In this document: one piece after another, positions 1 through 42,523 of the stretch
Numbering within the stretch: the first letter of the stretch is position 1
Layout of the letters: every line of letters begins with the position of its first letter
Translations under genes and position numbers: made by a program
Assembly (NCBI GenBank): GCA_021155855.1
Contig: JAJNAZ010000020.1
Coordinates: 1-42,523, forward strand
Length of the DNA: 42,523 nt
From: Solirubrobacterales bacterium
GTDB taxonomy: Bacteria; Actinomycetota; Thermoleophilia; Solirubrobacterales; 70-9
Direction of reading: 5' to 3'
Notes under the pieces: generated by a model
The model's database searches: none
The model's input: only the letters and a program-made list of their open reading frames with translations
Told to the model about the DNA's origin: nothing

Positions 1-103
1 CACCTTGGCCTGCGATCACCGCATCCTCTACGGCGCCGAGGCGGCCGAGTTCTTGGCCCGGGTGCGGGCGCTGCTGCAGGAGCCGCTGGGGTTGGCGCTT
101 TAG
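1..103 (+). CDS. 2-oxoacid dehydrogenase E2 acyltransferase, C-terminal end (partial)
   Basis: Codons run from base 2 to the TAG at 101-103 and give the last 33 residues of a protein that begins outside the window. The peptide starts [20 protein letters not shown], which matches the C-terminal catalytic motif of dihydrolipoamide acyltransferases (DHRxxDG, with catalytic His and usually Asp). Here the motif reads DHRILYG, so Tyr stands where the family has Asp. The enzyme would be the E2 core of a pyruvate, 2-oxoglutarate or branched-chain dehydrogenase; which one cannot be told from the tail. The following reductase starts 2 bases after the stop, so the two are probably co-transcribed. Confidence 0.8.
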
Positions 104-105
104 CG

Positions 106-1083
106 ATGCGGACGAGAACGCTGGGCGAGGGCCTCGAGGTCGCCGAGATCGGGCTCGGTTGCATGGGCATGTCGGCGTTCTACGCGGGGGCCGACGAACG
201 CGAGGCGACGGCCACGATCCGGCGCGCGCTCGACCTCGGCGTGACGATGCTCGACACCGCCGACATGTACGGCGCGGGCGCCAACGAGCGCCTGGTCGGA
301 CGTGCGATCGCCGGCCGTCGCGAGCAGGTGGTGATCGCGACCAAGTTCGGACAGGTGCGAGGGCCGGCGGGGGAGCCGCTCGGTGTTCGTGGCGACCCCG
401 AGTACGTGCACGAGGCCTGCGATGCGTCCCTGGAGCGGCTCGGGGTCGAGTCGATCGACCTCTACTACCAGCATCGCGTCGATCCGAAGGTGCCGATCGA
501 GGAGACGGTCGGCGCGATGGGCGAGCTCGTCGCCGCGGGCAAGATTCGCCACCTCGGGCTCTCCGAGGCGGCGGCGGCGACCGTCCGGCGGGCGCACGCG
601 GCGCACCCGATCGCCGCGCTCGAGACCGAGTACTCGCTGTGGACGCGCGGGGTGGAGGACGAGATCCTGCCCACCGTGCGCGAGCTCGGGATCGGGTTCA
701 TCGCCTATAGCCCGCTGGGGCGGGGCTTTCTCACCGGCCGCTTCCGGCGCCCCGAGGACGTCCCGGAGGACGACTCGCGCCGCGGCCATCCCCGCTTCCA
801 GGGCGAGAACTTCGACCGCAATCTGGTCCTGGTGGATCGGGTCCGCGAGATCGCGGTCGATAAGGGAGTCGAGCCCGGACAGCTCGCCCTCGCCTGGGTG
901 CTGCACCGCGGCGACGACATCGTCCCGATCCCGGGCACCTCGCGCCGCGCCCACCTGGAGCAGAACCTGGCCGCTGCGCAGATCGAGCTCGGCGCCGAGG
1001 AGCTCGCCCGCCTCGACGAGGCGGCGCCGCGGGGGTTCACGGCGGGCGATCGCTACCCGAACATGTCCTCGATCGACCGCTGA
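106..1083 (+). CDS. aldo/keto reductase
   Basis: 325 residues, full length for the family. It is an NADPH-dependent TIM-barrel oxidoreductase acting on carbonyl compounds. The catalytic tetrad is visible as Asp50 and Tyr55 (LDTADMYG), Lys81 (VIATKFGQ) and His124 (YYQHRVD). The C-terminal cofactor motif [13 protein letters not shown], near residue 275, is typical of the YakC/AKR13 type. The ATG lies 2 bases after the upstream acyltransferase stop and has no strong ribosome site, suggesting read-through translation from that gene. Substrate cannot be inferred. A palindromic operator follows 20 bases after the stop, so this gene probably belongs to the upstream transcript and not to the regulated unit downstream. 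Confidence 0.93.
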
Positions 1084-1101
1084 CGGCCGCCCCTTTCGTG
1101 C

Positions 1102-1107
1102 TATTGT
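1102..1107 (+). promoter_or_regulatory. candidate -10 element (TATTGT) for the AhpD-like gene
   Basis: TATTGT fits the TAnnnT pattern used throughout the window. It predicts a transcription start near 1114-1116, inside the palindrome at 1104-1127, and a leader of about 35 nt carrying the GGAGGAG ribosome site at 1138-1144. Confidence 0.5.
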
Positions 1108-1127
1108 TGGCAATCGATTGCCAACAA
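1104..1127. promoter_or_regulatory. 24-bp perfect palindrome, probable LacI-family operator
   Basis: The left half TTGTTGGCAATC is followed by its exact reverse complement. The centre is CG, as in LacI/GalR-family operators. It overlaps the candidate -10 element (1102-1107) and the predicted start site, an ideal place for repression. A LacI-type regulator lies one gene downstream, so autoregulation of the two-gene unit is likely (inference). Confidence 0.7.
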
Positions 1128-1150
1128 AACAGCGCGTGGAGGAGAGCTCG

Positions 1151-1777
1151 ATGAGCAGCCAGCGGATCAGCTACGTCCCGTTCGAGGACATGACCCCCGA
1201 GATGCAGGCCGAGATCGAGCGCTGCGCGAGGGAGGGAACTCCCCGGCCCGAGAGCTCCGCGGTGCGCGCCCACGTGCCGGCGGCGTTCTGGTTCTTCGCC
1301 AACAGCTGGCGCGACCTGTTTCGCGAGGGGACCGTCGAGCACTCGCTCAAGGAGCTTTGCCGGGTCTACATCTCCCGAACCACGAAGTGCGAGTACTGCG
1401 GCAACCAGCGCTCCGAGAAGGGCGCCGAGCAAGGACTCCAGGAGGGCCAGTACGACGAGCTGCTCAACTTCGAGTCCTTCGACGGCTTCGACGAGCGCCA
1501 GAAGGCCGGGCTCGCCTACGCGGAGGCGATCGCCTGGGGCCTGGAGACCGACGATGCGTTCTGGGAGCGGATGTATGCCCACTTCTCCGAGCCCGAGCTG
1601 GTCGAGCTCGGCTGCATGATCGGGCTTACGCTCGGGCAGCAGAGCTGGCTGCGGCTGCTCAACATCGACCATCACGAGTACATGGCGGGCGAGCGGGCGG
1701 CGATGGCGCCGGGGTTCGAGACCGCCGAGGCGCTGGCGGCGAGCAAGGCCGCCGAGGATTACTGGGCGCGCCCCTGA
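1151..1777 (+). CDS. AhpD-like / carboxymuconolactone decarboxylase-family protein
   Basis: 208 residues. A CxxC pair at Cys80-Cys83 (TKCEYCGNQ) inside an all-helical context is the hallmark of AhpD-like peroxidase-reductase proteins; a downstream His triad (DHHEY) lies near residue 177. Members reduce hydroperoxides or partner enzymes, or serve as decarboxylases; the substrate here is unknown. The start is fixed by the strong ribosome site GGAGGAG at 1138-1144, one of few in the window. It is the first gene after the palindromic operator and is followed 18 bases later by the LacI-type regulator, so it is the likely target of that regulator. Confidence 0.8.
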   Translation: MSSQRISYVPFEDMTPEMQAEIERCAREGTPRPESSAVRAHVPAAFWFFANSWRDLFREGTVEHSLKELCRVYISRTTKCEYCGNQRSEKGAEQGLQEGQYDELLNFESFDGFDERQKAGLAYAEAIAWGLETDDAFWERMYAHFSEPELVELGCMIGLTLGQQSWLRLLNIDHHEYMAGERAAMAPGFETAEALAASKAAEDYWARP

Positions 1778-1795
1778 TCGCTCCCTAGGTGCGTC

Positions 1796-2833
1796 GTGGC
1801 GGCGCGCCGGCCAACGCTAAGGGATGTGGCCCGCCGGGCCGGGGTCAATCCTGCGACCGCGTCGCGGGCGCTGAACCCGGCACTTCCGGGTCGGATCTCG
1901 GCCCCGACCGAGCGCCGGGTGCGCGAGGCGGCGCGCGCGCTGGGCTATCGCCCGGACCCGGTCGCCCGCAGCCTGCGAACGCGTCGCTCGGGATTCGTCG
2001 GGGTCGTCGTTCCCGACCTCACCAACCCCGTCATCCCGCCGATCGTCCGCGGGATCGAGGGCGTGCTGTGGACCGCGGGCATCGCCTGCCTGCTCGCCGA
2101 CACCGATAACGACCCGGAGCGGGAGGCCTTGCTGGTCGACGAGCTGCTCGCCCGCCGCTGCGAGGGCCTGATCGTCTCCACCGCGACGAGGACGAGCGAG
2201 ACCGTCAACGCGCTCGCCGGCAGCGAGGTGCCGACGGTGCTCGTCACACGCGACGTCGACACGCGTTCCCTGCCCCTGGTCGCGGGTGACGACGCGGCCG
2301 GGGTCGACGCGGCGATCGCCCATCTGGCCGGACTCGGGCATCGCCGCATCGCCCATGTCACCGGCCCGCGCAACCTGTCGACGACAATCACCCGCCTGCG
2401 CGCCTTCGAGGGCGCCGTCCAGCGGCTCGGGCTGAACGCCTTCGGCCTGGTCGTCCACGGCGACGCCTTCACCGCCGGGGCCGGCAGGCGGGCGGCCGCG
2501 CAGCTCTTGAGCCGCGACGACCGGTTCACCGCGATCCTCGCCGGTAATGACCTGATCGCGCTCGGCTGCCTCGAGGCCCTCGCCGCGTCGGGGCTGCGCT
2601 GCCCGGAGGACGTTTCGCTCGTCGGCCACAACGACACCCCGATGGTCGCCAGCCTGCGGCCACCCCTGACCACGGTCGCGATCCCGCAGCGGCGGATCGG
2701 TGTGCAGGCCGCGAGCATGCTCGTGCGGCGTCTCGACGGTGAGGAGTCACCCAACAACGAGCGGCTGCTGCTGCCGACCGAGCTGATCGTCCGCGGCTCG
2801 ACCGCGCCGCCGCGGGTCACCGCGCCGAACTGA
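1796..2833 (+). CDS. LacI-family transcriptional regulator
   Basis: 345 residues from a GTG start. The N-terminal helix-turn-helix TLRDVARRAGVNPATASRAL (residues 7-26) and hinge helix (VREAARALGYRP) are classic LacI/GalR. They are followed by a periplasmic-binding-protein-like sensor domain with the family C-terminus ending near LLLPTELIVRGST. It would repress in the absence of a small-molecule effector, usually a sugar or related metabolite. It sits 18 bases after the AhpD-like gene and one gene downstream of a perfect LacI-type palindrome, indicating local and self regulation. The effector is unknown. An inverted repeat that can terminate both this gene and the convergent neighbour follows directly. 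Confidence 0.93.
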   Translation: MAARRPTLRDVARRAGVNPATASRALNPALPGRISAPTERRVREAARALGYRPDPVARSLRTRRSGFVGVVVPDLTNPVIPPIVRGIEGVLWTAGIACLLADTDNDPEREALLVDELLARRCEGLIVSTATRTSETVNALAGSEVPTVLVTRDVDTRSLPLVAGDDAAGVDAAIAHLAGLGHRRIAHVTGPRNLSTTITRLRAFEGAVQRLGLNAFGLVVHGDAFTAGAGRRAAAQLLSRDDRFTAILAGNDLIALGCLEALAASGLRCPEDVSLVGHNDTPMVASLRPPLTTVAIPQRRIGVQAASMLVRRLDGEESPNNERLLLPTELIVRGSTAPPRVTAPN

Positions 2834-2870
2834 TCTGGGTTGTACCCGCTCAGCGGGCACAAATCAGATC
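2832..2870. terminator. bidirectional terminator-like inverted repeat
   Basis: GATCTG at 2832 pairs with CAGATC ending at 2870, and inside lie TTGT/ACAA and CCCGCT/AGCGGG arms with few mismatches. It separates the convergent LacI and flavoprotein genes. There is no long T tract, as usual for high-GC actinobacteria. Confidence 0.65.
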
Positions 2871-2886
2871 GCCTGTCTCGCGAGCG

Positions 2887-4017
2887 CTAGGTGGCGAGCT
2901 GGAGCTCGGGTTGTTGCGCCTTCCGTGACGGCGCGCGCGCAAACGAGGGGTGAGCGATGCGCAGGTAGTGGCCGAACGACCAGTCGACGAATGAGCCGCG
3001 CTCCATCCCCTTGAGCGCCGCGGCCAGCAGCCGCGGCGGCACCCGCGGGACCAGCTTCTGCACCCGCAGCATCCACCTGAAGTGCCACTCGTGGGCGGCG
3101 GAGAAGTCGCGGTAGCGGCGCCGCGCCGTGGCGGGCTCCGCGCGGCCCTCGACCACCCGTCGCAGCTCCCGGCCGCAGGCGATGCCGAAGTAGAAGGCGG
3201 TGCGGATGCCCTCGGCGGTCAACGGCAGGCAGTGCCCGGCCGAGTCGCCGACGAAGAAGATCCCGTCGCCGGTCGCCGCGCGCAGCTTGTGCGGGATCCA
3301 GTTGCCCTGGAAGCGGACCGCCTCGCGCTCGAGGTCCTGGGCGAGGCGCACGGTCGGCTCCCTCACGTGGAAGCGTGGATCGAACGAGCCGACCCCGACC
3401 CGGACCTCGTCGGAGGCGGGGAAGCTCCAGGAGTAGCCGGCCGGCACGTAGTCGCGATCGATCCAGATCTCGAGCTCGTCGCCCGCCCCGAACGGATGCA
3501 CCTCGAGCCCGCGGGAGAGCGGCGCCGCGGGTGGCTGGTACCCACTTGCCGAGAGCACGCGCTTCCACCCCAACGCGTCGACGACCAGGGGGGCGGTGAT
3601 GGCGCCGCGATCGGTGTGCACCGTGGTCGCGCTGCGCCCGTTCACGGTAGCCGTGTCGAACTCCGCGTCACACTGGTCCCAGAGCAACCCGCAGAGCTCG
3701 TGGTAGTCAAAAGTCGAAAACGTCCACGGGAGGTGGAAGCGGGCGGTCGCGTGCGGCGTGTTGACGACCAGCGTGTCGAAGGTCTGGCGCATCGAGGCGC
3801 CGACGCCCATGGCCTCCAGCCACTCGGTCGGCGCCGCGCAGGCCGACGTCTGGCGCTCGCCGATCTCGTAGCGGTCGATGATCAGGGTCCTGGCGCCCGA
3901 ACCGGCCAGCTCCCGGGCGACCGCGAGTCCGGCGAAGCTGGCGCCGCAGACGAGCAGGTCATAGTCGCCGGCGAGCGGGGTGCGCTCAGCGCCGCGCTTG
4001 GTCGCACGTCGAGGCAT
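2887..4017 (-). CDS. geranylgeranyl-reductase-type FAD-dependent oxidoreductase
   Basis: 376 residues. The FAD-binding start DYDLLVCGASFAG (residues 18-30) is followed by an acidic ribose-binding residue (LIIDR, Asp48). The second flavin motif FFVGDSAGHCLPLTAEGIR lies near residue 265. The layout matches the geranylgeranyl reductase / PHBH-like superfamily, which reduces isoprenoid chains or halogenates and hydroxylates aromatics. In actinobacteria a relative (MenJ) reduces menaquinone side chains, but I cannot assign that role here. The dinucleotide motif is degenerate (Ser27 for the middle Gly). TAGGCT on this strand at 4032-4027 ends 9 nt before the ATG, predicting a leaderless message that diverges from rpsA. 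Confidence 0.8.
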   Translation of the reverse strand: MPRRATKRGAERTPLAGDYDLLVCGASFAGLAVARELAGSGARTLIIDRYEIGERQTSACAAPTEWLEAMGVGASMRQTFDTLVVNTPHATARFHLPWTFSTFDYHELCGLLWDQCDAEFDTATVNGRSATTVHTDRGAITAPLVVDALGWKRVLSASGYQPPAAPLSRGLEVHPFGAGDELEIWIDRDYVPAGYSWSFPASDEVRVGVGSFDPRFHVREPTVRLAQDLEREAVRFQGNWIPHKLRAATGDGIFFVGDSAGHCLPLTAEGIRTAFYFGIACGRELRRVVEGRAEPATARRRYRDFSAAHEWHFRWMLRVQKLVPRVPPRLLAAALKGMERGSFVDWSFGHYLRIAHPSFARAPSRKAQQPELQLAT

Positions 4018-4026
4018 CGGATCGCG

Positions 4027-4032
4027 AGCCTA
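4027..4032 (-). promoter_or_regulatory. -10 element (TAGGCT), probable leaderless promoter of the flavoprotein
   Basis: It ends 9 nt before the ATG at 4017. It shares its TA dinucleotide with the opposing candidate -10 TAGCGT at 4031-4036. Confidence 0.55.
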
Positions 4033-4036
4033 GCGT
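4031..4036 (+). promoter_or_regulatory. candidate -10 element (TAGCGT) for rpsA
   Basis: It predicts a start near 4043 and a leader of about 58 nt before the GTG at 4101. It physically overlaps the divergent TAGGCT element, so the two promoters could not be occupied together. Confidence 0.4.
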
Positions 4037-4100
4037 GCTCGATCGCCCTCGTCGGTGGACCGCTCCGGGCGGCACGTGCGTTTTTGCCATCATTGCCGCC

Positions 4101-5543
4101 GTGTCTTCGGTCGAGACAACCACCGACGCTGCCCGACAAGCGCCCGCGAGCGCGGCCCCCGCCGCCACCAACGGCGGCTCCACCGAGCTCTTGATCGAGG
4201 TCGACGGCAAACTCGTCCCCAATTACGACGCGACGATCAAGCCGTTCGATGAGGGGGACGTCGTCTCGGGCGAGGTGGTGCGGATCGACAAGGACGAGGT
4301 CCTGGTCGACATCGGCTACAAGTCGGAGGGCGTCATCCCCGCGAACGAGCTCTCGATCCGGCGCTCGGTCGACCCGTCCGAGGAGGTCTCGCTTGGGCAG
4401 CAGGTCGATGCCCTGGTGCTTACCAAGGAGGACCAGGAGGGCCGCCTGGTGCTCTCCAAGAAGCGGGCCAGGTTCGAGAAGGCGTGGCGCAAGATCGAGG
4501 CTGCCGCCGAGTCCGGCGAGCCCGTGGACGGCACGGTGATCGAGGTCGTCAAGGGCGGCCTGATCCTCGACCTCGGCGTGCGCGGCTTCCTGCCCGCGTC
4601 GCTGGTCGACATTCGCCGCGTCCACAACCTCGACGAGTTCAAGGGCCAGACCCTCGAGTGCAAGGTGATCGAGCTCAACCGCTCGCGCAACAACGTCGTC
4701 CTCTCGCGTCGCGCGGTGCTCGAGGAGGAGCGAAAGGAGGTGCGCGAGCAGATCCTCGGTCGCCTGCAGCCGGGCATGGTCGTCGAGGGCAAGATCTCCA
4801 ACATCGTCGACTTCGGCGCCTTCGTCGACCTCGAGGGAATCGACGGCCTGATCCACATCTCCGAGCTCTCCTGGAGCCATGTCAACCACCCCTCCGAAGT
4901 GCTCTCGATCGGCGAGACGGTCCGGGTCAAGGTGCTCGACATCGACCGCGACCGCCAGCGGATCTCGCTTGGGCTCAAGCAGACTCAGGAGGACCCGTGG
5001 CAGACGGTCCTCAACGAGTACAAGCCGAACGACATCCTCGAGGGCAAGGTGACCAAGGTCGTCGCCTTCGGCGCCTTCGTCGAGATCGTCCCCGGGGTCG
5101 AGGGCCTGGTGCACATCTCCGAGCTTGCCGAGCATCACGTCGAGACTCCGGGCGAGGTGGTGCAGCCGGGACAGGAGGTCTGGGTGCGGATCCTCGAGAT
5201 CGACGAGGAGCGGCGCCGGATCTCGCTCAGCGTCAAGCGCGCTCAGCGCAACGACAACCTGCCGCTGCGGGACCTGATCCCGCCCGAGCTCCAGCCTGAC
5301 GCCCAGCCCGAAGCCGGGGTGCCGGATCTCGATCTCTCCGAGGAGGTCTTCTCCGAGGCGCCGCCGGCGGAGCAGGCGCCCGCCGCCGAGGCACCGGTCG
5401 AGGATCCCCCCGCCGACGAGCCTCCCGTCGAGGCGCCCCCCGCCGAGGAGCCACCGCCCGAGGAGGCCCCCGCCGTCGAGGAGACGCCCGTCGCCGAGGA
5501 CGCTTCCGACGGCGAAGGCGACGAGCAGCCGCCGGCCTCCTGA
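4101..5543 (+). CDS. rpsA: 30S ribosomal protein S1
   Basis: 480 residues from GTG 4101. I prefer this to the in-frame GTG at 4035 because the protein then begins with the usual short low-complexity leader before the first domain. Four S1 RNA-binding domains are visible at about residues 50-125, 137-205, 222-292 and 309-378, each with the VxG..VxxG(A/G)FV..xGx(D/E)GLIHxSEL pattern. The last 80 residues are a Pro/Glu/Ala tail. S1 binds mRNA on the 30S subunit. That is notable in a genome with few Shine-Dalgarno sites. coaE follows 10 bases after the stop, as in many actinobacteria. Confidence 0.95.
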   Translation: MSSVETTTDAARQAPASAAPAATNGGSTELLIEVDGKLVPNYDATIKPFDEGDVVSGEVVRIDKDEVLVDIGYKSEGVIPANELSIRRSVDPSEEVSLGQQVDALVLTKEDQEGRLVLSKKRARFEKAWRKIEAAAESGEPVDGTVIEVVKGGLILDLGVRGFLPASLVDIRRVHNLDEFKGQTLECKVIELNRSRNNVVLSRRAVLEEERKEVREQILGRLQPGMVVEGKISNIVDFGAFVDLEGIDGLIHISELSWSHVNHPSEVLSIGETVRVKVLDIDRDRQRISLGLKQTQEDPWQTVLNEYKPNDILEGKVTKVVAFGAFVEIVPGVEGLVHISELAEHHVETPGEVVQPGQEVWVRILEIDEERRRISLSVKRAQRNDNLPLRDLIPPELQPDAQPEAGVPDLDLSEEVFSEAPPAEQAPAAEAPVEDPPADEPPVEAPPAEEPPPEEAPAVEETPVAEDASDGEGDEQPPAS

Positions 5544-5553
5544 CCCCAGCGCG

Positions 5554-6165
5554 GTGGCCGCCGCGTCCGAGGTTCCGTTCGTGGGTCTCACCGGCGCGAT
5601 CGCGGCCGGCAAGTCCGAGGCGCTCGCCGTTTTCGAACGGCTCGGCGCGGCCACCCTGTCCTCCGATGCGGTCGTCCACGAACTGCTCTCGAGCGAGCAG
5701 GTCCGGGACCGGCTCGTCGAGCGCTGGGGTGACGGGGTCGCGCCGGGGGGCGCGATCGACCGGGCCCGGGTCGGGTCGATCGTCTTCGAGCGGCCCGGTG
5801 AGCTCGCCTGGCTCGAATCGGCTCTGCACCCGCTGGTCGGGGAGCGCGTCCGCGCCTGGCGTGCGGAGCTTCCGGGCGACGCGCCCCTGGCGGTGGTCGA
5901 GATCCCGCTGCTGTTCGAGACCGGGCTCGAGACGCTGTTCGACGCGACAATCGCCGTCGTCGCGGCCGACGGCACCCGCGTCGAGCGCGCCGGCGCCCGC
6001 GGCACCGATGCGCTCGAGGGCCGCGCCGGGCGCCAGCTCTCGCAGGAGGAGAAGGCCGCCCGAGCGACCTACGTGGTTCGCAACGACGGGACCGTGGACG
6101 AGCTCGAGGCCGCCCTTTCCGAGCTTTTCACCGAGCTCACGACGCGGAGCGAGCCGCGCGCTTGA
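5554..6165 (+). CDS. coaE: dephospho-CoA kinase
   Basis: 203 residues from GTG. It carries Walker A GAIAAGKS (residues 14-21), the substrate-site SSDAVVHELL, and the CoaE lid region with RxxxQ-type residues near GRQLSQEEKA (about residues 161-170), then the C-terminal VVRNDGTVDEL motif. It phosphorylates the ribose 3'-OH of dephospho-CoA in the last step of CoA synthesis, in the cytosol. The pantothenate operon at 20.7-23.4 kb supplies the start of the same pathway. Its stop overlaps the TTG of the transglycosylase in a TTGA, so the two are translationally coupled. Confidence 0.95.
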   Translation: MAAASEVPFVGLTGAIAAGKSEALAVFERLGAATLSSDAVVHELLSSEQVRDRLVERWGDGVAPGGAIDRARVGSIVFERPGELAWLESALHPLVGERVRAWRAELPGDAPLAVVEIPLLFETGLETLFDATIAVVAADGTRVERAGARGTDALEGRAGRQLSQEEKAARATYVVRNDGTVDELEAALSELFTELTTRSEPRA

Positions 6166-6722
6166 AGTGGGCGCGCGGACTGCTGATCGCCCTGGCGATC
6201 GTCGCCGGGGCGGCGCTGATCCTCGACCGCCTGGTCGGCGTCGAGAGGATCGTCGACGAGGTGACGGTGCCGCTCCGCTACGAGGACATCATCCGCCAGC
6301 AGGCGGAGCGCTTCGAGCTCGACCCGGCGCTGATCGCGGCAATCATCAACGAGGAGTCCGGCTTTGACGATCAGACGTCGGCCGCCGGCGCCCGCGGGCT
6401 GATGCAGATCACGCCGGACACCGCCGACACGATCGAGACCCTGAGCGGGGGGGAGACGTTCGTCTACGAGGACCTCTCCAACCCTGACCTGAACATCCGC
6501 TACGGGACCTTCTACTTCCGCCACCTGCTCGACCGCTTCGATGACAACGAGGTGGCGGCGCTCGCCGCCTACAACGGCGGGCCCGAGAACGTGGTCGCAT
6601 GGGGCGGCGCGGAGCTCGAGCTCGACGACATCGAGTTCCCCGAGACCCGTGCCTACGTCGAGGCGGTGCTGGACGAGCGCGAGCAGTACCGCGAGGATCG
6701 CGCCGAAGAGCTGGGCCTGTAG
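6162..6722 (+). CDS. membrane-anchored lytic transglycosylase (SLT domain)
   Basis: 186 residues starting at TTG in a TTGA overlap with coaE. A hydrophobic N-terminus (residues 6-22) acts as a signal anchor. The SLT/goose-lysozyme domain spans about residues 40-170: the catalytic Glu is in IINEESGFD, followed by AGARGLMQITPDTA and AALAAYNGGPENV, the three standard motifs. It would cleave peptidoglycan glycan strands to 1,6-anhydro-MurNAc outside the membrane. The C-terminus after the domain is short. The next gene begins 8 bases after the stop with an AGGAG site. Confidence 0.9.
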   Translation: MKWARGLLIALAIVAGAALILDRLVGVERIVDEVTVPLRYEDIIRQQAERFELDPALIAAIINEESGFDDQTSAAGARGLMQITPDTADTIETLSGGETFVYEDLSNPDLNIRYGTFYFRHLLDRFDDNEVAALAAYNGGPENVVAWGGAELELDDIEFPETRAYVEAVLDEREQYREDRAEELGL

Positions 6723-6730
6723 GAGTCGAC

Positions 6731-9097
6731 GTGGAGCTGCTCGTCGCGTGGGTCGCCTTCCCGGCGATCCTGGTCGTGCTGGCGATCGGCTGCGGGCTGC
6801 TGGTCGGGCGGCTGGCCGGATCGGAGCTGCCGCGGGCGTTGCTTCCGGCCGTCGGCCTCGCTCTGATCGTCGTCATCGCCGGCTTCTTCACCCTCGCCGA
6901 CACCACCGCCGAGCTGGCGACCCCCGTTGTGGTCGCGCTGGGGCTCAGCGGTCTCGTGCTCGGCCGGCGGTCGCTGGCGCGGCCGAGCGGGTGGGCGCTC
7001 GCCGCGGCGGGGGGCGTGTTCGCCGTCTACGCGGCGCCGATCGTGCTCTCGGGGGAGGCCACCTTCGCCGGCTATATCCGCCTCGACGACACCGCCACCT
7101 GGCTCGCGCTCACGGACCGGGTGATCGAGCACGGACGTAACCTCGACGGCCTCGCGCCGTCGACGTACGAGGCGACGCTCGCCTTCAATCTCGGCGACGG
7201 GTATCCGGTCGGGGCCTTCCTGCCGCTCGGCGTCGGCGCCCGGCTGCTGGGCGAGGACGTTGCCTGGCTGATCCAGCCCTTCCTGGCCCTGCTCGCCGCG
7301 CTGCTGGCGCTGGCGCTGTGGTCGCTGGCCCGACCGCTGGTCAAGCCGGCGGCGCTGCGCGCCGCGATCGCCTTCGTCGCCGCTCAATCGGCGCTCCTGT
7401 TCGGTTACTACCTCTGGGGCGGGATCAAGGAGCTGGCGGCGGCGCTGCTGATCGCCGCGGTCGCCGGCTGCGTCGGACCGCTCATCGCCGCCCGCTTCGA
7501 TCCGCGGTTGCTGCTGGCGCCGGCGCTGCTCGCGGCGGCGCTCGCGGGCGTGCTGAGCGCCGGCGGCCTGCTCTGGCTCGCGCCCGCGTTCGCCCTCGCC
7601 GCCGCGCTGGCGGTGCGCGGCCTTTCCGCGCGCGTCGCCGGCTTTCGGGCCGCGTTGCTCGTCGGGCTGGTCGCGGTTCTGGCGCTGCCGGTGCTGGCGG
7701 GAGGCGGGCTGCTGCCACCGACGTCCTCGCCGCTCACCGACGCCGACGCGCGCGGAAACCTGATCGGGCCGCTGGAGCCGGCCCAGGTGGCCGGGATCTG
7801 GCCCGCGGGCGACCTCCGCCTCGATCCCGTCGTCGAGTTGCCTGTTCACGCGCTGATCGTGCTGATGGTCGCGGCTGCGGGGGCCGGGCTGCTGGTCGGG
7901 GCTCGAGCGCGAGCCTGGGGACCGCTCGCCTACCTCGGTGGGACCGCGATCGCGTGCCTCGCGATTTGGCTGCTCGGGTCGCCGTGGGTAGACGGCAAGG
8001 CGCTGGCGACGGCGTCGCCCGTGGTCCCGTTCGGCGCCGGACTGGCAATTGCGGCGATGGTCGCGAGGGGGTTGGTGGTCGAGGGGATCGTGCTCGGGAT
8101 CGTCCTGGCGGCGGGGGTGGTGTGGTCGAACGCGCTCGCCTACCGCGACGTGAACCTCGCCCCACGCGACCAGCTCGGGGAGCTGGAAGTAATCGGTGCG
8201 CGGATCGCCGGGGCGGGGCCGACACTGATCACCGAGTACCAGCCTTACGGCGCGCGCCACTTCCTCCGCGAAGCCGAGCCCGAGGCTGCGTCGGAGCTGC
8301 GGCGCCGGCGGGTTGCGCTCGCCAACGGCGAGACCGTCGCCAAGGGCGACTCGGTCGACACCGACGCGCTCGACCCGGGCGGCCTGCTCACCTATCGCAT
8401 CCTGGTCGTGCGCCGCTCTCCGTCCCAGAGCCGCCCGCCGGCCGCCTATCGCCTCGGTTGGCAGGGCGACGCCTACGAGGTCTGGCGGCGCGCGGCCGGG
8501 GCGCCGGCCCGGGTCGGCCGGCTGGCGCTCGGGACCCGGAGGCAGCCGGTCGCGCGCCCGCACTGCCGGAGGGTCGAGGCGCTGGCGGCGCGGGCGGGCC
8601 CCGGCGCCCGCCTGGTCGCCGCCTCGCGCCCACGGACGATCGTTACCTCGCTGGCGGAGGCAAGCTATCCGCGCTCTTGGTCGACGCCCGCGACTCGCGC
8701 TCGTCCGGTGCCGAACGGCGCGGGCGAGATCGAGGCGCGGGTCGCGGTCGCCCGGGGCGGCAGCCATGAGATCTGGCTTGCCGGCTCGGTCCGCCCCGGC
8801 GTCGAGCTTGCGGTCGACGGCGATTCCGTAGGCGAGGTTCGCCACCTGCTCAACAACCGCGGCCAGTACGTGCGCCTTGGAGCCGCCGAGCTGGCGCCCG
8901 GCGCGCACACGATCACGATCCGGTTTGCCGGGCCCGACCTGCACCCGGGCAGCGGTGGCGCCGCCGCCGCGGTCGGCCCGCTGGTGCTTTCGAGGGCCGG
9001 GGCGGCCGAGGCGAAGCTGATCCGGGTCGCCGCGAACGACGCGCGCGTTCTCTGCGACCGCGCCTGGGACTGGATCGAGGGCGAGCCGGCCGGCTGA
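6731..9097 (+). CDS. large polytopic membrane protein, GT-C glycosyltransferase-like
   Basis: 788 residues from GTG 6731, chosen because AGGAG lies at 6721-6725 and the hydrophobic N-terminus begins immediately. About 12 membrane segments fill residues 1-480, and a soluble, probably extracytoplasmic domain with beta-rich pattern fills the rest. The first long loop carries YIRLDDTATWLAL, an acidic pair where GT-C enzymes such as Dol-P-mannose-using transferases keep their catalytic acidic residues. I infer a lipid-linked-sugar transferase of the cell envelope, but no family name can be given with certainty. The context, after a lytic transglycosylase, also suggests envelope work. It could instead be an unrelated transporter-like protein. 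Confidence 0.65.
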   Translation: MELLVAWVAFPAILVVLAIGCGLLVGRLAGSELPRALLPAVGLALIVVIAGFFTLADTTAELATPVVVALGLSGLVLGRRSLARPSGWALAAAGGVFAVYAAPIVLSGEATFAGYIRLDDTATWLALTDRVIEHGRNLDGLAPSTYEATLAFNLGDGYPVGAFLPLGVGARLLGEDVAWLIQPFLALLAALLALALWSLARPLVKPAALRAAIAFVAAQSALLFGYYLWGGIKELAAALLIAAVAGCVGPLIAARFDPRLLLAPALLAAALAGVLSAGGLLWLAPAFALAAALAVRGLSARVAGFRAALLVGLVAVLALPVLAGGGLLPPTSSPLTDADARGNLIGPLEPAQVAGIWPAGDLRLDPVVELPVHALIVLMVAAAGAGLLVGARARAWGPLAYLGGTAIACLAIWLLGSPWVDGKALATASPVVPFGAGLAIAAMVARGLVVEGIVLGIVLAAGVVWSNALAYRDVNLAPRDQLGELEVIGARIAGAGPTLITEYQPYGARHFLREAEPEAASELRRRRVALANGETVAKGDSVDTDALDPGGLLTYRILVVRRSPSQSRPPAAYRLGWQGDAYEVWRRAAGAPARVGRLALGTRRQPVARPHCRRVEALAARAGPGARLVAASRPRTIVTSLAEASYPRSWSTPATRARPVPNGAGEIEARVAVARGGSHEIWLAGSVRPGVELAVDGDSVGEVRHLLNNRGQYVRLGAAELAPGAHTITIRFAGPDLHPGSGGAAAAVGPLVLSRAGAAEAKLIRVAANDARVLCDRAWDWIEGEPAG

Positions 9098-9123
9098 CGA
9101 GACCGCCGGAGCTACGGCTACCC

Positions 9124-9144
9124 GTACCGGCACGCGCTCGGTAC
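9124..9144. promoter_or_regulatory. inverted repeat upstream of the MFS gene, possible operator
   Basis: GTACCG (9124-9129) and CGGTAC (9139-9144) form an exact 6-bp dyad with a 9-nt spacer, ending 5 nt before the -10 element TAGACT. It could bind a regulator of the exporter, or terminate the previous gene. Confidence 0.3.
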
Positions 9145-9149
9145 CGACT

Positions 9150-9155
9150 TAGACT
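9150..9155 (+). promoter_or_regulatory. -10 element (TAGACT), probable leaderless promoter of the MFS gene
   Basis: It ends 8 nt before the ATG at 9164, and there is no ribosome site between. Confidence 0.6.
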
Positions 9156-9163
9156 CGGCCGCT

Positions 9164-10525
9164 ATGCACGTGTCCGTGCGCGCCGGCGCCGTCGCGCTCT
9201 CCGCAGCGGTCGGCCTCGTGCTCGCCGACAGCTCGGTCGTCGTGCTCGCGCTGCCCGAGATCTACCGCGAGCTCGACGTCTCCGTCTCTGCCGTCGTCTG
9301 GGTGCTGATCGCCTTCAACCTGGTCCTCGCGCTCGGGGCGCTGCCCGCGGCGCACGCGGCCACCGCAGCGGGACCGGCGCGGCTGACGCTCGCGGGCTTG
9401 GCCCTGTTCGGAACGGCGAGCCTCGCCTGCGGCCTGGCGCCGAGCATCGAGGCGCTGATCGTTGCCCGCTGCGTGCAGGCAATCGGGGGCGCGGCCGTGG
9501 TCTGCGCTGCGCTCGAGCTGATGCCTTCGGTGTACGGCTCCGAGCGCGGCGCGGCGCGCGCCTGGGCGGCGGCGGGCGCAACCGGGGCGGCGCTCGGTCC
9601 GGGCATCGGCGGACTGCTCACCGAGCTGATCTCCTGGCAGTCGATATTCCTGGTCCAGGTCCCGGCGGCGCTGCTGCTCGCGCTGCCGCTGATCGGCCCC
9701 GCCAGCGACGAGGCGGGCCGGGGACGGCCGGCGGGTCCGACGCGGCCGCACCTCGCCGCCAACGCCGCGCTCGGCCTGGTCTCGGCGGCGCTCGCCGCGG
9801 CCCTCTTCCTCGTCGTCCTGTTGCTGATCGAGGGCTGGCGGCTGACCCCGATCGCCGCCGCCGCGGCGGTCACGGTGCTGCCGGCCTGCTCGCTGCTGGC
9901 GGCGCCGCTGGCTCGCCGGGTGGCCGCGGTCGACGCCCGCGCCGCCGCCGGGGTGATCCTGATCGGCGGCGGGCTCGCCGGCCTCGGCCTGCTGCCGAAG
10001 GCGTCGGTGCTGCTCACCTTCCCGCCGCAGGCGCTGGTCGGCGTCGGGCTCGCGCTGACGCTCTCGGCGCTGACCGAGGCCGCGCTCGCCGGCCGCTCGG
10101 CGCAGGCGATCCACGGCGGGTGGACGATCGCCGCCCGCCACGCCGGGGTGGTCGCCGGTCTGCTGGTGCTGACGCCGATCTTCACCGCCGACCTGGAGGC
10201 GGAGCGCGACGATGCCGAGGCGGCCGGCACGGCGGCGCTGCTCGACTCGCGCCTGCCGCCGGGCGACAAGCTCGAGCTCGCCGAGCGGATCGCGGCGCAG
10301 ATCGAGCGCGAGGGCGACAAGGTCCCGGTGCTCGGCCCGGCGTTCGACCCCCTGCCGGAGGATCCGGAGCAGCGCGCCGCGGCGGTCTCGCTGCGGACCA
10401 CGATCGAGGACGAGGTCGACCGCGCCGCAACGCACGCGTTCAGCGCCTCGTTTCTGGTCGCCGCCGCCTTCGCGCTCGCGGCGCTGGTCCCGATCGCGAT
10501 CGCCCGCCGGAGGATCGAGCTGTGA
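9164..10525 (+). CDS. MFS transporter, EmrB/QacA-like
   Basis: 453 residues, ATG preceded by a leaderless-type -10 at 9150. The N-terminal half shows the drug:H+ antiporter pattern: ADSSVVVLALPEIYREL in the first helix region and VQAIGGAAVVCAALELM in the fourth. Around 10-12 membrane helices are present. The family exports drugs or metabolites with proton exchange across the inner membrane. Unusual is a hydrophilic, acidic segment of about 75 residues before the last helix (roughly residues 345-425). The stop overlaps the GTG of an exported helical protein (GTGA), so the two are probably co-made. Confidence 0.85.
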   Translation: MHVSVRAGAVALSAAVGLVLADSSVVVLALPEIYRELDVSVSAVVWVLIAFNLVLALGALPAAHAATAAGPARLTLAGLALFGTASLACGLAPSIEALIVARCVQAIGGAAVVCAALELMPSVYGSERGAARAWAAAGATGAALGPGIGGLLTELISWQSIFLVQVPAALLLALPLIGPASDEAGRGRPAGPTRPHLAANAALGLVSAALAAALFLVVLLLIEGWRLTPIAAAAAVTVLPACSLLAAPLARRVAAVDARAAAGVILIGGGLAGLGLLPKASVLLTFPPQALVGVGLALTLSALTEAALAGRSAQAIHGGWTIAARHAGVVAGLLVLTPIFTADLEAERDDAEAAGTAALLDSRLPPGDKLELAERIAAQIEREGDKVPVLGPAFDPLPEDPEQRAAAVSLRTTIEDEVDRAATHAFSASFLVAAAFALAALVPIAIARRRIEL

Positions 10526-11043
10526 GTGGCCGCGCGCTGGTGCTCGCCGCGCTCGCCGCCTCGGCGACGCTCGTCGTCGCCTACCTGGCGGCGGGCGGCG
10601 GCGACTACGAGCCCACAACCGTCGCCGACCCGTGTGCGCCGCGTGCTTGGCGTGAGCCCGCCGGGCTCGAGGAGACCGCGGAGCAGTTCGCGCTCTCGGC
10701 GCTCGACGGCGCCGCCTGCGAGCTGCACGTCAGCCGCGAGACGCTCGCCGTCGCCCTGGGGACCTCCGAGTCGCGGGCGGCGTTCGCCGCCGAGTACGGG
10801 ATCGAGGACGCCGAGCTCGAGGCGGCGGTCCGCGCCGGACTGGTGCGCGCGATCGGCGACGCGGAGCGCGCCGGCGAGCTGGATCCACTCGCGGCCGAGG
10901 GCCTGCGCACGGTCGCCGCACGCCTGCCGGTCGATGAGGGCATCGCCCTGATCGAGGACGCGACCGAGCTCTTCGACGGCGCCGGCGGCATCGTCGACGA
11001 CCTCGGCGGCCTGCTCGACGGCGCCGGCGGGCTGGTGCCTTAG
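10522..11043 (+). CDS. exported helical protein of unknown function
   Basis: 173 residues from a GTG in a 4-nt overlap with the MFS gene. Residues 5-24 form a hydrophobic export or anchor segment. The remainder is acidic and helical, with two Cys (in DPCAPRAW and AACELHV) that could pair outside the cell, and a C-terminal Gly/Asp/Leu repeat (DGAGGIVDDLGGLLDGAGGL). I recognise no family. Coupling to the exporter suggests an accessory role at the same membrane (inference). Confidence 0.7.
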   Translation: MSGRALVLAALAASATLVVAYLAAGGGDYEPTTVADPCAPRAWREPAGLEETAEQFALSALDGAACELHVSRETLAVALGTSESRAAFAAEYGIEDAELEAAVRAGLVRAIGDAERAGELDPLAAEGLRTVAARLPVDEGIALIEDATELFDGAGGIVDDLGGLLDGAGGLVP

Positions 11044-11137
11044 GCAGGATTCGCGCGTCATCGACCGACCGCCTCGACGACCCGGGGTTCGTTTCGCTGT
11101 CCGAACAAGGGCATCGGTCGGCCGGGCGAAGGGCGAT

Positions 11138-11143
11138 TAGTTT
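11138..11143 (+). promoter_or_regulatory. candidate -10 element (TAGTTT) for the PhnB-like gene
   Basis: It predicts a leader of about 68 nt, which would contain the hairpin at 11181-11199 and the ribosome site GAAAGGA at 11205-11211. That makes this gene leadered, unlike most here. Confidence 0.35.
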
Positions 11144-11180
11144 CTTCCCGGACGACGGTCCAAAGGGGTGCAGAGCCGAT

Positions 11181-11199
11181 GCGGGGATTTCTTCCCCGC
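11181..11199 (+). other. leader hairpin before the PhnB-like gene
   Basis: GCGGGGA pairs perfectly with TCCCCGC around a 5-nt loop, ending 5 nt before the ribosome site. It could influence translation, or protect the 5' end. Confidence 0.4.
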
Positions 11200-11218
11200 C
11201 GTACGAAAGGACGCAGCC

Positions 11219-11704
11219 ATGCAGCAGAGGATCACCCCGAATCTGTGGTTCGACACCGAGGCCGAGGAGGCGGCGGGGTTCTACGTCTCCGTGTTCGAGA
11301 ACTCGCGCATCGTCAACGTCACCCATTACACCGAGGCCGGGCCGAGGGCGGCCGGCATGGTGATGACCGTGGAGTTCGAGCTCGACGGCCAGCGGTTCGT
11401 CGGCATCAACGGCGGCCCCGAGTTCACCTTCGACGAGGCCGTCTCCATGCAGATCAACTGCGAGACGCAAGACGAGGTCGACTACTACTGGGAGCGGTTG
11501 TCCGAGGGCGGGGAGGAAGGGCCGTGTGGCTGGCTCAAGGACCGCCACGGCCTCTCATGGCAGGTCGTCCCGACCGGGATGGAGGAGCTGTTCGCCGATC
11601 CGGACCCGAAGCGCGCCGAGCGCGCGATGCGGGCGATGCTCGGGATGAGAAAGATCGACATCGCCGCCCTTCGCAGCGCGGCCGACGCCGCCCCCGTGAG
11701 CTGA
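11219..11704 (+). CDS. PhnB-like VOC / 3-demethylubiquinone-methyltransferase-like protein
   Basis: 161 residues. The start is decided by GAAAGGA at 11205-11211. The opening ITPNLWFDTEAEEAAGFYVSVF and the closing CGWLKDRHGLSWQVVPTGMEEL are the signature of the glyoxalase-fold PhnB / 3-dmu-9 family. Members are small cytosolic proteins of mostly unknown role, despite the methyltransferase label often attached. It stands alone, upstream of a convergent DoxX-like gene. The ribosome site and leader hairpin set it apart from its neighbours and may mean later acquisition. Confidence 0.85.
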   Translation: MQQRITPNLWFDTEAEEAAGFYVSVFENSRIVNVTHYTEAGPRAAGMVMTVEFELDGQRFVGINGGPEFTFDEAVSMQINCETQDEVDYYWERLSEGGEEGPCGWLKDRHGLSWQVVPTGMEELFADPDPKRAERAMRAMLGMRKIDIAALRSAADAAPVS

Positions 11705-11783
11705 GCCCAAAGCGGACTCGTGGTCAACGCCAGCCTGACGCGGAACGGGGTGACGCAGGCCCAGGGTTGACCCGACGAAGACA

Positions 11784-11803
11784 CGCGCGGAGGCCTCGCG
11801 CGC
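11784..11803. terminator. GC-rich hairpin between convergent genes
   Basis: CGCGCGG, AGGCCT and CGCGCG form a stem with one bulged G. It lies between the convergent PhnB-like and DoxX-like genes and could end both transcripts; no T tract follows. Confidence 0.4.
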
Positions 11804-11828
11804 AGCCGTCGCGGGTCGCCCGTGACTG

Positions 11829-12203
11829 TCAGCCGCGCGTCGCCCGCCAGGCCCAGAGCATCATCAGCGGTTGCAGCGGCAGTCGCGCCCACAGCAGCCA
11901 GCGCGGGATCCGGTCCGCGGGCACGCCCTTTTTCGCCACCTCGTCGCGATGCAGGGCCATGTGCACGTTGGCGGGGAAGACCGCGACCAGAACCGCGATC
12001 AGCCACCAGCCGGCGAAGCGCCGCGTCGCCGGCGGGATCACCGTGACCCCGCCGATCAGCTCCGCGGCGCCACTGGCGATCACCGCCACGCGGTGCGCAG
12101 GCACGTAGGGAGGCATGATCGCCGCGTACTCGCGCGGACGGACGAAATGCATCGTCCCGGCGACGGTGAAGAACGAGGCCAGCAGTTTCTGCGAGCGGCT
12201 CAC
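11829..12203 (-). CDS. DoxX-like membrane protein
   Basis: 124 residues from a GTG. Four membrane helices are visible. The motif GTMHFVRPREYAAIMPPYVP after helix one and the SGAAELIGGV motif in helix two are typical of DoxX/DoxD-like small membrane proteins, often linked to thiol oxidation or stress. Function here is unknown. It diverges from uvrB, with about 120 bases between the two starts. Confidence 0.8.
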   Translation of the reverse strand: MSRSQKLLASFFTVAGTMHFVRPREYAAIMPPYVPAHRVAVIASGAAELIGGVTVIPPATRRFAGWWLIAVLVAVFPANVHMALHRDEVAKKGVPADRIPRWLLWARLPLQPLMMLWAWRATRG

Positions 12204-12314
12204 GCGGGAATGCTCTCATCGCGCGGCGCGGCCGGCGCCGCGCCGCCGTCACCGCTGGCGTCGGCGATTACGTAGAGCCGCTCGCGCTCGGTGTCCTGCC
12301 GTGGTAGGGCTCGC

Positions 12315-12320
12315 TACATT
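12315..12320 (+). promoter_or_regulatory. -10 element (TACATT), probable leaderless promoter of uvrB
   Basis: It ends 6 nt before the GTG at 12327. I see no LexA-type box here, in contrast to uvrA. Confidence 0.6.
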
Positions 12321-12326
12321 CACCCG

Positions 12327-14330
12327 GTGCCCGCGTTCAAGCTCAATCCCGCCTACACGCCGACCGCCGACCAACCGCAGGCGATCGACGGCATCAGCGC
12401 CGGGCTCCAGGCTGGCGAGGAGTTCGTCACCCTGCTCGGCGCCACCGGGACCGGGAAGACGTTCACGATGGCGGGGGTGATCGAGCGAGTGCAGCGACCG
12501 GCGCTGGTGATCGCCCACAACAAGACCCTGGCGGCGCAGCTCTGCAACGAGTTTCGCGAGTTCTTCCCCGACAACAAGGTCGAGTACTTCGTCAGCTACT
12601 ACGACTACTACCAGCCCGAGGCATACGTCCCGGCGCAGGACCTCTACATCGAGAAGGACTCGTCGATCAACGACGAGATCGACCGCCTGCGCCACGCGGC
12701 CACCGCCGCCCTGCTCGCCCGCCGCGACGTGGTCATCGTCGCCTCGGTCTCCTGCATCTTCGGGATCGGCTCGCCGGAGCTCTACCGGCGCCAGATGCAG
12801 CTGTTCAAGGTCGGCGAGTGGATCGACCGCCATGAGCTGTTCCGCAAGCTCGTCGGCATGCAGTACACACGCAACGAGACCGCGCTCACCCGCGGCACCT
12901 TCCGCGCCCGAGGCGAGATGCTGGAGGTCTTCCCCGCCTACGCCGAGTCCGCCTATCGGGTGAACCTGTTCGGCGACGAGATCGAGTCGATCCATCACTT
13001 CGACCCGCTCAGCGGCGAGATCTTCGACGAGATCGACCACGTTGCCGTCTGGCCCGCGAGCCACTACGCGACCGAGGAGGAGACGCTCGAGCGCGCCGTG
13101 GTCGAGATCAAGCAGGAGCTCGATGAGCGCCTCGCCTGGTTCGCGGAGCGCGGCAAGGAGCTCGAGGCACACCGGCTGCTGCAGCGCACGCAGTACGACA
13201 TCGAGATGCTGAAGGAGCTCGGGTTCACCTCGGGGATCGAGAACTACTCGCGGATCTTCGACGACCGCCCGCCGGGCTCCCCGCCGCACACGCTGATCGA
13301 CTACTTCCCCGACGACTTCGTCGTCTTCGTCGACGAGTCGCACCAGACGATCCCTCAGATCGGCGGCATGTACGAGGGCGACCGCTCCCGCAAGCAGACG
13401 CTGGTCGACTTCGGCTTCCGGCTGCCTTCGGCGCTCGACAACCGGCCGCTGAAGTTCGACGAGTTCCTGCCGCGGGTCGGGCAGCTGGTGATGGTTTCGG
13501 CGACGCCGGGGGAGTTCGAGCGCGGCACCTCGAAACGGATCGTCGAGCAGATCGTGCGCCCGACCGGGATCGTCGACCCCGAGGTCGATGTGCGCGAGAC
13601 CCGCAACCAGATCGACGACCTGATGAACGAGGTCCGCCGCCGGGTGGGGCTCTCCGAGCGGACCCTGGTCACGACGTTGACCAAGAAGATGGCCGAGGAC
13701 CTGACGGGTTACCTGCTCGAGCACGGGTTCAAGGTTCGCTACCTGCACTCCGAGGTCGACACCCTGGAGCGGATCCAGATTGTCCGCGACCTGCGCCTCG
13801 GCGAGTACGACGTGCTCGTCGGCGTCAACCTGCTGCGCGAGGGGCTCGACCTGCCCGAGGTGTCGCTGGTCGCCGTCCTCGACGCCGACAAGGAGGGATT
13901 CTTGCGCGGGGAGACGAGCCTGATCCAGACCATCGGGCGCGCGGCGCGCAACGTCCGCGGCCATGTGCTCATGTACGCGGACAAAGAGACCGAGGCGATG
14001 CGCAACGCGATCGCCGAGACCGATCGCCGTCGCGAGATCCAGCTCGCCTACAACCGCGAGCACGGGATCACCCCTGAGACGGTGCAGAAGGGGATCTCCG
14101 ACATCGCCGAGTTCCTGTCGATGGAGTCGCGCGTCGCCCCCGAGCGGCGCCGGCGCGTGCGCAGCGCCGACGGCGATCAGCCGCTGACCCGCGAGCAACT
14201 GGAGAAGGTCGTGGTCGAGCTCGAGGAGGAGATGCTCGCCGCCGCCGAGGACCTGCGCTTCGAGGAGGCGGCCCGGATCCGCGACGAGCTCAAGGAGCTG
14301 CGCCGCGATCTCGAGGCGCTGCGGGCCTGA
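12327..14330 (+). CDS. uvrB: excinuclease ABC subunit B
   Basis: 667 residues from GTG 12327. This start fits the -10 at 12315 and gives the normal N-terminus [17 protein letters not shown]. Walker A GATGTGKT is at residues 38-45; the DNA-clamping beta-hairpin [12 protein letters not shown] is near residue 92; the DEAD-type VDESH is near residue 335; and the C-terminal UVR domain ([22 protein letters not shown]) contacts UvrC. It verifies lesions delivered by UvrA in nucleotide excision repair. uvrA lies 0.8 kb downstream with one small gene between. Confidence 0.97.
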
Positions 14331-14405
14331 GCGCCGCGGCGCGTCCGCCCGATTCGCCCGGTAGCTCAGAACTCGATTCGGCGTCCGCGCCCCGCTCGCC
14401 CGCGG

Positions 14406-14411
14406 TAAGCT
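14406..14411 (+). promoter_or_regulatory. -10 element (TAAGCT), probable leaderless promoter
   Basis: It ends 7 nt before the ATG at 14419. Confidence 0.55.
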
Positions 14412-14418
14412 CGCGGCG

Positions 14419-14982
14419 ATGGGTGCGGAAGAGATCGTTCACGATGTCGCCGAACGCGTGCGGGCGATCGTCTCCGAGGCCGAGGAGCGGGCGGCGAGGA
14501 TCGTTCGTGACGCGGAGGAGGACGCGGGCCGGATCCGCGACCGCGCCGAGACGGAGGCGAAGCAGCGTCTCGACGAGGTCCGCCGGGCGCTGGACGAGCT
14601 TCAAGGCAAGCTCGGCGCCGGCGCCGAGCAGGCGGAGGTCGAGCCGGGCCCGGTGACAGTGCCCGAGCCGGAGCCGCCTGACATCCCCGAGCCGGGGCCT
14701 GAGCCTGTCCCGGAGCCGACCCCCGAGCCGGCGCCGCAGCCCGAGCCACCCAGGATCCCCGAGCCGGAGCCGCCCCCCGACGAGGGCACGCCGCCGCAGG
14801 TTGCCGAGGCCCCGGGCTCGCCGCCGAAGGCCGACGACGCGGTCGCAGCTCGGCTCGTGGCGATGAACATGGCGCTCGACGGCGCCTCGCGCGAGGCGAT
14901 CGAGGCGCACCTCGCCGAGCAATACTCGCTCGACGACGCCGGGACGATCGCCGACGACGTGCTCGCGCTGGCCGCGAAGTAG
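14419..14982 (+). CDS. coiled-coil / Pro-Glu-rich protein of unknown function
   Basis: 187 residues in three parts. Residues 1-72 are a charged coiled coil ([20 protein letters not shown]) resembling DivIVA or ATP-synthase-b type helices. Residues 75-140 are a Pro/Glu repeat built on PEP and EPEPP units. Residues 145-187 form a small helical domain containing [21 protein letters not shown]. No family is recognised for the whole. The helix-linker-helix design suggests a scaffold or spacer reaching between partners. It lies between uvrB and uvrA, but nothing in it points to repair. Confidence 0.75.
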
Positions 14983-15128
14983 CGCCCGTATCCGGGCAAA
15001 GGTCAGCTCGGTCCGGCGCTGGTCGGCCGCTCGCACGGCGGTTTCGGAGGGCTCCCTGCGGCGCGGGCGCCTCGTCGGCCGCGCCGGGAGGGTGGCGCTC
15101 CCGTCCGTCGGGACTGACTGACCCCCGT

Positions 15129-15142
15129 CGTACACTTGTTCG
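15129..15142. promoter_or_regulatory. candidate LexA (SOS) box over the uvrA promoter
   Basis: CGTACACTTGTTCG differs at 2 of 14 positions from the mycobacterial-type box CGAACACATGTTCG. It covers the -10 element TACACT (15131-15136), where LexA would block transcription. Confidence 0.45.
15131..15136 (+). promoter_or_regulatory. -10 element (TACACT), probable leaderless promoter of uvrA
   Basis: It ends 9 nt before the ATG at 15146 and lies inside the candidate LexA box. Confidence 0.55.
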
Positions 15143-15145
15143 CCC

Positions 15146-18115
15146 ATGGCAGCCAGCGGCCAGATCGTGATCTCGGGCGCCCGCGCCCACAACCTCAAGG
15201 GCCTCGATCTGGCGATCCCGCGCGAGGCGCTCGTCGTGGTCACCGGGCTCTCCGGCTCGGGCAAGTCGAGCCTCGCCTTCGACACGATCTACGCCGAGGG
15301 CCAGCGCCGGTACGTCGAGTCGCTCTCCGCCTACGCACGTCAGTTCCTCGGCCAGATGGAGAAGCCCGACGTGGACTCGATCGAGGGTCTCTCGCCGGCG
15401 ATCTCGATCGATCAGAAGACGACCTCGCGCAACCCGCGCTCGACCGTCGGCACGGTGACCGAGATCTACGACTACCTGCGCTTGCTTTGGGCCCGGATCG
15501 GCAAGCCGCACTGCGACAACTGCGGCGCGCCGATCGCCGGCCAGTCGCTGGAGCAGATCATCGACCGGGTGATGACCCTCGACGAGGGCGCCAGGTTCAT
15601 GGTCCTGGCCCCGGTGGTGCGCGAGCGCAAGGGCGAGTACGGGAAGCTGCTCGAGGGGATGCGCGCCCAGGGCTACGCCCGCGCCGTCGTCGACGGCGAG
15701 CTGCGGCGGCTCGACGAGGAGATCGAGCTCGACAAGAAGTTCAAGCACGACATCTCGATCGTCGTCGACCGCCTGGTGATGAAGGAGGGGCTGCGAAAGC
15801 GGCTCGCCGAATCGATCGAGGCCGCCTCGCAGCTCGCCGAGGGGCTGGTGGAAGTGGAGCTGGTCGACGGCGGCGGCGAGGCGGAACGGGTCACGAATGG
15901 GGACGAGACCCCCGGCGCGCGGGTGCTCTCGGGTCCGAGCGCCGGCAAGCGCGGCGAGGTGCTGCTGTTCTCCGAGCGCTTCGCCTGCCTCAACTGCGGC
16001 ACCTCGATGCCCGAGCTCGAGCCGCGGATCTTCTCCTTCAACTCGCCGCACGGCGCCTGCAGGCGCTGTCACGGCCTCGGCTTCCAGCGGGTGATCGACC
16101 CGGAGCTGATCGTCCCCGACCCGACCCTTTCGATCACCGAGGGGGCGCTCGAGCCGTGGACGAAGGCGGCCTCCGTCTATCACCGGCGCCTGCTCGAGGC
16201 GGTCGCCGAGGCGAACGGGATCGACACGGATGTCGCCTGGCGCGACCTTCCCGAGCCCGATCGCGAGCTGCTGCTCGAGGGCACCGGCAACCAGCGCCAC
16301 ACGATCTCCTACCGCAACCGCTTCGGACGCCGGCGTCGCTACACCGTGCGCTTCGACGGCATGCTGCACAGCCTTCAGCGCCGCTACGAGAACACCGATT
16401 CGGAGAACACCCGCGAGCGGGTCGAGTCGCTGATGGCGCTGCAGCCTTGCCCCGCCTGCGACGGGGCACGGCTGCGGCCCGAGAGCCTCGCGGTCACCGT
16501 CGGAGGCCTCAGCATCCACGACTACACCCGGTTCTCGGCCCGACGGGCGCTGGAATGGATCGAGGCGCTCGAGCTGACCGAGACCGAGCGCGCGATCGCG
16601 CGCCTGGTGGTGCGCGAAATCGGCGAGCGGTTGCGGTTTCTCGACGCTGTCGGAATCGGATATCTGTCGCTCGAGCGGACCGCGACCACGCTCTCGGGGG
16701 GCGAGGCGCAGCGGATCCGGCTCGCGACCCAGATCGGCTCCAGCCTCGTCGGCGTGCTCTACATCCTCGACGAGCCCTCGATCGGCCTCCACCAGCGCGA
16801 CAACGAGAAGCTGATCGACACGCTCGAGCGCCTCCGCGACCTCGGCAACACGGTGATCGTCGTCGAGCACGACGAGGGCACGATCCGCGCCGCAGAGCAC
16901 GTCGTCGACCTCGGCCCGGGCGCCGGCGAGCACGGGGGAGAGCTGGTCGCCGAGGGCACGCCGGTCGAGATCGAGGCACAGCCGGGCTCGCTCACCGGCC
17001 AGTACCTATCCGGCGAGCGCGAGATCCCGGTGCCCGAGGATCGTCGCTCCGCCCGTGGCGAGCTGATCGTCCGCGGCGCCCGCCAGCACAACCTGAAGCG
17101 GATCGACGTCGAGTTCCCGCTCGGGGTCTTCACCTGTGTCACCGGGGTCTCGGGCTCGGGCAAGTCGACGCTCGTCAACGAGATCCTCTACCGCGCGGTC
17201 GCCAACCGCCTGCACCGGGCGCGGATGCGTCCGGGCACCCACGACCGGATCGACGGCATCGAGCGGGTCGACAAGATCATCAACATCGACCAGTCGCCGA
17301 TCGGTCGCACGCCGCGCTCGAACCCGGCCACCTACACCGGCGTCTTCGACCACATCCGCCAACTCTACGCCGGCACCCGCGAGGCTCGCGCGCGTGGCTA
17401 CAAGCCGGGCCGGTTCAGCTTCAACGTCAAGGGCGGGCGATGCGAGGTCTGCCGCGGCGACGGCCAGATCAAAATCGAGATGCACTTCTTGCCCGACGTC
17501 TACGTGCCCTGCGAGCAATGCCACGGGCGCCGCTACAACCGCGAGACGCTCGAAGTCCGCTTCAAGGGCAAGTCGATCGCCGACGTGCTCGAGATGTCGG
17601 TCGGCGAGGCGGTCGAGTTCTTCGAGGCGGTCCCGAAGATCGCCCGCCGCCTGCACACGTTGCACGACGTCGGCCTCGACTACATCCGGCTCGGCCAGCC
17701 CGCGACCCAGCTCTCCGGCGGCGAGGCGCAGCGGGTGAAGCTGGCGACCGAGCTCTCCAAGGTGGCCACCGGCGACACCCTCTACATCCTCGATGAGCCG
17801 ACCACGGGCCTGCACTTCGCCGACGTCGAGCGGCTGCTCGAGGTCCTCGGGCGCCTGGTCGAACAGGGCAACACCGTGGTCGTGATCGAGCACAACCTCG
17901 ACGTGATCAAGTCGGCCGACCATCTCATCGACCTCGGTCCGGAGGGCGGCGAGGCGGGCGGCGAACTGATCGCAACCGGCACCCCGGAGCAGGTGGCCGG
18001 CACCGCGACCTCCTATACCGGGCGGTTTCTCCGCCACCTCGTGGAGCCCTCCGAGCCGGCGCCGAAGCCGCGGCGCGCGAAGCGACCGAAGCGCCGCGAG
18101 CCGGTCGCCGCCTGA
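15146..18115 (+). CDS. uvrA: excinuclease ABC subunit A
   Basis: 989 residues, full length. Two ABC ATPase halves each carry Walker A (GLSGSGKSS near residue 34; GVSGSGKST near residue 668) and the signature LSGGEAQR. Zinc-binding Cys pairs appear in CDNCGAP, CLNCGTS with CRRCHG, and CEVCRGDG with [10 protein letters not shown]. It forms the damage-scanning dimer that loads UvrB. A short basic tail ([14 protein letters not shown]) ends the protein. The ATG fits a leaderless -10 at 15131, overlapped by a candidate LexA box. Confidence 0.97.
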
Positions 18116-18149
18116 ACCTTCCGCGAGCGCTCCTGATTAGCTGCCGGGC

Positions 18150-18755
18150 GTGAACGAGCTCGCCGCCTGGCGAACCTGGTGGATCAAGCGCCGCTGGTAC
18201 GAGCGCAACCGCCGCCTGCGCCGCCGCTGGCGGATCAACCGCCACATCGCACGCGCCGGGGCGTTCGTCCGCTACCCGATCGAGGGCGAGGTGCTCGAGG
18301 CGCTCGATACCGGGCGGCTGACCGTCGGTGAGAACACGCTGCTCGAGCCGGGCTGCTGGCTCACCTTCGGCCCCGGGGCGGAGATCCACATCGGCCGCGA
18401 GTGCTTCCTCAACCGGGGCACGATGCTGGCCGCCGCCGAGCGAATCGAGATCGGCGACTACGTGATGTTTGCCAACGGCTGCTTCGTCGGCGACGCCGCG
18501 CACCGCCACGACGACCCCGATCGGCCGATCACCCGCCAGGGCTTCGTCCCGCGCGGCCCGGTGCGGATCGGCTCCAACGTCTGGTTCGGGGTCAATTGCG
18601 TGGTCACCGGAGGGGTGGAGATCGGCGACCGGGCCGTGATCGGCGCGAACTCGGTGGTGACCAAGGACGTGCCCGCAGCGACGGTCGCCGCCGGGATCCC
18701 GGCGAAGGTGCTGCACGAGATCGAGTTCAAGCCGGGCGGGGCGAGTAGACGATGA
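18150..18755 (+). CDS. hexapeptide-repeat acyltransferase
   Basis: 201 residues from GTG. The N-terminal 45 residues are strongly basic (KRRWYERNRRLRRRWRINRH), and then left-handed beta-helix hexapeptide repeats run to the end. The maltose-O-acetyltransferase-type motif VWFGVNCVVTGGVEIGDRAVIGANSVV is split over residues 148-174, and GIPAKVL follows near residue 187. It transfers an acyl group, usually acetyl, from acyl-CoA to a sugar or other acceptor. A similar fold serves capsule and O-antigen enzymes. Its end overlaps the next ATG (ATGA), so it is co-translated with a lipoprotein gene. Confidence 0.85.
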   Translation: MNELAAWRTWWIKRRWYERNRRLRRRWRINRHIARAGAFVRYPIEGEVLEALDTGRLTVGENTLLEPGCWLTFGPGAEIHIGRECFLNRGTMLAAAERIEIGDYVMFANGCFVGDAAHRHDDPDRPITRQGFVPRGPVRIGSNVWFGVNCVVTGGVEIGDRAVIGANSVVTKDVPAATVAAGIPAKVLHEIEFKPGGASRR

Positions 18756-19273
18756 GCCCTGCCGGCCGGGTCGCGGTCGCGCTCTCGCTCGGCCTGCTCC
18801 TGCCCGCCGGCTGCGGCGACGAGGATGAGCCGACGCCGACGGCGGCCACCGATACGACCCCGACCGCTACCACTCCGGCGACGACGACCGCCAACGGTGA
18901 CGAAACGGGAGGCCGGGCTTCGGATGAGGGCCAGGAGGAGATCGCGGTCGGCCCGATGACGATCGAGCGCACGCTCGAGGCAGTGCTCACCGGCTCGGCC
19001 GACGCGGCGCTGATCTGCGACGACCTGGTCACCGAGACGTACGTGCGCACCGCGTACGGCGCCCGCGAGGGGTGCATCGCGGCGCAGAAGCCCGGCGCGC
19101 TGGCGGACTCGGTCGCGGTCGAGGACGTCAACGAGGCCGGCGACTCCGCGAGCGCGGTCGCGATCCCGTCCGGAGGTCCCTACGACGGGGTCGAGGTCGA
19201 GGTCGAGCTGCTTCGCTCCGGCGAGGGCTGGCGGGTCGACGCGCTGCTCGCCGACGTCCCGGCGGGCCCGTGA
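18752..19273 (+). CDS. lipoprotein of unknown function
   Basis: 173 residues. Signal peptide with lipobox LPAGC: Cys at residue 21 would be lipidated. Then follows a Thr/Pro/Ala linker (residues 28-50) and a domain of about 110 residues with the pattern of an SnoaL/NTF2-like small domain (AVLTGSADAALICDDLVTE, then GEGWRVDALLAD at the end). Two Cys in that domain may pair. It overlaps both neighbours in NTGA junctions, placing it firmly in a three-gene operon. The function is unknown. Confidence 0.8.
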   Translation: MSPAGRVAVALSLGLLLPAGCGDEDEPTPTAATDTTPTATTPATTTANGDETGGRASDEGQEEIAVGPMTIERTLEAVLTGSADAALICDDLVTETYVRTAYGAREGCIAAQKPGALADSVAVEDVNEAGDSASAVAIPSGGPYDGVEVEVELLRSGEGWRVDALLADVPAGP

Positions 19274-20175
19274 TCCGCCGCGGCACCTACTCGATCGTCG
19301 CTCGCGACCCGGGGACCGGCGAGCTCGGGATCGCGGTCCAGTCGCACTGGTTCTCGGTCGGGTCGACCGTCGCCTGGGCGCGGGCGGGAGTCGGCGCGGT
19401 CGCGACGCAGTCGATCGCCGAGGCCGCATACGGCCCGCGCCTGCTCGACCGGCTGGCGGCGGACGAGGCGCCGACGGCCGCGCTGGCCGCGGAGCTCTCT
19501 GCGGACGAGCTCGCCCGCTTCCGCCAGGTCGCGGTGGTCGACTCGGCGGGCCGGGTAGCGGTCCACAGCGGTGACGGCTGCATGCCGCACGCCGGCGACC
19601 GCCCGGGCGAAGGCTTCAGCGCCCAGGCGAACCTGATGGCGTCGCCGCGGGTGTGGCCGGCGATGGCGGAGGCGTTCGAGGCCGCCGAGGGCCCCCTGGC
19701 GCGCCGCCTGCTCGCGGCGCTGGACGCCGCCGAGGCGGCGGGCGGCGACGTCCGCGGGCGCCAGTCGGCGGCGCTGGTGGTGGTGCCGGTCGAGGGCGAG
19801 CCGTGGCGTCGCAGCGTCGAGCTGCGGGTCGAGGACGCGGTGAATCCGCTCGCCGAGCTGCGCCGCCTGCTCGACCTCCATGACGCCTACGAGCTCGCCG
19901 ACCGCGCCGATGCGCTCGCCGGCGAGGGCCGTCATCGAGACGCCGCCGAGCTCTACGTCCGGGCCGCCGAGGCCGCCCCGGCGAACGTCGAGCTCAGCTT
20001 CTGGGCCGGGCTCGGGATCGCGGCCGGCGGCGACCTCGCGCGAGGCGCCGAGCGGGTTCGCGCCGCGCTCGACGCCGACGACGGCTGGCGCGCCCTGCTG
20101 GCGCGACTCGATCCCGAGATCGCGCCGGCGGTCAGCGATGTGCGAGAGGCGCTCGGCGTCGCCCGCGAGCGCTAG
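19270..20175 (+). CDS. DUF1028 (Ntn-hydrolase-like) protein with helical C-terminal extension
   Basis: 301 residues from a GTG in a GTGA overlap. Residues 1-205 are the DUF1028 domain: TYSIVARDPGTGELGIAVQS at the N-terminus, then ARAGVGAVATQSIAEAAYGP and GEGFSAQANLM. The family resembles Ntn hydrolases and has no firmly established substrate. Residues 215-301 form TPR-like helix pairs (AELYVRAAEAAPANVELSFWA). The stop overlaps the stop of the convergent YjbQ gene by 4 bases. Confidence 0.88.
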   Translation: MIRRGTYSIVARDPGTGELGIAVQSHWFSVGSTVAWARAGVGAVATQSIAEAAYGPRLLDRLAADEAPTAALAAELSADELARFRQVAVVDSAGRVAVHSGDGCMPHAGDRPGEGFSAQANLMASPRVWPAMAEAFEAAEGPLARRLLAALDAAEAAGGDVRGRQSAALVVVPVEGEPWRRSVELRVEDAVNPLAELRRLLDLHDAYELADRADALAGEGRHRDAAELYVRAAEAAPANVELSFWAGLGIAAGGDLARGAERVRAALDADDGWRALLARLDPEIAPAVSDVREALGVARER

Positions 20176-20588
20176 CCGATCACCTGCAGGACCAGGGTGC
20201 GGTCGCGTGGGCGATCGTCGAAGTCGATCAGCACGAGCTGCTGCCAGGTGCCGAGCGCCGGCCGGCCGCCGCTCACGGGCACGATCTCGGAGGCGCCGAC
20301 GATCGAGGCGCGTTGATGGGCGTGCGAGTTCGAGTCGTGGTTGAGCCGGTTGTGCTCGTAGTCACCCTCGACCGGGATCAGCCGGTCGAGCAGGACGCGC
20401 AGGTCGTGCACGCCGCCGGGCTCGAACTCCATCGTCGTCACCGCCGCCGTCGAGCCGCGGACGAAGGCGCTCGCCTGGCCCTCGGCGATGCCGCTCTCGG
20501 CCACCGCGGCCGCGAGCTCGCCGGTGATGTCGATCACGTCGGCGTCGCCGCGGGTCGAGAGGCGGATCTCGGAGGTGTGCGCAGTCAC
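20172..20588 (-). CDS. YjbQ / UPF0047 family protein
   Basis: 138 residues from GTG 20588. The C-terminal half has the family motifs NHDSNSHAHQRAS, GTWQQLVLIDFD and RPRDRTLVLQVIG; the His residues and WQ match UPF0047. Some members show thiamine phosphate synthase activity in vitro; the cellular role is unsettled. TACCGT (20600-20595 on this strand) ends 6 nt before the start, predicting a leaderless mRNA. Convergent with the DUF1028 gene, sharing 4 bases at the stops. Confidence 0.9.
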   Translation of the reverse strand: MTAHTSEIRLSTRGDADVIDITGELAAAVAESGIAEGQASAFVRGSTAAVTTMEFEPGGVHDLRVLLDRLIPVEGDYEHNRLNHDSNSHAHQRASIVGASEIVPVSGGRPALGTWQQLVLIDFDDRPRDRTLVLQVIG

Positions 20589-20594
20589 CCGCCA

Positions 20595-20600
20595 ACGGTA
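20595..20600 (-). promoter_or_regulatory. -10 element (TACCGT), probable leaderless promoter of the YjbQ gene
   Basis: It ends 6 nt before the GTG at 20588. Its -35 region falls inside the terminator hairpin at 20610-20641. Confidence 0.55.
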
Positions 20601-20609
20601 CCCAGAACG

Positions 20610-20641
20610 ACGCGAGCCGGGCTCCGGGGCCCGGCTCGCGT
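20610..20641. terminator. strong hairpin terminator of the pantothenate operon
   Basis: A perfect 13-bp stem starts ACGCGAGCCGGGC and closes with its complement around a 6-nt loop (TCCGGG). It lies 90 bases beyond the panB stop and directly upstream of the yjbQ promoter on the same strand; TTT flanks it on the plus side. Confidence 0.75.
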
Positions 20642-20730
20642 TTCCCGCTTGGCTTGTCTCGGTCGTTCAGACGTCGCGAGGATGCGGCCCACTGCCGAGG
20701 TGGAAGCCCTCCATCGGCCTCGCGTGTTTC

Positions 20731-21636
20731 TCAGATTTCGGTCGCCGACCAGTCGCCGCCGAAGCTGGCTGCGAGGCTCTCCTGATCTAGGTAGCGGCGA
20801 AACGCCTCCAGCTCCTCGGGCTCGATCGCGTAGGTGTGCTCCGCAGCGGGGAAGGCTCGCTCGCGGACCTCGCGCGCGTACTCGCCTACCCCGCGAATCA
20901 TCTCCTCGCGCAGTTCCGCGTAGCGCCTGACGAACTTCGGCTGGCGGCCACCGTAGATCCCGAGCAGGTCGTGCCAGACGAGCACCTGACCGTCCGTCGC
21001 GGGGCCGGCGCCGATGCCGATCACTGGCACCGAGAGCTTCGACACCAGGACCTCGCTGATCGCCGCCGGCACGGCCTCGAACACGATCGCGAAGCAGCCC
21101 GCCGCCTGCAGCGCGAACGCCTCCTCGGCGATCCTCACGGCGCTGTCCGCGGTCCTGCCCTGGGCCTTGAAGCCGCCGAGCGCGGTCGCTGTCTGCGGCG
21201 TCAGCCCGACGTGGCCCATGACCGGGATCCCGGCGCGGATGATCGCCCGCGCGCGTTCGACCGAGAGCCCGCCGCGCTCGAGCTTGACCACGTCGCAGCC
21301 GGCCTCCTTCACGTACCGGGTCGCGCTCTCTATCGCCCGCTCGTTGGAGCCCTCGTAGGAGCCGAAGGGAAGGTCGCCGATCAGCAGCGGCGTACGAACC
21401 CCGCGCCGAACCGCCTTCGCCAGCACCAGCATCTCGTCGAGGCTCACCGGGGTGGTGGAGGAGTGGCCGAGCATCGTCATCGCCGCGGTGTCACCGACCA
21501 GCACCAGGTCGACTCCGGCCGCCTCGGCGACCTCGGCCGAGGGGTGGTCGTAGGCGGTCACCATTACGATCGGCTCGGCAGCGAGCTTCATCTCAGCGAG
21601 CTGCGGCAGCGTCACCGGCGGGCGATCGGCGCTCAT
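20731..21636 (-). CDS. panB: 3-methyl-2-oxobutanoate hydroxymethyltransferase (ketopantoate hydroxymethyltransferase)
   Basis: 301 residues. Diagnostic motifs are present: MVTAYDHPSAEVAEAAGVD near the N-terminus, LVGDTAAMTMLGHSSTTPVSLDEM, the metal and substrate region LIGDLPFGSYEGS, VKLERG, MGHVGLTPQTA and VIGIGAGPATDGQVLV. It adds a hydroxymethyl group from methylene-tetrahydrofolate to 2-oxoisovalerate, the first committed step to pantothenate. The C-terminal 30 residues extend slightly beyond the core. The ATG overlaps the stop of a 26-codon panD remnant (ATGA), and a strong hairpin follows the stop. Confidence 0.96.
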   Translation of the reverse strand: MSADRPPVTLPQLAEMKLAAEPIVMVTAYDHPSAEVAEAAGVDLVLVGDTAAMTMLGHSSTTPVSLDEMLVLAKAVRRGVRTPLLIGDLPFGSYEGSNERAIESATRYVKEAGCDVVKLERGGLSVERARAIIRAGIPVMGHVGLTPQTATALGGFKAQGRTADSAVRIAEEAFALQAAGCFAIVFEAVPAAISEVLVSKLSVPVIGIGAGPATDGQVLVWHDLLGIYGGRQPKFVRRYAELREEMIRGVGEYAREVRERAFPAAEHTYAIEPEELEAFRRYLDQESLAASFGGDWSATEI

Positions 21637-21713
21637 CGCCGAGCCTCCTCGGCGACCGCCCAGCCCAGCACCGCCGCCCGGTGACGCTTCGACTTCAAGA
21701 TCTGTTTCTGCAC
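21633..21713 (-). pseudogene. panD: truncated panD (aspartate 1-decarboxylase) remnant, 26 codons
   Basis: A GTG at 21713 follows a perfect AAGGAGG site (21719-21725, complement) by 5 nt. The peptide begins MQKQILKSKRHRAAV, which aligns with PanD N-termini (actinobacterial MLRTMLKSKIHRATV, from memory) and keeps the catalytic Lys9, plus His11 and Arg12. After residue 15 it departs (LGWAVAEEARR) and stops, overlapping the panB ATG. About 100 codons are missing, including the Gly-Ser self-cleavage site that makes the pyruvoyl group, so it cannot be an active decarboxylase. Position between panC and panB fits a former panC-panD-panB operon. Translational coupling to panB is kept. Confidence 0.7.
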
Positions 21714-21724
21714 CGCAGCCTCCT

Positions 21725-22609
21725 TCACTCGGTGGGCGGGACGCGCCCGTCGGCTCCCCCGATCACCACGTTGTCGATCAGCCGCGCCGGCCCCACCCGC
21801 GCCGCGACGGCGACCAGCACCGGCCGCCCGTTGAAGCTCTGGACCGGGTCCAGCCCGTCGGTGTCGCGCGCCTCGAGGTACTCGGGCTCGATCCCCTCCG
21901 CCTCGAGCTCGGCTCGCCCTGCGGCGAGCGCCTCGGCGACCGAGGTGGCGCCCGCGGCGACCGCCCGCTCGACGGCGCCGAGCGCGCGGCTGAGCGCCGC
22001 GGCGCGACGGCGGTCCCGATCGTCGAGATACGCGTTGCGGGAGCTCAGCGCCAGGCCGTCCGCCGCGCGCACGGTCGGCATCACCTCGATCTCGATCGGG
22101 AACTCGAGGTCGCGGACCATGCGCCTGAGCACGATCGCCTGCTGGGCGTCCTTCTGGCCGAAGAAAGCGATCCGCGGTCCGACCGCGTTGAACAGCTTCG
22201 CCACCACGGTGGTGACGCCGCGGAAGTGCTCGCTGCCGCGCCGGCCGGGGTCGCCGTCGAGCACCCGGGTGAGCGAGCCCGAGACCTCGACCGCGGTCGC
22301 AAACCCCGCCGGGTAGACCTCGGCCGGGTCGGGCGCGTAGACGAGGTCCACCCCGTGCGCCGCGGCGAGCTCGAGGTCGCGTGCCTCGTCCCTCGGATAC
22401 GCGTCGATGTCCTCGCCGGGGCCGAACTGGGTCGGGTTGACGAACAGGCTCATGACGACCACGTCGCAGCGCTCGCGAGCGGCGTCGAGCAGCGACAGAT
22501 GGCCGGCGTGCAGGGCTCCCATCGTCGGCACGAGTCCGATCGCGCGACCGTCGCGGCGCGCGGGATCGAGCTCGGCGCGCAGCTCGGCGGCGGTACGCAC
22601 CAGCTTCAT
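21725..22609 (-). CDS. panC: pantothenate synthetase
   Basis: 294 residues, ATG in an ATGA overlap with the upstream DUF2520 gene. Family motifs are all visible: VPTMGALHAGHLSLL (nucleotide HIGH-type motif), SLFVNPTQFGPGEDIDAYPR, FRGVTTVVAKLFN, FFGQKDAQQ and the KMSKS-like LSSRNAYL. It joins pantoate and beta-alanine with ATP in the cytosol. With panD reduced to a remnant next door, its beta-alanine must come from elsewhere, unless an intact panD exists outside the window. The stop overlaps the remnant's ribosome site. Confidence 0.96.
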   Translation of the reverse strand: MKLVRTAAELRAELDPARRDGRAIGLVPTMGALHAGHLSLLDAARERCDVVVMSLFVNPTQFGPGEDIDAYPRDEARDLELAAAHGVDLVYAPDPAEVYPAGFATAVEVSGSLTRVLDGDPGRRGSEHFRGVTTVVAKLFNAVGPRIAFFGQKDAQQAIVLRRMVRDLEFPIEIEVMPTVRAADGLALSSRNAYLDDRDRRRAAALSRALGAVERAVAAGATSVAEALAAGRAELEAEGIEPEYLEARDTDGLDPVQSFNGRPVLVAVAARVGPARLIDNVVIGGADGRVPPTE

Positions 22610-23439
22610 CGATCCGCCTCGGCGCGCTCGGGCCGGCGCGCGGCGAGCGCGCGGGTGCGTTCGGCGAGCACCTCGTAGACGGCGAGCAGCTCCGGCGCCC
22701 GCTCGCGCAACGCCTCGAGATGGCGCGCGACCGTCTCCTCGTCGCCGCGGGCGATCGGGCCCGTGAGCGCGTCGGCGCCACGTTCCGACCAGTTGGCGGC
22801 TGTGCGCAGGACGAGTGGGGAGAGCAGCTCGCGCGCGTCCTCGGCCCCCGTCGCTCCGAGCAGCTCCGCGGCCGATTCCTGCAGCGCGACGAGGAAGTTG
22901 GATGCGATCGAGGCTGCGGCGTGGTAGGCGCCGCGGTCCTCCTCGGCGACCTCGAACGGCCTCATGCCGAGGCGGTCGGCGAGCGTGCGCGCGAAGCCCA
23001 GAGCCACGGGCGCGGAGCCCGAGATCGCGCCGGGACAGCCGGTGAAGTCGGCGCGGCCGTCGGGGATCGTCTGCAGCGGATGCAGCGAGAAGGTCGCCGC
23101 GCCGGCGGCGGCCGCCGGGGCGAGTGCGTCGAGACCGCTGGCGCCGCTGGTGTGACCGACGAGCTCCAGGGGTGGGATCGCGTCGGCGACCAGCCCGGCG
23201 GCCTCGGCGATTGCGTCGTCCGGCACGCAGAGGAGCGCCGCGCGGGCATCGCGGCAAACCGCAAGCGCGTCCTCGCGGCCCGCGAGCGTGGCGTCGAGGC
23301 CGGCGCGGCGGGCGGCGCCGGCGAGTGATCGGCCGACCCTGCCGGCCCCGACGATCGCCAGCGGCGGCAGCTCGAGCAGCCGGCCGCCGGGGATGGCGGT
23401 CGCGCTCTCGGTCGGCTGATCGCGTTCCAGTTCCCGCAT
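22606..23439 (-). CDS. Rossmann-fold DUF2520 protein, possible ketopantoate reductase
   Basis: 277 residues. An NAD(P)-binding start (LAIVGAGRVGRSLAGAARRAG, residues 28-48, read in two parts) is followed by a ProC-like dimerisation domain (DUF2520) with HPLQTIPDGRADFTG and the helix YHAAASIASNFLVAL. It heads the pantothenate operon and overlaps panC in an ATGA. No panE (ketopantoate reductase) is seen, and proteins of this architecture have been linked to that step in some bacteria, so I infer that it reduces ketopantoate. The first ATG gives a 25-residue extension before the Rossmann strand; a later start is possible. Confidence 0.75.
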   Translation of the reverse strand: MRELERDQPTESATAIPGGRLLELPPLAIVGAGRVGRSLAGAARRAGLDATLAGREDALAVCRDARAALLCVPDDAIAEAAGLVADAIPPLELVGHTSGASGLDALAPAAAAGAATFSLHPLQTIPDGRADFTGCPGAISGSAPVALGFARTLADRLGMRPFEVAEEDRGAYHAAASIASNFLVALQESAAELLGATGAEDARELLSPLVLRTAANWSERGADALTGPIARGDEETVARHLEALRERAPELLAVYEVLAERTRALAARRPERAEADR

Positions 23440-23577
23440 CGGAGATACCAGACGGCTTCGTGTCGAGTCGGGGTGTTGCCGGTGAAGACCGGCCGGTCGT
23501 CCGCGCCTCCTACGGGTCGCGGCGCGCCCGAAATGTTACTGAGGCATTCGACCCGCGGTGGCGGCTGCGAGCCTGGA

Positions 23578-23583
23578 TACCAT
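23578..23583 (+). promoter_or_regulatory. -10 element (TACCAT), probable leaderless promoter
   Basis: It ends 6 nt before the GTG at 23590 and would drive the zinc ribbon-UDG-tsaE unit. Confidence 0.6.
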
Positions 23584-23589
23584 CGGCTA

Positions 23590-23862
23590 GTGCCGATCTA
23601 CGAGTTCCGCTGCGAGGCGTGCGGGGAGCGGTTCGAGGTGCTCGCCGACCTGGGCACCGAGGCGGTCGAGTGCCGTGCCTGCGGCGCCCCGGGGGCCCGG
23701 CGGGTGCTCTCCGCCCAGGCGGCCCCGCTGACGCACGTCCACTCGCCCGGTGCGACCCGCAAGCAGGAGGCCCGCAACGCCGAGCTCCGCCGGCGGACGA
23801 AGGCGGAGTTCAAGGCCGCCCGCAAGCGCGTCCGCCCGGCGTGGGGGGGCGAGCGCGGGTGA
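23590..23862 (+). CDS. FmdB-type zinc ribbon protein
   Basis: 90 residues from GTG 23590, fixed by the -10 just upstream. The start MPIYEFRCEACGERFEVL with a second pair CRACGAPGARRVLS is the FmdB/CxxC_CxxC zinc ribbon (two CxxC knuckles, residues 8-11 and 28-31). The tail is basic and helical (LRRRTKAEFKAARKRVRP). Such proteins are predicted regulators or nucleic acid binders, with no defined role. It is co-translated with the uracil-DNA glycosylase through a GTGA overlap. Confidence 0.9.
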   Translation: MPIYEFRCEACGERFEVLADLGTEAVECRACGAPGARRVLSAQAAPLTHVHSPGATRKQEARNAELRRRTKAEFKAARKRVRPAWGGERG

Positions 23863-24533
23863 GCACGTCGGCCGAGCCGCGGCGCGAGGCGCTGGTCGAG
23901 CTCTACCGCGAGGTGTCGGACTGCACCCGCTGTCCCCTGCACGCCGGGCGCACCAAGGCCGTCTTCGGATCGGGAAATGCCGACGCCGAGCTGCTCTTCG
24001 TCGGTGAGGCGCCGGGGGCGGAGGAGGATCGCCAGGGGCTGCCGTTCGTGGGCCGCGCCGGCCAATTGCTCAACCAGCTGCTGGAGGGGATCGGCATGAG
24101 GCGCGAGGACGTCTTCATCGGCAACATCCTCAAGTCGCGCCCTCCCGGCAATCGCGACCCCCAGCCGGAGGAGATCGACGCCTGCTGGCCCTACCTCGAG
24201 CGTCAGATCCAGCTGATCGAACCGCGGGTGATCGCGACGCTGGGCAACTTCGCGACCAAGCGGATCACCGGCAGCCAGGTCGGGATCACCCGTTGCTGCG
24301 GGACGCCGCAGGTGCACGAGATCGCCGGCCGGACCGTGTTCATCTACCCCCTCTTTCACCCGGCCGCGGCGCTGCGGACGCCGTCCGTGCTCGACCGACT
24401 GCGCGAGGACTTCTCCCGCCTCCCGTCGTTGCTCGCCGAGCCGCTGCCAGAGCTCGAGGCGCCTGCGGGCTCGGCGAACGAGCCGGTCGGCGCCAGACGC
24501 GACCCGGCGAGCCAGCTCGACCTCTTCGGTTGA
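23859..24533 (+). CDS. family 4 uracil-DNA glycosylase with beta-clamp-type C-terminus
   Basis: 224 residues from a GTG in a GTGA overlap. Iron-sulfur Cys begin with CTRCPLHAGR (Cys22, Cys25), with others near DACWPY and TRCCG. The uracil-site motif is GEAPGAEEDRQGLPFVGRAG, split around residue 50, and HPAAAL supplies the second catalytic motif. It excises uracil from DNA. A linker of about 25 residues rich in Pro/Ala/Glu leads to a terminal QLDLFG. QL(S/D)LF is the bacterial sliding-clamp-binding consensus, so I infer tethering to DnaN. The stop overlaps the tsaE TTG. Confidence 0.93.
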   Translation: MSTSAEPRREALVELYREVSDCTRCPLHAGRTKAVFGSGNADAELLFVGEAPGAEEDRQGLPFVGRAGQLLNQLLEGIGMRREDVFIGNILKSRPPGNRDPQPEEIDACWPYLERQIQLIEPRVIATLGNFATKRITGSQVGITRCCGTPQVHEIAGRTVFIYPLFHPAAALRTPSVLDRLREDFSRLPSLLAEPLPELEAPAGSANEPVGARRDPASQLDLFG

Positions 24534-24961
24534 GCGCCGAGGTCACCGAGAGCGCGGCGGAGACCGAGGCGGTAGGCGCCCTGCTCGCCGCCGGCCTTGG
24601 GCCCGGGGACGTGGTCCTGGTCAGCGGCGAGCTCGGCAGCGGCAAGACGACCCTGATCCGAGGCGCCTGCCGCGCGCTCGGGGTCGAGGGCGCGATCGCC
24701 TCCCCGACGTTCACCATCGGGCGGCGCTACGAGGGCGCGGTAGCGGTCTCGCACCTTGACCTCTATCGGCTCGAGGACCTCGGCGACGAGGACCCGGCGC
24801 TGCTCGATGACTACCTGACGCCCGACGCGGTCGCCTTCGTCGAATGGCCCGAGATCGCCCGCGAGCTGCGGCTCCGAGACCGGGTCAGGGTGGCGCGCAC
24901 GGTCGAGCTCAGGCACGCGGGCGGCGACCGGCGCGAGATCGAGATCGCGCCAATCGCCTGA
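24530..24961 (+). CDS. tsaE: tRNA threonylcarbamoyladenosine biosynthesis ATPase TsaE
   Basis: 143 residues from TTG in a TTGA overlap with the glycosylase. Walker A is GELGSGKTTL (about residues 33-42), then SPTFTIGRRYEG, HLDLYRL and the Walker-B-like VEWPE motif, all TsaE landmarks. It is the ATPase that cycles the TsaB-TsaD complex making t6A37 on ANN-decoding tRNAs. The partner genes tsaB and tsaD follow, but a lipoprotein gene on the opposite strand interrupts the run. Confidence 0.95.
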   Translation: MSAEVTESAAETEAVGALLAAGLGPGDVVLVSGELGSGKTTLIRGACRALGVEGAIASPTFTIGRRYEGAVAVSHLDLYRLEDLGDEDPALLDDYLTPDAVAFVEWPEIARELRLRDRVRVARTVELRHAGGDRREIEIAPIA

Positions 24962-24979
24962 GCCCTGCGGTTTCTCAGG
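24957..24979. terminator. weak inverted repeat between tsaE and the convergent lipoprotein
   Basis: CCTGAG (24957-24962) pairs with CTCAGG (24974-24979) around an 11-nt loop, spanning both stop regions. It may serve both strands, but the stem is only 6 bp. Confidence 0.3.
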
Positions 24980-25301
24980 GGTTCTGGGCCTCGTCGATCG
25001 CCTGCTCGGCTTCATCCTGAGCCTGCTCGACGGCGTCCTGGGCCTCCTGCGGGGCGTCCTCGGCAGCCTGCTCGGCCTCCTCGCGCGCCTGATCCGTTGC
25101 CTCGTCGGCATTCTCGAGCGCTTCGTCGACCTGGCCCTCGATGTCCTCTTTGGCGTCCTCGGCCTGTTGCTGGGCGTCGTCGATCGCATCGTTGACCTGG
25201 TTCTCTGCGTCGTCGCCGCAGCCCGACCAGGCGGCGGCGGTGGCGGCGATCGCGAACACGCCAACCGCAGTCAGCGCCCGGCGTCCCGTAAGTCTTCTCA
25301 T
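24975..25301 (-). CDS. small lipoprotein with long acidic coiled coil
   Basis: 108 residues; ATG chosen because GAAGGAG (complement of 25312-25318) lies 10 nt upstream. A signal peptide ends in lipobox WSGC near residue 28. After a short GDD the rest is one unbroken acidic amphipathic helix built from Ala/Gln/Glu/Asp repeats (DAQQQAEDAKEDIEGQVDEA, then QAREEAEQAAEDA). This resembles envelope spacer lipoproteins or LEA-type helices, but no family is recognised. It sits alone on the minus strand, splitting the t6A cluster, and diverges from tsaB. Confidence 0.75.
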   Translation of the reverse strand: MRRLTGRRALTAVGVFAIAATAAAWSGCGDDAENQVNDAIDDAQQQAEDAKEDIEGQVDEALENADEATDQAREEAEQAAEDAPQEAQDAVEQAQDEAEQAIDEAQNP

Positions 25302-25358
25302 GCGATGGTTTCTCCTTCGTGTCTTGGGTTCGGTCGTCCGGTGGCGACGCGCGGAGCC

Positions 25359-25364
25359 TAATGT
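25359..25364 (+). promoter_or_regulatory. -10 element (TAATGT), probable leaderless promoter of tsaB
   Basis: It ends 7 nt before the GTG at 25372 and decides that start. Confidence 0.6.
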
Positions 25365-25371
25365 GGGCGCC

Positions 25372-26112
25372 GTGAGCCCGTCAACACGAGCCGGCGCGGT
25401 GCTCGGCCTCGATACGGCGACCGCGGAGACCGCGGTTGCCGTCTGCCGCGACGGCGAGCCCGTCTTCGAGCGCGCCGCGGGCCCGGCGGAGAACGGTCGC
25501 CCGCGGCACGCGGCGGCGGTCCTGGGCGAGATCGAGGCGGCGGTCGTCGCGGGCGGCGGCTGGGACGCCGTCGGCCTGATCGCGGTGGGCGCAGGTCCAG
25601 GCACGTTTACCGGTCTGCGGATCGGGATCGCGACCGCGCGCGCCCTCGCTCAGGCCCGCGGGCTGCCGATCGCGCCCGTGAGCTCGCTCGCCGCGCTGGC
25701 GCTCGGCATCGACCCGGGCGGCTCGGCGCCCGAGCGCCCGCGCTTGGCGCTGCTCGACGCTCGCCGTGGCGAGGTCTTCGGGGCGCTGCATCGCGCCGAC
25801 CGCGGCGTCGTCTGGGAGCCGTTCGTCGCCGCTCCCGAGCTGATCGCCGAGCGGATTGCTGAACTGCCGCGACCCCCGCTGGCGGCCGGGGATGGCTCGC
25901 TACGATTTCGGGCACAGCTCGAGGCCGCGGGCGTGGACGTGCTTCCCGACGCGGACCCGGCCCACCGGATGGCGGCGCGACACGTCTGCGCGCTCGCCGC
26001 CGGGATCGAGCCGGGGCGGCCCGAGCAGGTGAAGCCGATCTACCTGAGACGACCCGACGCAGAGGTTTGGCGTGAGCGAGGACACCGTGATCGACCCGAC
26101 GGCCGCCGCTGA
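25372..26112 (+). CDS. tsaB: t6A complex subunit TsaB
   Basis: 246 residues from GTG 25372, placed by the -10 upstream and by the normal N-terminus (AVLGLDTATAETAVAV). The family motif GAGPGTFTGLRIGIATARALA is at about residues 78-98, in an ASKHA-type fold that lacks the metal site of TsaD. TsaB is the partner on which TsaD and TsaE assemble. The last 14 codons overlap the start of rimI in another frame (26072-26112), an unusually long overlap for this window. Confidence 0.95.
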   Translation: MSPSTRAGAVLGLDTATAETAVAVCRDGEPVFERAAGPAENGRPRHAAAVLGEIEAAVVAGGGWDAVGLIAVGAGPGTFTGLRIGIATARALAQARGLPIAPVSSLAALALGIDPGGSAPERPRLALLDARRGEVFGALHRADRGVVWEPFVAAPELIAERIAELPRPPLAAGDGSLRFRAQLEAAGVDVLPDADPAHRMAARHVCALAAGIEPGRPEQVKPIYLRRPDAEVWRERGHRDRPDGRR

Positions 26113-26560
26113 GCCCGCGCCGCTGACGATCCGCAAGCTCGCCTACGGCGACCTGCCGGCGGTGCTGGCGATCGAGCGACGCTCGTTTCAGACGCCCTGG
26201 TCGCTGGCGATGTTCGTGCTCGAGCTCTCGAAGCCGGCCGAGATCTGCCTCGCGATCGAGGGCCCGCGCGGGCTGGTCGGCTATCTGGTCTGCTCACGCT
26301 ACGCCGACGTCTGGCATCTGATGAACATCGCGGTGGCGCCGGAGCGCCGGCGCGAGGGAATCGCCACCGGGCTGATGCAGCGGCTGTTCGCGGAGGCCGG
26401 CGCGGAGGCGCGCTTCACGCTCGAGGTGAGAACCTCGAATCGCAGCGCGATCGCGATGTACGAGCGCTTCGGCTTCCGGCCGGCCGGGCACCGCCGCCGC
26501 TACTACCACGACAACGGCGAGGACGCTCTGATCATGTGGCTGGAGCCGGCGGGCGCTTGA
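26072..26560 (+). CDS. rimI: ribosomal-protein-S18-alanine N-acetyltransferase-like GNAT enzyme
   Basis: 162 residues from GTG 26072. The GNAT acetyl-CoA motif is VAPERRREGIATGLMQRLF (about residues 89-107), preceded by ERRSFQTPWSLAMFVLEL and followed by EVRTSNRSAIAMYERFGF; these match RimI. It acetylates protein N-termini, with S18 the classic target; in actinobacteria other targets are possible. Placement between tsaB and tsaD is the common arrangement. The stop overlaps the tsaD TTG. Confidence 0.92.
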   Translation: MSEDTVIDPTAAAEPAPLTIRKLAYGDLPAVLAIERRSFQTPWSLAMFVLELSKPAEICLAIEGPRGLVGYLVCSRYADVWHLMNIAVAPERRREGIATGLMQRLFAEAGAEARFTLEVRTSNRSAIAMYERFGFRPAGHRRRYYHDNGEDALIMWLEPAGA

Positions 26561-27567
26561 TCCTGGCGGTCGAGACGTCCTGCGACGACACCTGCGCGGC
26601 GGTGATCGAGGGCGCGACGATCCGCTCGAACGTGATCTCCTCGCAGGCGACCGCGCACGAGCGCTTCGGCGGCATCGTGCCGGAGATCGCCTCTCGTCAC
26701 CACCTCGAGCTGGTCAACCCGATCGTCGACGCGGCGCTCGCGGAGGCCGCGGTCGGGCTCGACGAGGTCGACTCGCTGGCGGTCACCCGGGGCCCCGGGC
26801 TGGTCGGGGCGTTGCTGGTCGGTGTCAGCACCGCCAAGGCGCTCGCCGCGGCGGCCGGCAAGCCGCTCGCGGGCGTCGACCACCTCCAGGGTCACGTGGC
26901 CGCCAACTTCCTCGCGCCCGAGCCGCTCGAGCCGCCCTTTCTCTGCCTGATCGCCAGCGGCGGGCACACCCTGCTCGCCGGCGTCACCAGCCACGATCGC
27001 CACGAGGTGCTCGGGCAGACCCTCGACGACGCCGCCGGCGAGGCGCTCGACAAGGCGGCGCGGTTGCTCGGCCTCGGCTATCCCGGCGGGCCGGCGATCG
27101 AGCGTGCGGCCGGGGACGGCGACCCGGAGGCGTTCGAGTTCCCGCTCGCGATGACCAACGACCCACGCCTCGACTTCAGCTTCAGCGGCCTGAAGACGGC
27201 GCTGCTGTACGCCGTGCGCGAGCTCGGCGACGAGGGCGCGCTCGACCGCCGCGCCGACCTCGCGGCCAGCTTTCAGTCCGCCGTCGTGGACCAGCTGCTG
27301 GTAAAGCTGCGTCGTGCGGCGCGCGGCGGCAGCAAGCGTCGCCGGCTGCCGGGAGGCGGCTGGCGTGCGGTAGCGCTCGGTGGCGGTGTGGCGGCGAACA
27401 CGCTGCTGCGAGACCGGGTCGCGGCGCTGTGTGAGCGAGAGGGACTCGAGCTGAAGCTCGTCGACCGCGAGCTGTGCACCGACAACGCGGCGATGATCGG
27501 CTCCGCGGCCCGGTATCTGGAGCCGACGAGGTACCCGGGCTATCTCGAGTGGGAACCGCGCGCGTAG
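26557..27567 (+). CDS. tsaD: tRNA N6-threonylcarbamoyladenosine transferase TsaD
   Basis: 336 residues. I choose TTG 26557, in a TTGA overlap with rimI, over GTG 26536, because it yields the standard opening ILAVETSCDDTCAAV. The metal-binding HLQGH motif is near residue 109, and GGGVAANTLLR and the terminal TDNAAMIG are present. An insertion of basic residues (GGSKRRRLPGGG, about residues 257-268) is an oddity in the second lobe. It transfers the threonylcarbamoyl group to A37 of tRNA, with TsaB and TsaE. Confidence 0.96.
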   Translation: MILAVETSCDDTCAAVIEGATIRSNVISSQATAHERFGGIVPEIASRHHLELVNPIVDAALAEAAVGLDEVDSLAVTRGPGLVGALLVGVSTAKALAAAAGKPLAGVDHLQGHVAANFLAPEPLEPPFLCLIASGGHTLLAGVTSHDRHEVLGQTLDDAAGEALDKAARLLGLGYPGGPAIERAAGDGDPEAFEFPLAMTNDPRLDFSFSGLKTALLYAVRELGDEGALDRRADLAASFQSAVVDQLLVKLRRAARGGSKRRRLPGGGWRAVALGGGVAANTLLRDRVAALCEREGLELKLVDRELCTDNAAMIGSAARYLEPTRYPGYLEWEPRA

Positions 27568-27574
27568 GTGTCCC

Positions 27575-27580
27575 TACACT
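27575..27580 (+). promoter_or_regulatory. -10 element (TACACT), probable leaderless promoter of the 16-codon ORF
   Basis: It ends 8 nt before the ATG at 27589, with the same geometry as the promoters of full-size genes here. Confidence 0.55.
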
Positions 27581-27588
27581 CGCCCACC

Positions 27589-27639
27589 ATGGCCGAGGTC
27601 CGGTTCCCCTCCGAACCCACCGAGTGCGACGAGGGCTGA
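27589..27639 (+). CDS. 16-codon small ORF ahead of the glutaredoxin-like gene and rex
   Basis: ATG 27589 to TGA 27637-27639 encodes MAEVRFPSEPTECDEG. It begins 8 nt after a TACACT -10 and ends 2 bases before the next GTG. It is therefore the first ORF of the transcript and is placed for translational coupling. The single Cys in an acidic tail next to a redox-sensing operon is suggestive. No family is known. It may be a leader peptide or simply a translated spacer. Confidence 0.45.
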   Translation: MAEVRFPSEPTECDEG

Positions 27640-27641
27640 GC

Positions 27642-27896
27642 GTGGCGTTCGTGGTCACCCTCTACGGGCGCGACGGCTGCCATCTCTGCGACGAGGCCCG
27701 CCGCTCGATCCTCGCCCTCGCGGCCGAGCTCGGCGGGATCGAGCTCGCCGAGGTCGACATCGAAAGCGACGACCGCCTTTTCGCCGCCTACCTCGAGCGG
27801 ATCCCCGTAATCGAGCTCGACGGCCGCGAGATCAGCGAGCTCGAGACCGACCCCGACGCGTTGCGCTCGGCGCTCGCTCATACTGTCGGCCCGTGA
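27642..27896 (+). CDS. glutaredoxin-like thiol protein (DUF836 type)
   Basis: 84 residues from GTG 27642, 2 bases after the small ORF. A thioredoxin fold is indicated by the opening VVTLYGRDGCHLCDEARRS with redox Cys pair CHLC (residues 14-17 or so), the cis-proline IPVI near residue 54, and DGREI. It would reduce disulfides in the cytosol. Its stop overlaps the rex GTG (GTGA), so synthesis is tied to the NADH sensor. A separate rex promoter lies within its last codons. Confidence 0.88.
   Translation: MAFVVTLYGRDGCHLCDEARRSILALAAELGGIELAEVDIESDDRLFAAYLERIPVIELDGREISELETDPDALRSALAHTVGP
27881..27886 (+). promoter_or_regulatory. -10 element (TACTGT), possible internal leaderless promoter of rex
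   Basis: It lies inside the end of the glutaredoxin-like gene and ends 6 nt before the rex GTG at 27893. This would let rex be expressed separately. Confidence 0.5.
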
Positions 27897-28579
27897 CCGA
27901 CCCTTCCGTGAGCGAGCGAACCGCCGCCGAGACGGCCACCGTCGACCTACCGCTGAGCGAGGGCGACCGGCTCTCGCTCGGGGTCGCGGCGCGTCTCTCG
28001 CGCTACCTCCAGGTGCTGATCCAGGCGCGCAAGATGGGCCGCGAGACGATCTCCTCGCAGGAGCTCGCCGAGTACACCCACATCAACTCGACCCAGATCC
28101 GCCGCGACCTCTCGGGCTTCGGCAAGTTCGGCAAGCGCGGGGTCGGCTACCGGGTCGAGTCGCTGGTCTCGGAGATCCGCAAGATCCTGCACACCTCGGG
28201 CCAGCACAACATCGCCCTCTTCGGCGCCGGCAACCTCGGCCAGGCGATCGCCAGCTCGGACATCTTCGCCGATCACGGCTTTCGCATCGTCTCGATCTTC
28301 GACGCCGACCCCGAGGTCGTCGGCAAGGAGTTCGGCGGCGTCCCTGTTCGTTCGCTCACCGACCTCGAGCAGGTGGTGCGCGAGGACGAGGTCGTGGTCG
28401 GGGTGCTCGCGGTGCCGGCGCAGGCGGCGCAGCAGGTCGCCGACCAACTCGTCGAGGCGGGCGTGAAGATCATCTTCAACTACTCCGAGCAGCTCCTCCA
28501 AGTGCCGCCCGAGGTCACCGTGCACACCTCGAGCCCGGCGGTCGACCTCCTCTACGCGCTCTACTTCTACCTCGCCTGA
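27893..28579 (+). CDS. rex: redox-sensing transcriptional repressor Rex
   Basis: 228 residues. An N-terminal winged helix contains SSQELAEYTHINSTQIRRDLSGFGKFGKRGVGY, the Rex signature, at about residues 57-90. The Rossmann domain has LFGAGNLGQAIASS (residues 105-118). A domain-swapped C-terminal helix ends in LLYALYFYLA. Rex releases DNA when NADH is high, so it tunes respiration and fermentation genes. I see no Rex operator (TTGTGAAN6TTCACAA type) in the window, so its targets lie elsewhere. Confidence 0.96.
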   Translation: MTDPSVSERTAAETATVDLPLSEGDRLSLGVAARLSRYLQVLIQARKMGRETISSQELAEYTHINSTQIRRDLSGFGKFGKRGVGYRVESLVSEIRKILHTSGQHNIALFGAGNLGQAIASSDIFADHGFRIVSIFDADPEVVGKEFGGVPVRSLTDLEQVVREDEVVVGVLAVPAQAAQQVADQLVEAGVKIIFNYSEQLLQVPPEVTVHTSSPAVDLLYALYFYLA

Positions 28580-28589
28580 GACACTGATC

Positions 28590-29765
28590 GTGGCGGGCCG
28601 CAAGGAGGAGCGCTCGGAAACCCTCGACCTCGACCTCACGCGGGAGGTCTTCGAGGGCTCGCAGGACTTCACCGTCGGCCTCGAGGAGGAGTTCGCGCTC
28701 GTCGATCCGTTCAGCCTCGAGCTCGTGCATCGATTCGAGGAGCTGTATGGCGCCTGTCTCGAGGACGAGTTGCTGGCCGAGTCGGCGGCCGGGGAGCTGA
28801 TCGACACCGAGATCGAGATCCGATCGGGCCGGGCGGAGAGCTTCGCCGGCGCGGTCGGGCTTCAGCGCGAGCGTCGCACCCGTCTGTTCGCGCTCGCGGA
28901 GCGCCTCGGGATCGGCCTGGCGGCGACCGGGACCCACCCCTGGGCCAGCTACCTCGACCAGCGGATCATCGACACCGAGCACTACGGCCGCCTGCGCGAG
29001 GAGCTGCGCTGGGTCGCGCAGCGCAACAACACCTGGAGCATGCACGTCCACGTCGGCATCCGCGGCGCCGATCGCGCGATCGCCGTCTGCGACCACCTGC
29101 GCGCGGTGTTGCCGCCGCTGCTCGCGCTGTCGGCGAACTCCCCCTTCCTCGACGGCCACGACACCGGGCTCGCCTCGGTGCGGACCGAGATCTTCACCCG
29201 CACCTTCCCCCGCTGCGGCGTCCACGAGCCGTTCGGCGACTGGCGCACCTACGCCGACTTCGTCGACCTGCTGACCGCCACCGGCTCGATCGTCGAGGCG
29301 ACCCAGCTCTGGTGGAGCGTGCGACCGCATCACCTCTTCGGCACCGTCGAGCTGCGGATCTGCGACGCCCAGACCCGGGGCGAGGATTCGTTCGGACTGG
29401 CCGCGATGATCACCGCCTGCATCGTGCAGGCCGCGCTCGACTTCGACCGGGGCGTGCTCGGCGAGCCCCTGCGCCAGCGGGAGGTCGAGGAGAACCTCTG
29501 GCGGGCGATCCGTTACGGCCTCGACGGGACGCAGATCGACTTCGTGGCGGGCGAGGTGATCTCCACCCACACGGCGCTCGAGCGGTTGCTGCGGTGGACG
29601 GCGCCGGCTCGCGACGCGCTCGGGCTCGAGGTCGAGCTGCCGGAGTCGAACGGGGCCGAGCGCATGCGCCGCGCGCTCGAGGAGGGCAGCACCGTCGTCG
29701 ATGTCTATCGCGAAGCGGTGGCGCAGACGCGGCGCACCTACGTGCCCGAGGGCGTCCTGGGGTAG
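28590..29765 (+). CDS. glutamate-cysteine ligase family 2 protein (YbdK type)
   Basis: 391 residues from GTG. GCS2 motifs are visible: FTVGLEEEFALVD (residues 26-38), TEIEIRSG, ATGTHPWA, NNTWSMHVHVGI and FGTVELRICDAQT. The family makes gamma-glutamylcysteine or similar amide bonds with ATP. Actinobacterial members can also take part in other ligations, so the product is uncertain. It starts 10 bases after rex and follows a glutaredoxin-like gene, giving a thiol and redox theme to the operon. Confidence 0.9.
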   Translation: MAGRKEERSETLDLDLTREVFEGSQDFTVGLEEEFALVDPFSLELVHRFEELYGACLEDELLAESAAGELIDTEIEIRSGRAESFAGAVGLQRERRTRLFALAERLGIGLAATGTHPWASYLDQRIIDTEHYGRLREELRWVAQRNNTWSMHVHVGIRGADRAIAVCDHLRAVLPPLLALSANSPFLDGHDTGLASVRTEIFTRTFPRCGVHEPFGDWRTYADFVDLLTATGSIVEATQLWWSVRPHHLFGTVELRICDAQTRGEDSFGLAAMITACIVQAALDFDRGVLGEPLRQREVEENLWRAIRYGLDGTQIDFVAGEVISTHTALERLLRWTAPARDALGLEVELPESNGAERMRRALEEGSTVVDVYREAVAQTRRTYVPEGVLG

Positions 29766-29768
29766 ATT
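29763..29768 (+). promoter_or_regulatory. -10 element (TAGATT), probable leaderless promoter
   Basis: It begins within the stop codon of the ligase gene and ends 6 nt before the ATG at 29775. Confidence 0.6.
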
Positions 29769-29774
29769 CGCTCC

Positions 29775-30206
29775 ATGGAGGAGAGCCAGGTCCCACCCGG
29801 TCCGGAGCCGGGCCAGGCGCCGCCCGACCAGGAGGAGCTGCAGCGGCGGCTGGAGGAGCAGCTGCGCCAGGTGCGGGTCCAGGACCTGCTGCTGGAGAGC
29901 GTCGCCAGCATCCTCAACCTCTCCGCGCGGCGGATCGCGAAGCAGGACGAGCGCGACCTCGAGCAGGGCAGGCTCGGGATCGACGCGGTCCGGGCGGTGC
30001 TCGAGCTGCTCGAGCCCTCCCAGCGCGAACAGGTGCGCGAGGCGCTCTCGCAGGTGCAGATGCTGTACGCCCGCGAGGTGCAGGGTGGGGTCGACGAGGC
30101 GCCCGAGCGGTCAGGCGAGCCGCCGCCCGAACGGCCGACCGAGCCGGCGCCCGAGCAGCCGCAGCCGGAGCGCCCCTCACGGCTCTGGACCCCGCCCGGT
30201 ACCTGA
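29775..30206 (+). CDS. DUF1844-like small protein with proline-rich tail
   Basis: 143 residues. A Pro/Gln/Glu lead (1-25) is followed by a helical domain: VQDLLLESVASILNLSARRI, then DLEQGRLGIDAVRAVLELL, then REQVREALSQVQMLYAREV. The order and spacing recall DUF1844 (small cytosolic protein of unknown role); I consider this likely but not certain. The last 40 residues are Pro/Glu/Arg repeats ending LWTPPGT. The message is probably leaderless (-10 at 29763). Confidence 0.75.
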   Translation: MEESQVPPGPEPGQAPPDQEELQRRLEEQLRQVRVQDLLLESVASILNLSARRIAKQDERDLEQGRLGIDAVRAVLELLEPSQREQVREALSQVQMLYAREVQGGVDEAPERSGEPPPERPTEPAPEQPQPERPSRLWTPPGT

Positions 30207-30278
30207 GCACCCGGCTCGTCGCCCCGTTCCTCGTCTTGGCGGCAAGGAAAGGGCCATCCGAGCATCCGGCTTCCTCGC

Positions 30279-30284
30279 TACAGT
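30279..30284 (+). promoter_or_regulatory. candidate -10 element (TACAGT) for hppA
   Basis: It would give a start near 30291 and a leader of about 60 nt that contains the 8-codon ORF at 30331-30357. Confidence 0.4.
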
Positions 30285-30330
30285 ACCCGCGCCTCGCGGC
30301 CGGATCCGTCCCCGGCCGCTTCTGACTGAA

Positions 30331-30357
30331 ATGCCCCCGACCGAGGACCTGCCTTGA
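30331..30357 (+). CDS. 8-codon upstream ORF overlapping the hppA start
   Basis: ATG to TGA encodes MPPTEDLP, and the TGA overlaps the hppA TTG (TTGA), as between full genes in this window. A weak GAGG site for hppA lies inside it. It could couple or limit hppA translation. It may equally be chance. Confidence 0.3.
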
Positions 30358-32432
30358 CCGATTTTCTGACCGACTACGGCGTCCTGATCGCGCTCGTGTG
30401 CGCCGGCGCCGCGGTGCTCTACGGCGCGCTCGTCACGCAGCGGCTGCTGCGGCTCTCGCCCGGCAACGAGCGCATGCAGGAGATCTCCGGCGCCGTCCAG
30501 GAGGGCGCCAAGGCCTACCTCAGCCGCCAGTACATGATCATCGCGCTGGTCGCGGTCCCACTCGCGATCCTGATCACCGTGGTCCAGGACGTGACCACCG
30601 GGATCGGCTTCGTGATCGGCGGGGCGCTGTCGGGCGCCGCCGGCTTCATCGGCATGAACCTCTCGGTGCGGGCAAACGCGCGCGTCGCCGAGGCGGCCCG
30701 CGGCGGGGTGCCCCCGGCGCTCGACGTCGCCTTCAAGGGCGGCTCGGTAACCGGGCTGCTGGTCGTCGGCCTGGCGCTGCTCGGCGTCGCCGGCTACTTC
30801 GGCATCCTCGTGCTGGGCGACAAGACCGACGAGGAGGCGGTCGACGCGCTCATCGGTCTCGGCTTCGGCGGCTCGCTGATCTCCGTTTTCGCCCGGCTCG
30901 GCGGTGGCATCTTCACCAAGGCCGCCGACGTCGGCGCCGATCTGGTCGGCAAGGTCGAGGCCGGCATCCCCGAGGACGACCCCCGCAACCCGGCGGTGAT
31001 CGCAGACAACGTCGGCGACAACGTCGGCGACTGCGCCGGCATGGCCGCCGACCTGTTCGAGACCTACGCCGTGACCTCGGTCGCGGTGATGCTGCTCGGC
31101 GTGCTCACCTTCGATGCCGACTTCGCCCGCGAGGTCGCGCTCTATCCCCTCGTCCTGGGTGCGGTCGCGATCGTCGCCTCGATCGTCGGCGCGCTCTCGG
31201 TCCGGACCGCCACCGACAAGGTCGAAGGGGCGCTCTACCGCGGCCTGATCGTCTCCGCGGTGCTCTCGGCGGCGGCCTTCTACCCGATCACCGACTGGCT
31301 GATGAGCGACCCGCTCGAGCTCGGCGTGCTCGACGTCGGCAGCGCGCTCGCCGGCGCCAGCGTCGGGGACCTGTGGCTCTGCGCGCTGATCGGGCTCGTC
31401 GTCACCGGCGGCTTGTTCGTGATCACCGACTACTACACCTCGACCCGCTTCCGGCCGGTGAAGACGATCAGCCGGGCGTCGCAGACCGGCCACGCGACCA
31501 ACATCATCCAGGGCCTCGCGCAGGGCTTTCAGTCGACCGCGGCACCTGCGCTGCTGATCGCGCTCGCGATCCTCGGCGCCAACGAGCTCGCCGGCATCTA
31601 CGGCATCGGAGTCGCGGTGATGGCGCAGCTCTCGCTCTGCGGCCTGATCGTCGCCCTCGACGCCTTCGGCCCGATCACCGACAACGCGGGCGGCATCGCC
31701 GAGATGGCGGAGCTCCCGGAGGACGTCCGCAACGTCACCGATCCGCTGGACGCGGTCGGCAACACGACCAAGGCGGTGACCAAGGGCTATGCGATCGGCT
31801 CCGCCGCGCTCGCCGCGCTGGTGCTGTTCAAGGCGTTCGAGATCGAGCTCGCTCGGGAGGAGGGCGGCGAGGGGCTGATCTTCAGCATCTCCGATCCGGC
31901 GGTGCTGATCGGCCTGCTGATCGGCGGCCTGATGGTCTACCTGTTCTCGGCGTTCGCGATCGAGGCTGTCGGCCGCGCAGGCGGTCAGGTGGTCGAGCAG
32001 GTGCGCAAGCAGTTCCGCGAGAACCCGGGGATCATGGAGGGGACCTCGAAGCCCGACTACGCGCAGACGGTGGGCATCGTCACCGCCGCCGCACAGCGGG
32101 AGATGATCCTGCCCTCGCTGATCCCGATCATCATCCCGGTGGTCGTCGGCGTCATCGACGTCAAGGCGCTCGGCGGGCTGTTGATCGGGGTGATCGTGGT
32201 CGGCCTGTTCATGGCCCTCTCGATGACCGCCGGCGGCGGCGCCTGGGACAACGCCAAGAAGCTGATCGAGGACGGTGCCTTGGGCGGCAAGGGCTCGGAG
32301 GCCCACGCCGCCTCGGTCACCGGCGACACCGTCGGCGACCCCTACAAGGACACCGCCGGCCCGGCGATCAACCCGATGATCAAGGTCGCGAACATCGTCG
32401 CGATCCTGATCATCCCGATCGTCAGCCTCTAG
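30354..32432 (+). CDS. hppA: membrane-bound proton-translocating pyrophosphatase, K+-independent type
   Basis: 692 residues from TTG, with about 16 membrane helices. The substrate motifs [20 protein letters not shown] (about residues 190-210) and [19 protein letters not shown] (about 218-236), and the C-terminal [21 protein letters not shown] are intact. At about residues 469-478 the sequence is [10 protein letters not shown]; Lys in place of Ala after GNTT marks the potassium-independent branch. It pumps protons across the membrane using pyrophosphate. Cupin genes follow, starting 23 bases after the stop. Confidence 0.95.
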
Positions 32433-32455
32433 CGGCCGAGGGAGGAGAGAGCGCC

Positions 32456-32923
32456 GTGAGGCGGATCAACATCGCCGAACCCGAGTTCGCCTACGACGAC
32501 GACGACCCGGCCGGCTTCCGCGCCGGGACGGCGCGCGTCGGCCCGTCGCTGGGCGCGAAGCAGACCGGTACCAGCGTCTATGAGCTCGCACCCGGCGAGG
32601 CGATCTGTCCCTATCACTACGAGTACGCCGAGGAGGAGTGGCTGCTGGTGCTCGCCGGGCGACCGACGGTTCGCGACCCGGAGAGAAGCCATCGGCTGGA
32701 GCCCTGGGACCTGGTCCTGTTTCCGACCGGACCCGAGGGCGCGCACCGGGTGCAGAACGACACCGAGGAGCCGGCGCGGGTGCTGATGTACTCGACCGTG
32801 ACCTACCCGGCGGCGACCGTCTACCCGGACAGCGACAAGATCGCCGTCTGGACCGGCAACCGCGACGACGACCTGATCACCCGCCGATCGAGCGGCGTGT
32901 CCTACTACGAGGACGAGGGCTAG
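32456..32923 (+). CDS. cupin domain protein
   Basis: 155 residues from GTG 32456, decided by GGAGGA at 32441-32446. The cupin barrel has motif 1 ICPYHYEYAEEEWLLVLAGR (His, His, Glu metal ligands) and motif 2 GPEGAHRVQN. The C-terminus carries YPDSDKIAVW, often seen in sugar or stress cupins. Substrate unknown. It is probably on the hppA transcript. Confidence 0.85.
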   Translation: MRRINIAEPEFAYDDDDPAGFRAGTARVGPSLGAKQTGTSVYELAPGEAICPYHYEYAEEEWLLVLAGRPTVRDPERSHRLEPWDLVLFPTGPEGAHRVQNDTEEPARVLMYSTVTYPAATVYPDSDKIAVWTGNRDDDLITRRSSGVSYYEDEG

Positions 32924-32939
32924 CGAGTCGGCCGGGCGT

Positions 32940-32945
32940 TAGAGT
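32940..32945 (+). promoter_or_regulatory. -10 element (TAGAGT), probable leaderless promoter of the second cupin
   Basis: It ends 7 nt before the GTG at 32953. Confidence 0.6.
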
Positions 32946-32952
32946 CGAGGGC

Positions 32953-33396
32953 GTGGGACCCGCGGCCGGCGGCTTCAAGCTCGATCGCGAGGGGGGTGAG
33001 CGGTTGCGCTTCAGCGACGCCGACTTCGTGATCCTGGCGAGCGCCGAGACGACCCTGGGCGCGTTCGGGATCGTCGAGGAGATCGACCCACTCGACACGC
33101 CGCTGCATGTGCATCGCAACGAGGACGAGCTCTTCTACGTGCTCGAGGGCGAGCATGTCTTCCAGGTCGGCGAGGATGAGTTTCAGGTCGGGCCGGGCGG
33201 GCTGGCTTTTGCCCCGCGTGGCATCCCGCACGCGCAGCGGCGCGTCGCGCCGCGGGTCGGGCGCACCCTGACCATGGTGTCACCCGCCGGCTTCGAGGGC
33301 TTCTTCCGGGAGCTGTCCAACGCCGAGAGCGACGGGTCGTTGGGACGGGAGGTCTACGCCCGCGTCTCGGAGAAGTACGCGATCACCTGGCTTTAG
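32953..33396 (+). CDS. cupin domain protein (quercetinase-like)
   Basis: 147 residues from GTG 32953, fixed by the -10 upstream. Motif 1 is PLHVHRNEDELFYVLEGEHVF (His, His, Glu set, near residues 53-70) and motif 2 GIPHAQRR. It resembles small cupins related to quercetin dioxygenases. The reaction is unknown. It is unrelated in detail to the preceding cupin, so the two are not a recent duplication. The stop overlaps the stop of the convergent glyoxalase gene by 4 bases. Confidence 0.85.
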   Translation: MGPAAGGFKLDREGGERLRFSDADFVILASAETTLGAFGIVEEIDPLDTPLHVHRNEDELFYVLEGEHVFQVGEDEFQVGPGGLAFAPRGIPHAQRRVAPRVGRTLTMVSPAGFEGFFRELSNAESDGSLGREVYARVSEKYAITWL

Positions 33397-33773
33397 CCGG
33401 GGCGCTCGATCAGCTCGATCCGGTAGCCGTCGGGATCGCGGACGAAGCAGATTCGCGAGCCGCCCTCGCGCACCCGATAGGGCGGCTTCTCGGGCTCGAT
33501 CCCGTCGGCGGCGAGCCGCTCGAGGGTGGCGTCGAGGTCGTCGGTGGTGATCGCGATATGGCCGTAGCCGGTGCCGATCTCATACGGCTCGGTGCGGTCG
33601 TGGTTGTAGGTCAGCTCGAGCCTGTCCCCGTCGCCCGGCAGGCCCATGAACAGGTTGGTGGCCTCGTCGCGGATCGGCATCCGCCGCAGCTCCTCGAAGC
33701 CGAGCTTCTCGTAGAAGTTCGCCGAGCGGTCGAGGTCGAGGACCCGGTAGCAGGTATGGATCAGCTCGCTCAC
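33393..33773 (-). CDS. glyoxalase I-like VOC enzyme
   Basis: 126 residues from GTG 33773, which gives the normal start ELIHTCYRVLDLDRSANFYE. Metal-ligand positions are visible as His5, Glu near LELTYNH, His in YGHIAITTDD and Glu in the terminal RIELIERPG, the glyoxalase I set. It would convert the methylglyoxal-thiol adduct; the thiol (mycothiol, gamma-glutamylcysteine or other) is unknown. TACCGT on this strand (33786-33781) ends 7 nt upstream, so a leaderless message divergent from the hydroxy-acid oxidase is likely. That neighbour handles 2-hydroxy acids such as lactate, a plausible metabolic link. Confidence 0.9.
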   Translation of the reverse strand: MSELIHTCYRVLDLDRSANFYEKLGFEELRRMPIRDEATNLFMGLPGDGDRLELTYNHDRTEPYEIGTGYGHIAITTDDLDATLERLAADGIEPEKPPYRVREGGSRICFVRDPDGYRIELIERPG

Positions 33774-33780
33774 GCGTACC

Positions 33781-33786
33781 ACGGTA
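33781..33786 (-). promoter_or_regulatory. -10 element (TACCGT), probable leaderless promoter of the glyoxalase gene
   Basis: It ends 7 nt before GTG 33773. Only 9 bp separate it from the divergent TATAGT. Confidence 0.55.
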
Positions 33787-33795
33787 GCGCGGTCG

Positions 33796-33801
33796 TATAG
33801 T
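33796..33801 (+). promoter_or_regulatory. -10 element (TATAGT), probable leaderless promoter of the hydroxy-acid oxidase
   Basis: It ends 6 nt before GTG 33808. Confidence 0.6.
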
Positions 33802-33807
33802 CGCGCC

Positions 33808-34887
33808 GTGCCCGAGCCGGTCAATGTCTGGGAGTACGAGCAGCTCGCGGCCGAGCGGCTCGAGCCCGGTGTGCACGGATACTTCGCCGGCGGCGCCGGG
33901 GACGAGCGGACGCTGCGCGAGAACGTCGCCGCCTTCTCGCAGTGGCGGCTGCGGCCGCGGGTGCTGGTCGACGTCTCCGAGGTGACGGCGGCTACGACCG
34001 TGCTCGGCGCCGAGCTCTCGCTGCCCGTGCTGGTCGCCCCGGTCGCCTTCCAGCGGCTCGTCGATCCCGACGGCGAGGTGGCGATGGCGCGGGCCGCCGC
34101 CGCCGCGGGCACGGTCATGTGCCTGTCGGCGATCGCCAGCTCGCGCCCGAGCGAGCTCGCCGCCGAGTGCCCGGCGGCGCCGCGCTGGTTCCAGCTCTAT
34201 TGCTTCCGCGACCGGGGCGTGACCCGGGCGCTGATCGACGAGGCGGTGGAGTCGGGCTTCGACGCGATCGCGCTCACCGTCGACGCCCCGCGGGCCGGCC
34301 GGCGCGAGCGCGACCTGCGCACCGGGTTCGAGATCCCCGGCGAGCTCGGCGCCCCGGCGGTGGCCGCGGCGATCGGCGCCGAGCGCTCGGTCAGCATCCA
34401 GGAGGTGTTCTCGCTCGTCGACGCGTCGCTCGGCTGGGACGATTTCGGCGAGCTCGCGGGCAGCTGCTCGCTGCCGGTGGTGCTCAAAGGCGTCCATACC
34501 GGCGAGGATGCGCGGCTCGCGGTTCAGCACGGCGCGGCCGGGATCGTCGTCTCCAACCATGGCGGGCGGCAACTCGACGGCGTCCCGGCGGCGCTCGAGA
34601 TGCTGCCGGAGGTGGTCGCGGCGGTCGAGGGACGCTGCGAGGTGCTGATGGATGGCGGCATCCGCCGCGGCACCGATGTGGTCACCGCGCTCGCGCTCGG
34701 GGCGCGCGCCGTGCTCGCGGGCCGCGCGCCGCTCTGGGGGCTCGCGGTCGGCGGCGAGGCCGGGGCGCTGCGGGTGCTCCAGATCCTGCGCAGCGAGGTC
34801 GAGCTGGCGCTCACCCTGCTCGGCTGTCCGTCGCCCTGCGCGGTCCGCGTGGAGCACGTCCGCGGCGGACCTAGACTCGATCCCTGA
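33808..34887 (+). CDS. FMN-dependent alpha-hydroxy-acid oxidase/dehydrogenase
   Basis: 359 residues. The glycolate/lactate oxidase family landmarks are all there: HGYFAGGAGDERT (Tyr at the substrate site), APVAFQRLVDPDGE, WFQLYCFRDR, LPVVLKGV (FMN Lys), SNHGGRQLDG with the catalytic His and Arg, and MDGGIRRGTDVVTALALGA for the FMN phosphate. It oxidises a 2-hydroxy acid to a 2-oxo acid. Whether the acceptor is oxygen or the respiratory chain cannot be told. The stop TGATG shares one base with the next ATG. Confidence 0.93.
   Translation: MPEPVNVWEYEQLAAERLEPGVHGYFAGGAGDERTLRENVAAFSQWRLRPRVLVDVSEVTAATTVLGAELSLPVLVAPVAFQRLVDPDGEVAMARAAAAAGTVMCLSAIASSRPSELAAECPAAPRWFQLYCFRDRGVTRALIDEAVESGFDAIALTVDAPRAGRRERDLRTGFEIPGELGAPAVAAAIGAERSVSIQEVFSLVDASLGWDDFGELAGSCSLPVVLKGVHTGEDARLAVQHGAAGIVVSNHGGRQLDGVPAALEMLPEVVAAVEGRCEVLMDGGIRRGTDVVTALALGARAVLAGRAPLWGLAVGGEAGALRVLQILRSEVELALTLLGCPSPCAVRVEHVRGGPRLDP
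34872..34877 (+). promoter_or_regulatory. -10 element (TAGACT), probable leaderless promoter of the first APC transporter
   Basis: It lies in the end of the oxidase gene and ends 9 nt before the ATG at 34887. Confidence 0.55.
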
Positions 34888-36800
34888 TGGCCGAGCGACA
34901 CCCACGTGAAGCGGCCTTGCGGCGCGTGCACGGGACCGGGGCGCTCTTCTCGGCTGCCTACGGCAACGTCGGCTCCTCGATCTATTACGCGCTCGGCGTC
35001 GTGGCCGTCTTCGCGCTCGGGCTCACGCCGCTGGTCTTTTTGATCTCGGGCCTGATCTTCGTCGCCACCGCGGCGACCTACGCCGAGGCGACAGTCATGT
35101 ACCCGGAGGCGGGAGGCTCATCGAGCTTCGCCCGCCACGCCTTCAACGAGGTGGTCAGCTTCTTCGCCGCCTGGGGCCAGGTGCTCAACTACGTGATCAC
35201 CGTCGCGATCTCAGCGTTCTTCGTTCCTCATTACCTGTCGGTGATTTGGGAGCCGCTCGAGCGCGCGCCGGCGGACATCATTTTCGGCGTCATCCTCATC
35301 GGGCTTCTGATCGCGATCAACGTGATCGGCAGCAGGGAGTCGGCGCGGCTCAATCTCGTGCTGGCGATCGCCGACCTCGCCACCCAGGTGGTCGTTGTCG
35401 TGATCGGGATCGCACTCGTCCTTAACCCCGACGTGCTGGCGTCGAACGTGGAGTGGGGCGTCGCTCCGACCTGGGGGGACTTCGCGCTCGGAATCGCGAT
35501 CGGGATGATCGCCTACACGGGGATCGAGACGCTATCGAACATGTCCGAGGAGGCGCGTGACGCGCCACGCACGGTCCCCGCCGCCATGGGCTTGGTTCTG
35601 GTCGCGGTGCTGACGCTGTTTCTGTTGATTCCAATGGTCGCGCTCTCGACGATGCCCGTGGTCGAGCAGGGAGGCGAGTACACGACCCAGCTCGCGACCC
35701 GCTACGCCGAGAATCCGATGCTCGGAATCGTCGACAACCTCGGGCTTTCGACCGGTATTACTGAGGTTTTGCGCGTCTACGTCGGTCTGCTCGCGGCAGT
35801 GATCCTGGTGATCGCCACCAACGCGGGCCTGATCGGGCTCTCGCGAATCACCTTCTCGATGGGTCAGTACCGCCAGCTCCCTCAGGCGGTTCGTTCGATC
35901 CACCCCCGGTTCGGCACCCCGTACGTCGCGATCGTCCTCTTCGGGGCGATCGCGGCGATCGCCCTGCTGCCTGGCGAGACCGAGCTGTTGGCGACGATGT
36001 ACTCGTTCGGCGCGATGCTCTCGTTCACGATCGCACACCTCGCCGTGCTCCGATTGCGCCGCCGGGTGCCCGATACGGAGCGACCGTGGAAGCCGCCGCT
36101 GAACTTTCGTTGGCGGGGGACCTTGTTGCCGCTCACTGCGATCCTCGGCGGGCTGGGGACCTTTGCGGCATGGATCGTGGTGATGGCGCTCAACACCCGC
36201 ACGCTGCTGATCGGGATGGGATGGATGGTCCTCGGCAGCTGCATCTACTTCCTCTATCGCCGCCATCAGGACCTCGGCCTCGCTCAGACCGTCAAGGTCG
36301 CGGGTCTGGCCCCGCTCGGGGTCGAGGAGGTCGAGTACAAGAGCATTCTCGTTGCCTTCGACCACGACGACCCGTTCTTGGCCGAGGCGGTGGCCACGGC
36401 GAAGTCGCTGGCGGCTCGGCGGCGGCGGGCGATCCACGTGCTGTCGCTGGTCAACGTACCCGCGAACCTGCCGCTCGACGCCGAGCTGGCAGATCGCGAC
36501 GGCGCCGCGCAGGCCAAGGTCGAGCGCGCGAAGCTGATCTGCGGCCGGCGGGTCAGCGGCCACATCCAGCACGTCCGCAGCGGCCAGTCGGGTCAGGCGA
36601 TTGTCGACGAGGCGAGGGCGATCGATGCCGCGGCGATCGTGATGCCGCTGCGTTACAGGAACGGCGCGCCGCTGTACGGCAAGGCGCTGCAGACCGTGCT
36701 CGCGAAGCGCCCCGCGCGGGTGATCGTCGCTGCGCAGCCGGGCGAGGCCGTCGACCGCTCGACCGCGGCGCGGTCGGCGACCGGCGCGCCGGCCTCATAG
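34887..36800 (+). CDS. APC-superfamily transporter with C-terminal universal-stress domain, KimA-like
   Basis: 637 residues. Twelve membrane helices fill residues 15-470: helix 1 has GNVGSSIYYALG, helix 3 LNYVITVAIS, helix 6 IGMIAYTGIETLSNMSEEA. A soluble USP domain starts at VEYKSILVAFDHDD (about 481) and ends with KRPARVIVAA. Architecture and size match the KimA/YdaO potassium importers as well as USP-fused amino-acid permeases. In helix 3 the KimA potassium site pattern DYxxT is present as NYVIT (Asn for Asp). Neighbouring RCK and channel genes favour potassium, but the substrate is inferred. Confidence 0.8.
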   Translation: MAERHPREAALRRVHGTGALFSAAYGNVGSSIYYALGVVAVFALGLTPLVFLISGLIFVATAATYAEATVMYPEAGGSSSFARHAFNEVVSFFAAWGQVLNYVITVAISAFFVPHYLSVIWEPLERAPADIIFGVILIGLLIAINVIGSRESARLNLVLAIADLATQVVVVVIGIALVLNPDVLASNVEWGVAPTWGDFALGIAIGMIAYTGIETLSNMSEEARDAPRTVPAAMGLVLVAVLTLFLLIPMVALSTMPVVEQGGEYTTQLATRYAENPMLGIVDNLGLSTGITEVLRVYVGLLAAVILVIATNAGLIGLSRITFSMGQYRQLPQAVRSIHPRFGTPYVAIVLFGAIAAIALLPGETELLATMYSFGAMLSFTIAHLAVLRLRRRVPDTERPWKPPLNFRWRGTLLPLTAILGGLGTFAAWIVVMALNTRTLLIGMGWMVLGSCIYFLYRRHQDLGLAQTVKVAGLAPLGVEEVEYKSILVAFDHDDPFLAEAVATAKSLAARRRRAIHVLSLVNVPANLPLDAELADRDGAAQAKVERAKLICGRRVSGHIQHVRSGQSGQAIVDEARAIDAAAIVMPLRYRNGAPLYGKALQTVLAKRPARVIVAAQPGEAVDRSTAARSATGAPAS

Positions 36801-36817
36801 CGGTCGGGCGCCGGACC

Positions 36818-36823
36818 TAGAAT
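36818..36823 (+). promoter_or_regulatory. -10 element (TAGAAT), probable leaderless promoter
   Basis: It ends 8 nt before the ATG at 36832. Confidence 0.6.
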
Positions 36824-36831
36824 CCAGGCTC

Positions 36832-37035
36832 ATGGCAGCACCGGCGCCCGACGAGGTTTACCGCGGCGTCACCCGCGTGTTCGCGGTGATCATTCTCGGA
36901 TTCGGGTTGACGATCGTCGCGGTGACCCTCGCAAACGGTGGCGGCGTGACCTCGTTCGGGCTCCTGATCGGGCTCCTCTTCACCGCGCTCGGCGCCGGCC
37001 GCCTGTACCTCTCGCTCAGGACTGCCAGGGATTGA
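36832..37035 (+). CDS. small two-helix membrane protein
   Basis: 67 residues. Two hydrophobic helices (about 14-32 and 41-60) are joined by a short NGGGVTS turn, with basic ends RGVTR and LSLRTARD. No family is recognised. It lies between the two APC transporters and overlaps the second in a TTGA, so it may be a small accessory subunit of that transporter (inference). Confidence 0.75.
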   Translation: MAAPAPDEVYRGVTRVFAVIILGFGLTIVAVTLANGGGVTSFGLLIGLLFTALGAGRLYLSLRTARD

Positions 37036-39005
37036 TCGATCCGTTCAGCTCGGGGGGTGGGCAATCGCCGCTCAGGCACCGCTGGCTCGGGGTGCCGCTG
37101 CTGTTCACGGTCGCCATCTCCTCGATCGGGTTCTCGCTCTACTTCTCGCTCGGCTTGGTCGCCGACCTCGGGCTCGGGTTGACCCCGCTGATCCTCCTCG
37201 GGGTCGGGTTGGTTTTCGTGCTCAACGCGATGACCTACATCGAGGGGGAGGCGATGCTGCCCGAACGTGGCGGGTCGGCGACCTTTGCCCGCGCCGCGTT
37301 CGGCAACGAGCTGGTCAGCTTCGTCGCTGGCTGGGCGATCCTGATCGACTACGTGATCGTGATCGCCCTGGCGGCGATCTCGGTGCCGCACTACCTGACC
37401 CCGATCTGGTCCGCCTTCAACGATGCCGGCGGCGAGATCGTCACCGCCGGGATCGTGATCGCGCTCGTCGCCGCGCTTTCGATCGGAAGCGCAACCGGGG
37501 CTCGGCACGGGCGGGTGCTGACGATCGTCGCCGTCGCCGGCGTCGGGCTGCTGCTCGCGGTGATCGTGGTCGGGCTGCTCACGTCGTTCGACCTCGACGT
37601 GGTTACCACGGATCTGGATCCGTTCGATTCGTTCGCCAACCCCAGCCTCCGTGACCTGATCTATGCCGGGGTGATCGCGACTGTTGCCTTCGCCGGCATC
37701 GAGGCGGCGGCGAACCTCGCCCCGGACATCGACGCCGGACCGGCCGACCTTCGCCGGCTTATCGGCGCCGCCACTCTGGTGCCGCTGATCTACTTCGGCG
37801 TCGCCGTGGTCGCGCTGATGGCGGTTCCGGTCGAGGCGACGCCCGAGGGCCCGCAAACGGCACTCGGCTCGACCTATCTCGAGAACCCGGTGCTCGGCGT
37901 GGTGCAGAGCTTCGACCCGCCGTGGATCGCGAGCCTGATGGAGGTCGCGGTGGTCGCGATCGTCCCGGTGGCTCTGGTCTGGGCGGCGAACACGGCGATG
38001 TTGGGGCTGTCGCGCCACGTCTACGTGTTGGCCACCAACCGGCAGATCCCGAGCTGGCTGGGGAAGCTGAACCGATCCTTCGAAACGCCGCACGTGGCGA
38101 TCGCGATCGCCGCGGTGGTCGCCTTCGGGCTGGTCCTGCCGCTCGACGTCGAGCTGCTCGGGGGGCTGTTCGCCTTCGGGGCGACGATCGCGTTCACGAT
38201 CGCTCACGTCTCGGTGATCCGGCTGCGGGTCACACACCCGGATGCCGAGCGGCCGTTCCGGATCCCGCTCGACCTCATGGTCGGCGGGCACCGGCTGCCG
38301 CTGCCGGCGATCGTTGCCGCCGTGCTGACGGCGCTCGCATGGGTCAGCGTGGTCGTCTTCCATACCGCCGCGCTCTGGGCCGGCGGCGGCTGGATGCTGT
38401 TCGGCCTGCTTGCCTACGTGATCTACCGCAAGGGGGTCGAGGGGGTAACGCTGACGCAGCGGATCGAGGTCCCCGCGGCGGCGCTGGTCAAGGACGTGCG
38501 CGAGGTCGAGTACGGGGACATTCTTGTGCCCGTGTTCGGAACCAAGCTCGACGACGACATCGTCGGCACCGCCGGCCGGCTCGCGCTGGGCGGCGATGCG
38601 ACGGGCGGTAGCCAGCCGAAGCTCGAGGTTGTGTACGTCGTCGACCTGCCGTTGACGGTGCCACTCGACGCGCCGCCGCCGCCCGCGCGGGCCGAGCTCG
38701 CCAATGCCGCGCTGGAGCGCGCCCAGGAGGTGGGAGAGGAGTACGAGACGGTCGAGGTTCGCCCCTCCGTGGTCCGCGCGCGCACGGTCGGGGCCGGGAT
38801 CGTGCAGGCGGCGCGCGAGCGCGACGTCGAGGTGATCGTGATGGGCGGGGAGCCCCCGACGCGGATCCGCGGCGGTGCGGTGCTCGGAGGGATCGGCGGC
38901 TCGCGCCCGGCCGAGGTCGGGCCGGTGACGGAGTACGTGCTGCGGCGGGCGCCGTGCCGTGTCCTGCTCACCGCACCGCCCTCGGACGGCGACGGCTCGT
39001 CGTAG
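37032..39005 (+). CDS. second APC-superfamily transporter with universal-stress domain
   Basis: 657 residues from TTG in a TTGA overlap. About 12 helices fill residues 20-480; helix 1 SSIGFSLYFSLG, helix 3 LIDYVIVIALAA, helix 6 GVIATVAFAGIEAAAN. A USP domain starts at VEYGDILVPVFG (about 492) and keeps the terminal GPVTEYVLRRAPCRVLL with an ATP-type GGIGGS loop before it. In helix 3 it has the Asp-Tyr of KimA but Val where KimA has Thr, the reverse of the first copy. The two are distant paralogues. Substrate potassium or amino acid, not settled. Confidence 0.8.
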   Translation: MIDPFSSGGGQSPLRHRWLGVPLLFTVAISSIGFSLYFSLGLVADLGLGLTPLILLGVGLVFVLNAMTYIEGEAMLPERGGSATFARAAFGNELVSFVAGWAILIDYVIVIALAAISVPHYLTPIWSAFNDAGGEIVTAGIVIALVAALSIGSATGARHGRVLTIVAVAGVGLLLAVIVVGLLTSFDLDVVTTDLDPFDSFANPSLRDLIYAGVIATVAFAGIEAAANLAPDIDAGPADLRRLIGAATLVPLIYFGVAVVALMAVPVEATPEGPQTALGSTYLENPVLGVVQSFDPPWIASLMEVAVVAIVPVALVWAANTAMLGLSRHVYVLATNRQIPSWLGKLNRSFETPHVAIAIAAVVAFGLVLPLDVELLGGLFAFGATIAFTIAHVSVIRLRVTHPDAERPFRIPLDLMVGGHRLPLPAIVAAVLTALAWVSVVVFHTAALWAGGGWMLFGLLAYVIYRKGVEGVTLTQRIEVPAAALVKDVREVEYGDILVPVFGTKLDDDIVGTAGRLALGGDATGGSQPKLEVVYVVDLPLTVPLDAPPPPARAELANAALERAQEVGEEYETVEVRPSVVRARTVGAGIVQAARERDVEVIVMGGEPPTRIRGGAVLGGIGGSRPAEVGPVTEYVLRRAPCRVLLTAPPSDGDGSS

Positions 39006-39008
39006 ACT
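39003..39008 (+). promoter_or_regulatory. -10 element (TAGACT), probable leaderless promoter of the RCK gene
   Basis: It begins in the stop codon of the APC gene and ends 7 nt before the ATG at 39016. Confidence 0.6.
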
Positions 39009-39015
39009 GCGACAC

Positions 39016-39501
39016 ATGTTCGTGCTCATCTGTGGCGCGGGTCGCGTCGGTTCCTCGTTGGCGCGCACGATGCTCAGCGACGGCCACCAGGTCTCCTGCT
39101 TGGACGAGGACCCCGAGTCGCACGCCAGGCTCGAGATCGAGCTCGAGAAGTCGTGGGAGGACATGGGCGGTCAGTTCACCGTCGGCACGGCGCTAGAGCT
39201 CGAGGCGCTGCAGGCTGCCGGAATCGAGCGCGCCGACGTCTTCGTCGCCTCGACCGACGGCGACAACACCAACATCGTCATCGCCCAGATCGCCAAGCGG
39301 CGGTTCAACGTGCCGACCGTGATCGCGCGCGTCCTCGACCCCTACCGGGCGAAGTGGTACGAGGAGCAGGGGCTGCACACGATCTGCCCGACCCGAGTGG
39401 CGATCGACATGCTCGAGAGCGAGGTCCGGCTCGCCGCGGCGCGGACGGGCGACGGCTCGCGCCCGGTGGGCGGGGTTGATCACGAGGACGCGGACGCCTG
39501 A
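39016..39501 (+). CDS. TrkA-N (RCK) potassium-transport regulatory protein
   Basis: 161 residues from ATG 39016, fixed by the leaderless -10. A Rossmann NAD-binding fold opens with FVLICGAGRVGSSLARTML and has acidic LDEDPE after strand 2, then FVASTDGDNTNIVIAQIAKRRF. It holds only the RCK_N domain; the RCK_C domain common in TrkA/CeoB (about 220 residues) is missing, and a 20-residue acidic tail ends it. It would gate a membrane transporter with NAD(H) or ATP/ADP. A second, truncated copy follows 5 bases later, as in ceoB-ceoC pairs. Confidence 0.88.
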   Translation: MFVLICGAGRVGSSLARTMLSDGHQVSCLDEDPESHARLEIELEKSWEDMGGQFTVGTALELEALQAAGIERADVFVASTDGDNTNIVIAQIAKRRFNVPTVIARVLDPYRAKWYEEQGLHTICPTRVAIDMLESEVRLAAARTGDGSRPVGGVDHEDADA

Positions 39502-39506
39502 GCGCG

Positions 39507-39602
39507 ATGACCGAGCGGATGTACATCATCTGCGGCTCGGGCGCCAACACGGCTTTAGCAAGCCATCTTCACTTCCCGTGGGACAGCCGGCGGGACAACT
39601 GA
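39507..39602 (+). pseudogene. truncated second TrkA-N (RCK) gene
   Basis: ATG 39507 begins MTERMYIICGSGAN, the usual first strand and glycine loop of an RCK_N domain, then changes to unrelated sequence (TALASHLHFPW) and stops after 31 codons. Everything after about 39,545 is foreign to the family. The pair RCK-RCK would be the normal ceoB/ceoC arrangement. This marks the start of the disturbed right-hand region. Confidence 0.65.
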
Positions 39603-39960
39603 CGTTTCGGCGCGCACTAGCGGCGCCCCAAATACGTACCCCGACGTGGGCTCGCGGGCCTGTAGCCGCCCGCTCGTAGAGCGACGGGACAACCGCCTCG
39701 GGGCGAGATTAGCCAACCCCGAGGACCTCTCATCGAATACTCCGCGACGGGTATCAAGACGGCAGCCTCCAAGGCCCATAGCGGCTAAGCCGCAACCCCG
39801 GTGGCGCCGGGGACGGAGCGGCTGTGACAGACACCGGAGCCATGTTCACCCCGACATGGCTATGAAGGCCAACTGATGAAAGCGGCCCGTTGAGTGGGTT
39901 GAGGAGAGCCGGCTCGACGTCCACCGTCTCAACCGCGGCGCCGGCCCTAACCGCACACCG
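39603..39960 (+). other. ORF-free segment with five exact hairpins, possible structured RNA or element remnant
   Basis: No convincing gene. Perfect stems are at 39671-39683 (CGCTC/GAGCG, 5 bp), 39696-39724 (CCTCGGGG/CCCCGAGG, 8 bp, 13-nt loop), 39781-39793 (5 bp), 39796-39812 (CCCCGG/CCGGGG, 6 bp) and 39839-39860 (GCCATGT/ACATGGC, 7 bp, 8-nt loop). Such serial stems suggest folded RNA, for example a ribozyme, an intron remnant or a non-coding RNA. No known class, tRNA or tmRNA signature is recognised. It follows directly on the truncated RCK gene. Confidence 0.35.
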
Positions 39961-39966
39961 TAACGT
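39961..39966 (+). promoter_or_regulatory. -10 element (TAACGT), probable leaderless promoter of the channel-like gene
   Basis: It ends 7 nt before GTG 39974. It is part of the small palindrome AACGTCACGTT (39962-39972). Confidence 0.55.
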
Positions 39967-39973
39967 CACGTTG

Positions 39974-41299
39974 GTGAGCGACGCAACGCAAGAAGGGGCG
40001 CACACCGTCCTCATCATCGGCGAGGGCGATCTGAGCGACGAGGTCGCGACCGCGCTCGAGGCGGCCGGCGCCGAGGTCGAGCGCCTGGAACGGCCGGATG
40101 AGGGCCAGGTCCGTGAAGCGATTGAGAGCAAGTCGGTCGACTCGGTCGCCGTGGTGGCGCGCGACGACGCCGTCGTTCTGCGGATGGCGCTGATTGTGCG
40201 CTCGATTAGCGCGGAGGCACCGCTCGTGCTGACGATCTTCGATGAGACGATGGCCGAGCAGGTCGCGAATGAGCTGTCGAACACGCACGTGACCTCGCTC
40301 GCCGACATCGTCGCCCCGTCGCTGGCTGGACCCTGCATAGACGAGCGTGCGACGGCGCTCAGCGTCGACGGCGACAAACCGGTTCTGCTGGTTGAGGACG
40401 GCGACGAGCTCGAGGAGAAGCCCGTTCCGCAGTTGAAGGCCCACCGACTCGAGGCGCTGGCACGGGCGCTCTTTACGCCCTACGACAAGAGCGCCGGTCT
40501 GCTGCTTTACGGCGCTATCGGACTGGCCGCGGTCTTCATGATCGAAACCGTCACCGCGATGCCGGTGCTCGACAACTCGTTCGTCGACGCGTTCTATGGC
40601 TCGGCCAAGACCCTGGTCACCGTCGATCCCAACCTCGACGTCGACGACGGTCCCGGCTGGTACAAGGTCTTCACTTCGCTGACGATGCTGATCGCACTGG
40701 TCTTCGCCGCCAGCTTCACGGCCGGGCTGGTCAACCGGGTCGTCGAGCGGCGTCTAACCGGCCTGGTCGGCGGACGCGCCGTCCCCCGTCGCGACCACGT
40801 GGTCGTCGTCGGCCTAGGCGAGGTCGGGATGCGGCTATGTCTGTTGCTGCGCAGCTGCGGCGTGCCTGTCGTCGCGGTCGAGAGAGACAAGGAGGGCAGC
40901 CACATCGGTGTCGCCTACGAGCTCGGCCTGCCGATCGTGATCGGGCGCGGATCGGACCCCTCGCTGATGAGACGGCTCTCGCTACACCGGGCCAGGGCGG
41001 TGGCCGCCGTCACCGGCAACGACCTAGAGAACATCTCCACCTCTATGACTGTCCAAGGCATCGAAAAGGACGTCCGAGTCGTCCTGCGCGTCGGCGACGG
41101 CGACGTCGCCAACGAGACCCGCTCCCTGCTCGCCCTCGGTGTCATCCGCGACGTCCACCGCATCGCCGCCGTACTCATCGCCTCGATCGCGATTGGCGAC
41201 GACGAGCCCGAAAGCGTCGTCTGCCTCGGCGACGATGCCCACCTTAGATTTCCCGACGGCCGCCTGGAGGAAGTGGAGCTGCAGACGCTGGCGGAGTAG
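39974..41299 (+). CDS. two-helix channel-like protein with two RCK domains and no canonical filter
   Basis: 441 residues from GTG 39974, chosen because the TAACGT -10 ends 7 nt before it; an earlier TTG at 39890 is in frame but unlikely. Residues 10-150 form a TrkA-N-like domain (VLIIGEGDLSDEV). Helix 1 is at about 172-196 and helix 2 at 236-258. Between them lies AFYGSAKTLVTVDPNLDVDD and then GPGWYKVFTSLTML, which aligns with potassium-channel pores except that TVGYGD is replaced by TVDPNLD. A second RCK domain starts at HVVVVGLGEVGMRL (about 276). Intact, although its surroundings are broken. Ion selectivity is unknown. Confidence 0.8.
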   Translation: MSDATQEGAHTVLIIGEGDLSDEVATALEAAGAEVERLERPDEGQVREAIESKSVDSVAVVARDDAVVLRMALIVRSISAEAPLVLTIFDETMAEQVANELSNTHVTSLADIVAPSLAGPCIDERATALSVDGDKPVLLVEDGDELEEKPVPQLKAHRLEALARALFTPYDKSAGLLLYGAIGLAAVFMIETVTAMPVLDNSFVDAFYGSAKTLVTVDPNLDVDDGPGWYKVFTSLTMLIALVFAASFTAGLVNRVVERRLTGLVGGRAVPRRDHVVVVGLGEVGMRLCLLLRSCGVPVVAVERDKEGSHIGVAYELGLPIVIGRGSDPSLMRRLSLHRARAVAAVTGNDLENISTSMTVQGIEKDVRVVLRVGDGDVANETRSLLALGVIRDVHRIAAVLIASIAIGDDEPESVVCLGDDAHLRFPDGRLEEVELQTLAE

Positions 41300-41370
41300 C
41301 TCCGGGCATCGACCTCCCGGATCATCTAGGTTTCCCGCTTCCCGCCCCCTGACCCCGGCAAGGTGCGGCT

Positions 41371-41510
41371 ATGAGCTGGGTGGGTACCGCCCCACCCCGC
41401 AAGCTGCGAGGGACGACGCGCGACGACGTGATCGCGGCCAGGGGCAAAGACGACACCGTGACCGCGCTGGGAGGCGACGACGTCATTTGCGGCGCCGGCG
41501 GCGATGACCG
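41371..41510 (+). pseudogene. fragment of an RTX-type calcium-binding repeat protein
   Basis: ATG 41371 opens a frame with KLRGTTRDDVIAARGKDDTV and then TALGGDDVICGAGGDD: nonapeptide-like Asp/Gly repeats as in RTX and hemolysin-type Ca2+-binding proteins. Similarity ends near 41510, after which the frame reads through the complement of another gene fragment to a stop at 41694. Secreted RTX proteins are normally hundreds of residues long; this is a remnant without signal peptide. Confidence 0.55.
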
Positions 41511-41642
41511 GCCGCCCTCGGTCCAGCAGAGGTTGTCCTCCCATTCGACGTCAGGGCTCAGCGCCGCGACGAATGCCCCTACATCAGCCCGGCTGGTCGC
41601 ATCGACGATCCGCCGCACGATCTCCTCCGCTTCATCCGACAT
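41511..41642 (-). pseudogene. N-terminal fragment of a SnoaL/NTF2-like protein
   Basis: On the minus strand ATG 41642 starts MSDEAEEIVRRIVDATSRAD followed by AFVAALSPDVEWEDNLCW, the usual first helices and strand of SnoaL-like NTF2-fold proteins. After about 43 codons the frame runs into the complement of the RTX fragment, continuing openly to 41322. Most of the domain (about 80 residues) is missing. The junction near 41510 joins two unrelated gene pieces in opposite orientation. Confidence 0.55.
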
Positions 41643-41847
41643 CGCCTATACCGACAGCCCGGCGGCTTTCGAGGGCTTGTCGGCGTTCAGTTAGGGTCCA
41701 ATACGCCTTTAGCGCCTTGCCCCGCTGGCGTGTGTGGCGGCACTTGAACGCGAGTTCGCTGGGGCGGTAATAGCTCGCGTACTTGCACTTGAACCGCTTC
41801 ACCGACGCCGTATCCCCAATGGTCGCGGTGGCGCTTTCGCGGTACAA
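41632..41847 (-). other. unassigned 71-codon reading frame in the degraded region
   Basis: The frame encodes a basic peptide with Cys and Tyr clusters (KRFKCKYASYYRPSELAFKC, then RHTRQRGKALKAYWTLTE). I recognise no family, although the composition recalls DNA-binding or transposase fragments. No ribosome site is evident. It may be non-coding. The remaining sequence to about 42,070 shows no gene I can support. Confidence 0.2.
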
Positions 41848-42097
41848 GTACTTCGCGCCACGTCACAGGCGCCCTTGCAGGTCATCTTTTGAGCGCGAAC
41901 AGCCACTCCGCGGACCCGCCGGCGGGGTTGTCGACAGAACCTCGCCGCATAGCTCGCTTAAGCGCTGGATGTGGAGATGGCCGCGACAGATACGGAGAGG
42001 AATGTGACCAACAGAGCGAGCCGCATCTCTGTGCAGGCTATCGGTGGCGGCTCTTGCAACACGCCGGCTCTAAGCGGCGAGGTTTCCCAAATTTTCG

Positions 42098-42135
42098 GCT
42101 CGACCGGTGTGCCCCTGCTCGACCGGTGTGCCCCT
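42098..42135. repeat. 19-bp tandem repeat, two copies
   Basis: The unit GCTCGACCGGTGTGCCCCT occurs twice with no mismatch and no gap (42098-42116, 42117-42135). It lies at the end of a possible broken ORF on the minus strand. No flanking gene explains it. Confidence 0.85.
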
Positions 42136-42273
42136 AAATCTGCAGGCGCTTGAGCGCCGCCCGAATCCGCTCCTGACTGTCTCGTCTAAGACCGGCTCGT
42201 GCTCGAGCCACAGAACGAAGGCGTGAAGCCAGAGCACCCGCACGTCCATGTCGAGCTCGCCCGCGTGAGCCAT
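42134..42273 (-). pseudogene. short ORF, apparently frameshifted
   Basis: ATG 42273 has a good GAGGAGG site upstream (complement of 42279-42285) and encodes MAHAGELDMDVRVLWLHAFV, then LWLEHEPVLDE. Near 42180 the natural-looking continuation SQERIRAALKRLQI lies in a different frame and ends at the TAG at 42134-42136. The open frame instead runs on through the tandem repeat to 42070. A single-base change would join the halves into about 50 residues. Family unknown; the whole interpretation is tentative. Confidence 0.3.
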
Positions 42274-42369
42274 CAGCACCTCCTCGGGGCGCCGCGGCCA
42301 CGCGATCCCTCCTCAAAGCGCGCGGCGCGTGGCAAGCGTAGAGCCACGCTCGGCGGGGGCAAGAGCGGG

Positions 42370-42523
42370 CTACTGACCTACCGGGGAGCCCGAGGCGGGT
42401 TGGTCGGTGGAAGGCACGTCGACCTGGTCGGTGGAAGGCACGTCGACCTGGTCGGTCGCCTTCGTCGCTTGAGACGCGACATATTTCGACATCGCGCTTT
42501 CGACGAGGGGCCCGCCCTTCTTG
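42370..42523 (-). CDS. C-terminal end of an unidentified protein with TDQVDVPS repeats (partial)
   Basis: On the minus strand a frame open to the window edge runs KKGGPLVESAMSKYVASQAT and KATDQVDVPSTDQVDVPSTDQ, ending PASGSPVGQ and TAG at 42372-42370. The 8-residue unit TDQVDVPS is encoded by a 24-bp tandem DNA repeat, which keeps frame and supports true coding. The start is outside the window. Family not recognised from the 51 codons seen. Confidence 0.5.
   Translation of the reverse strand, partial: KKGGPLVESAMSKYVASQATKATDQVDVPSTDQVDVPSTDQPASGSPVGQ
42401..42456. repeat. 24-bp tandem repeat, 2.3 copies, within coding sequence
   Basis: Unit TGGTCGGTGGAAGGCACGTC + GACC repeats exactly at 42401-42424 and 42425-42448, followed by an 8-bp partial copy. 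The length is a multiple of 3 and adds the peptide unit TDQVDVPS to the minus-strand protein. Confidence 0.85.

Follow-up and report, generated by a model that had tools for sequence, protein, structure and literature searches.

The window analysed here is a stretch of 42,523 nucleotides (contig C48) from a Solirubrobacterales genome of 2.83 Mb that is 96% complete. It contains a gene for a family 4 uracil-DNA glycosylase (UDG), whose features are listed in Table 1. The gene product scores 207.8 bits against the family 4 model TIGR00758 (UDG_fam4, cut-off 125.3), in line with the assignment made in the first-pass annotation, and scores under the cut-off of the UdgX model TIGR03914. Downstream, a tsaE-like open reading frame (24530-24961) with the P-loop GELGSGKTT overlaps the UDG stop codon. 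The UDG-tsaE gene order is common to Collinsella (Actinomycetota), the top match in a plasmid collection.

Table 1. Features of the UDG gene in the window
Feature	Position	Strand	Basis and remarks
Family 4 uracil-DNA glycosylase gene	23859..24533	+	TIGR00758 match; 224 aa, GTG start, TGA stop
Catalytic domain, folded, residues 1-192	23859..24434	+	pLDDT and conserved motifs
Pro/Ala/Glu-rich linker, residues 193-218, predicted disordered	24435..24512	+	pLDDT; variable length in relatives
Putative clamp-binding pentapeptide QLDLF, residues 219-223, with Gly224 after it	24513..24527	+	Sequence, orthologue conservation
Last Gly codon and TGA stop	24528..24533	+	Sequence

The catalytic motifs GEAPG (residue 49) and HPAAAL (residue 167) are conserved in the window UDG. 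In an alignment of 33 sequences Glu50, Asn89 and His167 are invariant; the alignment places Asn89 (motif 3) and His167 (the HP of motif 2) at what we take to be the known catalytic positions. Catalytic roles are assigned to an Asn and a His in family 4 UDGs (PMC5387724). Of the four cysteines that hold the iron-sulphur cluster in family 4, Cys22, Cys25 and Cys109 are present. The third is replaced by Ser93 (24135-24137), and the local sequence reads KSRPPG instead of KCRPPG. Among the 147 class relatives at least 28 have a serine at this position, and a cysteine is present in 74 of 80 enzymes from other phyla. Judging from these alignments, cluster binding may be altered in the Ser93 subgroup. 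Residues 146-147 (24294-24299) lie in the sequence ITRCCG, where relatives including the one from the same genus have ITRVRG; this is either a private change of the window genome or an assembly error.

The UDG ends in RRDPASQLDLFG, and its last ten residues are DPASQLDLFG. Translation of the reading frame thus confirms the C-terminal QLDLFG noted in the first-pass annotation, although the range given there, 24516-24533, is shifted. The codons run from CAG (24513-24515) through CTC, GAC, CTC and TTC to GGT (24528-24530) and TGA (24531-24533), so 24516-24533 takes in LDLFG and the stop codon but leaves out the codon for Gln. QLDLFG belongs at 24513-24530. The linker before the motif, AEPLPELEAPAGSANEPVGARRDPAS, has the Pro/Ala/Glu composition that had been described, and its flexibility agrees with the AlphaFold model, in which pLDDT is ~97 per 10-residue block in the core (residues 11-190) and 48-60 in the tail beyond residue 200. 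The tail is predicted to be disordered, as would be expected of a flexible tether.

The ending resembles the peptides by which bacterial proteins bind the β sliding clamp, DnaN. The consensus given in a 2024 review is Q-phi-x-[L/M]-[F/L], and the strongest form of it is QLxLF (PMC11139829). QLDLF matches this consensus, as it does the form QL(S/D)LF cited in the earlier reading. A close parallel is E. coli Pol II, whose C-terminal peptide TLMTGQLGLF binds the β clamp with a KD of 1.7 uM and has been crystallized with it (3D1E) (PMC11139829). Both motifs are C-terminal pentapeptides, and QLDLF differs from QLGLF at the free third position. However, Pol II is a polymerase, and the window protein is a glycosylase with an extra Gly after the Phe.

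The window genome encodes one DnaN, adjoining dnaA and recF. When the 18 pocket positions named in the review are compared with E. coli, 10 are identical (R152, L155, T172, R176, L177, P242, N320, M362, P363 and R365) and 5 conservatively changed. The non-conservative changes are G174S, H175Y and R246Q; G174 is a variable position of the pocket. The solved structures closest to this DnaN include M. tuberculosis DnaN entries; together with the Collinsella match, this makes Actinomycetota the most likely phylum of the organism. DnaE1 of the window genome contains QGSIF and DinB contains QLELPL, which we infer to be clamp motifs; because of them, the DnaN pocket is evidently in use in this organism.

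We read the C-terminal tails systematically in 147 UDG orthologues from the organism's class and 60 from the wider phylum. A strict motif, Q[LM]x[LIMF]F inside the final 14 residues, was found in 129 of the 147 and 46 of the 60, where shuffled tails gave expectations of 0.04 and 0.02; a relaxed motif, Qxx[LIMF][FLW], was found in 137 and 55, with about 1 expected in each sample. Since these orthologues share ancestry, the counts should not be taken as independent trials. The same-genus orthologue has an identical ending, DPASQLDLFG. Among relatives the linker is poorly conserved and between 15 and 93 residues long. Within the class, pairwise identity averages 62% for the core, 24% for the linker and 84% for the motif, the last value being inflated by the restriction to motif-bearing rows. 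The last residues are thus conserved in close orthologues, a point on which the first-pass annotation had made its proposal depend, while the linker has diverged. The commonest ending in the class, QLGLF, is the same as that of E. coli Pol II and is encoded by 35 different DNA spellings; therefore it is the peptide, not the DNA, that is kept. Substitutions in the motif obey, in the aligned sequences, the rules of clamp motifs: L/M at position 2, any residue at the third, then L/F/I/M, then F/W. Five class relatives, all of one family (f8; L145, L151, L152, L154 and L155), end in QLPLW or QLLLW, clamp-like endings in which Trp replaces Phe.

Within the window genome the ending is singular. QL[GDE]LF is matched by DNA at four places in any frame, and only at the window UDG does the match lie at the C-terminus of a protein. 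A wider C-terminal pattern gave five matches genome-wide, with a convincing gene end only at the same gene. We rejected the other candidates for a C-terminal QLxLF: one is a frame of 37 residues, and the rest are unconvincing or lie internally. The motif is absent from the UdgX paralogue (L002) and from two weaker superfamily members (L003 and L004), and no recognisable family 1 Ung is encoded in the genome. For these reasons the family 4 enzyme is probably, as judged from gene content, the main uracil glycosylase of the organism.

Outside the phylum the picture is different. A scan of bacterial and archaeal genomes with an alignment headed by a Thermotoga enzyme supplied 80 family 4 UDGs from many phyla. 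They are the loci closest to that enzyme and not a random draw. The strict C-terminal motif is present in 2 of these 80, those of Carboxydothermus islandicus (QLKLF) and Anaerolinea sp. (QMTLF). An N-terminal clamp motif as a substitute in other phyla was considered and rejected, since such motifs are rare (4 of 80) and the matches loose. In a FastTree phylogeny built from 287 cores, which does not fix the root, a slightly wider motif state requires 14 changes. Because the motif is present nearly throughout the phylum and absent elsewhere, the simplest reading of these distributions would be that it is old in the phylum and was lost repeatedly. Loss is clearest in the family to which the window belongs, where two genera have dropped the motif and mostly the linker too (g2: L027, L029, L031-L033, L157 and L158; g5: L021 and L030), and their UDG genes mostly end shortly past the catalytic domain. 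The tail is also absent from some lineages elsewhere in the phylum, such as Collinsella. Readthrough of a stop codon in the motif-less relatives was considered, BLAST having shown a TGA within some matches, and rejected: none of the frames holds a motif downstream, the tail is missing, and most of these relatives continue with a tsaE-like frame. Since g2 and g5 do without the tail, clamp tethering is probably a gain in efficiency or fidelity rather than essential, and these two genera offer natural tail-less mutants for comparison.

Taken together, we consider it very likely that QLDLF at the C-terminus works as a clamp-binding motif and that the disordered tail docks the UDG on DnaN for repair typically at or near the replication fork; the motif, the tail and the pocket are what the analysis shows, and clamp binding, fork recruitment and hand-over are the steps that we infer. 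The tail would dock in one of the two DnaN peptide pockets, and the catalytic domain could then scan nearby DNA while the tail stays docked. This would keep the enzyme on newly copied or soon-to-be-copied DNA. Uracil arising from dUTP incorporation or cytosine deamination would be removed on clamp-carrying DNA, in the typical case at the fork or close to it, and the resulting abasic site may be passed to other repair enzymes on the clamp. The tethering to the fork proposed in the first-pass annotation is supported as far as sequence reaches.

A related possibility is that clamp binding mainly stimulates or coordinates repair wherever clamps persist, with uracil removal uncoupled from moving forks. 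We regard this as somewhat improbable, though it has precedents. The β clamp stimulates actinobacterial NucS, and the Streptomyces enzyme needs it for action on G/U substrates; Nei2 and XthA of M. tuberculosis also bind the clamp, which raises Nei2 activity (PMC11109965, PMC9690074). EndoMS/NucS, Nei2 and XthA are likewise repair enzymes that bind the β clamp in Actinobacteria; however, they belong to enzyme families other than UDG, and NucS was not found in the window genome. Fork coupling and repair at any clamp would leave the same sequence signature. Clamps are, on the other hand, densest at sites of ongoing replication, which may speak for the fork.

The hydrophobic C-terminal peptide might instead be kept for another partner or for stability, for instance as a protease tag or as a contact for the neighbouring TsaE product. 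A peptide conserved at the C-terminus could suit any partner, and a tsaE-like P-loop lies downstream of the UDG in 105 of 144 class loci and 46 of 60 wider-phylum loci, and in none of the 80 from other phyla. We find this explanation very improbable, as the substitutions follow the clamp-motif pattern, identical peptides are proven clamp ligands, and the Carboxydothermus and Anaerolinea enzymes bear the motif although no tsaE-like gene lies next to theirs. A chance hydrophobic ending produced by high-GC composition has a negligible probability and is ruled out by the shuffled tails and the orthologue sampling: five-residue motifs do arise singly by chance, as the three further QL[GDE]LF DNA matches in the genome illustrate, but 129 occurrences against 0.04 expected in the class, and retention of the peptide despite synonymous changes and variable linkers, do not fit such an origin.

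Docking of the UDG on DnaN would have counterparts in the other domains of life. In eukaryotes the uracil glycosylase UNG2 is linked to the sliding clamp. In archaea, the UDGs of Pyrococcus furiosus, Sulfolobus solfataricus and Pyrobaculum aerophilum bind PCNA (PMC4858679), so the analogy with archaeal glycosylases drawn at the outset is documented. Like the window protein, for which this is predicted from sequence, these enzymes are uracil glycosylases on a sliding clamp; their partner, however, is PCNA and their peptide a PIP box, which is internal in P. furiosus (AKTLF). The family 4 UDG of a Desulfurococcales archaeon in our collection (L299) ends in GRTILDYF, a C-terminus that, by its residues, resembles a PIP box and may be an archaeal counterpart of the window tail. 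Bacterial EndoQ homologues have a putative β-clamp motif in their C-terminal region (PMC4858679). They likewise repair deaminated bases, but are endonucleases, not glycosylases.

The known clients of the bacterial β clamp comprise polymerases, proteins of mismatch repair and a small number of others. Neither glycosylases nor uracil come up in the text of the 2024 review (PMC11139829), and our search of the open-access literature found no report of a bacterial uracil glycosylase that carries a clamp motif or is bound to the clamp. The window UDG is therefore likely, from its ending and those of its orthologues, a new bacterial clamp client that is conserved across a phylum. The mechanism is well precedented; the member and its phylum-wide conservation appear to be new.

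Our study suggests that a whole bacterial phylum ties uracil repair to the machinery that copies DNA, much as in humans and archaea. More tentatively, and with slightly more doubt than belief, we propose that clamp-tethered uracil removal is ancestral in most of the phylum, Ung-less lineages included. The family 4 UDG would then be a replisome accessory and a bacterial counterpart of UNG2, with an origin separate from that of the PCNA links in archaea and eukaryotes. A family 4 UDG whose clamp motif is retained throughout a phylum would make replication-coupled uracil repair common to all three domains of life, achieved through different clamps and different peptides.
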